A stretch of 64,000 nt of DNA. Source: Candidatus Kurthia intestinigallinarum (GTDB lineage Bacteria; Bacillota; Bacilli; Bacillales_A; Planococcaceae). Below the pieces are notes generated by a model. The model saw nothing but the letters and a program-made list of their open reading frames with translations. It was not told the DNA's origin and did not search any database. Below, one piece after another: positions 1 to 64,000 of this stretch. The position numbers and the translations under genes are program-made. Where the stretch lies: assembly GCF_003991225.1 (NCBI RefSeq), contig NZ_JTFC01000041.1, positions 62,001-126,000 on the forward strand, read 5' to 3'. Each line of letters starts with the position of its first letter. Position 1 is the stretch's first letter.

Positions 1-32
1 TTTTTTAAAATTGTAAATGCCATCTTTTTCAT
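1..32 (-). CDS. 5' end of an unidentified gene running off the left edge
   Basis: On the minus strand an ATG at 32 follows a perfect AGGAGG ribosome binding site (positions 45-50) at normal spacing. The frame reads MKKMAFTILK and stays open to the edge. The start is lysine-rich then hydrophobic, as in a signal peptide or a small membrane protein, but ten codons cannot identify it. The 270 bp to the next gene on the plus strand should hold divergent promoters; no clear consensus pair was seen there. Confidence 0.5.
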   Translation of the reverse strand, partial: MKKMAFTILK

Positions 33-304
33 GTATCTTGCGCCTCCTTTAGCCTTCTGTTACTACCAACATAGCATGCTGTTAATATGCTTTCTTCGGT
101 CATAGGAATGAAGGTTACAAAGTTCATTCAAAAGGCTGAAAGAGTGGAGCGGTGAGTGTACACTTGCACATTTCGTTGAAAAGAAATGCGAAAATTGTCA
201 TCGAAGTAAGTATGACGCTACTAGCTGTGGTACCATTAATAGAGGTAATGTTTATGTAGCTTGTCATGACATATAAAAGTTGCAGGCATTTGTGGAGGTA
301 GAAC

Positions 305-787
305 ATGGAGCTTGTTCATGAGTTAATTTCCCAATATGGGTATCTGATTGTTTTTGTTAATTTGATTTTAGGTCTTGTGGGCATCCCTGTGCCAGATGAA
401 ATACTGCTACTGGCGGTTGGCTATTTGACGAAGTTTGGATCACTTCATTATGGCTATGCACTGATTATTAGCTTTGCGGGCGCGTTTTCGGGAATGTTTA
501 TTAGTTTTGTTGTTGGCAAAAAGGCGGGGCAACCCCTTACAAGAAAGTTGTCAAAATGGCTTAGAGTAAAAGAAAAATCGAAAAAAAGAGTCAAGAAATT
601 TATGGCAAAATATGGTCATCTATCGATTTTAATTGGTTGCTTTATTCCAGGCTTCCGTCAAATTATTAGTTATTTTTGCGGCACATCGAATATGAAAATG
701 AGCGTTTATACAATGTATACGAGTATTGGTGCTTTTTCATGGTGCTTAGTTTTTATTACAGTGGGTCGTCTGATTGGTCACTTATGA
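305..787 (+). CDS. DedA/SNARE-associated family membrane protein
   Basis: A 160-residue integral membrane protein of the DedA (PF09335) family. Members are linked to lipid scrambling or flipping and membrane homeostasis. The family signature GIPVPDE is at residues 26-32, and the re-entrant loop motif F-I-P-G-F-R at 113-118 has the conserved arginine. Hydrophobic segments lie at about 10-40, 50-71, 105-125 and 135-157. It is shorter than the usual 190-220 residues but both signatures are present, so it may be a short variant. GGAGG precedes the ATG. It stands alone and ends at a strong hairpin terminator. Confidence 0.85.
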   Translation: MELVHELISQYGYLIVFVNLILGLVGIPVPDEILLLAVGYLTKFGSLHYGYALIISFAGAFSGMFISFVVGKKAGQPLTRKLSKWLRVKEKSKKRVKKFMAKYGHLSILIGCFIPGFRQIISYFCGTSNMKMSVYTMYTSIGAFSWCLVFITVGRLIGHL

Positions 788-831
788 GCTTCTGAGACTT
801 TATTGGCGCTAGTAGATTATCGGTTCGTAAC

Positions 832-872
832 AAAAAGAAGGCATCATGTGAGCACATGATGCCTTCTTTTTT
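832..872. terminator. Bidirectional rho-independent terminator
   Basis: A perfect 14-bp stem (GAAGGCATCATGTG and its complement) is flanked by an A-run on the left and a T-run on the right. It serves both the plus-strand dedA-like gene and the minus-strand acetyltransferase gene. Confidence 0.9.
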
Positions 873-888
873 ATGCCTATTTTTTCGC

Positions 889-1302
889 CTACGCATTCAT
901 TTTAGCAAAGGCAACTAGTTCGCCTTTATCACAAGATGTAAAGCCATTTTTTTCATAAAAATGACGTACATCTGGCGCTTCTTCTGTCAATAATACATGC
1001 TGGCGTACATGATTGTATTTTTCAAGCGTAAGCTGTAATAAATGCGTCGCGATGCCTTCGTTTTGATGGCTCGTTAACACTAAAATATCCTGAATGTAAA
1101 GAATTGTTAAGCCATCACCAATGACACGTACAAGGCCAATCAGTTTATCTTCTTGCCATGCTGAGAAGATGGCGAGTGATTGACGGCAAGCCTGCTGTAA
1201 TAAGTCAAGGTCGCATGTGTAAGCTGTCCAGCCAACATCGCTGTATAAGGCTTCTAGCTGGTTAACTGGAATATTTTTGTCTTCTTTTACTATAAAATTC
1301 AT
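889..1302 (-). CDS. GNAT family N-acetyltransferase
   Basis: A 137-residue single-domain GNAT acetyltransferase. The acetyl-CoA pyrophosphate-binding motif A reads HQNEGIATHLL (about residues 79-89), and the C-terminal strand/helix has the usual H-F-Y-E-K-N-G-F pattern. The acceptor substrate cannot be told from sequence. A good ribosome binding site (GAGGAGG on the minus strand) precedes the ATG. It has its own terminator and no functional neighbour. Confidence 0.85.
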   Translation of the reverse strand: MNFIVKEDKNIPVNQLEALYSDVGWTAYTCDLDLLQQACRQSLAIFSAWQEDKLIGLVRVIGDGLTILYIQDILVLTSHQNEGIATHLLQLTLEKYNHVRQHVLLTEEAPDVRHFYEKNGFTSCDKGELVAFAKMNA

Positions 1303-1417
1303 TGATTTTCCTCCTCTTTCATTATGCTGTAGAGGAGTTAGCGTAATTTCACCATCAGTAAGACCACCTTTTTTAAAGTTGTCCTTAGTTTAATTGGAAA
1401 ATTTAAACATGTCAATG

Positions 1418-2080
1418 CTAGTTAAACAACGCCGTTAGCATTGATGGCAAGGTCGCATAATCCGTTAGTACAGCGTCCGCTTCTATCGTTTTTTGCTGCG
1501 CGTCTGTTTTCAAAATGCCCTTCATACCTACCTGTTTTGCGGCCTGCACATCATTTAGCGGATGGTCGCCAATAAAAACACTTTCTAAAGGCGTGACATG
1601 TAGCTTTTCAAGCGCGCGTAAAAAAATGGCGGGATTCGGCTTTTTAATGCCTTGTGACTCTGATATGAGGATAACGTCAAAATAATGTGCAATACCGAGT
1701 GCCTGAATATTCGCTAGCTGAAAATCATGATAGCCGTTCGTAATAATACCGAGTGCGATTTGCTGTTGTGTGAGATGATACAGCATATCTTCAAGGTGAG
1801 GAAAGGCGATGCAGTGACGCGGAAAATTGGTTACATAATCTGCCAGTAACATCTGCCATGTAAGCGTAGAAGGGGGGAGTTCACTGAGAAGTTGCTGATA
1901 TACGCGGTCTTTCCATACATAGCCGTAGTTGTCGAGCTCGATAAAACGCGTGCAATAGCGCTCCTTTGAAACAGCCTTTAATGCATCGAAGCGGTCATAT
2001 TGGTCATCGATGAATGCTTTAAGAGAGGCCTCCCGGTTTAATAAAGTGCCATCTAAATCAAATAATACAGCTTTTAGCAT
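1418..2080 (-). CDS. HAD-superfamily hydrolase
   Basis: A 220-residue HAD phosphatase. Motif I is D8-L-D10-G-T, motif II is T-N at 114-115, motif III is the lysine in G-I-K-K-P near 147, and motif IV is GDHPLND with acidic residues at 172 and 177. The helical cap at about 15-90 is the C1 type of the YjjG/phosphoglycolate phosphatase group. Likely reactions are dephosphorylation of a nucleotide or sugar phosphate; the substrate is unknown. A terminator separates it from the pirin gene, so it is probably its own unit. Confidence 0.85.
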   Translation of the reverse strand: MLKAVLFDLDGTLLNREASLKAFIDDQYDRFDALKAVSKERYCTRFIELDNYGYVWKDRVYQQLLSELPPSTLTWQMLLADYVTNFPRHCIAFPHLEDMLYHLTQQQIALGIITNGYHDFQLANIQALGIAHYFDVILISESQGIKKPNPAIFLRALEKLHVTPLESVFIGDHPLNDVQAAKQVGMKGILKTDAQQKTIEADAVLTDYATLPSMLTALFN

Positions 2081-2118
2081 GAGCAGTCCTCCAACAGAAT
2101 TTTCGCCATTATAACATG

Positions 2119-2151
2119 AAAAAACCAGGAATTCGTGGATTCCTGGTTTTT
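2119..2151 (-). terminator. Rho-independent terminator after the pirin gene
   Basis: The stem AACCAGGAAT / ATTCCTGGTT is flanked by A and T runs. On the minus strand it lies just downstream of the pirin stop codon. Confidence 0.85.
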
Positions 2152-2156
2152 ATTTC

Positions 2157-2981
2157 TTAATACGGAGCGCCTTCTAAAAATGTACCATTACGATAGCTTG
2201 CGAAGGCTTCGTGTAATTCTTCTTTCGTATTCATAACGAATGGACCTTGTGCTTCAACAGGCTCTTTGATCGGTTCGCCACTGAAAATAACAAGTGTCAT
2301 ATCTTCTGCTGCATCAATTGAAATCGTTTCTGCATGGTCTACTGTATCAAATTGTACGGTATCAAAGGCTTTTAATGCTTCGCCGTTAATGTTGAAGGCA
2401 CCATCTAAGCCGTAAAGATACGTGTTAAAGCCTGCTTGTACAGGGAAGTCATAGTGTGCGCCTTTTTCAAGCTGTACTTCTGCAAAAACGAATGGTGTTA
2501 CTAATTCAAGTGGTGAAGTCGTACCATCTACGTCACCTGCAAATACTTTCACATGACCACCAGCGATGTCTTTTACAGGGACATCTGTGCTTGGTAAATC
2601 TTGATAATTTCCCGGTTGTTTTTTGTTTTCTGATGATAAATTAACCCATAATTGAAGGACACGTACTTCTTCGCCTACATCAGGATTTTCATTGTGAATA
2701 ATCCCACGACCAGCCGTCATGATTTGGAAGTCGCCTTCTGTTAAGCGACCGCCGCCACCTGTTTTACTATCAAAGTGAGTTAAGCTACCTTCTAACACAT
2801 ACGTTACCGTTTGCATCCCTTTATGTGGATGATCCGCACATGTGTTATGTGCGAATTTATCATCCGCTAAAATGATAAATGGGTCACTTTTCATTGGGTC
2901 TTGAAGTTGTAATACGTAGCGTAAATTGCGTCCGTCACCACGTTGTAATGGGATTGATTGAATTGTATGAATACCTAACAT
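2157..2981 (-). CDS. Pirin family protein (bicupin)
   Basis: A 274-residue two-cupin pirin. The N-terminal cupin keeps all four metal ligands: H51 and H53 in the H-P-H-K-G motif, and H96 and E98 in G-I-I-H-N-E. Bacterial pirins with this site bind Fe or Ni, and some act as quercetin dioxygenases or redox sensors; which applies here cannot be told. The C-terminal cupin lacks the ligand set, as is normal. The start is supported by GAGGAGG seven bases upstream on the minus strand. Monocistronic by terminator placement. Confidence 0.88.
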   Translation of the reverse strand: MLGIHTIQSIPLQRGDGRNLRYVLQLQDPMKSDPFIILADDKFAHNTCADHPHKGMQTVTYVLEGSLTHFDSKTGGGGRLTEGDFQIMTAGRGIIHNENPDVGEEVRVLQLWVNLSSENKKQPGNYQDLPSTDVPVKDIAGGHVKVFAGDVDGTTSPLELVTPFVFAEVQLEKGAHYDFPVQAGFNTYLYGLDGAFNINGEALKAFDTVQFDTVDHAETISIDAAEDMTLVIFSGEPIKEPVEAQGPFVMNTKEELHEAFASYRNGTFLEGAPY

Positions 2982-3157
2982 TTGAATTCCTCCTCTAGTT
3001 TCTCGGACAGATGTTTTATAAGCAACACCTGTTGTATATCTATACTATCGTCGCTTTTGTAAAGGGTATCAACAGACAGCTACCGGTGTTTGTTGTTTAG
3101 GCAACACATTTTAAAAGATGTTGTGGAAAAATGGTATAATGAATTGGAGGTGAGGAT

Positions 3158-3775
3158 ATGCAATCAAAAACAGGAATTCACTATACATATGAGAAACGAG
3201 GCGCAAAGACACTTTGTGTGATGCTTTCAGGAACAAATTATACATACGACAAGCCATTAATGTATTACGGTTCTATGCTAATGAAAGAGAAAAACATCGA
3301 TACCGTGCAGGTGCATTATGAGTATGATGACGCTTTTTTTACACAAGCTACAGCGACGATAACTGAGCGAATTACCGCAGATGTATCCTCTGTTATTGAT
3401 GAGGTACTTGAAGCGGGGCAGTATGAGCGCATTTTATTTTACGGGAAATCGCTTGGTACGCTACCGCTAAGTTATGCATATGTGACAGCACAGTGGGATG
3501 TCGAAGTCGCTTTTATTATTTTAACGCCATTACTACAATTTGAAGGATTTACAGAGGGCTTACTTGCGAGCGACAAGCCCATGTTTGTGGTCATTGGAAC
3601 GGAGGATGGGCATTACCGTGCGGATCATGTGAAGCGGTTAGCGCAAAAGGCGACGCTTTTAGAAATACCCGGGGCGAATCATTCGCTAGAACAGCGAGAG
3701 CCAAATGTCGACGTAGCGCTACAACATCTGCTCGACATTCAACAGAGGATTCAACAATTTATGAAGGAATGGTAA
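3158..3775 (+). CDS. Small alpha/beta hydrolase
   Basis: A 205-residue alpha/beta-hydrolase fold protein without signal peptide. The nucleophile elbow is G-K-S98-L-G, the acid is probably in G-T-E-D-G-H near 150, and the base is in A-N-H-S near 174. It resembles small cytosolic hydrolases of unknown substrate. GGAGGTGAGG precedes the ATG. The stop codon lies three bases before the next gene, so the two are co-transcribed. Confidence 0.75.
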   Translation: MQSKTGIHYTYEKRGAKTLCVMLSGTNYTYDKPLMYYGSMLMKEKNIDTVQVHYEYDDAFFTQATATITERITADVSSVIDEVLEAGQYERILFYGKSLGTLPLSYAYVTAQWDVEVAFIILTPLLQFEGFTEGLLASDKPMFVVIGTEDGHYRADHVKRLAQKATLLEIPGANHSLEQREPNVDVALQHLLDIQQRIQQFMKEW

Positions 3776-3778
3776 GGA

Positions 3779-4597
3779 ATGCTCGATAAGGTTTTAAACT
3801 TTGCGAACGCGGATGAGCGCGTGCGTATGGTAGCGATGAATGGCTCGCGGACGAATGATAACGCGCCAAAGGATGCATTTCAGGATTATGATATTGCTTT
3901 TTTAGTGACGGATATGGCGAGTTTTTTAGCAGATGCGCAGTGGATCGATATTTTTGGTAAGCGCCTGATAATGCAAACGCCTGAAAATATGACGCTATTT
4001 CCTCCAGAGCTAGGTGGGCGCTTTAGCTATTTAATGCTTTTTGAAAATGGCGAGCGCCTTGATTTGATGCTCATTCCAATAGAGGAAAAACAGGCGTATT
4101 GTCACGAGGATAGCTTGACGCAGATTTTGCTGGATAAGGATGAAGAAATATCTTTAACAGCGCCTAGTGACCGCGACTACTGGGTGAAACAGCCGAGTGC
4201 GCTTGAGTTTGGAGATTGCTGCAATGAATTTTGGTGGCTGACGACCTATGTCGCAAAGGGCGAAGCGCGCGGTGAAGCGTTGTATGCGCTCGATCATCTA
4301 GCGAGCTGTCGTGAGATGCTTCGACTCATGATGACATGGCATGTTGGCATCGATACGAATTTTTCGTGCAGTGTTGGAAAAAATGAAAAATATTTGGCGC
4401 GCTATGTATCAAAGGAATGGTGGTCACGCCTCATAGCAACGTATAAGGACCCGCTTCATACGAAGGAAGCGCTTGAGATAATGATGACATTCTTTGAGGA
4501 AGTTGCTGCGCAGGTGGCGGAAAAATTAGCCTTTTCTTATGACGCACAGGAATTTTCTACGGTGCGATGTTATGTGATGGATGTTTTGAAAAGATAA
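3779..4597 (+). CDS. Aminoglycoside 6-adenylyltransferase (ANT(6)/AadE) family protein
   Basis: A 272-residue nucleotidyltransferase of the streptomycin adenylyltransferase family. The catalytic pattern is visible: N-G-S-R at 21-24, D36-Y-D38 for the metal pair, and a third carboxylate at D95 in R-L-D-L-M. The length is close to the family norm. The chromosomal setting with no mobile element suggests an intrinsic homologue, and drug resistance is not shown. It follows the hydrolase gene at three bases and is probably translated together with it. Confidence 0.8.
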   Translation: MLDKVLNFANADERVRMVAMNGSRTNDNAPKDAFQDYDIAFLVTDMASFLADAQWIDIFGKRLIMQTPENMTLFPPELGGRFSYLMLFENGERLDLMLIPIEEKQAYCHEDSLTQILLDKDEEISLTAPSDRDYWVKQPSALEFGDCCNEFWWLTTYVAKGEARGEALYALDHLASCREMLRLMMTWHVGIDTNFSCSVGKNEKYLARYVSKEWWSRLIATYKDPLHTKEALEIMMTFFEEVAAQVAEKLAFSYDAQEFSTVRCYVMDVLKR

Positions 4598-4875
4598 TGA
4601 TGTTCGTAAAACGTTATATCGTCAATGGGACGTTTTTTATATTCATTTAATATGCATGTTATGTAACTAGTTACACGCGGGTTTTTTGCTGACAAAATTC
4701 GACTTCATTCTTCATTTTTACGCTATTTTGAACTATTAAGACGTAGTAAAAAGGGATTTTTATGCTATATATTTCAGAATAATATATGTGTAACATTGTA
4801 TATATATAATTTATATATGATAAATATGTATTTAAGCGTATATGTGTTATAAATGAATGAATAAGGAGTTACAGC

Positions 4876-6150
4876 ATGAAAGCAGAAAAACTATTTTTGA
4901 TTCTGGGCATTCTTGGCTACGGCTTATTTATTGTATTATTCAATGGGCTTAGCATTACAAGCTTGACGATGCGTTTTGCATCAACACAGCCCGTGGAGAA
5001 TTATGAGCTTTTCTTTTTTGGTATTAAAACCATTTTTATTTTTATTGTGCCGTTGATTTTAACAATCATTGCGATAAAGGGCTATAAAAAAGTAGATACA
5101 GAAGGTTTATCTAAAAAATGGGGAGTTTATTTTACAATCTCTGGCTTCTTAGGAAATCTATTTACGATGATTGCGGGCATTATCGTTCTTATGAAACAAG
5201 GAAATCAACCCGTATTAGCAGGTGTAGACGCTATGGAATCTATCAGTGAACAGCCAGAACCCGTGGAGCAAGCACATGAAAAAACAGAGGATACGACAGA
5301 AAAAACAGGTGTGACGTATAATCTTTTAGGCTTTCCGCATTTTGAAGGCGATGCAACAAAGTTTAGCGCACATCTACCAAAAGAGCTCTATCATGCGACC
5401 GATTTAATGCAAGCACAGGCCTGCGTTGAACAACTACAGCAAGCGCTTGATTCAGGTGAGCTATCAAAGGATATTTTTACTGCGCGTCAGTTAGCGGATA
5501 TCCAACAAGGAAAATTGAAAATTCACGAATTAGTGTGGCATCATCATGAGGTCTCAGGAAAAATGGAGCTCGTTAGTTCCGCTTTTCATACAGTTCCACA
5601 TGTCGGTGGACGTATTATATGGGGACATAAAGAACAGCCTGTTGAGCCGCAGTATTCTGATGAAACCGTGTCCTTTATTGATTCAAATGACGAAGTACCA
5701 ATTGCGTCAGTTAGAGAGATTGAGCAGGACTTAGTTGTTCATTTACCAGAAATGTTTAAAGTAGTATTTTCAAAACATCATGGTTCCAATCTTTCTCTTT
5801 ATCGCTTCCAGGTAAATGGCTATGAACGTGTATTTGGTAATTTTTTATCAGTCAAGGGAAATGAAAGCATCATGCTCTTTATGTATAGACTGGCAGGACC
5901 TCGTATCCTTCCGGCAGGGATTGTACCATTTGCGATTGACCCATTTGGTAATTTAATATGTTTCTGTTACACTTCAGAGGAGGATATACATCCACAGATT
6001 GTCTTTTGGCGACACGAGGAAGCAGTGCCAGAAGAGCATTTATTAGAAGACTTTGATAATGATCTAGAGGCAGTGGAATTATTTATGAGACGTAATAATT
6101 TATCATTTGTCGCAAAAGATTTTGATACGTTTATCAGTTTATTATATTAA
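4876..6150 (+). CDS. Membrane-anchored SUKH (SMI1/KNR4) domain protein
   Basis: A 424-residue protein. Three hydrophobic segments lie at about 6-28, 42-65 and 86-110. A charged linker rich in E and Q follows (about 118-145), then an unassigned region (about 150-270). A C-terminal SUKH-like fold starts near 275: I-E-Q-D-L then P-E-M-F-K, then a strand-rich part with P-F-A-I-D-P-F-G-N-L and a final helix D-F-D-T-F-I. SUKH proteins are often immunity proteins of polymorphic toxin systems, but no toxin gene is adjacent. Ribosome binding site AAGGAG. A strong terminator follows. Confidence 0.6.
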   Translation: MKAEKLFLILGILGYGLFIVLFNGLSITSLTMRFASTQPVENYELFFFGIKTIFIFIVPLILTIIAIKGYKKVDTEGLSKKWGVYFTISGFLGNLFTMIAGIIVLMKQGNQPVLAGVDAMESISEQPEPVEQAHEKTEDTTEKTGVTYNLLGFPHFEGDATKFSAHLPKELYHATDLMQAQACVEQLQQALDSGELSKDIFTARQLADIQQGKLKIHELVWHHHEVSGKMELVSSAFHTVPHVGGRIIWGHKEQPVEPQYSDETVSFIDSNDEVPIASVREIEQDLVVHLPEMFKVVFSKHHGSNLSLYRFQVNGYERVFGNFLSVKGNESIMLFMYRLAGPRILPAGIVPFAIDPFGNLICFCYTSEEDIHPQIVFWRHEEAVPEEHLLEDFDNDLEAVELFMRRNNLSFVAKDFDTFISLLY

Positions 6151-6151
6151 T

Positions 6152-6190
6152 AAAAACGAGCAACCATCACAAAATGGTTGCTCGTTTTTT
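6152..6190 (+). terminator. Rho-independent terminator
   Basis: A perfect stem (ACGAGCAACCA with its complement, loop tcacaaaa) followed by six Ts closes the SUKH gene. Confidence 0.9.
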
Positions 6191-6249
6191 ATTGGAATAA
6201 ACTATTGTTTCATTGTAAAATAATGGAGAAAAGAATGGGAGGCGACAAA

Positions 6250-6954
6250 ATGATTCCGTTAGTATATGATGTGCTCAATCGCTGGGCAAAAGATGATGAT
6301 TTTTTTAGTGGACTTGTAAAACGCTATGAACCAGAAACGATGGCTGACCTTGGTTGTGGGACAGGCCGGTTGACTTTACGCTTTGCAGAAGATTCGAAAG
6401 TGACTGGCATTGATCCAAACGAGGAGGCATTGGCTGTTGCACAAACAAAGCCACATGCAGAAAACGTCACATGGCGTGTGGGCGATAGTACGACGCTTGA
6501 AACAGCGGCATATGATTTGGTCGTAATGACAGCTAATGTATCGCAAGTATTTTTAACGGATGAAGCCTGGCAGCAGGTCGTAGAAGATGCATATCGTTCA
6601 CTGAAGCCAGGTGGTCGCTTCGTATTTGATACGCGAAATCCTACTGTGCGTATATGGGAGCAGTGGATGCGTGATAGCTCACCAGATATCGCGCATGTAA
6701 ATGACAAAACATATGAGGTTCATACAACATATGGCGGCTACAAAAATGAGATCTTTTCATTTAATGAAGCGGTATTTGATGGAGAGCAGGAAATTGAATC
6801 CGTTGATTTACACTTGCGGTTTCGTCCAATTGATGTGTGGCAAGCATCACTAGAGGAAGTAGGTTTTCATGTAGAAGTGTACGGTGATTTCACTTGGCGT
6901 ACCGCAGATAGCCATTCAGAAAATGTTGTCTTTATTGCACAAAAAACGTTATAG
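6250..6954 (+). CDS. Class I SAM-dependent methyltransferase
   Basis: A 234-residue methyltransferase. Motif I is DLGCGTG at 33-39, the acidic end of strand 2 is in G-I-D-P-N-E, and a post-motif sequence L-K-P-G-G-R-F-V-F-D is clear. An earlier in-frame ATG at 6178 would start inside the preceding terminator. The ATG at 6250 has GGGAGGCG at the right distance and was chosen. It resembles ubiquinone/biotin-type Methyltransf_25/11 enzymes; the substrate is unknown. Confidence 0.85.
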   Translation: MIPLVYDVLNRWAKDDDFFSGLVKRYEPETMADLGCGTGRLTLRFAEDSKVTGIDPNEEALAVAQTKPHAENVTWRVGDSTTLETAAYDLVVMTANVSQVFLTDEAWQQVVEDAYRSLKPGGRFVFDTRNPTVRIWEQWMRDSSPDIAHVNDKTYEVHTTYGGYKNEIFSFNEAVFDGEQEIESVDLHLRFRPIDVWQASLEEVGFHVEVYGDFTWRTADSHSENVVFIAQKTL

Positions 6955-6957
6955 CGT

Positions 6958-6986
6958 AAAAGGATTCCGTTTTGGAGTCCTTTTTT
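6958..6986 (+). terminator. Rho-independent terminator
   Basis: AAAAGGA-TTC hairpin with loop and TTTTTT directly after the methyltransferase stop codon. Confidence 0.75.
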
Positions 6987-7928
6987 GTTTCCATTAAAGT
7001 GACTGCTAACAATTTGAATCGAGTGATTGCGAATGGCCGATCACCCCAAGGAGCGTGTTTTAGCTACGACATATTTTTAAATAAGTGCAAGGCATAAGTG
7101 AAATGACCTGTATTTGTGTTAGTCATTTGCTTTTAAGAATTAGTATCGCAAATCATTATTATATATTTGGCGATAGTTACAATTATTTTGTCTGAAGAGC
7201 TAGTAAAAAGCATCCTTTACGGCGTCTCTAGCGGGTGTTTTTTGCCCGTTTTTACGCTTTTAAGGGGCTTTTTCACACGAAGGATATGGCGATTAGCGGA
7301 CGAAATTGTCTGATTGTCGTTTTTTCAATAAATTTTATTATGCGAGCGAATTTTGCTTTTTGAAGTGAAAAAAAGGGGCTGCTTTTTGCTCGAAATGGCC
7401 CCTTAGAGCCGCTGTTTTAGCATAAAAACCCCTTTTTCGGGAATCAAAAATAGTTATTATTTGCTTGCGTGTCGCGAAATGACTGTTTTTGTTGACGGAT
7501 TATGCAAAATCATTAATAAAAGCTGCTCGTTTCATCAGACAATAGTTGTGCGTTGGCACTTATTTTTGAATATGTTGTATTCAAAACCCGCTTCTTGAGA
7601 GAATGAGCGATTTCTAATCATTCATTTGCTGCTATGTAATTTTGTCATACCAATAATGCTGAAAATTTTTAGAAAACGGATAGGCTGTCGCTTGACGAGT
7701 GAAATGGACTGAAATACTGCTTAAACGCATTAGAATTTGTTTTAAACGATGAAGTTGTTTGGGAATAGTGCTTTTTTTATTTAATAGAAATCGCAAATCG
7801 ACTAATTAAAAATGTCTAAAAAATGACGGTAAAAATAGACAACTAACATGACATGACATTTGTCACTATAGGAAAACGCTTTCAGAAAATATCATGGAGT
7901 TATCTAGAGAATATGAGGAGTTACTGAA
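6987..7928. other. Gene-free region upstream of degV
   Basis: More than 900 bp without a plausible coding frame on either strand. It contains a CGGG/CCCG hairpin with a T-tract (7232-7253), a 7-bp AAGGGGC/GCCCCTT inverted repeat (7373-7404), and scattered GGGGCT-CTTTTT patches. A weak cre-like site is at 7870-7884. I recognise no known RNA family or mobile element here. Confidence 0.5.
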
Positions 7929-8774
7929 ATGAAAATTGCTTGGATTACAGATACAGCTGCCTTCTTGAGCGCACAATTTATTAAAGATCACGCCATTCAC
8001 GTCTTGCCACTGAACGTTGTTTTTGAAGAGGGCGCCTTGCGTGAAACCATTGATATGACGGAGCAGCAGTTTTATGAGAAATTACGTACAGCAGCAAAGC
8101 ATCCGAAAACATCACAGCCGAGCTTTGGAGAACATGTGGCATTATACGAACAATTAAAGGCGGAGGGCTACGATTGTGCGATTGCGGTTCACACATCAGC
8201 GAAGCAATCAGGTACTTTTGCGAGCGCGACGATGGCTGCTGAGCAGGCTGGATTTAAAACATATCCAATCAATGCAAAAATTGGCTCGTACCCAATGCAG
8301 CGTATGCTTGAGTATGGTATAGAGCTTGCGGCAGCAGGTAAATCCCCTGAGGCCATTGTGTCATTGATTGAGGAAATGGTGACTCGCTCGGAGCTCGCGT
8401 TTATTCCAGCGAGCTTAGAAAATTTGCATAAGAGTGGTCGTGTGTCAGGGACAGCGATGTTTTTAAGCAATTTATTAAATATGAAATTAGTTATTGCGTA
8501 TGATGATGAGGGTGTATGCAATGTTATCCATAAAGTACGTGCGACAAAGCGTGCGAAAAAAGCCGTTATGGAAAAATTAGATGCGGCGATTGCGAAGTCA
8601 GATGTAAAAGACGTAGCGATTATTCATTGCAACAATGATGAAGAAGTAACGAAATGGCAAAGTGAGCTTGAAGCGAGCTATCCAGCCATTCATTTTATGA
8701 AAACACCATTATCAGCAGCAGTAGGTGTTCATGCAGGCGAAGGTACGATTGGTCTTGCGTGGGTACGAGAATAG
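7929..8774 (+). CDS. DegV family fatty-acid-binding protein
   Basis: A 281-residue DegV/EDD-fold protein. These bind long-chain acyl groups, and paralogues serve as FakB subunits presenting fatty acids to the kinase FakA. The N-terminal strand I-A-W-I-T-D-T and the H-T-S-A-K-Q-S-G-T-F segment (near 90-100) are typical. The C-terminal G-V-H-A-G-E-G-T-I-G motif is complete. GAGGAG precedes the ATG. Single gene ended by a terminator. Confidence 0.88.
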   Translation: MKIAWITDTAAFLSAQFIKDHAIHVLPLNVVFEEGALRETIDMTEQQFYEKLRTAAKHPKTSQPSFGEHVALYEQLKAEGYDCAIAVHTSAKQSGTFASATMAAEQAGFKTYPINAKIGSYPMQRMLEYGIELAAAGKSPEAIVSLIEEMVTRSELAFIPASLENLHKSGRVSGTAMFLSNLLNMKLVIAYDDEGVCNVIHKVRATKRAKKAVMEKLDAAIAKSDVKDVAIIHCNNDEEVTKWQSELEASYPAIHFMKTPLSAAVGVHAGEGTIGLAWVRE

Positions 8775-8780
8775 CGTTGT

Positions 8781-8815
8781 AAAACACTTTTGCTTAATAG
8801 GCAAAGGTGTTTTTT
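8781..8815 (+). terminator. Rho-independent terminator after degV
   Basis: AACACTTTTGC hairpin with its near-complement and a run of Ts. The 260 bp from here to the next feature hold nothing I can identify. Confidence 0.8.
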
Positions 8816-9074
8816 AATTCATTAAACTGAAAGGAACGAAATGGGGATGCAAAATCACCTACTAGACGGTCGTTAACTGAACGTATCATTCTACAAATGT
8901 AATTTAGTTAATATGTAATTTTGTTTATATGTTTACAAAAAATAACTCAGTCAAATTATTCGAAATCGATTGCATAATAGTGGGAACTTAATAATTCCAT
9001 TTTAAGTGCTCTGTAGTAGTCTTATTTTAGGATACTTTAATGAGGTAAATGATAATCAATGAAATCGACTAGAA

Positions 9075-9106
9075 TAAAAAAACGGCTCACAGGGAGCCGT
9101 TCTTTT
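9075..9106 (-). terminator. Terminator of the cbiMNQO-lipoprotein unit
   Basis: AACGGCTC / GAGCCGTT stem with flanking A and T tracts, immediately downstream of the minus-strand lipoprotein gene. No other terminator is seen back to cbiM. Confidence 0.8.
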
Positions 9107-9602
9107 ATTTCACTTTTTTAATATGATAATACATACGTGTATCCATATCTACAGTAGGCCGGATTGAACGACCATTAATGACAACCGTTTTTTTATCCTT
9201 AGGCATAATCCCGATATACAGGCGATAATGCACACCTTCAGGGCTATGGAATGTCGTTTGACTATTGGCGGTCTGTCCGTCTGCAAAGCGAACGGTGAGC
9301 TTATTCGATACACGCGTCCACGCGAATTTTTCGTCGTTTTCTTGCTGCATCGCTGCGACGCCAATGCCTTCACCCTGTGTAGTTGTGGCGTGATAAATAA
9401 TGAGTTGCTCATCGCCAAATTGCTTTGTCTCTAAAATATTTTCCTTCCGTGTGCCTTCTTTTTTTAAGCCTTTAAGGAGCGCTTCCTCGCGGCTATCATA
9501 CCAAGTCAGCTTTTGGTTTGTTGGTGTGGGTGTTTCAGTTGGCGTGGTCGTACAGCCTGCGAGAATAGGAATCATCAGTGCAATTGCGAGTAGTTTTTTC
9601 AT
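9105..9602 (-). CDS. Lipoprotein of unknown function, probably in the cobalt-uptake operon
   Basis: A 165-residue protein with a signal peptide and lipobox L-A-G-C (Cys17), followed by a T/P-rich linker. It should be lipid-anchored outside the membrane. The mature domain (about 32-165) is not recognised and has no Cys or His cluster that would suggest metal binding. It begins 33 bp after cbiO on the same strand with no terminator between. It is therefore likely expressed from the same riboswitch-controlled transcript; the functional link is inference. Confidence 0.75.
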   Translation of the reverse strand: MKKLLAIALMIPILAGCTTTPTETPTPTNQKLTWYDSREEALLKGLKKEGTRKENILETKQFGDEQLIIYHATTTQGEGIGVAAMQQENDEKFAWTRVSNKLTVRFADGQTANSQTTFHSPEGVHYRLYIGIMPKDKKTVVINGRSIRPTVDMDTRMYYHIKKVK

Positions 9603-9635
9603 GCGGCCATCACCTCAGTATCCTATACCCCAATT

Positions 9636-10481
9636 TTAGATGAATTGCACTGCGCGCCCTGTTGGTAACAGCTCAAAAAGAGCCTCCTTTGAGCGCGGGA
9701 AGTGTTCGAGTGGCTTGATAATCTGTTTTTGAATTAAGGCCATCGTCGTTTCAAAAAGCCACGGTGTGTCGAGATGGGCCTTTTTTAAAATCGTATCATG
9801 CTTGAATAAATGAACTGGGTCCCCTTGATAAAGCAGCTGGCCATCACTGACGACAATAATTTCATCTGCCCATTCATAGGCAAAATTCACATCATGCGTC
9901 GATAAAATAATCGTGCGCTCAGGCGTGTGCAGTGTCGATAAAATCTGCATGATTTGCTGTGTATAATAGCCATCAAGTCCAGCAGAGGGCTCATCCAAAA
10001 TCATCAATTCTGGCTCCATTGCTAGAACACCCGCAATGGCCACGCGTTTTTTCTGGCCGAGACTTAGAAAATGAAGGGGCTTTTTGCGCAAGGCTTCAAT
10101 TTCAAGAAGATCAATAACAGCATCGACCTTTTGTTTAACGATTTTCTTATCCCAGCCAAGATTGGTCGGTCCAAAGGCGATATCCTGCTCAACCGTACCA
10201 GAAAAGAGCTGCGAGTCCGGGTCTTGAAAGACAATGCCCACTTTTTGGCGTAATGTTTGCAGGCCTTTACGTTTATAGTCTAGCGGCACGTCGTTGTATA
10301 AAACGGTGCCATTTGTTGGCTGTAAAAGGCCATTCATATGCTGAAAAAGAGTCGATTTCCCGGCACCGTTATTGCCAAGAAGGGCGATTTTTTTCCCCGT
10401 TGGAATGTCGAGGGATAAGTCATGTAATGCGGTCGTCCCGTCTCCGTATTGAAATGTGACGTGCTGAAAAGAAATCGTCAT
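9636..10481 (-). CDS. cbiO: Cobalt ECF transporter ATPase CbiO
   Basis: A 281-residue ABC ATPase that powers cobalt uptake with CbiMNQ. Walker A is G-N-N-G-A-G-K-S-T, the Q-loop is F-Q-D-P-D-S-Q-L-F, the signature is L-S-L-G-Q-K-K-R, Walker B is L-M-I-L-D-E-P, and the switch histidine is in S-T-H-D. A longer frame is open upstream, but the ATG at 10481 overlaps the cbiQ stop as ATGA and has AGGAGGG ahead of it, so it is the start. Last of the four transporter genes. Confidence 0.93.
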   Translation of the reverse strand: MTISFQHVTFQYGDGTTALHDLSLDIPTGKKIALLGNNGAGKSTLFQHMNGLLQPTNGTVLYNDVPLDYKRKGLQTLRQKVGIVFQDPDSQLFSGTVEQDIAFGPTNLGWDKKIVKQKVDAVIDLLEIEALRKKPLHFLSLGQKKRVAIAGVLAMEPELMILDEPSAGLDGYYTQQIMQILSTLHTPERTIILSTHDVNFAYEWADEIIVVSDGQLLYQGDPVHLFKHDTILKKAHLDTPWLFETTMALIQKQIIKPLEHFPRSKEALFELLPTGRAVQFI

Positions 10482-11266
10482 GTAAGAAGCCCTCCTAATG
10501 TGAAGTAAATAATAAATAAACCGCATAGACAAGCGGCAACACCGTACCAATTACGACGACATACACTATAGCCGTACAATGTATCGGTAATTGTATCATC
10601 ATAGCAGCGCGCCTGCATCGCATTGTTGAGCTCATGTGCGCGCTTGAAGACATCCTTAAACATCGAAGTAATCAAAAAGCCAATTGACTGAATCCATCGC
10701 TTTTTATTTTGATAGCCAAGACGTGACTGCTGTGCCTGATAAATGCGCTGCATACTCGCTAAGAACACGAAAATAAAACGGTATGTTAATTCACATAAAT
10801 CAACAAATACAATTGGGAATTTTAGTTTTCGCATCGCATAGGTAATGGCGGTAATGGGTGTCGTCAGCGTTAAAAAATACAAACAGCTAATGCTTGCGAG
10901 CACTGAAAAAAATAAATGATAGGCCGTATGAATACTTGCGGTGCCGATGAAAATCGTCACACCAAAGACGGTCCAATCCGCAACATGGCTCGGTAAATGA
11001 GTGGCGGTTGTAAAGGAAATTAAAATTCCTGCAAGGCTCGATAATAAGAAGAAGCCGGGTAGAAGGAGCAGTTTAAGATACGTTATTAGCGGAATTTTTG
11101 CGGCAATTAAAATGAAAACACTCATTACGAAAAACGTAATGAGTGAAATCAGCACATCTTTTGTTGAAATGGCAAATAATAAAAATACAAATGAAAAGGC
11201 CATTTTTTCAAGTGGATGCACCGTCGCTAAACGATTAACGTAGGCGTATTGATCAATGGGAATCAT
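10478..11266 (-). CDS. cbiQ: Cobalt ECF transporter T component CbiQ
   Basis: A 262-residue transmembrane coupling protein of the energy-coupling factor cobalt transporter. It has about five or six hydrophobic segments, and the cytoplasmic coupling helices carry the A-x-x-x-R motifs: Q-S-R-L-G and the N-A-M-Q-A-R-C segment near 220. It overlaps cbiN by 14 bp and cbiO by 4 bp, so translation is coupled. Confidence 0.92.
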   Translation of the reverse strand: MIPIDQYAYVNRLATVHPLEKMAFSFVFLLFAISTKDVLISLITFFVMSVFILIAAKIPLITYLKLLLLPGFFLLSSLAGILISFTTATHLPSHVADWTVFGVTIFIGTASIHTAYHLFFSVLASISCLYFLTLTTPITAITYAMRKLKFPIVFVDLCELTYRFIFVFLASMQRIYQAQQSRLGYQNKKRWIQSIGFLITSMFKDVFKRAHELNNAMQARCYDDTITDTLYGYSVCRRNWYGVAACLCGLFIIYFTLGGLLT

Positions 11267-11552
11267 GCAGATCCTTGTCCACTTTTTTTGAGCGTCCGCG
11301 CATTAAACCGCAGAAGTAACCGATAAATCCTGCACCAATTGCCGCTTGTAGTGCAAATAATAAACTTTCAATTTCGCCACTTGGTGGTTCCCAAAGGCTT
11401 GAAAACCATGGCTCATAATCTTTGTTGATTTCAGTAATGGCCGCTTCCGCTTCACCATCAGCGCCGCCAAACTCAGCGCCTTTTTGAAGGAATAGTGGCA
11501 CAATGGCTAAAATAATAACGATGGCGATTAATAAGAGATTTTTTTTGAACAT
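11253..11552 (-). CDS. cbiN: Cobalt transporter accessory protein CbiN
   Basis: A 99-residue protein with two membrane helices (about 5-24 and 68-88) joined by an extracytoplasmic loop with G-G-A-D-G-E-A and the Y-E-P-W motif typical of CbiN. CbiN assists metal loading of CbiM. Start and stop overlap the neighbouring genes (TAATG with cbiM). Confidence 0.93.
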   Translation of the reverse strand: MFKKNLLLIAIVIILAIVPLFLQKGAEFGGADGEAEAAITEINKDYEPWFSSLWEPPSGEIESLLFALQAAIGAGFIGYFCGLMRGRSKKVDKDLHDSH

Positions 11553-12298
11553 TATGCCGCCTCCTTATTTTTTTTGAAAATATTTAATGCTTTTAATTCA
11601 GCAATATTGTATTTACGTAAGAAGTTCATGACAACAACGGTTAATAACCCTTCGCTAATCGCAAGTGGAATTTGTGTGAAAGCGAAAATGCTCGCAAATT
11701 TACCGAATGATGCGAAAATACCACCAGACTCAGCTGGGAAGGCAAGTGCTAATTGGAAGGATGTCACTACATATGTACCGAGGTCACCAAGCATCGCTGC
11801 TAAAAAGACCGCAACAGAGAACGACCAACCAACTTTTTGTGCGCCTTTAAAAACATACCACGCAATGATTGGACCAGCGACTGCCATTGAAAAAGCATTG
11901 GCGCCAAGTGTTGTCAGGCCACCATGCGCAAGTAAAAGTGCTTGGAATAGTAGAACGATAGAGCCGACAACACTCATCGCAAGCGGTCCGAATAATACCG
12001 TACCAAGGCCCACACCTGTTGGATGTGAACAACTTCCTGTCACAGATGGTATTTTTAGTGCAGATAAGACGAATGCAAACGCGCCAGATAAACCAAGCAT
12101 CATTTTTGTTTCGGGATGCTCCTTAATCGTTTTCGTGATTGAACGAATCCCTAAAATAATGAATGGTAGCGCGAGTACCCACCAAAAGATGGCCCATTCG
12201 ACTGGTAAAAAACCTTCCATAATGTGCATCGCATTCGCCCGCGTTGGTACGAGCAGTAAAATGGGCGCGAAGTACATTAATTTTAATAATTTTTTCAT
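11552..12298 (-). CDS. cbiM: Cobalt ECF transporter substrate-binding subunit CbiM
   Basis: A 248-residue S component. A cleavable signal peptide ends in A-N-A, which leaves the mature N-terminus M-H-I-M-E-G. That is the CbiM hallmark, whose N-terminal Met and His coordinate Co(II). Six to seven further hydrophobic segments follow, with [11 protein letters not shown] (about 117-127) containing the second conserved histidine. AAGGGGGA precedes the ATG. First gene of cbiMNQO behind a cobalamin riboswitch. Confidence 0.95.
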
Positions 12299-12333
12299 GC
12301 AAAATCCCCCTTATAAAAGTAGAGGAATGTACG

Positions 12334-12364
12334 AAAAAAGCCTATCTCCATAACGGAAATAGGC
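12334..12364 (-). terminator. Riboswitch-controlled terminator upstream of cbiM
   Basis: On the minus strand GCCTATTTCC-gttat-GGAGATAGGC is followed by six Ts, between the cobalamin riboswitch and cbiM. The segment just upstream (TACGAGGATAGGT) can pair with the 5' arm and may be the competing antiterminator. Confidence 0.85.
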
Positions 12365-12429
12365 ACAAAAAGACAGCATTCATCGTAAGTTTGTCTTTCG
12401 TACACCTATCCTCGTAGGCCGAATTGATT

Positions 12430-12590
12430 TTACGGCAGGTCTCCTGGCTTCGCGTCAACATTTCATTACACCTTCCCATCGTCTAGACAGTGGCATACGC
12501 AATGAAACTCAGCATCACAGTTGCGGGACAGCACTTGTTTTTCACAAGTTTCCCTTTTAAGCGAATAATTGATTATCCGCACCGTAAAAT
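12430..12590 (-). promoter_or_regulatory. Cobalamin riboswitch controlling cbiMNQO
   Basis: Read on the minus strand, the region carries the adenosylcobalamin aptamer landmarks in order: GGTGCGG at the 5' side, AAAAGGGAA, GCTGTCCCGCAACTGTGA with the conserved CCCGCAACTGT core, GATGGGAAGG, and the B12 box AGCCAGGAGACCTGCC near 12433-12448. With cobalamin bound, the following hairpin (12334-12364) should terminate transcription. Confidence 0.95.
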
Positions 12591-12772
12591 TGTATATAAT
12601 TTTTCGACATTTCGTAAAATAGCTTATCATTGTCGTGGGAATTTGCCAATAACAATTTTTATTTCAATTTATTTGAAATCAAAAAAACTGTATCAATACA
12701 GAGAAAATGCTGTGATTTCAAGCGATTTATGCGAATTTTCTTTTGTACTATAACATCATAGTAAAAAAAGAT

Positions 12773-12801
12773 TTGAAAAGTAAGATAATTACCGATATGA
12801 T
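12773..12801 (+). promoter_or_regulatory. SigA promoter of the cbi biosynthesis operon
   Basis: TTGAAA at 12773-12778 and TATGAT at 12796-12801 with a 17-bp spacer. Transcription would begin about 30 bases before the plus-strand riboswitch core. Confidence 0.75.
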
Positions 12802-12839
12802 GAAAATAAGATTTTTTAAAAACTAAATACTAACGATAC

Positions 12840-12995
12840 ATTTTAGAAGTGCCTCGTTGTGAGGATAATAGGGAAAATGGTGAGAAGCCATTACAGCCCC
12901 CGCTACTGTAAGAGTGTTGAGGTCATCAAATCCATTGGCTAAAGCTGAGAAGGGATGACGTCATAGACACTTGAGTCAGGAAACCTGCTTTTAAA
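12840..12995 (+). promoter_or_regulatory. Cobalamin riboswitch controlling the cbi biosynthesis operon
   Basis: A second, independent cobalamin aptamer on the plus strand. AGAAGTGCC and AATAGGGAA lead into the core with GAGAAGCC, CAGCCCCCGCTACTGTAA, GAGAAGGGATGACG and the B12 box GAGTCAGGAAACCTGC near 12973-12988. It is followed by a leader with a strong Shine-Dalgarno sequence and a terminator hairpin before cbiH60. Confidence 0.95.
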
Positions 12996-13026
12996 ATCGG
13001 ACAAAACTTTTCGGAGGGAGAAGCTT

Positions 13027-13146
13027 TTGGACAAACTTTATTTGCAGTATTTTTTAAATTTGCGAATTTTCAGTATGTTCAGCCTTTTATTCTCCGGAAT
13101 AGAGGGCTTTTTTTGTTGTCTTCATTGTCCGAATGGGGAGTTGTGA
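13027..13146 (+). CDS. Possible small leader ORF between riboswitch and cbiH60
   Basis: A 39-codon frame from TTG, preceded by GGAGGGAG at 13013-13020. Its TGA stop directly abuts an in-phase GTG at 13147. The product is hydrophobic and ends in a Cys-rich tail (C-C-L-H-C). The frame runs through the terminator hairpin. It could be a regulatory leader peptide, a remnant of the small first gene cbiW known from B. megaterium, or chance. I do not claim a function. Confidence 0.3.
   Translation: MDKLYLQYFLNLRIFSMFSLLFSGIEGFFCCLHCPNGEL
13081..13115 (+). terminator. Terminator hairpin in the cbi operon leader
   Basis: AGCCTTTTATTC-tccg-GAATAGAGGGCT followed by seven Ts, between the riboswitch and cbiH60. 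It is the likely expression platform for premature termination when cobalamin is abundant. Confidence 0.85.
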
Positions 13147-13170
13147 GTGACAAGAAATGGAGGAAGTAGC

Positions 13171-14808
13171 ATGGCACAGGGTAAATTATTCGTCGTCGGG
13201 TTTGGACCAGGGGACTTTCAACATATTACGAATCGTGCAGTCGATGTACTGAAAATGAGTGATGTGGTGATCGGGTACAAAACGTATGTCGATTTAATCA
13301 AAGATTTAATTACAGCAAAAGCAGTTGTCAGTACAGGGATGACGGAGGAAGTATCACGTGCACAGGAAGCGGTGAAGCAAGCAGAGGCCGGCGAAATCGT
13401 ATCCGTTATTTCAAGTGGTGATGCGGGTGTATATGGTATGGCAGGGCTTGTGTATGAAGTGTTAATCGAAAAGGGCTGGACGGAAGAAACGGGTATACCG
13501 GTTGAAATCGTGCCAGGTATTTCGGCAATCAACTCATGTGCATCCTTACTTGGCGCACCGGTCATGCATGACTCATGTACGATTAGCTTGAGTGACCACT
13601 TAACACCATGGGATTTAATTTCAAAACGAATTGAAGCAGCCGCAATGGCGGATTTCGTTATTGCACTGTACAACCCGAAAAGTGGTCGTCGTACGCGCCA
13701 AATCGTTGAAGCACAGCGTATTTTACTTGAATATCGTCATCCAGATACACCAGTTGGCCTGGTAAAAAGTGCGTATCGTGATTCACAGCATATTACGATG
13801 ACGACTTTATCGGAAATGCTAACGCATGACATTGGCATGTTGACAACCGTTGTTATCGGGAATTCATCAACATTTTTCTATGATAATAAAATGATTACGC
13901 CTCGTGGCTATCAAAAGAAATATACATTAGGCGAAGAAAAGCAACCGCTGAAGCCGCATCAGCGCTTGAAGAAGGAAGCAGAACCATGGGCAATGGATCA
14001 GGAGACAGGGCGTTCTTATGAGCCCGTAGCACCTGCACCAGAAAAAAAGCCTGAGCCATTAAAGCCTGCCGAGTCGGCCCTATCTTTAGCGGAGGAGGCA
14101 CTTGGTTGCTTAGGTGTCGAGGTTTTTGAGCCAAAGCACTATGTGCATCAGAAAATGGAATCGATTTTTGAATTAGCCGTTAGTCCAGGTGTGGCTAATA
14201 AAAAAATTACGCCGCAGCAAATGATGACACTCGCAGATGTTGTCGGTGAAAAAGGCACGATGGAATATACGCCAGAGCATGAATTTATTTTGCGCATTCC
14301 AACGACGGCCCCTGAGCTTATTACGGACCGTTTGAAGGAATCAGGCTTACTTGTTTCACCATACGGCGACGTGGCACGTATTAAAGCGTGTGATTTCTGT
14401 GATGGTGAAAAGGCGGATTCAATTCCATATGCAGAGGAGCTACACAGCGTTCTTGGCGGTATGAATTTACCGAAGGAATTAAATATTGGCTTTAATGGCT
14501 GTGGGATGGCATGTTACCGCGCGGTGATGGATGACATTGGGATTGTCTACCGTAAAGGGGCCTTTGATGTCTTTATCGGCGCGAAGCCAGTAGGTCGCAC
14601 CGCGCATCCTGGTCAGCCCGTTGTCGAAGGCTTATCAAAAGAGCAGCTTGTGCCAATGGTAGAAGGGCTTGTGGCGGAATATAAAGAGAATGCGCATCCA
14701 AATGAACGATTATTTAAATATTTCAAGCGCGTGAAGAAACTAGGCAACTTCGTCTATCAGGATATTGCACCAAAAATTAAAATTGCTCCTGCACCATGCG
14801 GAGATTAG
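13171..14808 (+). CDS. cbiH60: Cobalt-factor III C17-methyltransferase, CbiH60-type fusion
   Basis: A 545-residue, about 60 kDa protein. The N-terminal half (1 to about 245) is a tetrapyrrole methylase with G-F-G-P-G-D near the start and S-S-G-D-A-G-V-Y-G. A linker rich in P, K and E follows, then a C-terminal nitrite/sulfite-reductase-like domain (about 330-530) with C407-x2-C410 and C444-x3-C448 for an Fe-S cluster. This is the B. megaterium CbiH60 layout, which methylates C17 and contracts the ring of cobalt-factor III. A GTG at 13147 is in frame, but the ATG at 13171 has a better-spaced GGAGG. First enzyme gene of the operon. Confidence 0.93.
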   Translation: MAQGKLFVVGFGPGDFQHITNRAVDVLKMSDVVIGYKTYVDLIKDLITAKAVVSTGMTEEVSRAQEAVKQAEAGEIVSVISSGDAGVYGMAGLVYEVLIEKGWTEETGIPVEIVPGISAINSCASLLGAPVMHDSCTISLSDHLTPWDLISKRIEAAAMADFVIALYNPKSGRRTRQIVEAQRILLEYRHPDTPVGLVKSAYRDSQHITMTTLSEMLTHDIGMLTTVVIGNSSTFFYDNKMITPRGYQKKYTLGEEKQPLKPHQRLKKEAEPWAMDQETGRSYEPVAPAPEKKPEPLKPAESALSLAEEALGCLGVEVFEPKHYVHQKMESIFELAVSPGVANKKITPQQMMTLADVVGEKGTMEYTPEHEFILRIPTTAPELITDRLKESGLLVSPYGDVARIKACDFCDGEKADSIPYAEELHSVLGGMNLPKELNIGFNGCGMACYRAVMDDIGIVYRKGAFDVFIGAKPVGRTAHPGQPVVEGLSKEQLVPMVEGLVAEYKENAHPNERLFKYFKRVKKLGNFVYQDIAPKIKIAPAPCGD

Positions 14809-14820
14809 GAGATAAAGCGT

Positions 14821-15585
14821 ATGTTATTTTTAGCTGGAACAAGTGATGCTCGTGCACTCGCTGTTCGTCTAGCTGCACACTATGATGTGCTTGCAACCGT
14901 CGTAACCGATTCGGCAGCGAAAAGCTTAACAGATGAGGGCATTCCTACCTTTGTTGGGCGTTTAACAGCTGAGGAAATGGCTGCAAAGGTGAAAGAACGT
15001 GGTGACGACATGATCGTTGATGCGAGCCATCCATTTGCAGAAGAGGCGTCAAAAAATGCGCAGGAAGCTGCGAAGTTAGCGGGTGTACCGTATTGCCGCT
15101 ATGAGCGTACATCAGAGGATTTTACAAATCCACTCATTACAGCGGTTGAAACGTATGAACAAGCGGCAGATGTCGCACTCGCTCGTAAGGGGAACGTTAT
15201 GCTACTAACAGGCAGTAAGACGCTGCAAATTTTTGCAGATAAATTAGTTGGTGTTGACGGTATTCGCATGATTGCGCGTATGCTACCGCGTCTAGACAAT
15301 ATGGAAAAATGCGCCGCACTTGGCGTTGAACAAAAAAATATTATTGCGATGCAAGGACCGTTTTCTCGTGAACTGAATGAGGCGTTATATAAGCAGTTTG
15401 ACACGACGCTAATGATTACGAAGGAAAGCGGAAAAGCTGGCTCCGTAGATGAAAAAATTACGGCGGCGCTTGATTTAGGCATCGAGGTTGTGCTCATTAC
15501 ACGACCAAAAATTCAATATGACAATGCATTCGACACATTTGAAGCAGTCGAACAATTTATAGGGGGAATTTTACATGACAAATGA
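14821..15585 (+). CDS. cbiJ: Cobalt-precorrin-6A reductase CbiJ
   Basis: A 254-residue NAD(P)H-dependent reductase that converts cobalt-precorrin-6A to 6B. The family start F-L-A-G-T-S-D-A-R, the D-A-S-H-P-F-A motif near 62-68 and the C-R-Y-E-R segment are all present. It starts 12 bp after cbiH60 with AGGAGA ahead of it. B. megaterium, as I recall, carries a cbiX chelatase gene at this junction; none fits here. It overlaps cbiC by 11 bp. Confidence 0.92.
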   Translation: MLFLAGTSDARALAVRLAAHYDVLATVVTDSAAKSLTDEGIPTFVGRLTAEEMAAKVKERGDDMIVDASHPFAEEASKNAQEAAKLAGVPYCRYERTSEDFTNPLITAVETYEQAADVALARKGNVMLLTGSKTLQIFADKLVGVDGIRMIARMLPRLDNMEKCAALGVEQKNIIAMQGPFSRELNEALYKQFDTTLMITKESGKAGSVDEKITAALDLGIEVVLITRPKIQYDNAFDTFEAVEQFIGGILHDK

Positions 15586-16270
15586 TACAGAGCAAAAAGA
15601 ATTATTTATCAATACCGATAACTTCAATACGGATTTTACACCGCTTACAGTTGAGCCAAACCGTATTTATGACTATAGCTTTGAAACGATTTTAGAAGAG
15701 TATGGTCCACATGATTACAATGACGATGAATGGTCAATTATTCGCCGTATCGTCCATGCTTCAGCGGATTTTGAATTAGGAAAAAGTGTAATTTTACATC
15801 CAGATGCGATTCGTGCAGGTGTGGAATCAATTCGTGCAGGTCGTCCGGTTATTGCTGATGTGCAAATGATTCAAAGTGGCTCAGGACGTAAACGATTCCA
15901 AAAACATGGCGGCGACTTATTCTGTCATATCGCCGATGAGGACGTATCAAAAATGGCGAAAGAGCATAATACAACGCGTGCGATTATTTCGATGCAAAAA
16001 GCGGCTCGCTTACATGAAGGTGGTATTTATGCCATTGGGAATGCGCCAACTGCTTTACTTGAACTGATTCGTTTAATTCGTGAAGGCATCGCGAAGCCAG
16101 ACTTAATTATTGGAATGCCGGTTGGTTTCGTATCAGCAGCTGAGTCAAAAGAGGAGCTTGCGAAAGTAACAGAAGTACCATTCATTACAAATGTAGGGCG
16201 TAAAGGCGGTAGTACGGTAACTGTTGCAGCGCTAAATGCGATTTCGATTCTGGCGGATCGTCAAGACTAG
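15575..16270 (+). CDS. cbiC: Cobalt-precorrin-8 methylmutase CbiC
   Basis: A 231-residue CbiC/CobH enzyme that migrates the C11 methyl to C12, giving cobyrinate. The catalytic histidine is H61 in R-I-V-H-A-S-A-D. The conserved I-G-N-A-P-T-A-L and P-V-G-F-V-S-A-A-E-S-K motifs are intact. AGGGGGAA precedes the ATG, which lies inside the end of cbiJ. Confidence 0.94.
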   Translation: MTNDTEQKELFINTDNFNTDFTPLTVEPNRIYDYSFETILEEYGPHDYNDDEWSIIRRIVHASADFELGKSVILHPDAIRAGVESIRAGRPVIADVQMIQSGSGRKRFQKHGGDLFCHIADEDVSKMAKEHNTTRAIISMQKAARLHEGGIYAIGNAPTALLELIRLIREGIAKPDLIIGMPVGFVSAAESKEELAKVTEVPFITNVGRKGGSTVTVAALNAISILADRQD

Positions 16271-16271
16271 C

Positions 16272-17405
16272 GTGGAGAAACGAAAGAAAAAAGACCCGAA
16301 AGATATGCGCTCGGGGTATACGACCGGCGCCTGTGCAACGGCCACCACAAAGGCTGCACTTATTGCACTACTGACGGGCGAGGAGCAAGAAACGGTAACT
16401 ATTTTTTTACCGGTCGGCAAGTATGCGACATTTACGATGGAACATACCGTACATGTTGGGGATGCGGTGCGATGCGGCACAATTAAAGATGCGGGCGATG
16501 ACCCGGATGTGACGCATTTAGCACTTATCGAATCGACCGTATCGTTTATCGATGGGGAAGACGTTGTACTAGATGGTGGCATCGGTGTAGGGCGTGTCAC
16601 AAAGCCTGGTTTACCGGTGCCTGTAGGGGAGGCAGCCATCAATCCAGTACCACGAAAGATGCTACATGAAGTCGTAAATGAAACACTTGCACAATTTGGT
16701 GTGAAGCGTGGGGTGAAGGTCGTCATTTCTGTTCCGACAGGAGAGGAATTGGCGAAGAAAACACTGAATGGACGTCTAGGAATTCTAGGCGGCATTTCGA
16801 TTTTAGGCACGCGTGGCACCGTCGTACCATTTTCAAGCGCTGCGTATATGGCGAGTATTTCCGAAGCGGTCAGCGTGGCACATGCTGCCGGTCAGCAACA
16901 TTTAGTGCTGACAACCGGTGGGCGTAGTGAACGCTATGCGATGGCGCTGTTTCCGGAGCTTGCAGAGGAATGCTTTATTGAAATGGGCGATTTTGTAGGA
17001 CATGCACTGAAGCATTGTAAAAAGCATGACATTAAAAAAGTAACGCTCGTTGGCATGATGGGGAAATTTTCAAAAGTCGCACAGGGCGTCATGATGGTGC
17101 ATTCAAAAAGCGCGCCGATTGATTTTAACTTCCTTGCAGAGCTTGCAGGCGATGTTGGAGTACCAGAGAATCTGCAAGACGAAGTACGCGCGGCAAATAC
17201 GGCTTCACATGTTGGCGAAATTATGTCCGAGCATGGCTATGATATTTTTTTCAATCATTTATGTGAGGCATGCTGTTACTCGGCGATTCATCATACCGGT
17301 GGCGGCATCGAATTAAGTACCTTTATTTATTCCATGAAGGGCGAACAACTAGGAAGGGCTGAGAACATTGACAACATCGATCAAATTGATTGGCATCGGG
17401 GATAG
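16272..17405 (+). CDS. cbiD: Cobalt-precorrin-5B C1-methyltransferase CbiD
   Basis: A CbiD enzyme of about 377 residues that methylates C1. The signature [10 protein letters not shown] lies about 16 residues from the start. The frame is open to an ATG at 16236 inside cbiC, but that extension is a basic out-of-frame reading of cbiC and has no ribosome binding site. The GTG at 16272, just after the cbiC stop, is the likelier start by coupling. This choice is uncertain. Confidence 0.9.
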
Positions 17406-18573
17406 TGGTGTCGATTCATTAAGCACAGAAAAGAAACAATTCATCGAAGACAGTGATGTGTTAGTCGCAGGAGAGCGTGTTCTCGCCTTCTTCGATACAT
17501 ATAACGGCAAGAAAATTGTTATTAAAGGCGGGCTAAAAAAGGTCGTCGCAGACATTTTAGCGTCACAGGGCAATATCGTCATTTTAGCCTCAGGTGACCC
17601 ATTATTTTACGGCATTGGCAACTATCTTGCATCAAAAATGACACTAGAGGTATACCCGCATTTAAGTTCGGTTCAATTAGCGTTTGCGCGTCATCAATTG
17701 TCATGGCAAGACGCCAAAGTTGTGAGCTTACATGGCCGGTCAATAAAAGGCCTCGCACAAAAAATAAATGGTGAGAAAAAAGTTGCGCTGCTGACAGATG
17801 ACATCAATACACCCAATGCCATTGCCGATTATTTACTTGATTTTGGCTTTCACGAATACCGCGCCTTTGTTGCAGAGAATTTAGAGGGGGCCGATGAGCG
17901 CTGTCGCCATTTTTCATTAGAAGACATGCGTACAGCTGAATTTTCACCGCTAAATGTCGTTATTTTACACGCCACAGAAGCGCCGAAAGTTTGGCCACTT
18001 GGCATTGAAGATGAGGAATTTTCACAGCGTAAGCCCGATAAAGGCTTGATTACGAAAAAGGAAATTCGTGTGTTATCGATTCAGCAGCTAAATGTCAAAG
18101 AGGATTCGATTGTGTGGGATATTGGTACATGCACAGGGTCGATGGGCATTGAAGCCGGACGCATCGCGAAAAACGGTGCGGTGTATGCTATTGAAAAAAA
18201 TGAGCCTGACTTAGCCAATTGTTTAGAAAATCAGCGCAAATTCCGCGTGGATATGACCGCTATTCATGGCAAGGCACCGGAGCGTTTGGATGAATTTCCA
18301 AATCCAGATGCCGTATTCCTTGGCGGTACAGGCGGCAATATGAAAGATTTACTCGCGACGATTGCGGGCCGTTTAAATGAAGGTGGACGCATCGTTTTAA
18401 ATGCAGCAACGATTGAAAACTTAGCAAAAGCTGTTGAAACCTTTAAAGAATTAGGGCTTACTGTATCGATTATTCAAGCGCAAATTTCTCGCAGTAAACC
18501 AATTTTAAATATGACACGCTTTGTGCCATTAAATCCAATATACATTATTACAGCAGTTAGGGAGGAAATTTAA
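17368..18573 (+). CDS. cbiET: Cobalt-precorrin-7 C5/C15-methyltransferase, CbiE-CbiT fusion
   Basis: A 401-residue bifunctional enzyme. The CbiE part (about 1-200) is a tetrapyrrole methylase with [11 protein letters not shown]. The CbiT part (about 215-401) is a Rossmann methyltransferase with [10 protein letters not shown], which also decarboxylates the C12 acetate. Fusion is known in B. megaterium and equals CobL in aerobes. The start is TTG at 17368 with AGGAAGGG upstream, overlapping cbiD by 38 bp. Confidence 0.93.
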
Positions 18574-18574
18574 C

Positions 18575-19273
18575 ATGGCAACATTGTACGGCTTAGGGGT
18601 AGGACCTGGGGATCCAGAATTAATTACCGTAAAAGCATTCCGCATTATGAAAGAATCACCCGTCATTGCGTATCCGAAAAAGATGAAAGGCAAAAAAAGC
18701 TATGCACAGCGCATCGTTGATGTGTACGTCAGTGGCATGGATAAAGAAATGCTAGGCCTTGTATTCCCGATGACAAAGCATCAGGAAACATTGGACCGCG
18801 AGTGGAATAAGGCAGTCGATGAGGTATATGCGCGCATTGCGGCTGGAAATGATGTGGCCTTCGTGACAGAGGGTGACCCGATGCTTTATAGCACATTCAT
18901 TCACTTAATGAACTTGATGAAGGAGCGTCACCCAGAAGTTGATATTAAAATGGTGCCGGGGATTTCATCATTCAATGGCTCGGCCTCTCGTCTAGGCATT
19001 GCGCTAGGTGATGGCGATGACCATATTGCGATGATTCCAGCAGTGGATGATTACGACCAAATGCGTAAAGCAATCGAAGACCATGATGCCGTTGTGTTCA
19101 TTAAAGTCGCAAAAGTCATTGATTTAATGTTACGTGTGTTACGTGACTTAGATTTACTAGAAAAAGCACATGTGGTGACAAAAGTAACGTCTGATGAGGA
19201 AGTCATTTGGAAAACATCTGAGCTTGATGGTGTCGAGCTTGAATACTTAACATTAATGGTGGTGCGTAAATAA
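18575..19273 (+). CDS. cbiL: Cobalt-precorrin-2 / cobalt-factor II C20-methyltransferase CbiL
   Basis: A 232-residue SAM-dependent tetrapyrrole methylase. G-V-G-P-G-D-P-E-L-I-T lies near the N-terminus, T-E-G-D-P-M-L-Y-S is the second SAM contact, and V-P-G-I-S-S-F-N follows. It catalyses the first methylation after cobalt insertion. Starts one base after cbiET and ends in TAATG with cbiF. Confidence 0.93.
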   Translation: MATLYGLGVGPGDPELITVKAFRIMKESPVIAYPKKMKGKKSYAQRIVDVYVSGMDKEMLGLVFPMTKHQETLDREWNKAVDEVYARIAAGNDVAFVTEGDPMLYSTFIHLMNLMKERHPEVDIKMVPGISSFNGSASRLGIALGDGDDHIAMIPAVDDYDQMRKAIEDHDAVVFIKVAKVIDLMLRVLRDLDLLEKAHVVTKVTSDEEVIWKTSELDGVELEYLTLMVVRK

Positions 19274-20049
19274 TGAAGAAAATTTATATCGTAGGTGCTG
19301 GCCCTGGGGATCCAGATTTAGTAACAGTCAAAGGCTTAAAAATGATTCAAACGGCAGATGTCGTCATGTATACCGATTCACTTGTTAATCAAGAATTAAT
19401 CGCAAAAGCAAAGCCAGAAGCGGAAGTCGTGAAAACAGCGGGCATGCATTTAGATGAAATGGTACAAGCCATCGTCGACCGCGTTAATGACGGCAAAGTC
19501 GTAGCACGTGTGCACACGGGTGACCCGGCAATGTACGGCGCTATTATGGAACAAATGGCGATTTTAAAACAGCATGATATTACATGCGAAATCATTCCAG
19601 GCGTTAGCTCGGTATTCGCTTCAGCAGCTGCAGTGGGTGCTGAATTAACAATTCCAGACCTGACACAAACGCTTATTTTAACGCGTGCAGAAGGGCGTAC
19701 GCCTGTCCCCGAAATGGAAAAATTAAAAGACTTAGCAAGCCATCATTGTACGATTGCGTTGTTCTTAAGTGCCACTTTAACGAAAAAAATCGTCAAAGAA
19801 TTGCAAGCAGCTGGTTGGAGCGATGATACACCGATTGCCGTTGTGCAACGTGCTACATGGCCCGACCAAAAAATCGTGCGGACAACGCTCATTAACTTAG
19901 ACGAAGATATGCGTAAAAACGGCATTCGTAAACATGCGATGATTTTAGCGGGCTGGGCACTTGATCCAAACATCCACGAAAAAGATTATCGTTCAAAATT
20001 ATATGATAAAACATTTACACATGGCTTCCGTAAAGCGGTGACAGAGTAA
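19273..20049 (+). CDS. cbiF: Cobalt-precorrin-4 C11-methyltransferase CbiF
   Basis: A 258-residue tetrapyrrole methylase. Y-I-V-G-A-G-P-G-D-P-D-L-V-T opens the protein, and H-T-G-D-P-A-M-Y-G and I-P-G-V-S-S-V-F-A follow. CbiF methylates C11 before the ring is opened by CbiG. TAATG overlaps bind it to cbiL and cbiG, so the three are translated as a block. Confidence 0.93.
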   Translation: MKKIYIVGAGPGDPDLVTVKGLKMIQTADVVMYTDSLVNQELIAKAKPEAEVVKTAGMHLDEMVQAIVDRVNDGKVVARVHTGDPAMYGAIMEQMAILKQHDITCEIIPGVSSVFASAAAVGAELTIPDLTQTLILTRAEGRTPVPEMEKLKDLASHHCTIALFLSATLTKKIVKELQAAGWSDDTPIAVVQRATWPDQKIVRTTLINLDEDMRKNGIRKHAMILAGWALDPNIHEKDYRSKLYDKTFTHGFRKAVTE

Positions 20050-21167
20050 TGGTCATCGAACTACAAGAAGACGTCCTAGCGCCGATTGAGGTGAAGCACC
20101 AATATGCGGTCGTAGCGATTACAAAGCATGGTGTCGACATTGCACGTCGTTTGCATGCTAATTTTCCAAATACAGATGTTTATTATATGAGTAAATTTGA
20201 GCGCGGTGATGAGCGTGAGCATAATGTGCAGCTGTTTAAAAACAGTGTACGTATGCTTTTCCCGGCACTTTTTAAACATTATGATGGCATCATTACGATT
20301 ATTTCACTTGGTGCGGTCGTACGTATGATTGCGCCGCTTCTTGTTGATAAAAAGGTTGACCCGGCGGTTGTGGTCATTGATGACCGCGGTGACAATGTCA
20401 TTAGTATGCTGTCGGGTCACTTAGGCGGTGCTAATGCACTGACTCATACCGTAGCAGATGCACTTGGCGCCAATGCGGTTATTACAACGGCATCGGATGT
20501 ACAAAAAACGATTCCCGTTGATTTATTCGGTGCAAAATTTGGCTGGCAGTGGGATTCGGCAGAGAAGTTAACGCCTGTATCAGCCGCTGTTGTGAATGAA
20601 GAGCATGTCGCAATTGTACAAGAAGCGGGTGAGAAAAATTGGTGGATGCACGATGCCCCGATGCCGCCGAGCTTAGTGGAATATGCGTCACTTGAAAGCG
20701 CTATGGCCGCAAAACCAGATGCGGCACTGATCATTAGTCATCGTTTACTGAATGAGGACGACTTAGTTGAAAATCATGTTATTTATCGCCCGAAATCACT
20801 CGTCATTGGCATGGGCTGTAATCGTGGTACATTGGCGGAGGAAGTCGATGCCGTAATCAAGGAAACTTTACAGGAGCTTGGATTATCGATTAAAAGCGTC
20901 AAAGCACTTGTCACATTTGAGCTAAAACGTGATGAGCCATGCTTCCACGACATTACATCAAAATATGATTGGCAATTTAAATGGTATACAAAGGACGAGT
21001 TAAACAGCCAGCTTGTGACCGATCCTTCCGATACCGTCTTTAAATACACAGGAGTTTACGGCGTGAGTGAGCCAGCAGTACGACTTTACAGTGGCAATGA
21101 TGAGCTCCTACTCGTGAAGAAAAAATCAGGGAATACAACCATTTCTGTTGCAGAAATTTTATTTTAA
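20049..21167 (+). CDS. cbiG: Cobalt-precorrin-5A hydrolase CbiG
   Basis: A 372-residue enzyme that opens the delta-lactone and releases acetaldehyde in the anaerobic pathway. The N-terminal/central domains carry D-D-R-G-D-N-V-I-S-M-L-S-G-H-L-G-G-A-N (near 114-132), and the C-terminal domain carries G-M-G-C-N-R-G-T (near 253). CbiG marks the oxygen-independent route. A normal ribosome binding site precedes cbiA 12 bp later. Confidence 0.93.
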   Translation: MVIELQEDVLAPIEVKHQYAVVAITKHGVDIARRLHANFPNTDVYYMSKFERGDEREHNVQLFKNSVRMLFPALFKHYDGIITIISLGAVVRMIAPLLVDKKVDPAVVVIDDRGDNVISMLSGHLGGANALTHTVADALGANAVITTASDVQKTIPVDLFGAKFGWQWDSAEKLTPVSAAVVNEEHVAIVQEAGEKNWWMHDAPMPPSLVEYASLESAMAAKPDAALIISHRLLNEDDLVENHVIYRPKSLVIGMGCNRGTLAEEVDAVIKETLQELGLSIKSVKALVTFELKRDEPCFHDITSKYDWQFKWYTKDELNSQLVTDPSDTVFKYTGVYGVSEPAVRLYSGNDELLLVKKKSGNTTISVAEILF

Positions 21168-21179
21168 GGAGGGGACCGC

Positions 21180-22532
21180 ATGAAGCGTTTTGTCATTGCA
21201 GGGACGAATAGTGGCGTCGGAAAAACGACACTGACAATCGGTTTAATGGCCGCATTGCAAAAGAAAGGATTACGTGTACAAGGATTTAAATGTGGACCCG
21301 ACTATATCGACCCATCATTTCATAAGGCAGTAACCGGGCGTCCATCGCGTAATATCGACAGCTTTATGTTTGAAGCGGATGTCGTGCGTGATATCGTACG
21401 CCGCGCGACACAGGGCAGTGATATTGGCATTATTGAAGGTGTGATGGGCTTTTATGATGGTAAGGACCCACTATCGAATGTCGGTTCCACCGCAGACATT
21501 GCGGTCATAACAGAAACACCGGTTGTCCTAGTCGTCAACTGTGGTGCAATGGCGCGTAGTGCAGCGGCGATTGTGAAAGGCTTCCAGCTATTATCAGATA
21601 AGCCGAATATCGTCGCCGTTATCGCCAATCAGGTCGGGAGTGCAAGTCACTTTAAGATTGTTAAAACAGCTATTGAAGCGGAGTGCGATGTGCCGGTCAT
21701 TGGCTATTTAAAGAAAAATAGTGAGCTGCATATGCCGAGTCGTCATTTAGGGCTCATTCCAGCGCTTGAACGCGGGGAAATGCAAGGCTACTTCGATGAC
21801 CTAGCGGCACTTGTGACGGATACGATTGATATTGATGCCCTACTTGCACTAACAGAGGTACCGGAATTAACGGTTCCAACATCGATTTTTGATGAAAAAA
21901 AGGCGGCTTGCTGTACGATAGCGGTTGCACATGATGCGGCCTTTAACTTCTATTACGAGGAAAATATCGAGTTACTGCAAGCAAATGGCGCAAATATCGC
22001 CTACTTCTCACCGCTTGCAAATGAAGAGGTACCAGCAGAAGCGGATGGTCTTTATATCGGTGGAGGGTTCCCAGAGGAATTTGCGAATATTTTAGCTACT
22101 ACTACACAAGCGAAAGAATCGATTCGCTCCTTTATTGCCGCGGATAAGCCTGTATTTGCAGAGTGCGGTGGCTTTATGTATTTAACGGAGGCCATTGAGA
22201 CATTAGATGGTAGACGATTTGATATGGTTGGCGCGATTCCAGGTGTCACCAAAATGCAGGGCAAACGTGTAGCGCTCGGTTATCGTGAGATTTTTGGTAA
22301 AAAGGACAACTTCTTATTAGACGAGGGGATGCTTGCGAAGGGGCATGAATTCCATTATTCAACGTATGAGCAAGGGCCAGAGCAATTTGCTTATGACACA
22401 AAAAGTCGATTTAAGGCGAAGGGGGAAGGCTATATGCAGGGGAATATCGTCGCTGGTTATACGCATTTCCACTTTGCTTCAAATCCAGAAGTTGCAGCGC
22501 GCTTTGTTCGTGCCTGCGTAAAAGGGGAGTAA
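21180..22532 (+). CDS. cbiA: Cobyrinate a,c-diamide synthase CbiA
   Basis: A 450-residue glutamine- and ATP-dependent amidase. The N-terminal dethiobiotin-synthase-like domain has the P-loop G-T-N-S-G-V-G-K-T-T. The C-terminal class I glutamine amidotransferase domain has nucleophile C329 in A-E-C-G-G-F and a terminal histidine in T-H-F-H-F-A-S. It amidates the a and c side chains. AGGAGGGG precedes the ATG. Confidence 0.94.
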   Translation: MKRFVIAGTNSGVGKTTLTIGLMAALQKKGLRVQGFKCGPDYIDPSFHKAVTGRPSRNIDSFMFEADVVRDIVRRATQGSDIGIIEGVMGFYDGKDPLSNVGSTADIAVITETPVVLVVNCGAMARSAAAIVKGFQLLSDKPNIVAVIANQVGSASHFKIVKTAIEAECDVPVIGYLKKNSELHMPSRHLGLIPALERGEMQGYFDDLAALVTDTIDIDALLALTEVPELTVPTSIFDEKKAACCTIAVAHDAAFNFYYEENIELLQANGANIAYFSPLANEEVPAEADGLYIGGGFPEEFANILATTTQAKESIRSFIAADKPVFAECGGFMYLTEAIETLDGRRFDMVGAIPGVTKMQGKRVALGYREIFGKKDNFLLDEGMLAKGHEFHYSTYEQGPEQFAYDTKSRFKAKGEGYMQGNIVAGYTHFHFASNPEVAARFVRACVKGE

Positions 22533-22535
22533 GAC

Positions 22536-23312
22536 ATGTACGGAACAGTTTATTTAGTTGGCGCAGGTCCAGGGGATCCAAAATTAATTACGGTCAAAGG
22601 TTTAGAATGCATTCAACAGGCAGATGTTATTGCATATGACCGCCTTGTCAATAAGGAGTTGTTAGCACAGGCGAAGCCAGATGCTGAGCTTATTTATTGT
22701 GGTAAGGAACCTGGACGTCATCATTTTATTCAAGAGGAAATTCATCAATTACTCGTTGAAAAGGCAAAAGAAGGTAAAACCGTGACCCGTCTAAAAGGCG
22801 GCGATCCATTTGTTTTTGGGCGCGGTGCTGAGGAAGCGGAAGTATTACGTGCGGCAGGTATTCGCTATGAAGTCGTGCCTGGTATTACGGCCGGGATTGC
22901 AGCGCCAGCTTATGCGGGCATTTCGGTGACGCATCGTGAAATGGCCTCAAGCTTTGCGATTATTACGGGGCATGGCCGCGATTCAAAGGGCCAAGATACG
23001 ATTAAATGGGAGCACATCGCCACAGGTATTGATACATTAGCCTTTTATATGGGCGTTGGAAACTTGCGCTATATTGCAGACCAATTAATGACATATGGTC
23101 GCCCGCGTACAACGCCGGTTGCGATTATTGAAAAAGGTACGACTGCCCAGCAGCGTACAATTACCGCCACACTAGAAACAATTGCTGACGAGGCAGTAAC
23201 ACAACAAATTAAAAACCCAGCAATGGTACTTGTCGGTGAGGTTGCGAGTCTACATGACACACTTGCCTGGGTCGAGGAGGAAGCACAATATGTCAATCAT
23301 TCAGGAAATTAA
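22536..23312 (+). CDS. cobA: Uroporphyrinogen-III C-methyltransferase (SUMT)
   Basis: A 258-residue SUMT that makes precorrin-2 from uroporphyrinogen III. It has V-G-A-G-P-G-D-P-K-L-I-T, Y-D-R-L-V and R-L-K-G-G-D-P-F-V-F-G-R-G, the full SUMT signature set. It lacks the CysG dehydrogenase/ferrochelatase half, so it matches the cysGA gene of the B. megaterium operon. Supplies the pathway entry; sirohaem synthesis may share it. Confidence 0.94.
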   Translation: MYGTVYLVGAGPGDPKLITVKGLECIQQADVIAYDRLVNKELLAQAKPDAELIYCGKEPGRHHFIQEEIHQLLVEKAKEGKTVTRLKGGDPFVFGRGAEEAEVLRAAGIRYEVVPGITAGIAAPAYAGISVTHREMASSFAIITGHGRDSKGQDTIKWEHIATGIDTLAFYMGVGNLRYIADQLMTYGRPRTTPVAIIEKGTTAQQRTITATLETIADEAVTQQIKNPAMVLVGEVASLHDTLAWVEEEAQYVNHSGN

Positions 23313-23850
23313 ACAGCGTCGTGCCATTCGTAATTACGAAGACCGCCCTGTTGAAAAAGAAAAAATCGAACAATTATTAGATGTAGCAACGTATGCCCCA
23401 ACGGACCGTTTACGTGAGCCTTGGCATTTTTACGTGCTTGGTGCGGAAAAGAAAAAAGCATATGAAGCATTAGCTACAGCTTATTTAGAAGAACGTTTTC
23501 CAACGAAGCCACATCTTGTTGAAAGTTCAATGAAAGTTGTGTTAACAACACCGACCGTTATCGTTGTGACAGCGAAGCAAGTAGCAGGGGATGCGGATGC
23601 GACCGAGGATGATATTTTCGCGACAAGCTGTGCTGTACATGCGATGTGGCTAGCAGCGCGCGAATTAGGACTTGGCTTTGTATGGCGCACACGCGGCGTT
23701 GGGCTTGTCCATGATGCACGTCTACCCGAATTTATTGGTGCGGCGAATGATGAAAAAGTGATCGGCACAATTTTCATTGGTTACCCAGCGGATGAAGAAG
23801 TAAACGTAACGAAGCGTACGCCATTTGAGGAGAAAACGACATGGCTGTAA
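23290..23850 (+). CDS. cbiY: Nitroreductase-family flavoprotein, CbiY-like
   Basis: A 186-residue FMN-dependent nitroreductase fold. The N-terminal R-R-A-I-R-N-Y-E-D-R-P-V (FMN phosphate contact) and the C-terminal G-T-I-F-I-G-Y-P-A are typical. An upstream in-frame start lies inside cobA; the ATG at 23290 has GAGGAGG and was chosen. It occupies the place of cbiY in the B. megaterium operon. A role in reducing cobalt before adenosylation or another redox step is plausible but unproven. A BluB role in lower-ligand synthesis is less likely from length and motifs. Confidence 0.8.
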   Translation: MSIIQEIKQRRAIRNYEDRPVEKEKIEQLLDVATYAPTDRLREPWHFYVLGAEKKKAYEALATAYLEERFPTKPHLVESSMKVVLTTPTVIVVTAKQVAGDADATEDDIFATSCAVHAMWLAARELGLGFVWRTRGVGLVHDARLPEFIGAANDEKVIGTIFIGYPADEEVNVTKRTPFEEKTTWL

Positions 23851-24380
23851 GACGCGGCTTATTTTTACTATACACTGGCGATGGCAAAGGGAAAACAACG
23901 GCTTCACTTGGCGTGACATTACGCGCTATTGGACGAGGCTTACATGTGGAGTATTTACAATTTATTAAAAATCCACAGCGTACATACGGGGAGCAACTTG
24001 CGCTACAAAAACTCGGTGTCGACATGAAGCAGATGGGCATTGGCTTTACATGGACGAAAACGCCTGAGGAGCATCGCGAGGCGCTACAAAAAGCATGGGC
24101 CATTACAAAGGAAAAGCTTGCGGATGAATCAATTGATTTACTCGTATTAGATGAGCTCAATAATGCATTAGCTATTTCAAAATTCCCAGTAGACGACGTG
24201 CTACCACTTGCGGAAGTTGTTGAGGCGATTCGAAATCGTCCGGCATCGATGCATTTAGTTGTCACAGGGCGTAGTGCGAAGCAGGAGCTGATTGATTTAG
24301 CAGATCTTGTATCAACGATTGATGCAACGAAGCATTATTATGAAGAAGGCATTCCGGCAGTAAAAGGGCTCGAATTCTAA
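23841..24380 (+). CDS. cobO: Corrinoid adenosyltransferase, CobO/BtuR type
   Basis: A 179-residue ATP:cob(I)alamin adenosyltransferase of the CobA/CobO/BtuR family. The P-loop is Y-T-G-D-G-K-G-K-T-T-A-S near residue 12, and V-L-D-E-L-N-N-A-L and V-V-T-G-R are conserved. It attaches the upper adenosyl ligand to the corrinoid. The ATG overlaps cbiY by 10 bp with GAGGAG upstream. Confidence 0.93.
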   Translation: MAVRRGLFLLYTGDGKGKTTASLGVTLRAIGRGLHVEYLQFIKNPQRTYGEQLALQKLGVDMKQMGIGFTWTKTPEEHREALQKAWAITKEKLADESIDLLVLDELNNALAISKFPVDDVLPLAEVVEAIRNRPASMHLVVTGRSAKQELIDLADLVSTIDATKHYYEEGIPAVKGLEF

Positions 24381-24392
24381 GGGGGAATTCAG

Positions 24393-25892
24393 GTGAAAGC
24401 AAAGGCGGTTATGATTCAGGGAACGTCATCAGATGTCGGGAAAAGTATGCTAGCGACAGCGCTTTGTCGGCATTTTTCGAATGCAGGATTTCGTGTCGCA
24501 CCGTTTAAATCACAAAACATGGCGCTGAATTCATTTGTGACGACAAGTGGTGGCGAAATCGGACGTGCGCAAGGGGTGCAGGCGGAAGCAGCGCGCGTCG
24601 ATGCAACAACGGATATGAACCCGATTTTATTAAAGCCAAAGCATGATATGATGTCAGAAATTATCGTCCATGGTAAGCATCACTTAGATATGACGGCGCG
24701 TGATTATCGTCATAAATTTGTTGATGAGGCCCTGCCGATTGCAGAGGCTGCGATTCAACGTCTCCAGGAGCAGTATGATGTTATCGTCCTTGAAGGAGCA
24801 GGGAGTCCTGCGGAAATAAACTTAAAGGCGCGAGATATTGCGAATATGAAAATGGCGCATGCGGCGGATGCCGATGTGTTGCTTGTAGCTGATATTGACC
24901 GAGGCGGTGTGTTTGCGTCGATTGTCGGCACATTGGCCCTGTTAGATGACGACGAACGTGCACGCGTAAAGGGCATTATTATTAATAAATTTCGCGGCAT
25001 GAAAGAACTGCTTGATGATGGGCTCGTGTGGCTGGAGGACTATACAGGCATTCCGGTTTTAGGTGTTGTACCGTATATGAATGTTCAAATTGAAGCAGAG
25101 GATTCGCTCGCCTTATCGGCACTACGTTTTAAAAAGCCGAAGCGGGATGAATTCGCGATTGATGTGGCGGTCATTCAGCTACCGCGTATTTCAAACTTTA
25201 CCGATATAGATCCACTGATGGATGAGCCGGGTGTTGGCGTACGCTTTGTGAAAACTACTGCGGACTTTGGAAAGCCAGATGTCGTCATTTTACCCGGCAC
25301 GAAAAGCACGATTTACGATTTACGCTGGCTACGTGAAACGGACCTTGATGCATGCGTATTACAGCATGCACGTCAGTCGAAGCCAGTCATTGGCATTTGC
25401 GGCGGCTATCAAATGCTAGGTGAGCAGTTGCTTGACCCACATGCTATTGAAGGCGATGGTCGGGACGAGCTTGGACTCGCATTATTGCCGATTACGACGA
25501 CATTTGTCGGTGAAAAACGAACCGTTCAAATGTCCGGCACACGCTATGGTACAGAGGACATCTTAACCGGTTATGAAATTCATCTAGGACGTACGGAGCG
25601 CACTGCAGATTGTGCACCATTTTTATTATTAGACAATGGACGAACAGATGGTGCCGTTTGTGAGCATGTGCTAGGCACGTATTTCCATGGAATCTTCCAT
25701 AATCGCGCCTTTACACGTGAGCTAGTGAATACCTGGCGTACCCAAAAGGGCCTCGCACCGCTATCAGAGGAAGTTCAATCAGAAAAAGAACTGCGCGAGC
25801 AGGCGTATAATATTGCGGCTGAGCATTTTGAGCAAGCTATCGACATGGACAAACTGTACCGCATTATGGGCTTAGAGCGCGTAATGCAATAA
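24393..25892 (+). CDS. cobQ: Adenosylcobyric acid synthase CobQ/CbiP
   Basis: A 499-residue ATP- and glutamine-dependent amidase that adds four amides (b, d, e, g) to give adenosylcobyric acid. The P-loop is G-T-S-S-D-V-G-K-S near residue 10. The glutaminase triad includes C336 in G-I-C-G-G-Y-Q-M-L and H432 in Y-F-H-G-I-F-H. GTG start with GGGGGAA upstream. Last gene of the operon; a terminator follows at once. Confidence 0.94.
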   Translation: MKAKAVMIQGTSSDVGKSMLATALCRHFSNAGFRVAPFKSQNMALNSFVTTSGGEIGRAQGVQAEAARVDATTDMNPILLKPKHDMMSEIIVHGKHHLDMTARDYRHKFVDEALPIAEAAIQRLQEQYDVIVLEGAGSPAEINLKARDIANMKMAHAADADVLLVADIDRGGVFASIVGTLALLDDDERARVKGIIINKFRGMKELLDDGLVWLEDYTGIPVLGVVPYMNVQIEAEDSLALSALRFKKPKRDEFAIDVAVIQLPRISNFTDIDPLMDEPGVGVRFVKTTADFGKPDVVILPGTKSTIYDLRWLRETDLDACVLQHARQSKPVIGICGGYQMLGEQLLDPHAIEGDGRDELGLALLPITTTFVGEKRTVQMSGTRYGTEDILTGYEIHLGRTERTADCAPFLLLDNGRTDGAVCEHVLGTYFHGIFHNRAFTRELVNTWRTQKGLAPLSEEVQSEKELREQAYNIAAEHFEQAIDMDKLYRIMGLERVMQ

Positions 25893-25897
25893 TCTGG

Positions 25898-25928
25898 GAG
25901 ATTACGTGAAAACGTAGTCTCTTTTTTA
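25898..25928 (+). terminator. Terminator of the cbi biosynthesis operon
   Basis: GAGATTACGT-gaaa-ACGTAGTCTC followed by a T-run, six bases after the cobQ stop. Confidence 0.88.
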
Positions 25929-25956
25929 TATAATGGAAAATAAAGGGGTTGGTGAA

Positions 25957-26526
25957 ATGTTTACAGAAGCGCAGTTAAAAGCATTGATTCGTGGCGAAGT
26001 TGTAGGGGATAGGTATCCATATGATACACCAGAAGAGCAGGTACTTATAAATTATTTAAAACCGATTCAAGAAGAAATGAAGCGACAGCATATCCAATGT
26101 CGCCTTGCGAGTGACTATTTTGATAGTGGCTATGCCTCGTATATCCAGCTACTTTGCTATGAAAAAGAGCATCAGCTAATAGAGGGAAATGAAGTGACAA
26201 TCAAAGGATTACATGTCTTAGTGAGCCGCCTCGCACCGGTCGTTGTCATCGGACAAGCTGAAGAGACGAGCTGTTATGATGAGGACGGCGAAGAAGAGAC
26301 TAGTAGCTATACGCTTTTAAGTCATCCGCAACAGCTAGAACTTGAAACAACGTCACTTCAACAATTAGCGCAAAAACTAGAGCGCTTGTTCATGAAATAT
26401 CACTTAACGATTTTACATAAGGAAGATGTCGACAAGGCATTACCTTTTAAAGCAAAAATCCCAACTATTTTTCGTAAGCCAAAAGATTATTTAATATGGG
26501 ATGCTATTTTTTACTGGAAGGATTGA
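25957..26526 (+). CDS. Conserved-looking protein of unknown function
   Basis: A 189-residue soluble protein, acidic in the middle (a D/E-rich stretch near 105-120), with a C-terminal aromatic tail (I-W-D-A-I-F-Y-W-K-D). No family recognised. An ATG eight codons upstream exists, but 25957 has AAAGGGG at better spacing. The next gene starts four bases after its stop, so the pair is co-transcribed. Confidence 0.6.
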   Translation: MFTEAQLKALIRGEVVGDRYPYDTPEEQVLINYLKPIQEEMKRQHIQCRLASDYFDSGYASYIQLLCYEKEHQLIEGNEVTIKGLHVLVSRLAPVVVIGQAEETSCYDEDGEEETSSYTLLSHPQQLELETTSLQQLAQKLERLFMKYHLTILHKEDVDKALPFKAKIPTIFRKPKDYLIWDAIFYWKD

Positions 26527-26530
26527 GTAG

Positions 26531-26932
26531 ATGCGGAGTACATTAAAATCTTTATGGATGAGTAGTATCGCGGCACTTACCGCATTTATGATTGTAGAGC
26601 TGGTCATCAATGTGTACCGATTAAGTCGCCTATTTGCATTAGAACTCACGTATACGCTGTTATTCATCGGTATAATAAATGGTGTGTTGCTCATTGGCGC
26701 AGCCGTTTATTTGTATCGAATTTTAAATTATACGACCAATGCATGGCTCACTACAGCTTTGGCATTGATGCTATTTTATACATTGCTTCAACTGTTCACA
26801 TATTTCTGGCCGCTCCATCATGCCGAAGCACTGTTTCCGATTTTTAATGTGTTTATCTATGGCTTTATCGCGGTTTATTTTCTTGCTCTTTTCGGCATGC
26901 TTTCTTTTTTAAAGCGACAACAACTAGCCTAA
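26531..26932 (+). CDS. Four-helix membrane protein of unknown function
   Basis: A 133-residue protein with four clear hydrophobic segments (about 9-28, 36-61, 72-92, 98-124) and a short basic tail (L-K-R-Q-Q). No motif identifies it. It is coupled to the preceding soluble gene, with GGAAGG in that gene's end as ribosome binding site. Confidence 0.65.
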   Translation: MRSTLKSLWMSSIAALTAFMIVELVINVYRLSRLFALELTYTLLFIGIINGVLLIGAAVYLYRILNYTTNAWLTTALALMLFYTLLQLFTYFWPLHHAEALFPIFNVFIYGFIAVYFLALFGMLSFLKRQQLA

Positions 26933-26994
26933 ATTAATTATGAAACATTTCCCGGAGTTATCCGTAGAATAATTACTGGTAAGGGAGGTTTCCA

Positions 26995-27237
26995 ATGAAG
27001 TTATTTCAATCAATAGGGTTGGTGTTAATGGGCGCGCTAACGCTCTATATCGTCGTGTCCTTTTTCATGTTGCAAAAAGGCTTTAATTTGCCGATGTGGG
27101 GGCAGCTTGTATTAGCGCTCGTATTATTAATTGTTGTGCTAAATCAATTCCGCGTCAAAAATAAAATGATGGGCGCTATTAGTATCGTCGGCTTTATTAT
27201 TATTGTAGCGAGCATTATTGTAACTGCTATTTATTAA
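26995..27237 (+). CDS. Small three-helix membrane protein
   Basis: An 80-residue protein, almost wholly hydrophobic, with segments at about 5-26, 33-48 and 57-78 and short charged turns (F-R-V-K-N-K). GGGAGG precedes the ATG. It looks real by its ribosome binding site and terminator but has no recognisable family. Confidence 0.7.
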   Translation: MKLFQSIGLVLMGALTLYIVVSFFMLQKGFNLPMWGQLVLALVLLIVVLNQFRVKNKMMGAISIVGFIIIVASIIVTAIY

Positions 27238-27278
27238 AAAAAGGAGAAATCGCGTGGATGGCGATTTCTCCTTTTTTT
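27235..27278. terminator. Bidirectional terminator
   Basis: AAAAGGAGAAATCGC / GCGATTTCTCCTTTT perfect stem with A and T flanks, between two convergent genes. Confidence 0.92.
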
Positions 27279-29643
27279 ATTTTAAAATTTTTGTTGTGAT
27301 AGTGAGATTATCACCATATACACTATAACGTCCTTTTTTTACAGTATAAACAAAATCACGAGTATTTCGTTCAGGGGTCAACGTTATCTTTTTAACAAGT
27401 TGATTTTGATCATTATAAATTCGAAAGACATTGTTATTTTGTGTTTTTGTAGTTAAAGAAAATTTAATTTTTGTATCGTTTGCTGTATTTAATGTATACG
27501 GCTTGCGATCGGAATGGCTTAAAGCAATTGTTTGATTGAGCGGTAATATATCGCTTAATAAATAATAGATGCTTACATGGCCAGGAACACCTTTTTTATC
27601 TAAATCTAGCGTTAATGTATATGTCCCATTCGGTGCGCTTATACCATATTTCATACCGCTACCTTTATAAGTACTTTTATATTGTTTACCAGTCTTATCA
27701 TTTGTTAAAATGACTGCCTGAATATGCTGGTCTGTTTGGGACGTATAATTAGCAAAGAATGTCGCATGTTGATTCGTTGTCAATTTAACTTTTGTAGAAG
27801 GTATTGAATAGGAATAATACGGGATGTCAATCCGATGTTTATGCGACATAAATGCATCATTTGGTGCAAGTACAGCAGGTAAATCATACGCATGTTTCTT
27901 TAATTTAAAGCGGTAATCACTCATCGGCTTACCTTTTACTGCGACATAATAATGTCCTTTTTCAACATACATATCTTTATTAGCAGCGCGTACGGGCATA
28001 TCTTTTAGATTGCTCTTTATTGGATTCATGTACAGTTTATATTTTGTGACGGCTGCATTTCCAACAAATTTATAATTTCCTTCGACATCTGGTACCGTGA
28101 TTTCAAAGTAAGCAAAACCATCTGCATTAAATTTGCCTGTTGCGACTTCATTAATTTGAAGTGACATGAAATCAGCCTTTTCATCTAATTCCCCAATACT
28201 TTCATCACTATCAATTGCAAGGAGAGCCGCACGTAATTGTGAATCGAGAGCCATTGTATCAAGCGTCCATTGATGTTTTTTTAATGTCGTTAATAAAATC
28301 GCCCGCTGTTCAATGGCATTGTGAATCGCATTTTTTGCATCTGATGTACTATAAAGGACATTTTCATAAGAAGGTTTATTCGCTGCTTCTATTACCGCTT
28401 GTGCACGTGAAATAATAGTCATGACCTGTGCTTGATAATTTGCTGCTTCCTCCGGCGTTGTCAATGTTGTAGATAATGATTTTATCGCATCATCGAGTTG
28501 CTTATTTTCAATTGAACTCAGCAAACGCCCCTTTTCATAAAAATTCCCTTTGTATGCGCCATCGACAAGTTTGCCATCTGCATATAATAATTGCTGCCAT
28601 TTATAAAGCGTCGTAATTGTTTCTTCGACTAAACCATTCATTTTTTGTGCGCTTTGGCTATCGCCTGCTTGTTCGACCATTTTTGAGACGTCTTGAATAT
28701 GACGCAAATCGCTAATAATTGCAGGGTAAGAAGCTAAATCGTAATTTTCTAGTTCATGACCAACAACGATTTTTTGTTGCTGTATAGTAAGGTCCACAAG
28801 TTTTGGTGCGACATCGGCTACATGCTCAGGAAGCTGCTCAGCAAGTGTGTCCATCATTTTTATATTTTCGCGAAAATGCTTCGTACCTTCTTTTTCAACA
28901 TAGATACCGTCTTTGTAGAACTTGCCATCATATATACCGTTTGCAAGCTTATGATTGTAATACATTTTGCCATCGTAGCGAATAAGACGATCTACTGCTT
29001 CTACACCATCTTTATAAAGGAGTCCTTTATATAAATGTACCCCAACTACACGGCCATTTTTAAATAAATATCGTCCTTTTTTAAACGTAGAATTAGAACC
29101 TGTAAATTCCGCGAATCCAAAGTCTTTTGCAAGAACCCCATTATGGAAATAAAATAAATCGTCAACGGTATCATATTCATTTCCTATATCATCTACCATG
29201 ACAAAATCACCTTTTTTTAATTTTCCATTTTCATAAAGTTTGTTGTCCTTCATTTCAATAAGGGATGTGATTCGTCCATCTGTATATGTCATGTGCTTTT
29301 GATAGAGTCCATCGCGTACATAGATACCTTTGATTAAGCTGCCATTTTTAAAGGCATATTTATTATCTTTCGTAAAATAGAGTCCACTTTGTAAGAAGCC
29401 ATTGTGATAAAGACGTAGATTATCGCCTGTACCATATTTAACACGTCCTTTTGCAAGTAGGCCATCCTTATATAGACGCTTTTTATATACTTTGTAGCCT
29501 TTTACTATTTTTCCTGTAGATAATGTTACAAGTTCACCTTTATCATTGATTCCGATTGTTGCTGCCTGTACTTGTTCAGGTTTCATCTGTGTAGTAGTGA
29601 AGAGCATTGTTAGCGCTAGTGCGCCAGTTACCATTTTTTTCAT
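27277..29643 (-). CDS. Large secreted protein with Y-x-D/N-G repeats, function unknown
   Basis: A 788-residue protein with signal peptide (about 1-28, cleavage after V-Q-A-A). Residues about 40-255 are built from a short degenerate repeat: L-Y-K-D-G-L-L-A-K-G, L-Y-H-N-G-F-L-Q-S-G, A-F-K-N-G-S-L-I-K-G, L-Y-E-N-G-K-L-K-K-G and more. One more unit lies near 355-380 (L-Y-A-D-G-K-L-V-D-G). The pattern recalls MORN or choline-binding-type wall-binding repeats. A helical middle (about 258-500) and a strand-rich C-terminal part (about 505-788) follow. No sortase motif or catalytic motif seen. GGGGGG ribosome binding site. Confidence 0.75.
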   Translation of the reverse strand: MKKMVTGALALTMLFTTTQMKPEQVQAATIGINDKGELVTLSTGKIVKGYKVYKKRLYKDGLLAKGRVKYGTGDNLRLYHNGFLQSGLYFTKDNKYAFKNGSLIKGIYVRDGLYQKHMTYTDGRITSLIEMKDNKLYENGKLKKGDFVMVDDIGNEYDTVDDLFYFHNGVLAKDFGFAEFTGSNSTFKKGRYLFKNGRVVGVHLYKGLLYKDGVEAVDRLIRYDGKMYYNHKLANGIYDGKFYKDGIYVEKEGTKHFRENIKMMDTLAEQLPEHVADVAPKLVDLTIQQQKIVVGHELENYDLASYPAIISDLRHIQDVSKMVEQAGDSQSAQKMNGLVEETITTLYKWQQLLYADGKLVDGAYKGNFYEKGRLLSSIENKQLDDAIKSLSTTLTTPEEAANYQAQVMTIISRAQAVIEAANKPSYENVLYSTSDAKNAIHNAIEQRAILLTTLKKHQWTLDTMALDSQLRAALLAIDSDESIGELDEKADFMSLQINEVATGKFNADGFAYFEITVPDVEGNYKFVGNAAVTKYKLYMNPIKSNLKDMPVRAANKDMYVEKGHYYVAVKGKPMSDYRFKLKKHAYDLPAVLAPNDAFMSHKHRIDIPYYSYSIPSTKVKLTTNQHATFFANYTSQTDQHIQAVILTNDKTGKQYKSTYKGSGMKYGISAPNGTYTLTLDLDKKGVPGHVSIYYLLSDILPLNQTIALSHSDRKPYTLNTANDTKIKFSLTTKTQNNNVFRIYNDQNQLVKKITLTPERNTRDFVYTVKKGRYSVYGDNLTITTKILK

Positions 29644-29744
29644 CTAATTCCCCCCTATATATGCCACTTTACTCTTGGAATGCCAATATTTAAAGGGCAA
29701 ATTCATATTTTGATGAAAATAAGGATTTATAGTGTATATAAAAA

Positions 29745-29787
29745 GAAAAATCCTCTTTTTCAATAAGAGAAAAAAGAGGATTTTTCA
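29745..29787 (-). terminator. Terminator of the DHA2 transporter gene
   Basis: AAAAATCCTCTTTTT paired with its complement around a short loop, just downstream of the minus-strand transporter. Confidence 0.85.
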
Positions 29788-29795
29788 CAATTTCT

Positions 29796-31199
29796 TTAAG
29801 CTTCCTGTTGTCGTTTTTTCTTTTCTGCTGGAACGAATAAAATAAGCACAAACGCAACAACAGCGACCGCGAGCATAAATAAATACGTATCATTAGCGCC
29901 CATAATCGGTGCAAGTGCTTTCGCATCTTCATGAGCAGTTGATTGAATCGTATACACCGTCACAATAACCGCCGTTCCGACTGCACCGGCTAATTGGCGA
30001 ACGGTATTGTTTACAGCTGAGCCATGTGAGCCAAGTTCGAGTGGCAGTGCATTTAATGCAGCTGTATTAAGTGGCATCGTAATAAAGGATAAACCAATAC
30101 GAAGGATAATCGTACGCATCATAATGTAGACGAAGCTTGTTGTTGCAGTTAAATCCGTGACCATCCACATCGAAATCTCAATTAACAGCATACCGATAAT
30201 AAATAATGGTCGTGCGCCGTGCTTATCATAGAGCTTCCCGGTAACAGGGGATAAGAAGGCGTTAATAACAGCCCCTGGTAATAGCAGTAAGCCCGCTTCA
30301 AAGGCGCTAAAGCCGCGACCTGTTTGTAAATACATCGGTAATAAAATTAAGTCGGCATACATTAAAATCGTTACTAAAATATTGACAAGCGATGTCATCG
30401 TAAACATTTTGTATTTAAAGACGCGTAAATTAAGCATCGGCTCATTTGAAAGAAGCTGCATTTTACAAAATAGCGCAATGACGATTAAGCCGGTGATGAT
30501 ACAAGTAAGTACTGCCCAGTCAGACCAGCCACGACTACCGGCACTACTAAAGCCAAAGAGTACAAGGCCAAAGCCAACTGTTGAGAAAATCATGCTCGTC
30601 ATATCTAGCTTGACATCCTTTTTTTCGCCGACATTAAATAAATACTTCGCTGCTAATAAAATGACGATAATTGAAATCGGAATCATCATAATAAAGAGCC
30701 AGCGCCAGGATACGAAATCTAGCATAAAGCCAGCAACTGTTGGCGCAATTGCGGGCGCGAAAATAATCGCAAAGCCGATTTTACCCATGACCGCACCACG
30801 CTCATTTTGTGGATATAAATAAAGAATAACGGTCATCATCAGTGGTAAAATAATTCCCGCTCCAGCCGCCTGAATCATACGGCCAGCTAATAATACGCCA
30901 AATGTTGTCGCACATGCGCTGACAATCGAACCAATCAGTAAAAAGAGCATTGAGGCGATAAAAAGCTGACGTGTTGTGTAGCGCTTCATCAGAAATGCCG
31001 TAAGTGGTACAAGCACCCCATTGACAAGCATAAAGCCTGTCGCAAGCCATTGAATCGTATCCGGTGTCACCTTAAAAATTTCCATTAAGTCACTAAGCGC
31101 GACGTTTAAAAGGGTTTGGTTAAGTGTTGAGAAAAAACAGCCGATGATCATAATCGTAATTAAAATCTTTTTCGTGCTGTTAGGTATTTCGTTTTGCAT
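29796..31199 (-). CDS. DHA2-family MFS multidrug efflux transporter
   Basis: A 467-residue transporter with about 14 hydrophobic segments, as in the EmrB/QacA (DHA2) drug:H+ antiporters. Motif A-like L-M-K-R-Y-T-T-R-Q, and the antiporter motif C region A-P-A-I-A-P-T-V-A-G are visible. The frame is open 84 codons upstream, but that part overlaps the divergent regulator and has no ribosome binding site; the ATG at 31199 has AAGGAG. Probably controlled by the adjacent TetR protein through the palindrome at 31230-31246. Confidence 0.9.
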   Translation of the reverse strand: MQNEIPNSTKKILITIMIIGCFFSTLNQTLLNVALSDLMEIFKVTPDTIQWLATGFMLVNGVLVPLTAFLMKRYTTRQLFIASMLFLLIGSIVSACATTFGVLLAGRMIQAAGAGIILPLMMTVILYLYPQNERGAVMGKIGFAIIFAPAIAPTVAGFMLDFVSWRWLFIMMIPISIIVILLAAKYLFNVGEKKDVKLDMTSMIFSTVGFGLVLFGFSSAGSRGWSDWAVLTCIITGLIVIALFCKMQLLSNEPMLNLRVFKYKMFTMTSLVNILVTILMYADLILLPMYLQTGRGFSAFEAGLLLLPGAVINAFLSPVTGKLYDKHGARPLFIIGMLLIEISMWMVTDLTATTSFVYIMMRTIILRIGLSFITMPLNTAALNALPLELGSHGSAVNNTVRQLAGAVGTAVIVTVYTIQSTAHEDAKALAPIMGANDTYLFMLAVAVVAFVLILFVPAEKKKRQQEA

Positions 31200-31229
31200 C
31201 GTACATCTCCTTACGCTACTATTAATTTT

Positions 31230-31246
31230 ATAGACACTTTGTCTAT
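31230..31246. promoter_or_regulatory. Palindromic operator between efflux pump and TetR genes
   Basis: A perfect inverted repeat ATAGACA-ctt-TGTCTAT, 30 bp from the transporter start. Similar half-sites (AGACA) recur at about 31313, nearer the regulator gene. Typical size and place for a TetR-family operator. Confidence 0.75.
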
Positions 31247-31368
31247 GAAATATCATAACAAGGAATGAATTTTGTTGACCATGCACAATTTTCATCAAGT
31301 TGTTGACTAAAAGACAAAAATAAAAAAGATGTAGATAAAATCGAAAAAGATGGACGAGGAGAATGAAT

Positions 31369-31905
31369 ATGTCGAAAAAAGAAGACCCGCGCGCCATACG
31401 CACGAAAGAAATGCTGAAACAAGCTGTGATTGAGCTGTTACAGCAAGGCATTCCCGCCGAAAAATTGTCGATTCAAAAAGTGTCGCAACAAGCTGGGCTT
31501 AACCGGACGACCTTTTATTTGCATTACGAGGATATTCACGATCTTTTGCAAAAATTAACTGATGAAATCGTCGGTGAAATTACGAAACAAATTGAAGAGC
31601 TTATGCAGGTGCGCGAATTAAGCGAGAAATCCCAGTTGATCCGCTTACTCGATTATTTATACAATCAGCGCCAACATTTGCTCGTCTTATTTCAAAAGAA
31701 TGATTTTGAAGAGAAATTATATGAGCAAATGAAGCGTCTTATTAGCGTGCGCCGCGAAAATAGCGTCACACAAACGCCACGTCGTGACATTGATATCGAT
31801 ATTAAAACAGCCTCGCTCGTTGGTATTATGATGTGGTGGCTAAAACGAGGGCTCCATTATAGCTCAGACTATATTGCGACAGAAATTTATAAAATGTACC
31901 GCTGA
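31369..31905 (+). CDS. TetR/AcrR-family regulator
   Basis: A 178-residue regulator. The N-terminal helix-turn-helix (about 25-48) reads S-I-Q-K-V-S-Q-Q-A-G-L-N-R-T-T-F-Y-L-H-Y, the TetR pattern. The C-terminal ligand domain ends in M-M-W-W-L-K-R-G, as in TetR_C_33-type proteins. An ATG six bases earlier is too close to GAGGAG; the one at 31369 has proper spacing. Divergent from the efflux pump, which it likely represses. Confidence 0.88.
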   Translation: MSKKEDPRAIRTKEMLKQAVIELLQQGIPAEKLSIQKVSQQAGLNRTTFYLHYEDIHDLLQKLTDEIVGEITKQIEELMQVRELSEKSQLIRLLDYLYNQRQHLLVLFQKNDFEEKLYEQMKRLISVRRENSVTQTPRRDIDIDIKTASLVGIMMWWLKRGLHYSSDYIATEIYKMYR

Positions 31906-31971
31906 AATATGGATTGAGATGGTTTCGAGCCGGGAATTGATGTAATAAGAAGAGAACTAGGGGGCTTTTAA

Positions 31972-32643
31972 ATGGACGAACAGACCTTACTACAACAGCA
32001 TATTGATGTATTATTTCAGCAAAATGAAGTGGGCGATTTAACGGTACTAAATGAGTCGCCATATGATAAAGCACCTCAGTTTTATGTAGGGGTGACACGT
32101 AAAAAAAGCATCACCAAATATCAAGAGCATATGGCACCAGAGCTTCGAAAGCAGCTAGAGGCCATCGTGAGCGACACACCGAATGAGCAGCTATTACAGG
32201 CGATTCAATTATTTTCAGCCGAGCAAAAGCTGCAACATTTTCATTTAGGCCCATTTTATGAAATCCCAACGATTGCATCACAAATTGAAGGCCCAATTGA
32301 AATTACAGAGGACAATAAATATTTAATTAAAGAGGCATTTCCGTACACGCATGATGAATTAGCTGAACGTGCACCAGTATTTACAGTTATTGAAGCAGGC
32401 GTTCCGGTGTCCCTTTGCTGTAGTGCACGCCAAACGACCGAAGCGGCAGAGGCCAGTGTCTTTACAAATGAGCATTACCGTGGACGTGGGTATGCGGTCG
32501 ATGTCGTACGTGCATGGGCTAAAAAAGTGCAACAGCAAAATCGAACGACCTTTTATTCAACATCATGGGACAATTTTAGCTCTCGTATGATTGCGGAAAA
32601 GCTCGCAATGAAACGCATTGGCATTGATATTACACTGGATTAA
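31972..32643 (+). CDS. GNAT-family acetyltransferase (C-terminal domain) protein
   Basis: A 223-residue protein. The N-terminal half is helical and unassigned. The C-terminal half (about 120-220) is a GNAT domain with V-F-T-N-E-H-Y-R-G-R-G-Y-A as the acetyl-CoA loop and a final S-x-W-D-N-F-S-S-R motif common in FR47-like acetyltransferases. Acceptor unknown. AGGGGG lies 10 bases before the ATG. Its last 14 bp overlap the convergent TetR gene. Confidence 0.75.
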   Translation: MDEQTLLQQHIDVLFQQNEVGDLTVLNESPYDKAPQFYVGVTRKKSITKYQEHMAPELRKQLEAIVSDTPNEQLLQAIQLFSAEQKLQHFHLGPFYEIPTIASQIEGPIEITEDNKYLIKEAFPYTHDELAERAPVFTVIEAGVPVSLCCSARQTTEAAEASVFTNEHYRGRGYAVDVVRAWAKKVQQQNRTTFYSTSWDNFSSRMIAEKLAMKRIGIDITLD

Positions 32644-33253
32644 CAGGTGCTAATGCTCGTAGTAACATATCTTTTAAAGCGCTCATTTGAATGTCAAAAT
32701 GAGCGCTTTTTTGTGCGAACGGCAACGTCTGATCTTTTTCAATTTTCATATTCATATAGCTAAATGTCGTGACGGCTGTATGAATCGCTACTTTTAAATC
32801 GATGGTTGTATGAAACGACTGATCTTGCTTACCTGTTTCAATAATATGGTCGACTACTTCACTGAACATCGTAGTAGAAGAAGGCACCTCAATGCCTTCA
32901 ACCGCTGCTAAATATTCAGTAGCTTCAAGATAGCGGACGAGCTTTTGCGTTACCTCGGGCGTTGTCGCCATAAAATAAGTGAACATTTTTTCGAGCTTTT
33001 CATAGGCCGTCAAAGGCATGGTCGTAATTTTTTGCATATCGCGCCCGGCATCCTGCATAAAGCGGTCCATTACTGCTAAAATAATTGCGGCTTTATTCGC
33101 AAAATAGCGGAATAACGTCGCGTTACTGACACCCGCTTCCTTTGCGATTTCGAGCATTTGGACGGAGCCAATGCCTTGCGCTAAAAATAATGTATACGCG
33201 GCATCGATGATTTTTTCGTGACGTGCGTTTTTTGCTTGCTGTCTAGTTGTCAT
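32630..33253 (-). CDS. TetR/AcrR-family regulator of the aldehyde dehydrogenase
   Basis: A 207-residue regulator with the TetR helix-turn-helix at about 30-52 (M-L-E-I-A-K-E-A-G-V-S-N-A-T-L-F-R-Y-F). The C-terminal domain gives no ligand clue. GAGGAAA precedes the ATG. It is divergent from the aldehyde dehydrogenase gene, with a perfect palindrome in the shared promoter. Confidence 0.88.
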   Translation of the reverse strand: MTTRQQAKNARHEKIIDAAYTLFLAQGIGSVQMLEIAKEAGVSNATLFRYFANKAAIILAVMDRFMQDAGRDMQKITTMPLTAYEKLEKMFTYFMATTPEVTQKLVRYLEATEYLAAVEGIEVPSSTTMFSEVVDHIIETGKQDQSFHTTIDLKVAIHTAVTTFSYMNMKIEKDQTLPFAQKSAHFDIQMSALKDMLLRALAPVNPV

Positions 33254-33281
33254 ATTTTTTCCTCATTTCGTATAATAAAAC

Positions 33282-33310
33282 TTGAGAGTCGACTCTCTTT
33301 ATTTTATAAT
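33282..33310 (+). promoter_or_regulatory. Promoter and TetR operator of the aldehyde dehydrogenase gene
   Basis: TTGAGA at 33282-33287 and TATAAT at 33305-33310 with a 17-bp spacer. A perfect 14-bp palindrome GAGAGTCGACTCTC at 33284-33297 overlaps the -35 box, so a bound repressor would block polymerase. Confidence 0.85.
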
Positions 33311-33341
33311 AAATGTAAATAATTTGAAAGGGTGAGCTAAA

Positions 33342-34664
33342 ATGGTACAAGTTGCAGTAGAAAAGATCCATGATATTTTTAATCAACAAACGAAACATCA
33401 ATGGGAGATGCGTCAAACAAACGCTTCTGAACGTGTGGAGATGCTACAACGTTTAAAGACAAATATTTTAGCCCGTTTAGAAGATTTAATTGCGGCGAGC
33501 ATCAAGGATTATAAAACACCACGCATGACCGCAGAGCATCAGGTATATGCTGCAACAGAGGCGATTGATTATGCCTGTGAGCATGTGGCACAGTGGATGG
33601 AACCAGAGCGCGTCGAGCAGCCAAAAGATGGCAAGGGTGCTTATATTGTATACGAATCACGTGGCACTGTCTGTATTTTTGGTACATGGAATTCCCCGAT
33701 GTCGGTAACGATTCACCCATTAACAGAGGCACTTGCGGCAGGAAACTGCGTTGTCATCAAGCCAAGTGAGTTTAATCCACATTATAATGCCGTACTACAG
33801 CAAATTATTGAGGCGACATTTGATGAGCGGCAAGTAGCATTTGTACAGGGCGAGGCGGAGACATCTGAGCAGCTATTAAAATTACCATTTAGCCACTTTT
33901 TCTTTACAGGAAGCCCACGCGTCGGCAAAATTGTCATGCGTGAAGCAGCGAATCATCTATCAGCCGTTACATTAGAGCTTGGCGGTAAATCACCGTCAAT
34001 CATCGATAAAGGCTATGATGTAGCGAAGGCAGCACAGGCACTTGCATTCGGCAAAGTATTAATGAGTGGTCAATTCTGTATTTGCCCCGATTACTTATTT
34101 GTTCATGAGCAGGATGTCGAGGCTTTTGCGGCTGCGTACCGCGCAACAACACAAGGCCTATTATATGAAAACGGCGAAATTCGTACAACCGAGCGTACAC
34201 AAATTGTGAACGATGCGCATTTCAATCGTTTAAAAGGCTTATATGACGACGCGATGTCAAAAGGTGCGGTCGTATTAAGCGGTGGAACATTCGATGACGT
34301 CAATCGCCTAATTGAGCCGACGTTACTTGGCAATGTCACAGAGGACATGCATATTGCACATGAAGAAATCTTTGGACCGTTAACATTTTTGAAAGCGTAT
34401 ACATCGCTTGATGAGGTGCTACACTATATTCAGCAGCGACCAAAGCCACTTGCATTCTATGTATTTAGTGACGACGAGGCATTCCAAGAACGTTGCCTAC
34501 GCTATACGTCTTCAGGTGGTGTGACGATCAATGGTATCGTCCAGCATAATACGTATTTAGAACTACCTTTTGGTGGTGTCAATAACTCAGGGCTTGGTAG
34601 CTTTCATGGCATTCATGGCTTTAAAACATTCTCACATGCTCGTTCGGTATTTGAAGCTTATTAA
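33342..34664 (+). CDS. Aldehyde dehydrogenase (class 3-like)
   Basis: A 440-residue NAD(P)-dependent aldehyde dehydrogenase. The general base is E212 in E-L-G-G-K-S-P and the nucleophile is C246 in S-G-Q-F-C. Length and the compact N-terminus fit class 3/fatty or aromatic aldehyde dehydrogenases. Expected to oxidise medium or aromatic aldehydes to acids in the cytosol. Regulation by the divergent TetR protein suggests an aldehyde-detoxification response; the inducer is unknown. Confidence 0.9.
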   Translation: MVQVAVEKIHDIFNQQTKHQWEMRQTNASERVEMLQRLKTNILARLEDLIAASIKDYKTPRMTAEHQVYAATEAIDYACEHVAQWMEPERVEQPKDGKGAYIVYESRGTVCIFGTWNSPMSVTIHPLTEALAAGNCVVIKPSEFNPHYNAVLQQIIEATFDERQVAFVQGEAETSEQLLKLPFSHFFFTGSPRVGKIVMREAANHLSAVTLELGGKSPSIIDKGYDVAKAAQALAFGKVLMSGQFCICPDYLFVHEQDVEAFAAAYRATTQGLLYENGEIRTTERTQIVNDAHFNRLKGLYDDAMSKGAVVLSGGTFDDVNRLIEPTLLGNVTEDMHIAHEEIFGPLTFLKAYTSLDEVLHYIQQRPKPLAFYVFSDDEAFQERCLRYTSSGGVTINGIVQHNTYLELPFGGVNNSGLGSFHGIHGFKTFSHARSVFEAY

Positions 34665-34706
34665 AAAAACACGCCATTCGCAGTTTGCGAGTGGCGCGTT
34701 TTTTTA
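34663..34706. terminator. Bidirectional terminator
   Basis: AAAAAACACGCCATTCGC paired with GCGAGTGGCGCGTTTTTT between the convergent aldehyde dehydrogenase and chromate transporter genes. Confidence 0.88.
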
Positions 34707-35240
34707 TGTCATGAAAAACGGTAGTACAATCCCACCGTATAAAAAGGCGCCTGCAATGACGAAGGCGGGGTGGAATTTTCGAATCATCAAAGCCCAGTAG
34801 GCCACACCGCCAATGAGTAAAAATTGTAGTGTGCCAATCGTTTGCAGAGACTCACGAGACATTTGCACGATAATCACAAACATCATAACTGCTAAAATTG
34901 GTTGAATCAATAGCGTCATCCCTTTAATGACTGGAGAAGCACGATGCTTTTGCAAATAATTCATTAAAATAATTAAGAGCACCACCGTCGGCACAATTGT
35001 CGCCGTCAACGCAATGAGGACACCCCATATGCCATATGTATCGTAGCCAACAAAGGCGGCAATTTTCGTCGCAATCGGACCTGGGAGTGCATTACCGAGT
35101 GCTAAGACATTTGAAAAGGCCTCATTACTAAGCCAGTGATAACGTTCAACCACCTCCTCGTAAATGAGAGGGATAGACGAGGGCCCGCCACCATAGCCTA
35201 AAATATTCGCCACAAAAAAGCCGATAAAAAGCTGAATCAC
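34704..35240 (-). CDS. Chromate transporter, short-chain CHR protein (second half)
   Basis: A 178-residue CHR-domain membrane protein with about six hydrophobic segments. The conserved G-Y-G-G-G-P-S-S-I-P-L and N-A-L-P-G-P-I-A-T-K-I-A motifs are present. Short CHR proteins act in pairs to export chromate, in place of one long two-domain ChrA. It overlaps its partner by 4 bp. Chromate as substrate comes from the family and is not proven here. Confidence 0.88.
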   Translation of the reverse strand: MIQLFIGFFVANILGYGGGPSSIPLIYEEVVERYHWLSNEAFSNVLALGNALPGPIATKIAAFVGYDTYGIWGVLIALTATIVPTVVLLIILMNYLQKHRASPVIKGMTLLIQPILAVMMFVIIVQMSRESLQTIGTLQFLLIGGVAYWALMIRKFHPAFVIAGAFLYGGIVLPFFMT

Positions 35241-35806
35241 GAAGCGTCGCCCCCTTTACGCCATCTCTTAACGCGCTCAACTAGCTTAAAGTGTGCCGCA
35301 CCATATATTAAAAATAAAATGACTGCCACACCTGAATGAATATGAAGTACTTCAAGTAATAGAATGGCTATCGCGAAAAATACAATGCTCATAACAATGC
35401 CAAGCCCCTTGAGTGATTTTTGTGAGAATTGTAACGCCATTTCAAGTAGCATAATGACTACGACGGGCATTACGGCTGCAATCATACCAATCACAATTTT
35501 TGAGCTACTGAGCCAACCAACAATTGAGAGAAGCGCAATCATTAAAATAGAACTAGGGAGAATGTGGCAAATAACGCCCCAGATCGCACCGAGGGCACCA
35601 TGCAGTCGATAACCTAAATAACCTGCCATTTTTGTGGCAATCGGGCCGGGTAGTGCATTCGCAATCGCTAATATTTCACTAAATTCATCATCATCCATCC
35701 AGTGATATTTTTTCACCGCTTCATGGCGAAATAGCGGCATGACGGATGGACCGCCGCCAAAACCAAAAATCCCAGCGCGTAGCATCGCTAGTGATAATTC
35801 CTTCAT
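35237..35806 (-). CDS. Chromate transporter, short-chain CHR protein (first half)
   Basis: A 189-residue CHR protein with G-F-G-G-G-P-S-V-M-P-L near residue 16 and N-A-L-P-G-P-I-A-T-K-M-A-G-Y-L-G-Y near 50. It is the upstream member of the pair and translationally coupled to the second. GGAGGG precedes the ATG. No ChrR/ChrB-type regulator or reductase gene is next to it. Confidence 0.88.
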   Translation of the reverse strand: MKELSLAMLRAGIFGFGGGPSVMPLFRHEAVKKYHWMDDDEFSEILAIANALPGPIATKMAGYLGYRLHGALGAIWGVICHILPSSILMIALLSIVGWLSSSKIVIGMIAAVMPVVVIMLLEMALQFSQKSLKGLGIVMSIVFFAIAILLLEVLHIHSGVAVILFLIYGAAHFKLVERVKRWRKGGDAS

Positions 35807-35860
35807 GCAATCCCTCCTTTAGTGTTTATTTTACATGAACTGGAAACGGGCGAATAGTAA

Positions 35861-35899
35861 AAAAAAGCGAGAATCGCATAATCGCGACGCTCGCTTTTT
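35861..35899 (-). terminator. Terminator of the nucleoside transporter gene
   Basis: AAAAAAGCGAG...CTCGCTTTTT hairpin with inner TCGC/GCGA pairing, directly after the stop on the minus strand. Confidence 0.82.
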
Positions 35900-35902
35900 G
35901 TA

Positions 35903-37084
35903 TTAAATAAATAAACCAACTAATGTAGCTGTGAATACAGAAACTAATGTAGCAGCGAATAAGATTTTTAAACCGTTTTTAGAAACGATTGCTGCTTTTT
36001 CACCGCTGATTGCTTGTAAAGAACCGGCGATGATACCAATTGAACTGAAGTTAGCAAAGCTAATTAAGAATACAGATACGATACCAACTGTTTTTTCAGA
36101 TAGGTTCGGAATATGATCCATAAATTGAAGCATTGCAACGAATTCATTGGTTGCTAATTTAGTACCCATTGTTTGACCAGCTACTAAAATGTCTTGTGCT
36201 GGAACACCCATGATCCAAGCGATTGGTGCAAAGATGTAACCTAATACTTCTGTAAATGAAATACCGATTACTGCACTGAATAGACCATCGATTAAAGCCA
36301 TTAAACCAACGTATGCAATCAGCATCGCGCCTACGATTAATGCAACCTTACCACCATCTAATGCACCGATAGAAATGGCTTCAAATAAAGATTTCGCTTC
36401 AGTAGCGTCTTTAATATCCACTTTTTCAGTATCTTTTTCAACATCTGGTGCAATCATAATACCGATAATTAAGCTTGATAATGCATTTAATGCCATCGCA
36501 CCTAATACGTATTGTGCAGGAAGCATCGTAATGTATGATGCCATGATTGAAGCAGATACTGAAGCCATTGATGCAACAGAGATAACGATAATTTTGTTTG
36601 AATCCATTTTTAGGATTTGAGATTTGATTGCTAATAAACCTTCAGATTGACCGAAGAAAATATTATTAATCGCATGGAATGTTTTGACTGGAGAAACACC
36701 TGTAATTTTTGATAAAAATCCACCTACATATTTAATTAAAATAGGTAGAACGCGGATATAAGTCAAGATTGAAAGCAACATAGACGTAAAGATAATAATT
36801 AATAAAACATTAATGAAAAATGGTGAACCACCTTCTGGAATCCAACCGTCAACAACGAATGAAATCCCTTCACGACCATAGCTAATTACTTTCGTAATCC
36901 CGTTACTTACAGATTCGATTACTTTTAACCCAACCGATGTTTTGAACATCACTAATGTCAGAAGAATTTGTAATACGAACATAATACCTACCGCTTTAAA
37001 GTCAATCGCTTTGCGGTTATTACTCATTAGGTATGCGACGCCAAGAACGACGACTAAACCTAAAATTCCGATTAAAATAGACAT
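35903..37084 (-). CDS. Concentrative nucleoside transporter (NupC/CNT family)
   Basis: A 393-residue CNT-family cation-coupled nucleoside importer with about nine hydrophobic segments. The family motif F-F-G-Q-S-E-G-L-L-A-I-K lies near 144-155 and the second substrate loop is A-T-N-E-F-V-A-M-L near 314. The specific nucleoside cannot be told. No purine riboswitch was found, but a cre-like site lies upstream. Confidence 0.9.
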   Translation of the reverse strand: MSILIGILGLVVVLGVAYLMSNNRKAIDFKAVGIMFVLQILLTLVMFKTSVGLKVIESVSNGITKVISYGREGISFVVDGWIPEGGSPFFINVLLIIIFTSMLLSILTYIRVLPILIKYVGGFLSKITGVSPVKTFHAINNIFFGQSEGLLAIKSQILKMDSNKIIVISVASMASVSASIMASYITMLPAQYVLGAMALNALSSLIIGIMIAPDVEKDTEKVDIKDATEAKSLFEAISIGALDGGKVALIVGAMLIAYVGLMALIDGLFSAVIGISFTEVLGYIFAPIAWIMGVPAQDILVAGQTMGTKLATNEFVAMLQFMDHIPNLSEKTVGIVSVFLISFANFSSIGIIAGSLQAISGEKAAIVSKNGLKILFAATLVSVFTATLVGLFI

Positions 37085-37149
37085 GTTGATACCTCAATAT
37101 TTAAGTTTTAAAATCTTACATTTCTTATCGTAGAGGTACGGACCATAAG

Positions 37150-37164
37150 TTGCAAGCGTTTTCT
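37150..37164. promoter_or_regulatory. Candidate CcpA cre site upstream of the nucleoside transporter
   Basis: TTGCAAGCGTTTTCT matches the relaxed cre consensus WTGNAANCGNWNNCW at every fixed position. It lies 66 bp upstream of the transporter start, fitting carbon catabolite control. Confidence 0.5.
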
Positions 37165-37259
37165 AGAAAAAAACATAAATATGATAAAAGTAAATATTTT
37201 TCATAAATAAACGCTATTTTAAAGATTTTTTATATTCTAATAAATTGAAGTTGTATGGA

Positions 37260-37751
37260 CTATAAATCAAGTGATTGGTTGGTATCTTTTGAAGGTTTTA
37301 CAGGTTCTTCCTTTCCGACAACTTTTTTCACAAAATTGTACACTGATTTTACTGTTGAACCAGTTTCCCAGTATTCCGCAGACTCTGCATGTACTTTTAT
37401 TAATACAAGTTGAGGGTCGTCATAAGCTACATCAAACATTTTTTCATAGATAGGATTCCAAAATTCTTTTTTACGTGCTTCGTCATCGACAAATTCAGCA
37501 GTCCCGCTAATTGAAGCATACGATTTACTAGCAATTGCGACATTCACACGGTTATTGACATTAATTTCATCATACTTATCTGTATCTGTACGCGTAAGTA
37601 GCCAAATATCCCCATCAAATTCTACTTTTTGTAGTTGCATTGGTCGTGATACAAGTTTTCCATCTTCCTGCTGCGTTACAAGCATCGCAACAGATGCATC
37701 CTCAATAATCGATGTTAAATTGTCTCGAACTTTTTGGTATTCTTCTGTCAT
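37260..37751 (-). CDS. Pyridoxamine 5'-phosphate oxidase-like general stress protein
   Basis: A 163-residue split-barrel flavin-binding protein of the general stress protein 26 group (Pyridox_ox_2). It has S-R-P-M-Q-L-Q near residue 36, D-I-W-L-L-T-R-T, and N-V-A-I-A-S-K, the usual FMN-contact strands. No catalytic role is established for this subgroup. AAGGAG precedes the ATG. No SigB promoter was convincingly seen. Confidence 0.82.
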   Translation of the reverse strand: MTEEYQKVRDNLTSIIEDASVAMLVTQQEDGKLVSRPMQLQKVEFDGDIWLLTRTDTDKYDEINVNNRVNVAIASKSYASISGTAEFVDDEARKKEFWNPIYEKMFDVAYDDPQLVLIKVHAESAEYWETGSTVKSVYNFVKKVVGKEEPVKPSKDTNQSLDL

Positions 37752-37857
37752 CGTAAAAACTCCTTTTGTTTTTGTCGTCTCTTAATTTGTTTGCCCTTTA
37801 GAAAATGGATTAAACAAAGTAATAAAAAATCACCGCCCATAAGACGATGATTTGAGT

Positions 37858-39321
37858 TTATAAAATAGGAGATAACATGCGCGAAACAGATTCTTTAAAT
37901 TTCACCCATAACGAGCGAGATTCATACGATTCCTTCGTCATCTCAACACATACATTTAAATCTTCATGGAACATATCTGCCAGTTCTTTCGTGATTTTTT
38001 CATTGTACATGAAGCCATTAACTTCAAAATTTAAACGGAAACTGCGGTTATCCACATTTGCTGTCCCAACAGAAGCGATTTGGTCATCAATGAGCACGAC
38101 TTTTGAATGAATGAAGCCATTAGCATAGTGATAAACCTTTGCGCCTGATTCCATTAGATCGCCTGCATACGAGCAGGTCGCCATGTAAACAAATGGATGG
38201 TCCGGTTTATCAGGAATCATAATGCGTACATCAATACCAGATAGTACCGCAATTCGTACCGCTTCTAAAAATGCTTCATCAGGAATGAAGTAAGGCGACT
38301 GGATATAGACATAGCGTTTTGCTTGTAAAATCATTTTAATATAACTGTTTTCAATACTTGAATATGGTGTATCGGGCCCACTAGAAACAATTTGCATCGC
38401 AACATCTCCTGTAATGTAATGAGCAGGGAAGTAATGCGGCGCAAAGGATAAATCAAGTGAATTACCAGCTTGGTTCCAGTCCAGCATAAAGCGCGCCTGA
38501 AGTGCATGAACAGCTGCCCCTTGAATACGCATATGTGTGTCGCGCCAGTAGCCAAACTTTTTGTCTAGCCCTAAGTACTCATCGCCGACATTAAAGCCAC
38601 CAATATAGCCGATTTGTCCATCGATAACGACAATTTTTCGGTGATTACGATAATTCATTCGGGGATTAATAAGCGGTAAGATGGATGGGAAAAAGACCTC
38701 AACCTCTCCACCCGCTTGAATCAATTCCTTAAAATGCTGTTTGCGCACATTTCGTGAGCCGAGCGCATCATAAAGGATACGCACCTCAACGCCTGCCTTG
38801 GCACGTTCGATTAGCGCAGCAGTAATTTTTTTGCCGATGCCATCTAGTTTGAAAATATAATATTGCACGTGGATATGATCTGTCGCATTAGCAATATCAC
38901 GCAGTAGCGCGTCGAATTTTTCATGACCATCATTAAAAAGTTCCACATGATTGTTTTTTGTTACGAGTGCATTATTCGTTTGTAAATTCATATGAATTAA
39001 CTCACGTGCATTTTCGAAGTTTTCTATATTCAGCTCATCTTTTAAAACACGTGCTTTTTGATCATCAATCATTTCCTGAATCCCAATGCTATCCTTTGGC
39101 ATCCACCTACGTAAATGTTTTTGACGCAATGGTTTACCGATAAATAAGTAGAGGATAAAACCGATATACGGTAAAAAGAATAGCACGAAAACCCAAGCCC
39201 AGGCAGCTGATGGTTTTTTACGCTCCAAGAAAATAATGGTGATAGCAAGGATAATGTTCACCACAAGTAAAATGGCACTTATCGTACTCGATTTAAAAAG
39301 ATAAAGATAAAAATCAGTCAA
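37858..39321 (-). CDS. cls: Cardiolipin synthase
   Basis: A 487-residue bacterial cardiolipin synthase. Two N-terminal membrane helices (about 10-30 and 40-60) precede two phospholipase D HKD motifs: H-R-K-I-V-V-I-D (near 225) and H-S-K-V-V-L-I-D (near 400). It joins two phosphatidylglycerol molecules at the membrane. The length matches B. subtilis ClsA. Single gene. Confidence 0.93.
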   Translation of the reverse strand: MTDFYLYLFKSSTISAILLVVNIILAITIIFLERKKPSAAWAWVFVLFFLPYIGFILYLFIGKPLRQKHLRRWMPKDSIGIQEMIDDQKARVLKDELNIENFENARELIHMNLQTNNALVTKNNHVELFNDGHEKFDALLRDIANATDHIHVQYYIFKLDGIGKKITAALIERAKAGVEVRILYDALGSRNVRKQHFKELIQAGGEVEVFFPSILPLINPRMNYRNHRKIVVIDGQIGYIGGFNVGDEYLGLDKKFGYWRDTHMRIQGAAVHALQARFMLDWNQAGNSLDLSFAPHYFPAHYITGDVAMQIVSSGPDTPYSSIENSYIKMILQAKRYVYIQSPYFIPDEAFLEAVRIAVLSGIDVRIMIPDKPDHPFVYMATCSYAGDLMESGAKVYHYANGFIHSKVVLIDDQIASVGTANVDNRSFRLNFEVNGFMYNEKITKELADMFHEDLNVCVEMTKESYESRSLWVKFKESVSRMLSPIL

Positions 39322-39453
39322 TGTCTCACGCCCTTTTTATGCATATTTTTTCATATAGTATATAGTTTAACAGGAAAGCAGCTATTTGGAAAAAAACGCC
39401 GCGTTTTATTTTTATTGAATAAAGGAAAAGAGAGTAATAAAGGAGGGAAAAAA

Positions 39454-39723
39454 ATGAAAGTATATAAATATCCAGTACGCGTTAATACAGTGGAAACAAT
39501 TGATTTGCCTTTAGGAGCCAAGCCACTTTCCATTGCATTTCAATATGACAAGGTATATATTTATGCGCTTGTAAAACCAGAAGAGCAAAAAACAGCATCT
39601 GTTCAAGTTATTGTAGCAGGAACGGGAGACCCACTACCAGAAGACATTGACACATTTACCTACTTGAATACGATACAAATGTTTGACCAGCAGTGGAATT
39701 TGCATGGGTTTTATAAAAAATAA
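39454..39723 (+). CDS. Small DUF7352-like protein
   Basis: An 89-residue soluble strand-rich protein. An ATG 13 codons upstream is in frame, but 39454 directly follows AAAGGAGGG and the usual spacer. The pattern V-D-L-P-x-G-A-K-P-L-S-I-x-x-Q and the D-P-L-P-E-D I-D core resemble a small domain seen in phage and bacterial proteins (recalled as DUF7352; not verified). Monocistronic. Confidence 0.6.
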   Translation: MKVYKYPVRVNTVETIDLPLGAKPLSIAFQYDKVYIYALVKPEEQKTASVQVIVAGTGDPLPEDIDTFTYLNTIQMFDQQWNLHGFYKK

Positions 39724-39845
39724 ATAAAATACATATCAAAATACCTAATTTATAAAAGAAAATTAGGTGTACATGCCGATATGGTTTTTTAGAGGCTTCC
39801 CATATAATGAGTATAGTATGTTCATAGAAATGTACATTATCCTTT

Positions 39846-39882
39846 AAAAAAGAGATACCCGACGCCTGGGTATCTCTTTTTT
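39846..39882 (+). terminator. Rho-independent terminator in an intergenic region
   Basis: AAAAAGAGATACCC-gacgcc-GGGTATCTCTTTTT. It lies 120 bp after the previous gene. A TATAAT box at about 39804 could drive a short untranslated RNA ending here, but no good -35 was seen. Confidence 0.8.
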
Positions 39883-39930
39883 TATGTGAAAAGACGTAAT
39901 AACTTCGTCACTCAAAATAATTAAATCAAC

Positions 39931-39963
39931 AAAAAAGCCGTGCCTTTAGACACGACTTTTTTT
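39931..39963 (-). terminator. Terminator of the MHS transporter gene
   Basis: AAAAAAGCCGTG / CACGACTTTTTTT hairpin next to the minus-strand stop codon. Confidence 0.8.
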
Positions 39964-39967
39964 ATTA

Positions 39968-41434
39968 TTAAGATATTGTTTTCGGCGGTTGAGTTTGCTC
40001 AGTTTCGATATCTGGCGCTTCTTCATGCCACCATAATGCATCTTCAGGATCTTGTTTCATCACTTCGCGTACTTCTTTTTTCGTTTCAACTGTTGGGTAC
40101 GAGCCTTTTAATGCGCGACCTGACGTTTGAACGAATAATAAGCTAAAGACGATTAAGCCAATGATGCTGACCGCTGCTAAATAGTACGCTGGTGCAAGTG
40201 GATCGCCTGTTACATGGACTAAATAAGCCGATACAAGTGGTGTTGTCCCACCAAATATTGACACCGATACATTAAAGGTCAATGCCAGTGCACGATAACG
40301 AACATCTGAGAAGAATAAACTTGGTAGTAATGAAGGAAGTGTCCCTTCATAAAAACTTAATAGGAAACCTAATAAGAAGACACCGGCGAAAATAAAGCCG
40401 ACTTGGCCAACCCCCATTAACATAAATGCAGGGATTGATAGGAAGGTTAACCCAACAAGGCCAATTTGAACAACACGTTTATTACCAAATTTATCACTCA
40501 TGCGACCAAAGAATAATGCGAGTGGCATCATTAAGACCATTGTGATTAATAAAATGACTAAACTTGTTGTGTTATCAATGCCGATAACTTCGGTTAAATA
40601 CGAAGGCATATATGACAGTACCATATAGTTGGTAATGTTAAAGAATGCCACGATAACAACACTTAATATTAAATCTTTTTTATAATGCTTTAAAATTTCT
40701 TTAAATGTTAACGGTTCTTCGTCACTTTCTTCTTGTGCTTGCTCCATTTCTTCAAAAATTGGTGATTCGTCAAGATGACGACGTAAATATAAACCAATTA
40801 GACCGATTGGTGCAGCGATGAAGAAAGGAATACGCCAGCCCCAAGACATCATTTGAGCATCAGATAGGGCGAACGTTAAAATGGTAACGAGACCTGAAGC
40901 GGCAATGAAACCAGATAAAGAACCGATTTCTAAGCCACTACCAAGCATCCCACGTTTTTTATCGGGAGATGATTCGGCGATATAGACCATCGCGCCTGAG
41001 TACTCCCCACCAGTAGAGAAACCTTGAATCATACGAGCGACTAATAATAAAATAGGCGCCCAAATACCAATTTGCTCATACGTAGGTAATAAACCAATCA
41101 TTAATGTAGCAATTGCCATAATAATAATCGTTGTACTTAAGACAATTTTACGACCGTATTTATCGCCGATCTTACCAAAGAAGATGCCGCCAATTGGGCG
41201 AACTAAGAAGGCCACAGCGAATGTAGCGAAGGTGAAGACAAGTTGAAGACCACTATTATCAACACCAGCGAAAAATAACTGACTAATGACAACAGCTAAA
41301 TAAGCATAAAGACCAAAGTCAAACCACTCCATCGCGTTACCGAGACCGGTGGCGACAACAGCCTTACGTGCTTTCTTGGAACTCACAACATTAATATCTT
41401 GCGGTTCCATATCTAAATTATTATTTTGTTGCAT
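39968..41434 (-). CDS. MFS transporter, metabolite:H+ symporter (MHS/ProP-like) family
   Basis: A 488-residue transporter with 12 hydrophobic segments. The MHS hallmarks are present: [12 protein letters not shown] near 32-43, G-x-x-x-D-K-Y-G-R-K near 86-95 and [11 protein letters not shown] near 139. ProP, ShiA and KgtP belong here. The substrate could be a compatible solute or organic acid. A charged C-terminal tail of about 45 residues, longer than strictly needed, recalls the ProP osmosensing tail. Confidence 0.85.
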
Positions 41435-41872
41435 ATTCTCTAAACAGCTCCTTTTGGGTTTGCTATTTTCGAGGATTGCAAAAGATATGTAGTACTTTAA
41501 TTGTTGGGAAATAAAATAGCGGAAAAGTAAAACAACAATCTCAATCTTTTAAATCCTGATTTTGTTGTCGACAAAACAAAAATAAATCTACTCGAGGTTG
41601 TTCATATGTAGTAAAAAACTTTTTACGTGAACACTCTATCTATTCCCCACTGTTTTACTTTGAAACATAAAATATAGAAGTTTTTATTTTCAGAAAATTA
41701 ACCGGCTATTTTCATATAAATAAGAAGAAACAGAGGAAATTGAACTTAAATACAGTTACTTTCATTAATAAAATATGATTTTTTTTGAAAAAAAATAAAA
41801 AAATAATAAAAACAGGTTTAAGCTTTTATAAAAAGGGCTACATTATAAATGTACTTTTCATATTCTTCTCTT

Positions 41873-41907
41873 TGACCCCCAGTGGAAACATTGGGGGACT
41901 TTTTATT
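41873..41907 (+). terminator. Orphan terminator-like hairpin 1
   Basis: ACCCCCA / TGGGGG stem followed by a T-run. No plus-strand gene is seen upstream within 2 kb. Confidence 0.65.
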
Positions 41908-41988
41908 TTTACGCTAACAAAAGGTTATGATGAATCTGAGTGAGTACGTGCTTATATACGCACTCATTTTTACGCTTTAATATTTTTT

Positions 41989-42035
41989 TACACGTAACAA
42001 AAGTAGAAAATGCTGCTTTTGTTACGTGTATTTTT
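41989..42035 (+). terminator. Orphan terminator-like hairpin 3 (15-bp perfect stem)
   Basis: TACACGTAACAAAAG and its exact complement around a 12-base loop, followed by a T-tract. Confidence 0.65.
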
Positions 42036-42317
42036 GATGGTGAATTTTTTAGTAAACTCGAGTAAAAGCTCATTCTACTTTTTATTTAGCTTATATTGGC
42101 AATTTGGATAAATGCACGAAGTAAAATGGGCTATTTTCAGTTTTGAGAGGTGAATTGGTGTCATTTACGCGAAACAAACTAGATGTCATTGAAAGAACGT
42201 TGATATAAAGATTAGCGGAAGAAATAATAAATAGTCTAGACTATATAAAATTGGGCAAAGTAAAACCAGCTCTCTGCGGCTGTATACCGAAAAAAGCTGG
42301 CGAAATAAAGCTAGTTT

Positions 42318-42917
42318 TTACGCGCGTATGCCATCAAGTAGCGTTGTTGTAAAGACATGCATCTCTTTTATTAAATCAAAATCCTCTGCATGAATAAGCC
42401 AATCATACACATTGGCACGCATCGCCCGTTGAATCATTTTTTCAATCGCTTCAAATGACAGATCCTTACGGAAAATATTTTGTTCCACGCCTTCTTCTAA
42501 ATAACGACGAATCAGTTCAAAAATCGTCCGCTGTGGGTGAATTAAATAATGCACATGCTCGACTTGATTCGTCATCGCTGCTGTATAGACAGTGCGCATA
42601 ATGTCTTTGCCAACGACAGTTGTTAAATAAATCATTTGTTCATCGTATAGTGCAATAATTTTCTGTGGTGGACTTAAATTTTCATCGATTTTTTTTGCGG
42701 CCTCTACATAATGTGCATCAAATTCCTGAAATTTTTCGAGCACAATATCGTATTTCGTTGCAAAGTGAGTGTAAAAAGTTCCTTTTGAAACGCCACAAGT
42801 TGTCGTAATTTGTGCAATCGATACATGCTCAAATCCTCGTTTTGCAAAAAGTTTTAATGCGGTATCTAAGAGCTTTTGACGCGTCTCTAGCGCCTTTTTC
42901 TTTCGGTCGGTTGTCAA
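42318..42917 (-). CDS. TetR/AcrR-family regulator of the mmsA operon
   Basis: A 199-residue regulator. The helix-turn-helix (about 34-57) reads I-T-T-T-C-G-V-S-K-G-T-F-Y-T-H-F. The C-terminal domain is helical with the pattern of YcdC/FadR-like TetR proteins. GGAGTG precedes the ATG. Divergent from the semialdehyde dehydrogenase operon, which it probably represses. Confidence 0.88.
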   Translation of the reverse strand: MTTDRKKKALETRQKLLDTALKLFAKRGFEHVSIAQITTTCGVSKGTFYTHFATKYDIVLEKFQEFDAHYVEAAKKIDENLSPPQKIIALYDEQMIYLTTVVGKDIMRTVYTAAMTNQVEHVHYLIHPQRTIFELIRRYLEEGVEQNIFRKDLSFEAIEKMIQRAMRANVYDWLIHAEDFDLIKEMHVFTTTLLDGIRA

Positions 42918-42956
42918 AAAATCACTCCTTTTCTCTAAAAAGTTAAAAAATTATCG

Positions 42957-43003
42957 TTGACGAATGAATTTTCTATCGTTTATGATTTAAGTGACCGAGG
43001 TCA
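42957..43003 (+). promoter_or_regulatory. Promoter and TetR operator of the mmsA operon
   Basis: TTGACG at 42957-42962 and TATGAT at 42981-42986, 18-bp spacer. The palindrome TGACC-GA-GGTCA at 42992-43003 lies over the expected transcription start, a standard repressor position. Confidence 0.8.
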
Positions 43004-43082
43004 GTGAAATAATCATACGAGAAATTTATATTTTTTTCTAGTGTATTTTCAGAATTTTTTAAAATTTAGGGAGGCGAACGAT

Positions 43083-44597
43083 ATGGAAACAACAGGAATT
43101 CAAACATTAACGCATTTTATCGGAGGACAAAACGTAGAAGGGCAGAGCGGACGATTTGGTGATGTCTTTAATCCGACAACTGGAGAAGTCATTGCGAAAG
43201 TGCCACTCGCGACTAGAGAGGAAACACGTGAGGCCATTGCAGAGGCACAGGCAGCATTCCCGGCATGGCGTGATGTCTCTGTCGCAAAGCGTGCGCAGGT
43301 TTTGTTAAATTTCCGCAATTTATTAACACAACATTTAGATGAGCTCTTAGCTATTATTTGTCGTGAAAGCGGAAAAACGATAGAAGATGCGAAAGGCGAA
43401 GTGACGCGTGGTATTGAATCTGTTGATTTAGCAATCGGCGCTCCGCATTTAGTGAAAGGGGAATATTCGGTCAATGTTGGTGGAAATATTAATGCGTATT
43501 CTGCAAAATATCCACTAGGCGTTGTCGCGGCAATCTCGCCGTTCAATTTCCCAATTATGGTACCGCTTGCACAAACAAGTATGGCAGTAGCAGTCGGGAA
43601 TGCGGTCATTTTAAAAGCTTCTGAAAAAGTCCCAATGACAGCATTATTTATTAGTGAGCTATGGAAAAAAGCCGGCCTTCCAGATGGCATTTGGACGGTA
43701 ATCAATGGCGATAAAGATGCGGTTAATGAATTACTCGAACATAAAGCGGTTAAGGCGATTTCATTTGTTGGTTCAACACCTGTTGCAAAATATATTTACG
43801 AAACAGGGGCAAAATACGGCAAGCGTGTCACAGCACTTGGCGGCGGCAAAAATAATATGGTTGTCATGCCAGATGCGGATTTAGAACAGGTGGCAGAAGC
43901 CTTTATGGGCGCGGCATACGGTGCAGCATCACAGCGCTGTATGGCATTATCAACGATTATGCCCGTAGGACAAGAGACGGCTGAGCGCTTAGTCGCTATT
44001 TTAAAACAAAAAGTAGCAGCGTTAAAAGTAGGCTCCTATGAAGAGGCGGATACCGATTTCGGCCCGGTGATTTCAGCGCAGGCGAAGGAAGCGATGCTTG
44101 CGGCGATTAAGAAGGGGGAAGAAGAGGGCGTCGAAATCGTTTGTGATGGTCGAGAGCTTCCTATCGTCAACGAATCAAAAGGTTTCTTCATTGGCCCGAC
44201 CTTATTTGACCACGTAAAGCCAGGCATGGATGTGTATGAGCAAGAAATCTTTGGCCCGGTGCGTAATATCGTACGCGTGGAAACACTTGATGAAGCCATT
44301 CAGCTCATTAATGAGCATGAGCTTGGCAATGGCGTGACGATTTTCACAAATGATGGCTATGCTTCACGTAAATTTACGACAGAAATCGATGTGGGCATGG
44401 TCGGTGTCAATGTGCCAATTCCGATTCCAGTTGGCTATCATAATTTTGCAGGCTTTAAAGATTCACGCTTTGGCGAGGGGCATATGTTTGGCCCAGATCA
44501 GGCGCGCTTCTTTACAAAAACAAAAACCGTATCGGAACGCTGGCCAGAAGCGGGCTCTCAAATGGGCTCTACATTCGCGTTCCCAAGTAATGATTAG
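43083..44597 (+). CDS. mmsA: CoA-acylating methylmalonate-semialdehyde dehydrogenase family protein
   Basis: A 504-residue dehydrogenase of the MmsA/IolA family, which turns malonate- or methylmalonate-semialdehyde into acetyl- or propionyl-CoA. The nucleophile is C286 in S-Q-R-C-M-A-L-S, a context specific to this family. N-F-P-I-M-V-P binds cofactor. The frame opens 14 codons earlier, but the ATG at 43083 has GGGAGGCG. It is followed at 11 bp by an alcohol dehydrogenase gene. Confidence 0.9.
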   Translation: METTGIQTLTHFIGGQNVEGQSGRFGDVFNPTTGEVIAKVPLATREETREAIAEAQAAFPAWRDVSVAKRAQVLLNFRNLLTQHLDELLAIICRESGKTIEDAKGEVTRGIESVDLAIGAPHLVKGEYSVNVGGNINAYSAKYPLGVVAAISPFNFPIMVPLAQTSMAVAVGNAVILKASEKVPMTALFISELWKKAGLPDGIWTVINGDKDAVNELLEHKAVKAISFVGSTPVAKYIYETGAKYGKRVTALGGGKNNMVVMPDADLEQVAEAFMGAAYGAASQRCMALSTIMPVGQETAERLVAILKQKVAALKVGSYEEADTDFGPVISAQAKEAMLAAIKKGEEEGVEIVCDGRELPIVNESKGFFIGPTLFDHVKPGMDVYEQEIFGPVRNIVRVETLDEAIQLINEHELGNGVTIFTNDGYASRKFTTEIDVGMVGVNVPIPIPVGYHNFAGFKDSRFGEGHMFGPDQARFFTKTKTVSERWPEAGSQMGSTFAFPSND

Positions 44598-44608
44598 GAG
44601 GGTTTCAG

Positions 44609-45769
44609 ATGGCATACACAGTACATTCTCCGGCAAAAATTGTTTATGGTAATGGCGCCTTTCAAACTCTTGGGGACCATGCGCAAAAATTAGGGACGAC
44701 CGCGTTAATTATTAGTGACCCGATTATGGAAGATTTAGGGGTTGTGGCACAATGTGCAGCGCATTTAAAGCAAGCCTCTGTAGCGTATACAGGGGTGACA
44801 TCAGAGCCACTAGACGTTTATGTAAATGAGGGACTTGCGCTTTTACGTGAACATCAATGTGATGTCATTGTCTCTATTGGTGGCGGTAGCTGTATTGATA
44901 CGGCAAAGGCCATCTCGGTTGTGGCAACAAATCGCGGCTATATTGGGGATTATATGCACGGTGCGACGCCCATTACCGAGCTACCGATTCCGCATATTGC
45001 GATTCCGACAACAGCGGGAACGGGTAGTGAAGCAACCGATGTGACGGTTATTACGAATACTGCAGAAGACATTAAAATGATGATTAAAGATGCAGCCTTT
45101 ATGCCAGATGTGGCACTTGTTGATGCACAGCTAACAGTATCGTCGCCACGGCATATTACCGCTGCAACCGGCGTTGATGCGATGAGCCATGCGATTGAGA
45201 GTTTATTATCACGCAAAGCGCATCCATTTTCGAATCAATTGGCGCTGTCTGCTATTGAATTAATTACCGCGAACTTACTGCCGGCATATCGTGATGGTCA
45301 CAATTTGGCGGCACGTGAGGCGATGTCACTTGGCTCGTTGCAAGCGGGGATGGCATTTTCAAATGCTTCTGTGGCGCTTGTACATGGCATGTCTCGCCCA
45401 ATCGGTGCACTATTCCACGTCCCGCATGGTATTTCAAATGCGATGCTGTTACCAGCGGTGCTTGAATTTTCAAAGGAAAACTGTACGCCGCAACTTGCAA
45501 AAATGGCGCCGTTTTTCATTGAGCAAACAGCCGATCTGAGCGAGGAGGAGCTTGCTGAGGAAGTCATTCAGGCTGTAAAAGCATTATGTCGTAGCTTAGA
45601 CATTCCAAATTTAAAGGGTTATGGCATTGAGGAATCGGCGTTTTATGCAGCGATTCCAAAAATGGTCGTTGATGCGATAGCCAGTGGCAGTCCAGCGAAT
45701 AATCCGCGCATCCCGACAGAAGAAGAGCTAGCGCAGCTGTATAAGGATGTTTATCATTATGTGTTTTAA
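44609..45769 (+). CDS. Iron-containing alcohol dehydrogenase
   Basis: A 386-residue Fe-ADH (group III). The NAD-binding loop is G-G-G-S-C-I-D-T-A-K, and metal ligands are expected in D-A-M-S-H-A-I-E, in A-L-V-H-G-M-S-R-P and in F-H-V-P-H-G. Substrate unknown. Next to mmsA it could interconvert a hydroxy acid and its semialdehyde, for example 3-hydroxypropionate or 3-hydroxyisobutyrate; this is inference from the operon. AGGAGGG precedes the ATG. Confidence 0.9.
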   Translation: MAYTVHSPAKIVYGNGAFQTLGDHAQKLGTTALIISDPIMEDLGVVAQCAAHLKQASVAYTGVTSEPLDVYVNEGLALLREHQCDVIVSIGGGSCIDTAKAISVVATNRGYIGDYMHGATPITELPIPHIAIPTTAGTGSEATDVTVITNTAEDIKMMIKDAAFMPDVALVDAQLTVSSPRHITAATGVDAMSHAIESLLSRKAHPFSNQLALSAIELITANLLPAYRDGHNLAAREAMSLGSLQAGMAFSNASVALVHGMSRPIGALFHVPHGISNAMLLPAVLEFSKENCTPQLAKMAPFFIEQTADLSEEELAEEVIQAVKALCRSLDIPNLKGYGIEESAFYAAIPKMVVDAIASGSPANNPRIPTEEELAQLYKDVYHYVF

Positions 45770-45781
45770 TGAGGTGTTGTG

Positions 45782-46183
45782 ATGAAGGACCAACAGCAGG
45801 CATATGAGCAGCTCATCGCTGTTATTGACAAATCTATTCCCGTAGGCTTTGAAAAATGTGAAGAGCATGGCGGCACTCACTATGTTGTGCCACTACGTGA
45901 TTACCCAAAAGGTTATCATGTGACGCCCGGTACACCGCTTCCTTTTTTAAGCGTGATTCCGCAAAAGCATCATATTGGGGTGTATCATATGGGCATCTAT
46001 GCCAATCCGGAGCTACTACAATGGTTTACGACGCGCTACAAGGAAGAAGTGACAACGAAATTACAAATGGGAAAAAGTTGTATTCGTTTGACGAATGCGA
46101 CGCATATTCCGTATGAGCTATTAGGCGAATTAGTCGAGAAGATGACGCCTGATGCGTGGATTAAAGTATACGAGCAACACTAA
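45782..46183 (+). CDS. DUF1801-like protein
   Basis: A 133-residue protein resembling the YdhG/DUF1801 fold: I-D-K-S-I-P-V-G-F-E near the start, P-F-L-S-V-I-P-Q-K-H-H-I-G-V-Y in the middle and the final K-M-T-P-D-A-W. These proteins have no settled function. GAGGTG lies before the ATG, and a GTG one codon earlier is possible. Third gene of the mmsA operon, 12 bp after the dehydrogenase. Confidence 0.7.
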   Translation: MKDQQQAYEQLIAVIDKSIPVGFEKCEEHGGTHYVVPLRDYPKGYHVTPGTPLPFLSVIPQKHHIGVYHMGIYANPELLQWFTTRYKEEVTTKLQMGKSCIRLTNATHIPYELLGELVEKMTPDAWIKVYEQH

Positions 46184-46185
46184 AT

Positions 46186-46222
46186 AAAAGCCTTCTAAGG
46201 AGTGTCCCCTAGAAGGCTTTTT
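46186..46222. terminator. Bidirectional terminator
   Basis: AAAAGCCTTCTA / TAGAAGGCTTTTT stem between the mmsA operon and the convergent SCP2 gene. Confidence 0.9.
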
Positions 46223-46224
46223 GT

Positions 46225-46545
46225 TTATTTATAATACGTTAAGAGGCTGCTTAGGCGTAGTAGATGACTCATATCACCCTTTGATTTCAATTTGCCCATT
46301 AAAAAAGCTGTTTGTGGATTCATTTGCCCCGTTGTAAGCTTTTCAAAATTTTTACTAGAAATTGATACGGTACAGTCGGGTGCCTGCGCATCCTTTGCGA
46401 CATGTGCATTATTGCCATCAAATGAAATGAGCGTACTTTCTGCTGTATCGGTAAAGTCAAATTGAATACGTGCATTGTAACCTTTTAAACCAGCTGGGTC
46501 TTGCTGAATTTTTGATAAAAATTGTTCTATCGCTTGATTTGTCAT
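46225..46545 (-). CDS. SCP2 sterol-carrier domain protein
   Basis: A 106-residue single SCP2 domain, a hydrophobic-pocket fold for lipids or acyl-CoAs. The C-terminal M-N-P-Q-T-A-F-L-M-G-K-L-K-S-K-G-D motif is diagnostic. Ligand unknown. GGGAGG precedes the ATG. The esterase gene upstream on the same strand ends 47 bp away, so the two may be one unit. Confidence 0.85.
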   Translation of the reverse strand: MTNQAIEQFLSKIQQDPAGLKGYNARIQFDFTDTAESTLISFDGNNAHVAKDAQAPDCTVSISSKNFEKLTTGQMNPQTAFLMGKLKSKGDMSHLLRLSSLLTYYK

Positions 46546-46592
46546 CTAACTACCTCCCTGTTTCCTCTCATCATAAAATGATTTCTAAAAAT

Positions 46593-47327
46593 TTACAATT
46601 CATCCGCAAGGAAATCGACAATATCGTCATGAATTTCAGGAATACGCGCTAATGATAAAAGATGCCCGGCCTCCTTATAGCCACGTAACTGCTTCGTTGT
46701 AGAGGCAAGTCCGTCATAAATTAACTGGGCACTATGCTGATAAATGTGCGCGTCCGCTTCGCCGTACAAGATAAGGGCAGAACAGTTAATATTCGCTAGT
46801 AAATCAGATGTCGCTAAAATAAATTGCTGCAACGCATGTAATTTATGCTCAGGACGAGGGAAGTGCGTCGCCACAAAATGAAAGGCTTCTGGCTCAGGGA
46901 TGTCGCGCATGCGTAAATAATATGTTGTATAGGCTTTTACGCGTGACTCTAGGCCGCTAAGTTCCCGTTCGACAATGGGCGATGACATCGTCACAAGTGC
47001 TTGCGGTGCCACTTCATCTGCTAAATGGAGTGCAATGACGCCACCGAGTGATTGACCGACAATCGTAATTTTTTCATAGCCTTGCTGTTGTAAAAACAAA
47101 TACGCCTCGCGCGCTGTTTGTAGCCAGTCTGCAATACCTGTTTGGAAAAATTTTTCTGGATGCTGCCCATGTCCTGCATAAATTGGTGCAAGACAAGTAA
47201 AGCCTGCTTTATGTAAATGTTTTGCTGTACGTTTCATTTCATTGGCTGTGCCCGTAAAGCTATGAAGCAGTAGCACTGCATGTTTACCGCCTTCTAAAAA
47301 TAAGCGCTCAGGGGATTTAATGTTCAT
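46593..47327 (-). CDS. Carboxylesterase-type alpha/beta hydrolase
   Basis: A 244-residue enzyme of the Est30/YvaK carboxylesterase group. The oxyanion segment L-L-H-S-F-T-G-T is near residue 20, and the nucleophile elbow is G-Q-S-L-G-G near 93-98. The acid is in Y-G-E-A-D near 196 and the base in G-H-L-L-S near 226. No signal peptide. A LysR gene lies divergently upstream. Confidence 0.85.
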   Translation of the reverse strand: MNIKSPERLFLEGGKHAVLLLHSFTGTANEMKRTAKHLHKAGFTCLAPIYAGHGQHPEKFFQTGIADWLQTAREAYLFLQQQGYEKITIVGQSLGGVIALHLADEVAPQALVTMSSPIVERELSGLESRVKAYTTYYLRMRDIPEPEAFHFVATHFPRPEHKLHALQQFILATSDLLANINCSALILYGEADAHIYQHSAQLIYDGLASTTKQLRGYKEAGHLLSLARIPEIHDDIVDFLADEL

Positions 47328-47401
47328 GTTGTAACCTCTTTTCTAAAAAAAGCCTATCACACAATGAAATGAACGTATAATACATTATTTTTAATAAAAT
47401 C

Positions 47402-47416
47402 ATGCGAAAAATGCAT
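47402..47416. promoter_or_regulatory. Candidate LysR binding site 1
   Basis: ATGC-N7-GCAT inside AATCATGCG...CATAAG. A second copy of the longer motif lies at 47549-47563. The spacing fits the T-N11-A form of LysR boxes. Confidence 0.45.
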
Positions 47417-47548
47417 AAGTGAAATGTGTATATATTTTCTAATCTAGTACTAAAAATCTAGTATCTATGAGCTGTTCGCCCTGAATTAAGCAAAATTTCT
47501 AAATGGAAGCGCTTTAATGGAGTATAATACATCGTAATCATAAAAATC

Positions 47549-47563
47549 ATGCGCAAGTTACAT
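47549..47563. promoter_or_regulatory. Candidate LysR binding site 2 (autoregulatory position)
   Basis: ATGCGCAAGTTACAT, sharing AAATCATGCG and CATAAG with site 1. It abuts the ribosome binding site of the LysR gene. Confidence 0.45.
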
Positions 47564-47579
47564 AAGGGGTGACGTGATA

Positions 47580-48470
47580 ATGGAATGGCATCATTTTCAT
47601 TATTTTAAAGTTTTAGCAGAGATGGAACATATGACGCGAGCAGCAGAGAAGCTTTCGGTATCACAACCAGCATTAAGCCGTGCTATTATGCGAATTGAAG
47701 AGGAATTGGATGTGTCATTATTTGATCGTAATGGCCGTTCCATTCGATTAAATAAATTTGGCGAGCTCTTTTTAGAAAGTACCAATCGCATCATTTTAGA
47801 AATGGAAACAGTCAAAACACGTTTGTCAGAAATGAGTGGTGTTGAAACCGGTGAGGTAACGCTTGGATTTCTTCATACGGTTGGTGCGACTTATTTATCG
47901 CTCTTTATGAAGCAATTCAAAGACACACATCCGAATGTGCGCGTGAAGCTCGTTCAAAACAATTCACAGGCACTCAAAAATTTATTAGCACAAGGTATTA
48001 TTGACCTATGTGTCACAACGCATGTAGCCACTGAAAAAAATATTGAATGGCAACCGCTATTAACAGAGGAATTATTTGTGACGTTGCCACGGACACACCG
48101 TTTCGCAGGGCGAGAAACATTGACCGTAAAAGAATTACAAGACGAAACGTTTATTTTATTAAAAGAAGGCTTTGCGCTTCGTCATTTATCAAATGATTTA
48201 TTGAAAGAAGCGGGCATCCAAGTAGCCATTAGCTTTGAAGGAGAAGAAGTTCAAACGATTGCAAGCTTCGTTGCAGCAAATCTCGGTATTTCATTTTTAC
48301 CAAAATTAACGCATTTAGCCTTTAATGATCTCGTGCAAATTCCGATTGAAGGAAAAAAAGCAGCGCGTCATATCGGCATTTGCTCAAATAAGGAAGTCGT
48401 CGAAACAGCTGTCGTGCGGGAAATGAAAGAGCAGCTTGTTCATTATTTTAAAGGGTTTCCAGAGCTGTAA
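47580..48470 (+). CDS. LysR-family transcriptional regulator
   Basis: A 296-residue LysR protein. The winged helix-turn-helix (about 1-60) reads M-T-R-A-A-E-K-L-S-V-S-Q-P-A-L-S-R-A-I-M-R-I-E, and a substrate-binding domain of about 205 residues follows. A GTG two codons earlier is in frame, but the ATG at 47580 has AAGGGGTG at best spacing. Target may be the divergent esterase gene or itself; no effector can be assigned. Confidence 0.9.
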   Translation: MEWHHFHYFKVLAEMEHMTRAAEKLSVSQPALSRAIMRIEEELDVSLFDRNGRSIRLNKFGELFLESTNRIILEMETVKTRLSEMSGVETGEVTLGFLHTVGATYLSLFMKQFKDTHPNVRVKLVQNNSQALKNLLAQGIIDLCVTTHVATEKNIEWQPLLTEELFVTLPRTHRFAGRETLTVKELQDETFILLKEGFALRHLSNDLLKEAGIQVAISFEGEEVQTIASFVAANLGISFLPKLTHLAFNDLVQIPIEGKKAARHIGICSNKEVVETAVVREMKEQLVHYFKGFPEL

Positions 48471-48625
48471 GAGATGCTAAAGGGTAGCTGCTCTTAAAGA
48501 AAAGGCACTCAAAAACAGTATTTTGGCCGTATTTAAAACTGCATTGAAACGTTCCTCATTTCATTATTTCCTTAAAAGAAGTATGATAAAAATAATACTT
48601 TTTTGATATTTAAGGGAGGCATACA

Positions 48626-48811
48626 ATGAGTAAAAGTTTAAATACGCCAGAAGCCATTTTACTAACCGGCTCTTTTTTGATGGTTTTATACATTTTCGAT
48701 GAATTAGTGGAAGATTATCACGTACCATTTTTATGGCTTGTTTTTCCGCTTATTCTATTGGTCTTAGCGATTTTTTCATACGTTAAACGAGAGGCCACCG
48801 ATGACAAGTAG
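48626..48811 (+). CDS. Small two-helix membrane protein
   Basis: A 61-residue protein with hydrophobic segments at about 10-26 and 35-52 around an acidic turn (D-E-L-V-E-D) and a charged tail. GGGAGG precedes the ATG. No family recognised. A 141-bp repeat element follows it. Confidence 0.65.
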   Translation: MSKSLNTPEAILLTGSFLMVLYIFDELVEDYHVPFLWLVFPLILLVLAIFSYVKREATDDK

Positions 48812-48820
48812 ATACATACT

Positions 48821-48961
48821 AAAAAGAGGCTTTGACATACGTATAAAAACAACCGTTCCTATGAGCATAAGAAAAACCGGAATCGCGCTATAGTGCGGTT
48901 CCGGTTTTTCGTTGCGAACGCTAAAAAAGGAACATGACGTGTTTTATCCCAGCCTCTTTTT
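48821..48961 (+). repeat. Structured intergenic repeat, copy A (141 bp)
   Basis: Aligns without gaps to 61927-62067 with 11 differences in 141 bp (92 percent identity). The ends AAAAAGAGGCT and AGCCTCTTTTT are inverted. Inside is a strong hairpin with arms AAAAACCGGAA / TTCCGGTTTTT and a further 7-bp inner stem. It lies between a plus-strand small membrane protein gene and the convergent chemoreceptor gene and may also end both transcripts. Confidence 0.85.
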
Positions 48962-48968
48962 ACATATA

Positions 48969-50477
48969 TTAGCCGTTTAAAGTCGCAACTTGTGCGAGCT
49001 GTGTGCTCATTTCCTGAATATGCTCAACCGCTGTTGTGACAGAATCACTCAAGGCTTTTTGTGTAGATACAAGGGAATTAATACGGTCCATATGCATTAA
49101 AATCGTATCAATTTGCACTTTTAAATCGGTTAAACTTTGCTCAATATCTTCTGTAGCACCCGCACTATTTAGCGCTAGTTTACGCACTTGATCCGCAACG
49201 ACGGCAAAGCCTTTTCCTTGTTCACCCGCACGCGCAGATTCAATTGCGGCATTTAAGCCCAATAAATTCGTTTCATCTGCAATGCCACGAATCATCGATG
49301 AAATATTTTGGGTATTGTCCGCACGTTGATGAGCATCAATTGCGGCATTCGCTGATTGCTGCTGAGCATTCGTCAATTCGCCTACATGATTGTGCATATC
49401 CTGCATAGCATAGGTCATTTCATCAATGCTTGCATTTAATTGTTGAATGCCTGCTTTCATATGCTCTCCGCGTTCCTTTTCCTGACTTTCTAATGTAATA
49501 TCACGCATCACACCGACAATATGTTCCACGATGCCATTTGTATTACATGTAATAATAATCCGATTGCTCATCGCAATATAACGTCCGTAGCTATCTCGTA
49601 CGCGGTAAAGTAACTCGCATTGTGCTTTTCCGTTTTGCTTCGCTTCTCTAAAACATATTTTAAATATAGGATTTGTGCCATCGCGGTCTGTTGGATGGAT
49701 GAGATTTGCAAAATCCTTATACGTTTGTGGCTGTGTCGTTTTCGTATAACCAAAAGCTGTTAAAAATTGCTCTGAAAACCACACGGTATTTTGAACATCT
49801 GCTAAGTTTTGTGGATTTTTCACTTGGACATGCCAAGGTGATTCATACATGACTTCGGTAATTAATCCATGTTTTTCAAGTAGTTGCACTGAGCGCTGCT
49901 TTTCAATATGTTGAGCGGTTAGATCGTGAATGACGCCATAGCATTTACTAAGTTTTTGCTCCTTATAAAGAAGCTGAATATGACAATCGATATAGCGGAT
50001 TTCTCCCAGTGGTGTCACAAGGCGACATTGCTCTTCAATACGCTCTGCTGTTGTTTGAAGCGCAGTCGCGAGTGCATTTTTAATATGTACGACATCATCT
50101 TCATGAATAAAATGCATAATGGAACGCTTTGTATCATCGCCAAGCGTTCCTATTAGCGCTTTCAATTCATCGCTCATTATTAACTTTGTGTCCGTATGCA
50201 TCAAATCACCATGCATAACATCTGCAACCCAATAACCAATGTTTGCTGTATTACAAATTGTTGAAAATAACTGATCATGCTGTGCAAGGCGTTCATGCTG
50301 TTGTGTTATATAAGAAGTTAGTTTTTGAATAAGTTGTTGTTCGTGAGGAGAGAGGTGTTGAATCGCAGCGGTAAGGTTAAGGTTTCCACCCGCTTCGAGA
50401 TTTTCGACCAATGATTCGATAACGGCTAAAAGTGGAGAGGAACTAGCCTTTGCTGTTGTTTGTAAAAATGAGAACAT
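48969..50477 (-). CDS. Soluble PAS-domain methyl-accepting chemotaxis protein
   Basis: A 502-residue cytosolic chemoreceptor without membrane segments. An N-terminal helical part is followed by two PAS/PAC modules (about 68-195 and 200-330), then a short signalling domain (about 340-490). Its hairpin tip is [20 protein letters not shown]. The tip sequence contacts CheA and CheW. The bundle is short, as in Aer2-like or bis-PAS receptors; the signal could be redox or a small ligand. No che gene lies nearby. Confidence 0.88.
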
Positions 50478-50545
50478 ATTACCCCTCTTTTCTAAGTTTG
50501 TTTATGAATAATTTACTATATTTTGGCATAAAAAACAATAAAAGT

Positions 50546-51388
50546 TTAAAATTTTATCGATTTAAACCACGAAGGAATGATATGTTGAAAGCCATGGGGG
50601 TCCTGAATCATCTGCTCAACATGAGGCAACGTTGTTTGTAATTGGCCGATATTATCCGCCCAAATGATAGAAGAGAAGGCAAGCATACCGGCATATAGCG
50701 TGTAAAGTGTCCAAAAATCATCAGGCAAGTGGTGATCATAATAGCCTTCAAGTAATCCAATGCAAAAAGGAATGCTATGCTCTCTACTAAAGAGGCCGAG
50801 TTTTACAAAATCCCAAACCGGGTCACCCCAATCAAAGCGCCCAAAATCGATAACACCCGCGTAGTGGCGGTTATGAATAATTAAATTAGGCAAATGAAAA
50901 TCATCATGCTGTAAATGGGTAGGGCGCCCGTTTAATAAATGGAGATGTGCATTGATAAATTGCTCGACTGCAGGCATAAAATCATATGTGTACCCTCGTT
51001 CATGATACGTTTTTCGGTAACGCTCATATTTAGCTTTTTGATAGCTTGCCCATGTATTTTCCTTTGCTTTAATCGCATGAATGCGACGTAAATCAGCGCT
51101 TGCATCCACACCGACTTGATATTGCTCTGTCGCTGTAAGCGTGCCAATTGTATCCTCTGCATCCAATCCTTCTAAAAAGCTCGTTATCATATAATTTGGT
51201 CCAATTTCTAGCGGCTCATAGGTCTGTGTACCAGTAGAAAAAAGTTGCTGTAGCAATGAAAATTCCTGCTTTTTTTGTGTGTATTGCTGCGGATCAAATT
51301 GTCGATAAAGGCATTGTTTTTGCTCATAATGCACGAGCCATTTTTCTTCTCCAGAAAATCCTTTGGTTATTTTTTTGATTTTTTCCAT
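50546..51388 (-). CDS. Aminoglycoside phosphotransferase (APH) family kinase
   Basis: A 280-residue kinase-fold protein. The catalytic loop is L-Q-H-D-D-F-H-L-P-N (near 168-177), with aspartate and the metal-binding asparagine. The magnesium motif is V-I-D-F-G-R-F-D-W-G-D-P near 190. Such chromosomal APH-like proteins phosphorylate many small molecules; antibiotic resistance is not implied. Monocistronic. Confidence 0.85.
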   Translation of the reverse strand: MEKIKKITKGFSGEEKWLVHYEQKQCLYRQFDPQQYTQKKQEFSLLQQLFSTGTQTYEPLEIGPNYMITSFLEGLDAEDTIGTLTATEQYQVGVDASADLRRIHAIKAKENTWASYQKAKYERYRKTYHERGYTYDFMPAVEQFINAHLHLLNGRPTHLQHDDFHLPNLIIHNRHYAGVIDFGRFDWGDPVWDFVKLGLFSREHSIPFCIGLLEGYYDHHLPDDFWTLYTLYAGMLAFSSIIWADNIGQLQTTLPHVEQMIQDPHGFQHIIPSWFKSIKF

Positions 51389-51851
51389 GTCTACCCCCCG
51401 TTATCATTAAGTTGGTCTTATTCTAACGAGAATGATAAAGAAATTCAATAATTGAATAGTGGTTCATAAGGAATTAGCATTAAATGGAATATAAAATATA
51501 TGTCATACGGTATATTTTTTAGAAAAAAGCTACACAAAGTAGAAAAAATGAGTTAATATGTATAAGAACTAGCGAAAGTGGTTTTTTTATGGAGAAAACT
51601 CTACAGGCGTTATTAGGAAATGAAGCGGAAACATTTTCTATGCTCCTTTGCTAGTCAAATCCCTATTTTTAAATGCCTAACCAGTTGGGCGCTGGTGCTA
51701 GCCTAAGCAAAAACGTCCAATGCAATTTGTTACACGGTAAATCCCTTACCGCATACCAAACCTCTATCACAAAACAAAGGCGCCTTTTCCATGAGAAAGG
51801 GCGCTTTTGTTCCTGTTATAGAGAAAAAAACTGTTAAAGGAGGACACATAA
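51389..51851 (+). other. Unexplained 460-bp intergenic region with structured leader
   Basis: Between 51589 and 51811 three hairpins follow each other: ACCAG/CTGGT at 51680-51696, CGGTAA/TTACCG at 51735-51751, and a long imperfect stem at 51773-51811 (AACAAAGGCGCCTTTTC and partner). A 21-codon frame (51589-51654) precedes them without a good ribosome binding site. The block is visibly richer in G and C than its flanks and ends 41 bp before the next start codon. No known riboswitch class recognised. Confidence 0.45.
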
Positions 51852-52322
51852 ATGCAGCGGGAAATTTCTTTTGCCAATCTACAAACGCATTTACATAGTT
51901 GTTCTTTTACACAATTAAAAATGAATTGGATGCAATTAATTGAGGAGTTTTGTACGAATACAACAACCTTTGCCCTTCTTTGGAAAATGTCAGACCGTAC
52001 GCATTTTGAGCAATTACAGGGAAATGACTATTATTATGAGGTACATGATTTATATGCGCCCATGTCTGAAATTATCAAAATATTACAACAAATGAAATGG
52101 CAAGAACGTGGCTATGTACAAAATCTCGTAGAGTCACCAAGCGCGTATGAGGAGTTAATTCAATTAATTTTAAGCATGCTAGAATTTCGGGTAAACAATG
52201 CAGAGGCTGAAAAAGTACAACACCGTCTCCTCAAAGCGCATGTGCTCGAGCTCCAAGTAGAAGATGCCACCGTTAATGAATTACTAACACATGCCACAAC
52301 GTCGATTAAATACGTTCTTTAA
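51852..52322 (+). CDS. Protein of unknown function
   Basis: A 156-residue soluble, mostly helical protein with several aromatic residues (N-D-Y-Y-Y-E-V) and a Cys at 17 and 32. No family recognised. AAAGGAGGA precedes the ATG. It follows the structured region at 51589-51811 and ends at a terminator. Confidence 0.65.
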   Translation: MQREISFANLQTHLHSCSFTQLKMNWMQLIEEFCTNTTTFALLWKMSDRTHFEQLQGNDYYYEVHDLYAPMSEIIKILQQMKWQERGYVQNLVESPSAYEELIQLILSMLEFRVNNAEAEKVQHRLLKAHVLELQVEDATVNELLTHATTSIKYVL

Positions 52323-52335
52323 ATTCTAACAATAT

Positions 52336-52378
52336 AAAAAGCGCGTCTAACCATTTTATTCGTTAGACGTGCTTTTTT
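52336..52378. terminator. Bidirectional terminator
   Basis: AAAAAGCGCGTCTAAC / GTTAGACGTGCTTTTTT hairpin between convergent genes. Confidence 0.88.
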
Positions 52379-52389
52379 ATACGGATTTA

Positions 52390-52698
52390 TTAGCGATAGC
52401 TATTAATAAAATCAATTAAAGCTTCTTTTGGTTGATAGCCACCCGTTTTTGCAACTACTTCGCCGTCCTTCAATAACACTAATGTAGGTACAGACATTAC
52501 TTCATATTCACCTGCAGTAGCAGAGTTTTCTTCGACTTCTAATTTTACAATCGGCACATCAATTTCTTGTGCTAGTTCTTCTAACACAGGTGCTAACATT
52601 TTACACGGTCCACACCAAGTTGCCCAAAAATCAACAAGTACAAGCCCTGATTTTGTCTCTTCATAAAATGTTTGATCCGACGCATTCACAATTGCCAT
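52390..52698 (-). CDS. trxA: Thioredoxin
   Basis: A 102-residue thioredoxin with the active site W-C29-G-P-C32-K and the conserved cis-proline in S-V-P-T. Length and sequence match B. subtilis TrxA. Cytosolic disulfide reductant for ribonucleotide reductase and others. GGAGG precedes the ATG. Confidence 0.96.
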
Positions 52699-52792
52699 CG
52701 TTATAGCCTCCTTTAATATTGTCTTTATTTTAGCACGATATGTGTTTAATTACTGAAAGATAGGTTAATTATTTTATAAGGGGGAATCGAGT

Positions 52793-53005
52793 ATGATGAA
52801 ATTATTATGGATACCCATTGTGCTATATTTAGTCGCATTAGGGGTTTTTATTACAAGAGCAACGAGCCGAGGCACAGATGAAGGTGTTGCAGCTCAAATT
52901 TTAGCGGGACAAGGACTTGCTTTACCAGTATTCTTCTTTGCATTTTTATTTATTTGGTTCTTTAATCGTCGCAAAAAACGTCAAGACCATAAAAATAATG
53001 TTTAA
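52793..53005 (+). CDS. Small two-helix membrane protein
   Basis: A 70-residue protein with helices at about 4-22 and 42-60 and a basic C-terminal tail (R-R-K-K-R). GGGGGAA precedes the ATG. No family recognised. The next gene starts 14 bp after its stop, so both are one unit. Confidence 0.7.
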   Translation: MMKLLWIPIVLYLVALGVFITRATSRGTDEGVAAQILAGQGLALPVFFFAFLFIWFFNRRKKRQDHKNNV

Positions 53006-53019
53006 GGAGGTGTCAGCTT

Positions 53020-53259
53020 ATGAGTGACCGAATGAACAAGGAAGATAAGAAAAAAGATACGGATTTTAAGCGTATGGATAGCCCAGATCAAGTGAATTCA
53101 GATACAGAAAGTCTTTTTGATAAGGATGAGGAAATGATGTTCGTTGACCCGATTCCTGTAGAAGAACTAAATGAAAAAGTGAAAGATGAAAAACTGGAAA
53201 ATCGTGAGGATACGAAAAGCACGTCCTCAAGCTCAAAAAAATATAAGCATGATAAGTAA
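53020..53259 (+). CDS. Small highly charged protein
   Basis: A 79-residue hydrophilic protein, very rich in D, E and K, with low-complexity ends (a serine run near 72) and no hydrophobic core. Likely disordered. AAGGAGG precedes the ATG. Co-transcribed with the preceding membrane protein; function unknown. Confidence 0.65.
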   Translation: MSDRMNKEDKKKDTDFKRMDSPDQVNSDTESLFDKDEEMMFVDPIPVEELNEKVKDEKLENREDTKSTSSSSKKYKHDK

Positions 53260-53266
53260 ATTGTGC

Positions 53267-53303
53267 AAAAAAGCGTTCCCACTAAGGTGGGGCGCTTTTT
53301 TTT
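53267..53303 (+). terminator. Rho-independent terminator
   Basis: AAAAAAGCG-tt-CCCAC hairpin with its partner and a T-run. It separates the small-gene pair from the subtilase promoter. Confidence 0.88.
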
Positions 53304-53377
53304 AGAAAAAATTGCCCTATTGATGATAATTTTATCCGTATAATGACTTATCTTTTGTATTTTTACGAGAAAAATCA

Positions 53378-53407
53378 TTGACATTGATAATCATTTTCAA
53401 TTATGAT
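53378..53407 (+). promoter_or_regulatory. SigA promoter of the subtilase gene
   Basis: TTGACA at 53378-53383 and TATGAT at 53402-53407, 18-bp spacer. The first Fur box fills the spacer. Confidence 0.82.
53385..53399. promoter_or_regulatory. Fur box 1
   Basis: TGATAATCATTTTCA, one mismatch from the 7-1-7 Fur consensus, placed between the -35 and -10 boxes. Confidence 0.85.
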
Positions 53408-53423
53408 TCTTTTCGAGATAAAA

Positions 53424-53438
53424 TGAAAATGATTATCA
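53424..53438. promoter_or_regulatory. Fur box 2
   Basis: TGAAAATGATTATCA, the exact reverse complement of Fur box 1 and also one mismatch from consensus. It lies downstream of the expected transcription start, just before the ribosome binding site. Confidence 0.85.
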
Positions 53439-53454
53439 AAGGGAGTACATAGAA

Positions 53455-56400
53455 ATGATGAAAAAAACACTTGCAACGGCGGCAACAGTTGCCCTAACAG
53501 CATCAACAAGTTTACCAACAACATTATCAGCACAGGCAGAAACAACAGTAGAAACGACACAATTACTTGTTCAACATAAAGAAAATGCAGAAATTTCAAC
53601 AAAACAAGCGAAAGCATTGAACGCAGAAATTGTTTCTGAACATGATCAAACAACGGTTATCGACGTTGCCGTATCAGATGTAGATGAAGTAGTTGAAACA
53701 TTAGAAGCAGATAAAGATATTGAGTTTGTAGAAGAAAACAAAATTTATACAATTGCTGATGATACAGCAATGAATGATGAATTTTATACAAATCAATGGA
53801 ATTTAAAAGCGATTGATACAGAAAATGCTTGGAAACAAGCTGAAGACGCTTCAAAAGAAGGTGTAACAGTCGCAGTTTTAGATACTGGTGTGAAAGCAAC
53901 ACATACAGATTTAGCAGGTCGTGTACTTGAAGGTGCAACATTTGTTGACAGTGCAGCAGACAATAAAACAGGTAACGATGACCAAGGTCACGGAACATTT
54001 GTATCAGGTATTATTGCTGCCAATGCGAATAATGAAAAAGGGATTGCGGGTGTCGCTGGGAAAGAGGATGTCACAATTTTACCTGTAAAAGTGATGGCAA
54101 AAAATGGTGAAGGAACAGCAAATGATATCGCTGAGGGGATTCGTTATGCGATTGACCAAAAAGTAGACGTTATTAATATGAGTCTTTCAGGTGAATACAG
54201 TGAAGCAATCGATACAGCCGTACAGGAAGCTGCACAAGCAGGCATCGTTGTTGTAGCTGCTTCAGGTAATGGCGGTGGGAATGCAGATACAAATTACCCT
54301 GCAGCACTTGATAATGTACTTTCGGTTGGTTCTGTATCCAAATCAGACCAAGTTTATGCTGGCTCGAACACAGGTGAAACAGTCGATTTAGTTGCACCAG
54401 GTGTTGGGGTAGTGAGTACATCACTTGCTGGTGACCTAGGGGACGAAACGGGTTATTATACGACAGGCACTGGGACATCTTATGCGGCACCACACGTCGC
54501 AGCAGTTGCCGCTTTATACAAAGCACAGCATAAAGATGCCTCTGCAAATGAAGTGTCAGAAGTATTAACAAAAACAGCGACAGACCTAAATACAGAAGGC
54601 CATGATAGAGAAACAGGTTACGGTAAAGTAAATGCCGCAAAAGCATTAGAAAATAATGTCTCAATCGATGCCTTCACTGTAAACGCGCCGAAGAAAAACG
54701 CGGATGTTATTGGCGTGACACCTATCAGTGTGTCAACAGCAAATGATGCGGTACAAACAATGAGCGTATTTGTCGGTGATAAAGAAGTAGCAACAGGTAC
54801 AGTAAAAGATCATCAATTCACAAGCTCATTTGATACAACGGCATTTGCAGACGGCGATTACACGGTAACAGTGAAAGCCTATGATAAAGATGGCGTAGAA
54901 TTAGATGCATCAGAGCGTACAATTCATATTAAAAACGCGCCAGTTTCAGGCTATATGTTTAGTGTTCAATCACCAAACGGTAATGTAGCAAAAGGTGCGA
55001 CAGTGAAGCTATACGAAAAAGACGATGAAGGTCATTATTCAGAGCTTTGGACAGGCGGTACGGATAATGCAGGCGCTGTACGTGTACCAAGCTATGTCGG
55101 CACAGATTTAAAAGATGTGCGTGTTGTTGTACAAGGTAAATTTGACGACGCAGAAGGCAAAAACTCATGGTTCATGTATTCTCGTGAATTAAATACAACA
55201 GGTGCAATTACATTAACAAGCGATGATACACAAAAAGTAGCACTTGAAACAACAGGTAAAGACGGCAAAGGCATCGACGGCGCGCAATACTTCATTACAA
55301 TGAAAGATGATGAAGGAAATACAGTCGGTGAAATGACAGACATTAATAAACTAGGTGCTAGCGAAAGCCCAACCGTTTATTTAGATAAAGGCGCGTACAA
55401 CATTTTTGCTTATGCAAAACAAGATGGCGATACGTATTTCTTATCTAAAACAGATGAAAAAATCACAGCACCCGGAAGTCTGACATTTGATACAGCACAA
55501 GCAGGCCAAATCACTGTGAATAACGATAATGGGAAATTAGAAAATGCGGTGTTATATGTTTATAACGATGCAATGAACGAAGCATTTGGTGAAGGAATCG
55601 CAACAGGCCGTAATTTCTATGTAACACCTGGTGACTACCAATACTTAATCGACGCTGAAGTGGCAGATGATACGAATGATGGTAAAGGAAACTGGATTTA
55701 TTCATTCGCTGAAACAACAAAAGCAACCGTTAAAACAGGAGAAACAACAAAACTACAAGCTGGCGGTCAAGTCGATATGACATTAGAAGCAGACCAAGAA
55801 GCAGTCGCACGTTATGCTAAACAACGTAATGTAGCGTATATTGAGCGTGATAATGCCAATGATGCCTATAAAGCGGATCAAGCCTTCTATACAAAACAAA
55901 TGTTTAGCGATGCATACGGGAACCAATTAGTAGGGATGAAACGTGGCTCATTAACAGAGGAAGATGCGCTTTACAAAAAAGATGTGGAAACAGGAAAAAC
56001 CGAAATCAAAGCAGATGACGAAGAATGGAAAATCGAATCAAAAGATTTCGGTAATATTTATGCAAACTATAACATCAAGCGTAATAGTGACGGCAAAGTC
56101 TTATTAGATAGTGATACGAAAAATGCTACAAACCCTGCCAATCGTATGTATTATATGTATTCATTTATCGTTTTAACATCTGTAGAGTATACACAAGGTA
56201 CGTATGATATTACGGTATCAGCGAAACCGAGCCCATTAACACGTCAGGCTGCAGATGCAACAAAAGGTCTTGAAAAAACCTTAACGATGAATTTAGTGGA
56301 TTCTGGCGCAACATTAGCGCTAAAAGATGCAGAGGGTGCCAATGTCGCCACGTATACAACATTATTACGCGCTGAAAAAGATGAAAATGGCAATATTGAA

Positions 56401-58368
56401 TGGAATCAATACTATAACCGTAACTCAGATAGCACGAAAGTATTAAATATTCCAGACAATTTAAAAACAAGTAGCTTAGAAGGCGGAAATATCGCCATCA
56501 TCCGCTATAATGTACCAAATTCAGGCGGGAAATTCGGCTTTATCTATCGTCAATTTGACGAATTGTCAGATTTACAGCAAGATATTACAATTCCAGAAAA
56601 TATGACAGAAGTGACGGTTGATCCAAAAGATGGCGACCAAGCGATGAATAATATTTCGACGAAGCTATTAATGATTAAGAAGAAGGTAACTGTAGACGGT
56701 CAAGAAGCGTATCCAACAGCGAATACACTACAAGTGTACAAACATAGCTCTGTCTTTTTAGAAGCAGAAAAAGATAATGGTTATGTTATCGAAGGGAATT
56801 ATGTGACATTACCAGATGCAGAAGGGAAGCAAGATAACTACTATTTCTTAAATGATAAAGTGACTGTAGATGATACAGAAGGTGCGAATAACACCGTAAC
56901 ATTCAACAAACAAGATTTAGCACAAGTGAAAATTAAAGCAGATACAGAAGGATTTAAAGATTTCCGCGGGGCAATTTTATATCCTTATAATAAATATAGC
57001 GATTCATTCACGGCGACATTACGTACAGGTCATAACTTCTATGTACCAGCCGATTTAAAAATGAATATGCAAGTACGTCTTGGCTTTGGTGATACGGAAA
57101 ACAACAATAAAATTTGGAATTACTACTTCTCAAAAGGAACGCAAAGCTTTACAACAGGCGATGTATCTACTTGGAAAGTTGGCGGTCAGTTAACAACAGA
57201 GGTTGAGTTACCAAAAACAACATATAAAGCAGGCGAAGAAGTAAGTGCTTCAGCGCATATTAATGATGCGTATGGCAACCAATTATCCTCTGTATTAGTT
57301 AATCAAACAAATGACTACACAATTGCAGATGAAGAAGAGCAAGGTTCATATGTTCTTCGTAATGGCCAAGTGTCGTATGAAGTAGCGCATGGTAGTGAAA
57401 CACACGCCGCTGTATCTGGTAGCGTGAAACCAGTTGCTTCTATTATAGATGCAGAGGGGAATGTTGTATCAAAAGCTTCAGATGAAATGTTCTACAACCA
57501 TATTCATGGTCTAAATGCACCAACACAAGCAGGCGATTATACATTACAGCTTGCGATTGCAGGTAGCCCATTAGGTGCTGTGAAATCAGCAACTAAATTC
57601 AAGGTAGCAGCATCCACTGTCATTGTGCCACCAGTAGCACCGACGCCAAATGCACAAGTTTCGGGTAAAACAGGTGTAATCACAGGTAAAACAACACCAG
57701 GTGCAACAGTAGTTGTGAAAGTCGGGAATAAAGTAATTGGTGAAGCGACGGCAAATGAAGCGGGTAACTTTACAATTAAGGTACCGAAACAAGCTGCGGA
57801 TACAAAGCTAACACTTATTGCATCTAAAGACGGTAAAGAAACAGTAACAACAATTACAGTAATAGACAAAACAGCACCAAAAGTAACGTCTGTCAAAGCA
57901 TCAAATAAAACCAATAAGATTGTTGTCAAAACAGAAAAAGGTGCCACAATTAAGCTAACAGTTGGCGGCAAAACATATACGAAAAAAGCCAATAAAGATG
58001 GTGAATACACGTTCACAATTAAAAACTTAAAAGGCAATGCAAAATGGCGTATGACTGTAACGGACACGGCGGGTAATGAAACGAAAAAAACAGGTAAAGT
58101 AGTCGATGCCGTAGCACCAGCAAAACCAAAAGTAACTACAAAGGTAAAATCATCGACAAAAACAATTAAAGGCACAGCAGAAGCAGGTTCACGCGTTTAC
58201 TTATACAAACATAGTAAAGTCATCGCAACTGCGAAGACAGATAAAAAAGGAAACTACGTACTGCGTCTACCAAAACAAAAAGCAGCAACAACACTTTATG
58301 TAAAAGCGAAAGATTCATCAAGCAATTATTCAAAAGGTACAAAAATTATTGTAGCAAAATCAAAATAA
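53455..58368 (+). CDS. Large secreted subtilisin-like protease with Ig-like C-terminal repeats
   Basis: A 1637-residue secreted S8 serine protease. Signal peptide about 1-28 (A-Q-A cleavage), inhibitor-I9 propeptide about 35-100. The catalytic domain (about 110-395) has D143 in V-L-D-T-G, H179 in G-H-G-T, N272 as oxyanion residue and S342 in G-T-S-Y-A-A-P. A long strand-rich region (about 400-1400) follows, with possibly two related halves (V-L-Y-V-Y-N and I-L-Y-P-Y-N segments). Three bacterial Ig-like (Big_6) repeats close it (about 1400-1637). No LPxTG, so release or non-covalent wall binding. Two Fur boxes imply induction by iron shortage. Confidence 0.92.
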   Translation: MMKKTLATAATVALTASTSLPTTLSAQAETTVETTQLLVQHKENAEISTKQAKALNAEIVSEHDQTTVIDVAVSDVDEVVETLEADKDIEFVEENKIYTIADDTAMNDEFYTNQWNLKAIDTENAWKQAEDASKEGVTVAVLDTGVKATHTDLAGRVLEGATFVDSAADNKTGNDDQGHGTFVSGIIAANANNEKGIAGVAGKEDVTILPVKVMAKNGEGTANDIAEGIRYAIDQKVDVINMSLSGEYSEAIDTAVQEAAQAGIVVVAASGNGGGNADTNYPAALDNVLSVGSVSKSDQVYAGSNTGETVDLVAPGVGVVSTSLAGDLGDETGYYTTGTGTSYAAPHVAAVAALYKAQHKDASANEVSEVLTKTATDLNTEGHDRETGYGKVNAAKALENNVSIDAFTVNAPKKNADVIGVTPISVSTANDAVQTMSVFVGDKEVATGTVKDHQFTSSFDTTAFADGDYTVTVKAYDKDGVELDASERTIHIKNAPVSGYMFSVQSPNGNVAKGATVKLYEKDDEGHYSELWTGGTDNAGAVRVPSYVGTDLKDVRVVVQGKFDDAEGKNSWFMYSRELNTTGAITLTSDDTQKVALETTGKDGKGIDGAQYFITMKDDEGNTVGEMTDINKLGASESPTVYLDKGAYNIFAYAKQDGDTYFLSKTDEKITAPGSLTFDTAQAGQITVNNDNGKLENAVLYVYNDAMNEAFGEGIATGRNFYVTPGDYQYLIDAEVADDTNDGKGNWIYSFAETTKATVKTGETTKLQAGGQVDMTLEADQEAVARYAKQRNVAYIERDNANDAYKADQAFYTKQMFSDAYGNQLVGMKRGSLTEEDALYKKDVETGKTEIKADDEEWKIESKDFGNIYANYNIKRNSDGKVLLDSDTKNATNPANRMYYMYSFIVLTSVEYTQGTYDITVSAKPSPLTRQAADATKGLEKTLTMNLVDSGATLALKDAEGANVATYTTLLRAEKDENGNIEWNQYYNRNSDSTKVLNIPDNLKTSSLEGGNIAIIRYNVPNSGGKFGFIYRQFDELSDLQQDITIPENMTEVTVDPKDGDQAMNNISTKLLMIKKKVTVDGQEAYPTANTLQVYKHSSVFLEAEKDNGYVIEGNYVTLPDAEGKQDNYYFLNDKVTVDDTEGANNTVTFNKQDLAQVKIKADTEGFKDFRGAILYPYNKYSDSFTATLRTGHNFYVPADLKMNMQVRLGFGDTENNNKIWNYYFSKGTQSFTTGDVSTWKVGGQLTTEVELPKTTYKAGEEVSASAHINDAYGNQLSSVLVNQTNDYTIADEEEQGSYVLRNGQVSYEVAHGSETHAAVSGSVKPVASIIDAEGNVVSKASDEMFYNHIHGLNAPTQAGDYTLQLAIAGSPLGAVKSATKFKVAASTVIVPPVAPTPNAQVSGKTGVITGKTTPGATVVVKVGNKVIGEATANEAGNFTIKVPKQAADTKLTLIASKDGKETVTTITVIDKTAPKVTSVKASNKTNKIVVKTEKGATIKLTVGGKTYTKKANKDGEYTFTIKNLKGNAKWRMTVTDTAGNETKKTGKVVDAVAPAKPKVTTKVKSSTKTIKGTAEAGSRVYLYKHSKVIATAKTDKKGNYVLRLPKQKAATTLYVKAKDSSSNYSKGTKIIVAKSK

Positions 58369-58373
58369 CTGAT

Positions 58374-58414
58374 AAAAAAGCCGGAGTCACTGGATAAGTG
58401 ATCCCGGCTTTTTT
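58374..58414. terminator. Bidirectional terminator
   Basis: AAAAAAGCCGGAGTCACT paired with AGTGATCCCGGCTTTTTT between the subtilase and the convergent lipase-like gene. Confidence 0.9.
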
Positions 58415-59223
58415 TAGTATTGTTTTTCAATCCAGTCAATCGCTTCCGTAATTACCGCATCTTTGTCTACCTCATTAAAAATTTCATGCATTAAATGGGC
58501 ATAAATTTTAAGTGATTTATTTGTAGAATGAATATCACCAAAAAACATGCGTGAATCTTCTTCACTGACAAGGCCATCATCTGTACCATGTAGTAAAAAC
58601 ACAGGGTCTACAAATTGTGCGTGTGCTTCTTTTAACCAGTCCACCCCTTCGCCAAATACGTGATTAATAAGGTCAACGGAAATTTTTTTCTCAACAAGCG
58701 GGTCCTCCGTATAGGCTTTTGCAACAGCTGGGTCACTGCAGACGCCATCACCTAATTCATTCGCAAAATATGTGCCCATACCATCTAGTGGTAGCTCACC
58801 CACAAGCTTCGTATTATAACGAGTTAGCGCTCCAGAAAGCACAAAGCCATTTACCGTACCAGGATATTTTGTGCCATAGGCGGCTGAGGCAAAGCCACCC
58901 ATACTATGACCAATAAGGAATAGCGGGAGTTGCGGGTTTTCTGATTTTGCTTTGTTGACGATCGTGCGCACATCCTCGATAATATCGTGGAAATCTTTAT
59001 AAAAAACGCGCTGCCCTTCACTACGGCCATGACCTCGGTGGTCGAAGCGATAGACGACAAAATTCTTATCAAGTAATTTTTTGGTTACATAATCATAGCG
59101 ACCCGCATGTTCACAAAGTCCATGAACAATTACAATGGTTGCTTGCGGGGTACTTGCTGGCTCATCCTTTCTAAAATAAAGATTGATGCCATCAAAAGTT
59201 GTAATTGTCGTTTCATGAAACAT
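58414..59223 (-). CDS. Monoacylglycerol-lipase-like alpha/beta hydrolase
   Basis: A 269-residue serine hydrolase of the Hydrolase_4 (monoglyceride lipase/lysophospholipase) family. H-G-L-C-E-H-A-G-R-Y near residue 34 is the family oxyanion motif. The nucleophile is in G-H-S-M-G-G near 107-112, the acid in H-G-T-D-D-G near 212, and the base in H-L-M-H-E near 242. No signal peptide. GGAGTG precedes the ATG. Confidence 0.88.
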   Translation of the reverse strand: MFHETTITTFDGINLYFRKDEPASTPQATIVIVHGLCEHAGRYDYVTKKLLDKNFVVYRFDHRGHGRSEGQRVFYKDFHDIIEDVRTIVNKAKSENPQLPLFLIGHSMGGFASAAYGTKYPGTVNGFVLSGALTRYNTKLVGELPLDGMGTYFANELGDGVCSDPAVAKAYTEDPLVEKKISVDLINHVFGEGVDWLKEAHAQFVDPVFLLHGTDDGLVSEEDSRMFFGDIHSTNKSLKIYAHLMHEIFNEVDKDAVITEAIDWIEKQY

Positions 59224-59329
59224 ATCATCACTCCTATCTAGTTATCAGTACCCGAGCTAGCATAGGCTAAAGCATAAATGGTTTAATTTTTACATGAATT
59301 GGAAAGAGAACAGCAAGGAGCTGATAAAC

Positions 59330-60244
59330 ATGAAGGTAATTGGATTTGAGACGTATGGAGATGCATCGGTACTAGAGGAGCGCGATATCGAGGTACCTGT
59401 GCCAAAAGAAAAGCAAGTATTGGTTGAAACGCTTTATACAGCGGTGAATGTATATGATGTTGAGGTGCGTCGCGGCGATTTTGCGGATACGCCATTACCA
59501 CAATTTTATGTGCTAGGAAATGAGGTTGTAGGGCGAATTGTTGCAGTAGGGCAAGCTGTCACAGCATTTTCAATAGGTGATGTCGTAATTGCGAAAACGG
59601 CACGCAATGGCTACGGTGAATATGTGGCAGCTGGCCAGAGCCATACGTTTTTAAAGCCTGAACATTTAACGACAGCACAGGCTGCGAGCTTTTCGCATAC
59701 GGCTGTCACAGCTTACTGGGCACTGCATGGCTTTGCAAAAGCACAGCAGGGTGAAACGGTCGCTATTTTAGGCGCTTCGGGAAGCGTGGGTAGCTTCGCT
59801 ATTCAATTAGCAAAGGAAATGGGTTTACATGTTATTGCGGTCGCGAGTGCGCGCAATGAGGCGTATGTGCGCGGGCTCGGTGCAGATGATTTTGTCGATT
59901 ATCACCAGGATGAAGCTGCCTTTGACGGGATAGCGGATATTATTATTGATGCGTCCTTACTTGGTAAAGGAGGACAATCGGGTATTCGCTATGCAAAGGA
60001 TGGTGCACGCTTTGTTGGTCTCACAGGCTTACCAGATACAATGCGCTCAGTTCAACTTATAGATGGACAGCGTACAAAAGATATGACCGACAAGGAAGCG
60101 ATGGATGCACTTATCGATCTGCCGCTTCAAGTACGTGAGCCTGTAGTTTTACCATTTACAGCAACCGGTGCGCGTGAAGCACATGACATGTTGGTGGCAG
60201 GTAACCATGACGGCAAGGTGTTACTTCAGGTGCGCGAATCCTAA
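59330..60244 (+). CDS. Quinone oxidoreductase-like, zinc-free medium-chain dehydrogenase
   Basis: A 304-residue NADPH-dependent oxidoreductase of the medium-chain superfamily. The GroES-like part (1 to about 115) lacks the zinc-site cysteines. The nucleotide fold starts with L-G-A-S-G-S-V-G-S near 144. An earlier in-frame ATG has no ribosome binding site; 59330 follows AAGGAG. Likely a quinone or enone reductase; substrate unknown. Confidence 0.85.
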   Translation: MKVIGFETYGDASVLEERDIEVPVPKEKQVLVETLYTAVNVYDVEVRRGDFADTPLPQFYVLGNEVVGRIVAVGQAVTAFSIGDVVIAKTARNGYGEYVAAGQSHTFLKPEHLTTAQAASFSHTAVTAYWALHGFAKAQQGETVAILGASGSVGSFAIQLAKEMGLHVIAVASARNEAYVRGLGADDFVDYHQDEAAFDGIADIIIDASLLGKGGQSGIRYAKDGARFVGLTGLPDTMRSVQLIDGQRTKDMTDKEAMDALIDLPLQVREPVVLPFTATGAREAHDMLVAGNHDGKVLLQVRES

Positions 60245-60356
60245 AAATTGTATGAATTATGACTTAATTTGCAACAAACACACACATCGCCTTGCACAAG
60301 CGACGTGACATCGTTAAACTTACGTCAGAAAAAAATGCAAGAAAGCTGTGTGAGAG

Positions 60357-61676
60357 ATGGAGTTCGTTGTTTTTGGATTATTTGCATGTAGCTTATTGCT
60401 TTGTGTCGCATTCAATCAATCGATTTTGCTGGCACTTGCGTTTGGCTATATGCTCTTTTTTATGTATGGCTTAAAAAAAGGACATGCTGTACATGAGATG
60501 CTGCGCTTTTCATGGCAAGGCATTCGTCAAATTAAAGGCATGTTATTTATTTTTATCCTTATCGGCATGATGACCGGTATTTGGCGTGCAGCCGGTACCA
60601 TTCCAATGATTATTGATGTTGCAACGGGATTCCTTGTGCCGGCTATTTTTATTATTGTCGTCTTTTTACTCAATTGCCTTGTATCCGTTTTAACGGGTAC
60701 TGCCTTCGGTACTGTGGCAACGATTGGTGTTATTTGTATGACAATCGGCAATGTAATGGGGGAAAACCCCTTATTTGTTGCGGGTGCGATTTTATCAGGT
60801 ATTTACTTTGGCGACCGTTGTTCACCGATGTCGACAAGTGCGCTGCTTGTCTGCGAATTGACGCATATGAAATTATTTGAGCATATTCGCCAAATGATTA
60901 AAACAGCAGCCATTCCATTTGCGCTAACGAGTGTGATTTATATCGTATTAGGCTTCATTCATACGCCAGAGGCAAAAACTACGCATGTTACAGCTATTTT
61001 CGATGATAGCTTTGTGTTAAATGGCTATACGTTAATACCAGCTGCCCTTATTTTTGTGTTGCTGCTATTGAAAATAAAAATTAAACAAACAATGCTCATT
61101 AGTATTCTGTCAGGAATTATTATTTGTTTTGTTGTTCAGAAAATGTCGTTCACTGATATTGCAGCAACACTTTGGAGTGGCTATATCGCAGATAATCTAC
61201 AATTAGGTGCGATGCTTGATGGTGGAGGCATTCTATCGATGGTGAATGTTATCGCTATCATTTGCCTATCATCGTCCTACTTTGGAATTTTCAATGGCAC
61301 AAATATGCTAGAGAGCATTCAGCATAGTGTAGAGGCATTGGCACATAAAACGACCAATTTCTTTACGGGAACGATTGTAGCGATTGTAGCGGTCATGATT
61401 TCATGTAATCAGACGCTCGCCGTTATGTTAACCTATCAATTAAATAAAGACATTTATCATGATGATAAAAAAACAGCGAGTATGCTAGCGGATACGGCAA
61501 TTGTCATCCCACCACTTGTACCGTGGTCTATTGCCTGTGCAGTGCCATTAGCGGCTGTTGATGCACCAGTAACAAGTATTTTATTTGCATGTTATTTATA
61601 CTTATTACCGCTTGCTGGAATCATTCGTTCATTTTATATGAAAAAGCATGCAATACCCGCATTGAAGCCACTGTAA
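60357..61676 (+). CDS. Na+/H+ antiporter, NhaC family
   Basis: A 439-residue membrane protein with about 11 hydrophobic segments. NhaC features include G-I-W-R-A-A-G-T-I-P near 75, the L-T-G-T-A-F-G-T segment near 111 and F-G-D-R-C-S-P-M-S-T near 150. Antiport of sodium, or an organic substrate pair such as malate/lactate as in MleN, is the family role. The ribosome binding site is weak (GTGAGAG). A CATCGC/GCGACG hairpin lies 50 bp upstream. Confidence 0.87.
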   Translation: MEFVVFGLFACSLLLCVAFNQSILLALAFGYMLFFMYGLKKGHAVHEMLRFSWQGIRQIKGMLFIFILIGMMTGIWRAAGTIPMIIDVATGFLVPAIFIIVVFLLNCLVSVLTGTAFGTVATIGVICMTIGNVMGENPLFVAGAILSGIYFGDRCSPMSTSALLVCELTHMKLFEHIRQMIKTAAIPFALTSVIYIVLGFIHTPEAKTTHVTAIFDDSFVLNGYTLIPAALIFVLLLLKIKIKQTMLISILSGIIICFVVQKMSFTDIAATLWSGYIADNLQLGAMLDGGGILSMVNVIAIICLSSSYFGIFNGTNMLESIQHSVEALAHKTTNFFTGTIVAIVAVMISCNQTLAVMLTYQLNKDIYHDDKKTASMLADTAIVIPPLVPWSIACAVPLAAVDAPVTSILFACYLYLLPLAGIIRSFYMKKHAIPALKPL

Positions 61677-61730
61677 ATCGTTTGTCATTTTCATTATCTT
61701 TAGTACAATAGAAAACGATGAGGTGACAAC

Positions 61731-61922
61731 ATGAAGAACAAGAAATTTTTAAATTCACTTGGCCTAATTATGCTTATTATTTTTGGTGGTAATTTTGTTG
61801 TGAATTATATCCGCCACGATCAATTTGGTACGGTAGAATTAATCGGTGGTATTATCGGCATCGTTTTATTATTAATTGGAGGCATTGTTATTAAAAATGA
61901 TGCACCGAATAAGGAACGATAG
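61731..61922 (+). CDS. Small two-helix membrane protein
   Basis: A 63-residue protein with helices at about 8-26 and 35-54 and charged ends. GAGGTG precedes the ATG. No family recognised. A repeat element follows directly, as with the small membrane protein at 48626. Confidence 0.65.
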   Translation: MKNKKFLNSLGLIMLIIFGGNFVVNYIRHDQFGTVELIGGIIGIVLLLIGGIVIKNDAPNKER

Positions 61923-61926
61923 CACA

Positions 61927-62067
61927 AAAAAGAGGCTGGGATATACGTATAAAAACGACCGTTCATATGAGCATAAGAAAAACCGGAATCGCGCTGTAGC
62001 GTGGTTCCGGTTTTTCGTTGCGAACACTAAAAAAGGAAGATGACGTGTTTTGTCCCAGCCTCTTTTT
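61927..62067 (+). repeat. Structured intergenic repeat, copy B (141 bp)
   Basis: The better-preserved copy: the outer stem AAAAAGAGGCTGGGA pairs perfectly over 15 bp with TCCCAGCCTCTTTTT. The inner hairpin is AAAAACCGGAA / TTCCGGTTTTT topped by a 7-bp stem. It lies between convergent ends, like copy A. Confidence 0.85.
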
Positions 62068-62072
62068 GTATT

Positions 62073-62762
62073 TTAACGCCAAACATAATATTCCCCGTGC
62101 CCATCAATTTCTCTTAAAATTTTCTCCGAGATGATTTCACCTTGATAGATAGAATCTACATGCAAATGTGTATCAAATAGATTATTGTAGACGTGATATA
62201 GAGGCTGTTCCATACTATTAGTCTGCAATAAGTGAAGCAGTTCTTCTTTTAGGGCGGGCGGAAATTGATTCGCTACATGCGTATGGAAAATGATAATTTG
62301 AGTGTTTTCCTGCAGTGCCTTTTTTAGAAGGAGAGGCAATAGTGGTCTGAAGTCTCCTTCTATTAATTGACTCTTAACATGCCTATTTAATTGAATCGCT
62401 GTTTTTAGATTTTCTTTGCGCTGCGTTAATTCAGGCCATATTAGACATTCAAGCCATAAAGCTTGTTCCTCATCCTGTGTATCGACAATGGAAAGAGGAG
62501 GTAGTGTGCTTAATGGATTACCTAAATTTTTTGCATAGATTTTTAGAGGACTATTAAATTGTCCAAACTGAATGGGTGGTTGCTGTTCAATATGATAATG
62601 AAAGTGTTCGAGATTCAATAAGAGTCCGGCACTTGTTCCAATTTCAATGATTGCTAAAGGCTTTAGAGATTTTGCAGCGATTCCACAAAAAGAACCGATC
62701 GTGATTGCATTGTCATCATCGCTAGCATCGACATTTATTTTATCGATATTACATCGTTTCAC
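62073..62762 (-). pseudogene. DUF2332 family protein, 5' part deleted
   Basis: The frame gives 229 residues, of which about 206 (from S-F-C-G-I-A on) match the DUF2332 family. The core I-E-I-G-T-S-A-G-L, the C-L-I-W-P-E segment, F-H-T-H-V-A-N-Q and the terminal D-G-H-G-E-Y-Y-V-W are all present. Family members are about 330-350 residues, so the first 120 or so are missing. The first 23 residues here are out-of-frame LysR sequence. No ribosome binding site precedes the ATG. The function of the family is not settled. Confidence 0.8.
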
Positions 62763-63300
62763 ATTGGAAGCACGAAATTATAAGCTTGAAATTTTGATGC
62801 TTAATCAGCATGATGGAGCTGAGCTGTTACAATCTAAAAAAGCGGATATTGTCATAGATTTAAACCCTACAAAGCAAAAAGAGTATCATGCAGAAAAACT
62901 TATTAGTGCACCATTAAAATTAATTTATTCACCCAAGCTATTAATGGCTGGAGATACAAAAGATGCGCGCTTACATCATTTATTTACAAATAATGAGCTT
63001 GCCATCGGTTATTTAAATGAGCATGTCCCAGTGTTGCAATGGCTAGAAAATGAGTATCCAATCCATTCCTTTACAGGGGGGAAAGATAGTGTTTTTGCTA
63101 TTCAATTAATGCAAGACCAATTAGTCCTTGGCTTATTAACAGAATTTTTAGTAGAAAAAGAATTAATGAAGAATGAATTAAATGCATTAACTATAGGAGA
63201 TATTGCAAATTTTTACGAGGTAAATATATTTGCTTCCTACAACCGTAATCAGCAAAATATTCAATCTTTTTTACATAGTTTGCGAAGTTCTTTAACATAA
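62647..63300 (+). pseudogene. LysR-family regulator, DNA-binding part deleted
   Basis: The frame encodes about 204 residues of a LysR substrate-binding domain beginning at E-P-I-V-I-A-L-S-S-S (near 62692). The effector domain continues normally to the C-terminus (L-L-T-E-F-L-V and F-L-H-S-L-R). The winged helix-turn-helix and linker, about 90 residues, are absent. No ribosome binding site precedes any start. It cannot bind DNA as a regulator in this form. Confidence 0.8.
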
Positions 63301-63325
63301 ATCGATGGTTATTTTATATTTACCG

Positions 63326-63354
63326 TTGACAAACAAAAAATAGAAGCGTAAAAT
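63326..63354 (+). promoter_or_regulatory. SigA promoter of the L33 paralogue
   Basis: TTGACA at 63326-63331 and TAAAAT at 63349-63354 with a 17-bp spacer. Confidence 0.85.
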
Positions 63355-63356
63355 CA

Positions 63357-63379
63357 TAAAACGTAATCATTACTATTTA
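63357..63379. promoter_or_regulatory. Zur box 1
   Basis: An imperfect 23-bp palindrome centred on C63368 with arms ACGTAAT and ATTACTA, close to the Bacillus Zur consensus. It overlaps the expected transcription start. Confidence 0.8.
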
Positions 63380-63396
63380 AAAAAGAGGTGTCTAGT

Positions 63397-63546
63397 ATGC
63401 GTGTAAACATTACATTAGCTTGTACAGAAACAGGAGATCGCAATTATATAACGACAAAGAACAAACGAACGAATCCAGAACGTCTAGAATTACGAAAATA
63501 TTCTCCGAGATTAGGGCGCGTCACATTACATCGTGAAACAAAGTAG
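63397..63546 (+). CDS. rpmG: 50S ribosomal protein L33, zinc-independent paralogue
   Basis: A 49-residue L33. It starts [11 protein letters not shown] and ends [11 protein letters not shown]. The two C-x-x-C knuckles of the zinc-binding form are absent (a single Cys at 9), so this is the C-minus form made under zinc shortage to replace the zinc-binding form. GAGGTG precedes the ATG. A Zur box in its promoter agrees with this. Confidence 0.92.
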
Positions 63547-63569
63547 CGATAAAAAATTTTACAAAAAAA

Positions 63570-63592
63570 TAAATCGTAATAATTACGATTAA
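63570..63592. promoter_or_regulatory. Zur box 2
   Basis: An almost perfect palindrome: AATCGTAAT and ATTACGATT around a central A. It stands between rpmG and the CobW-family gene and overlaps the start of the latter's AAGGAG. Confidence 0.88.
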
Positions 63593-63606
63593 GGAGTGGC
63601 GACAAC

Positions 63607-64000
63607 ATGACAAAAATTCCGGTGACGGTACTGAGTGGGTATTTAGGTGCGGGGAAAACAACGATGTTAAACTATATTTTACAAAATGAACAAGGCTTAC
63701 GTGTCGCAGTTATCGTGAATGATATGAGCGAAATTAACATTGATGCAGCATTAGTCGCACAAGGAAGTGGGATTTCGCGTACCGATGAAACATTCGTAGA
63801 ATTATCAAATGGCTGTATTTGCTGCACACTGCGTGAAGATTTATTACTGGAAGTACAGCGTCTCGTAGATAAAGGAAATATCGATTATATTGTTATCGAA
63901 TCGACGGGTATTAGCGAGCCAATTCCAGTTGCACAAACATTTTCATACAATGATGAACAATTAAATATCGATTTAACGAAAAGTTGTGTGCTTGATACGA
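63607..64000 (+). CDS. CobW/COG0523-family zinc metallochaperone GTPase (5' part)
   Basis: The first 131 residues of a G3E-family GTPase; the rest lies beyond the window. Walker A is G-Y-L-G-A-G-K-T-T near 11-19, the metal-binding motif is C70-I-C72-C73 in N-G-C-I-C-C-T-L-R, and E-S-T-G-I-S-E-P follows. Under Zur control such proteins (ZagA/YciC in B. subtilis) deliver zinc to essential enzymes when zinc is scarce. A role in cobalamin synthesis is unlikely despite the family name. Confidence 0.9.
   Translation, partial: MTKIPVTVLSGYLGAGKTTMLNYILQNEQGLRVAVIVNDMSEINIDAALVAQGSGISRTDETFVELSNGCICCTLREDLLLEVQRLVDKGNIDYIVIESTGISEPIPVAQTFSYNDEQLNIDLTKSCVLDT

Follow-up and report, generated by a model that had tools for sequence, protein, structure and literature searches.

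IS1272 and TnSha1, members of the IS1182 family in staphylococci, insert at hairpins, several of them confirmed terminators, and the hairpin is partly lost. The same target is reused, in both orientations, and IS1272 is reported to make no target-site duplication (PMC4923244, in the parts of the paper available). Among short dispersed repeats, the SPRITE of Streptococcus pneumoniae is terminator-like, enriched between convergent genes and located near gene 3' ends (available text of PMC3049150), and other bacterial MITEs are small and often intergenic, with terminal inverted repeats and an RNA fold (available text of PMC10969869 and PMC4596501). Hairpin sites, positions near gene ends between convergent genes, terminal inverted repeats and an RNA fold recur in a structured repeat of Kurthia, which is best read from its sequence as a non-autonomous MITE with IS1182-family tips. 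Very probably it is moved by an IS1182-type transposase into terminator hairpins and carries its own, selected replacement terminator. Literature searches on Kurthia repeats and MITEs, on IS1182/IS1272 hairpins and on MITE terminators found nothing on the element among the titles listed, which is no proof of absence, and a text search with the tip letters returned no title on a bacterial dispersed repeat.

The two copies in the window

The window, the whole stretch of 64,000 nucleotides that was analysed, contains only two full-length matches, copy A and copy B. Direct comparison bears out the earlier note in that each is 141 bp long, that they differ without gaps at exactly 11 positions and that both are flanked by convergent gene ends. 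The features are as follows.

47574..48470, plus strand: LysR-type regulator gene; in K. huakuii this gene and the chemotaxis gene converge directly, separated by a hairpin
48626..48811, plus strand: 61-aa ORF without a Pfam family, ending 9 bp upstream of copy A
48821..48961, plus strand: MITE copy A including the A-tract and T-tract on its flanks; the element itself spans about 48826-48956 (hit G000:C186:110821-110961)
48826..48837, plus strand: left terminal repeat of copy A, TT-for-GG variant
48871..48910, plus strand: inner 18-bp hairpin of copy A (locus L019), putative two-way intrinsic terminator; A-tract 48872-48876, T-tract 48905-48909
48945..48956, plus strand: right terminal repeat of copy A
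48969..50477, minus strand: methyl-accepting chemotaxis protein gene, convergent, its end adjoining copy A
61731..61922, plus strand: 63-aa ORF without a Pfam family, ending 4 bp upstream of copy B
61927..62067, plus strand: MITE copy B, element proper about 61932-62062
61932..61943, plus strand: left terminal repeat of copy B; in the family, this end is similar to the right end of the genome's own IS1182
61977..62016, plus strand: inner 18-bp hairpin of copy B (locus L001), putative two-way intrinsic terminator; A-tract 61978-61982, T-tract 62011-62015
62051..62062, plus strand: right terminal repeat of copy B; in the family, the first 16 bases of this end are common to the left end of the genome's own IS1182
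62073..62762, minus strand: DUF2332 gene, convergent, its end adjoining copy B

Folding z-scores against shuffled sequences are -7.4 and -6.0 for the two strands of copy A, and -9.3 and -9.0 for those of copy B. The perfect 15-bp outer stem claimed for copy B is present, as terminal repeat plus A/T tract; the left arm of copy A has TT where copy B has GG. The 7-bp inner stem described earlier (CGCGCTA/TAGTGCG) has to be redrawn. Its arms are contiguous, with no loop, so that the last two pairs cannot form, and the true inner hairpin is of 18 bp (GAAAAACCGGAATCGCGC) with a 4-nt loop. Three changes in this stem were said to keep pairing; two do lie in pairs, kept through plus-strand G-U, but the third is in the loop. 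At a threshold of 50 aa, the ORFs touching copy B are of 51 and 55 aa, and both extend across the element border.

A small protein gene does precede each copy, but as a link with the repeat this looks like coincidence. Neither the 61-aa nor the 63-aa ORF has a Pfam match up to an E of 0.1. Across the family, 228 flanking proteins of at least 50 aa end at a copy (296 sides examined), 11 of them of 70 aa or less, and they form 33 similar pairs, with no common flanking gene; the two small proteins of the window are absent from the 25 of these pairs that are listed. A single unit of small membrane protein and repeat was rejected on these family-wide comparisons.

Family size and gene context

The repeat proved to be a dispersed family rather than a pair. 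Copies were located with a covariance model, the gap between the tips being 111, and alignment columns gapped in more than half of the copies were left out. There are at least 148 distinct copies in the source Kurthia genome (150 scored rows minus two reverse-strand echoes, C180:2361 minus and C57:43763 plus). All eight Kurthia genomes searched have the family, with 144 rows in K. huakuii, 106 in K. massiliensis and 84 in K. gibsonii. No match was found in plasmid and phage records at an E of 1e-5. The copies have no Rfam match at the gathering score, where the window yields only two cobalamin riboswitches elsewhere; below this score the best E around copy B is 0.11 and the others are at least 0.57.

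Most of the 148 listed copies are between convergent genes (104), with 42 in tandem and 2 in divergent contexts, compared with 12 convergent among 64 neighbouring pairs in the window under a similar ORF rule (Fisher p 3e-12). The median distance from a convergent listed copy to each stop codon is 5 bp, and in 76 of the 104 neither stop codon is more than 20 bp away from the element.

Ends shared with IS1182

The repeat is short (141 bp, with an element proper of about 131 bp), dispersed and without any coding capacity seen, and it has the terminal inverted repeats GAGGCTGGGACA / TGTCCCAGCCTC, decayed or variant in many copies. These tips match those of an autonomous-type element of the same genome, IS1182, seen only as contig-end pieces. 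Fragments of its transposase (NF033551) are found in seven places, all at contig ends; a complete IS1182 did not turn up in the draft genome, a point against the favoured reading. Three left-end junctions (L062, L386, L387) and six right-end junctions (L058, L061, L382-L385) were read. The MITE left end scores 16 against the IS right end and 11 against the IS left end. The first 16 bases of the MITE right end are all common with the IS left end, and 12 of them with the IS right end; over a 32-base alignment, however, it scores 10 with the IS right end and 7 with the left, which also counts against that reading.

The tip sequence of the IS1182 family also occurs in related genera. Elements of the family there (L045, L055) have the same tip GAGGCTGGGACA and a hairpin just inside it, but code a transposase between their ends, whereas the Kurthia MITE codes nothing seen. 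The exact 16-base motif is present in 34 of 299 genomes of the class and its reversed control in none. IS1182 was looked for in nine genomes of other genera: in five of them coordinates place the motif next to IS1182 genes, a sixth has a fragment elsewhere and three have none. The view that such intergenic repeats have no agreed role can therefore be narrowed. Derivation of every GAGGCTGGGACA repeat from IS1182 was rejected in view of the three genomes with no IS1182 match. Two of these three, with 45 and 46 motifs, come from genus g45, whose repeat is a different one.

Filled and empty sites

From a list of 76 eligible convergent sites, the K. huakuii comparison took the 22 at the top; the flank search scored 40 of 155 candidates in K. 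huakuii and 40 of 103 in K. senegalensis. Eleven of the 22 sites are two-sided empty sites in K. huakuii, six are filled and five one-sided or unresolved, a share of empty sites that is raised by the choice of mostly best-scoring, probably young copies. The gap at all 11 two-sided empty sites contains an A-tract, a hairpin and a T-tract, missing at the filled site; this agrees with hairpin insertion with target loss, an IS1182-family trait, the cut points being approximate. Two of the five remaining sites, L019 (copy A) and L003, have a one-sided anchor and the same A-tract, hairpin and T-tract, the other three being unresolved. The empty site of copy A is not clean, as the region of the 61-aa ORF is also absent from K. 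huakuii. K. senegalensis has five two-sided empty sites, with five hairpins, and two more with a weak right anchor, both with hairpins. Since terminator-like hairpins are held by 11 out of 11 two-sided empty sites, the element appears to replace terminators.

At three of the six sites filled in both the source genome and K. huakuii (L005, L016, L081) the element is in the opposite orientation, which fits independent insertions in the same terminator. The mobility proposed in the earlier note is supported by the filled and empty sites and by the IS1182 tips. No target-site duplication was noticed in the flanks of these sites, read by eye without scoring.

The inner hairpin as a predicted terminator

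The inner hairpin has the design of a two-way intrinsic terminator and would be expected to terminate transcription in the cell. At least four of the six bases past the stem are T, on either strand, in all 148 listed copies, and in 144 the hairpin is below -10 kcal/mol on both strands. A consensus terminator scanner found no terminator in copy A or copy B, which counts against this prediction. The plain hairpin of K. huakuii L222, used as a control, also escaped this scanner, which therefore seems blind to hairpins with pairing A- and T-tracts. L388, a remnant of little beyond two tips, is still terminator-like.

The lower inner stem has an identity of 0.98 overall, and of 0.977 in the quarter of copies with arms down to 0.76 (11 alignment positions varying between subfamilies left out), a conservation that may be inflated because the search model includes the hairpin. 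The earlier note held the RNA pairing to be under selection. This stands for the lower inner stem, where 14 double-changed cells were counted (shuffle mean 0.34, maximum 4), but not for the upper six pairs, the site of the changes that prompted the claim, where 7 double-changed cells compare with a mean of 3.6 and a maximum of 10, and 58 of 500 shuffles pair as well. The outer stem does not clearly show it either: it has 42 double-changed cells (shuffle mean 34, maximum 47), though its pairing is equalled in only 5 of 500 shuffles.

Pairing kept on the plus strand only, as also proposed, is favoured by hairpin stability (plus strand more stable in 131 of 148 listed copies, minus strand in 13) and by raw stem cells (81 G-U and 39 A-C, with pair 69-84 left out). 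The counts along the tree give a weak bias, as C>T and G>A changes number 70 and 50 in the stem, compared with 104 and 116 outside the pairs, and hairpin and T-tract are present on both strands. Selection on the plus strand alone was therefore not adopted.

Proposed mechanism and alternatives

An IS1182-type transposase would act in trans on the MITE, which would enter intrinsic terminators at their hairpins, immediately after the ends of genes and mostly between convergent pairs. The host hairpin would be lost, leaving its A-tract and T-tract as flanks of the element, and the element comes with a strong hairpin of its own, preceded by an A-tract and followed by a T-tract. With this hairpin and its tracts, transcription from both sides should still stop, and the cell therefore appears to lose little on insertion. 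Selection would afterwards keep the inner hairpin while the terminal repeats and arms decay. Insertion and hairpin loss may even be one event, a like-for-like terminator swap in which the transposase recognises the terminator hairpin, excises it at the base and inserts the element; this one-step exchange is put forward tentatively, as something short of an even prospect. If it is true, the element could take a large share of the convergent terminators of a genome cheaply, and the host would then maintain the new terminator by selection.

A neutral MITE that survives best between convergent genes, where terminators are usual, would need no hairpin targeting, and pneumococcal RUP, SPRITE, IS elements and, slightly, BOX are overrepresented between convergent genes (PMC3049150, in the text available). 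This is nevertheless unlikely, because the old hairpin is gone rather than displaced, both stop codons are so close in 76 of the 104 convergent listed copies, every two-sided empty site in K. huakuii (11 of 11) has a hairpin, and hairpins are the reported target of IS1272, a member of the same family, and are partly deleted by it (available text of PMC4923244). The functional RNA transcribed from the plus strand, sRNA or cis-regulator, that the earlier note suggested is less probable still. The more stable plus-strand hairpin in 131 of 148 listed copies and the compensatory changes in the lower inner stem agree with it, as does the upstream gene transcribing the plus strand in 29 of 42 tandem listed copies (p 0.02); yet the pairing is explained by the stop-codon position and hairpin replacement, the strand bias on the tree is only 70:50, there is no Rfam match at the gathering score, and the 33 similar pairs among 228 proteins give no common flanking gene. 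The even length, the near-invariant hairpin and the many rows per genome in K. huakuii, K. massiliensis and K. gibsonii might also suggest that a standard terminator sequence has been propagated by vertical descent or gene conversion instead of transposition. The tips are those of the resident IS1182, however, some sites are occupied in one species and vacant in another, and three of the six shared ones carry the element in opposite orientations, making this highly improbable.

Once read as a MITE that inserts into terminators and brings one of its own, a structured repeat that had no explanation becomes a testable example of a mobile element limiting harm by replacing what its insertion destroys. 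The same reading would account for some of the dispersed GAGGCTGGGA repeats of Bacilli, namely a class made up of IS1182 ends and of MITEs that have these tips, and not for all. Stability and covariation in a dispersed repeat may reflect a transposon-borne terminator and not necessarily a regulatory RNA, which calls for caution. The many filled and empty Kurthia sites are a natural experiment on terminators and on the choice of hairpins by IS1182 transposases.

Comparison with known systems

The available parts of the cited papers allow the following comparison. The Kurthia element shares IS1182-family membership, hairpin insertion, hairpin loss and target reuse in both orientations with IS1272 and TnSha1 (PMC4923244). 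IS1272 codes a transposase and TnSha1 also carries fabI, whereas the Kurthia element, at about 131 bp, codes nothing seen, occupies at least 148 sites in one genome and has its own central putative two-way terminator. SPRITE is set apart by its description, with 30 copies in one genome and tips of only AAAA/TTTT; no IS partner or easily comparable empty site was found for it, while the Kurthia element has both, and a replaced hairpin (PMC3049150). For BrickBuilt_5, one example, the native terminator is said to be undisrupted (PMC4596501), in contrast to the filled Kurthia sites, which are without the native hairpin. Hairpin targeting has already been reported for IS1272; what is new is a high-copy MITE bringing a putative terminator of its own.

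The repeat and its copies in Kurthia

Copies A and B of the 141-bp repeat align without gaps and differ at 11 positions, as the earlier note described, and no third full-length copy was found in the 64-kb window. The features concerned are:

12417–12601, minus strand: cobalamin riboswitch (E 5e-28)
12830–13006, plus strand: cobalamin riboswitch (E 4.5e-26)
48821–48961: repeat copy A
53455–58368, plus strand: 1,637-aa ORF (ORF call)
61927–62067: repeat copy B

The two riboswitches lie back to back; the product of the long ORF, judged by its letters, is presumably a secreted protease of the subtilisin type in which domains are repeated. RNA from both strands of copies A and B folds well beyond shuffled sequences. 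The 7-bp stem originally quoted cannot form because its arms abut; the true inner hairpin has an 18-bp stem and a 4-nt loop.

In the DNA search of the genome containing the window (GCF_003991225.1), 40 of the 40 scored matches, the best 40 of 181 candidates, were near full-length. The earlier note had proposed a genome search with a covariance model; one built on 31 copies from eight genomes returned at least 150 rows at 148 distinct places, a family of at least 148 copies or about one per 27 kb of this 3.93-Mb draft. All eight Kurthia genomes examined contain the family, with row counts (E up to 0.001, echoes included) of at least 150 in the same draft and 144, 106, 84, 40, 20, 8 and 5 in the others. 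A 21-base core pattern, sought in one genome per species, was found in at least 78 stretches, all from Kurthia among the matches listed.

Using a simple and crude ORF caller, 104 of the 148 copies are between convergent genes, 42 are in tandem and 2 in divergent contexts. The baseline for the window from a similar caller, counting both copy-bearing pairs, is 12 convergent among 64 gene pairs. Convergent copies are a median of 5 bp from each stop codon. Tandem copies are a median of 7 bp from the upstream stop and 123 bp from the next start, with 2 of the 42 overlapping a called ORF.

Conservation of the inner hairpin

All 148 copies have a T-tract after the stem whichever strand is read, and in 144 the hairpin is below -10 kcal/mol on both strands, with the A/T base removed before folding. 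Among copies that were found with a model containing the hairpin, the quarter with the most decayed arms (mean arm identity 0.76) has identities of 0.78 in the terminal repeats and 0.977 in the lower stem; identity falls below 0.8 in the terminal repeats of 30 copies, in the arms of 19 and in the lower stem of none. Changes per site on the tree number 4.9 for the whole inner stem, 11.1 for unpaired parts and 15.3 for the terminal repeats.

That base changes in the stem preserve pairing, as had been claimed from the two copies, holds for the lower stem, where 14 double-changed cells keep pairing against a mean of 0.34 and a maximum of 4 in shuffles that ignore the relatedness of the copies; four of the fourteen are one A-U to G-C change. 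Support of this kind does not extend to the upper six pairs, which contain the changes that the earlier note described and have 7 such cells (shuffle mean 3.6, maximum 10). In the outer stem 42 such cells were counted (shuffle mean 34, maximum 47), and its share of paired cells is matched by only 5 of 500 shuffles. In design the inner hairpin is a terminator, and it appears to be under selection; in the cell it probably terminates transcription. A terminator scanner detected none in the copies and likewise missed a plain K. huakuii control hairpin.

Of the two hairpins, the plus-strand one is the stronger in 131 copies of the 148, and the difference averages 4.1 kcal/mol. A common U-G pair adds to this advantage; with that pair excluded, there are 81 plus-type and 39 minus-type raw wobble cells. 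Changes on the tree are less biased, with 70 C>T and 50 G>A in the stem, and 104 and 116 in unpaired parts. The preference agrees with the orientation of tandem copies: transcription from the gene upstream would run along the plus strand in 29 and the minus strand in 13 (p 0.02). The argument for a plus-strand RNA made previously is thus reduced to a slight plus-strand preference, which is not proof of such an RNA.

Relationship to IS1182

Outside Kurthia, the matches listed are confined to the final 21–24 bases of the repeat. The same tip precedes transposase genes in other genera, at two loci (L045 and L055) where these are of the IS1182 family (NCBIfam NF033551, E 6e-106 and 2e-102). In one genome of another genus, five inverted pairs of exact tips, spaced 1,793 bases apart, enclose five IS1182 genes. 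The seven IS1182 matches in the genome of the window are each a fragment at a contig end, as expected of a multi-copy IS in a draft.

At the junctions read for this resident IS1182 (3 left-end and 6 right-end), the two ends diverge just inside the 12-base tip. The left end of the repeat continues ATA.GTA.AAA, resembling the IS right end (score 16, versus 11 for the IS left), and its right end continues AAAAC, a likeness to the IS left end that spans 16 bases. Because that likeness goes no further, the 32-base score of the right end (7 versus IS left, 10 versus IS right) does not favour pairing with IS left. From its ends, the repeat looks like an IS1182-family MITE.

Several variants were seen. 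About half of the 148 copies, copy A included, have GGCTTTGACA in place of GGCTGGGACA in the left terminal repeat (alignment positions 18–19), which disrupts the outer pairing. In the left flank of site L007 an IS1182-like left tip of ~26 bases immediately precedes the MITE, which looks like the insertion of one element into another. A short hairpin of hardly more than two tips, AAAAGAGGCTAGGA TTTTG TCCCAGCCTCTTTTT, adjoins a gene end at L388 (~925–965; G000:C175, about 149,940), perhaps an internally deleted element still resembling a terminator. Exact AGAGGCTGGGACAAAA motifs occur at a different repeat (L343–L351) in genus g45 of family f26, with genomes mostly of 2.0–2.2 Mb; some members have as many as 46 in a genome and others have none, and the two genomes of this genus tested gave no IS1182 match.

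Empty and filled sites in other species

In the genome of the window, 76 of the 104 convergent copies have a stop codon no more than 20 bp away on either side. From these 76 sites the first 22 listed, which belong mostly to the copies with the best scores, were looked for in K. huakuii and K. senegalensis and the regions read. In K. huakuii the element is present at 6 of the 22. Both flanks are found without it at 11, and in all 11 the gap holds a hairpin preceded by an A-tract and followed by a T-tract. Such a hairpin is also present at L003 and the copy A site (L019), each anchored on one side only; three sites (L007, L028 and L080) were assigned neither as empty nor as filled. In K. senegalensis a hairpin is present at all 5 two-sided empty sites, with 2 more sites weakly anchored. 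The empty-site hairpins vary in sequence between sites, and three (L006, L003 and L019) start with GAGGC, as the tip does. With stops so close on both sides, the old hairpin has been replaced by the element and not displaced sideways.

At the copy A site in K. huakuii, a LysR gene and a chemotaxis gene converge around AAAAAAAGAGGCGGATTGC...GCAGTCCGCCTCTTTTT. The 61-aa ORF beside copy A is also absent there, so the two genomes do not form a simple plus/minus pair at this site. Copy B is within a 3.1-kb block in which the genome of the window and K. huakuii are 98% identical; the other matched flanks, short IS-tip matches aside, are about 68–92% identical. Six sites contain the element both in K. 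huakuii and in the genome of the window; at three of them (L005, L016 and L081) its orientation is opposite, which points to independent insertions into one terminator. An IS1182 remnant takes the element's place at the L140 site in K. senegalensis. Also in this species, locus L057 joins the left flank of one site (L003 or L184) to the right flank of the other across an element in opposite orientation, possibly through rearrangement between copies.

In PMC4923244, the staphylococcal IS1182-family members IS1272 and TnSha1 are described as inserting into hairpins, of which several were confirmed to be terminators. Part of the hairpin is reportedly lost with blunt ends and without a duplication, and a single target is sometimes used twice and in both orientations. 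The Kurthia element is like them in target, hairpin loss and orientation, the three features compared.
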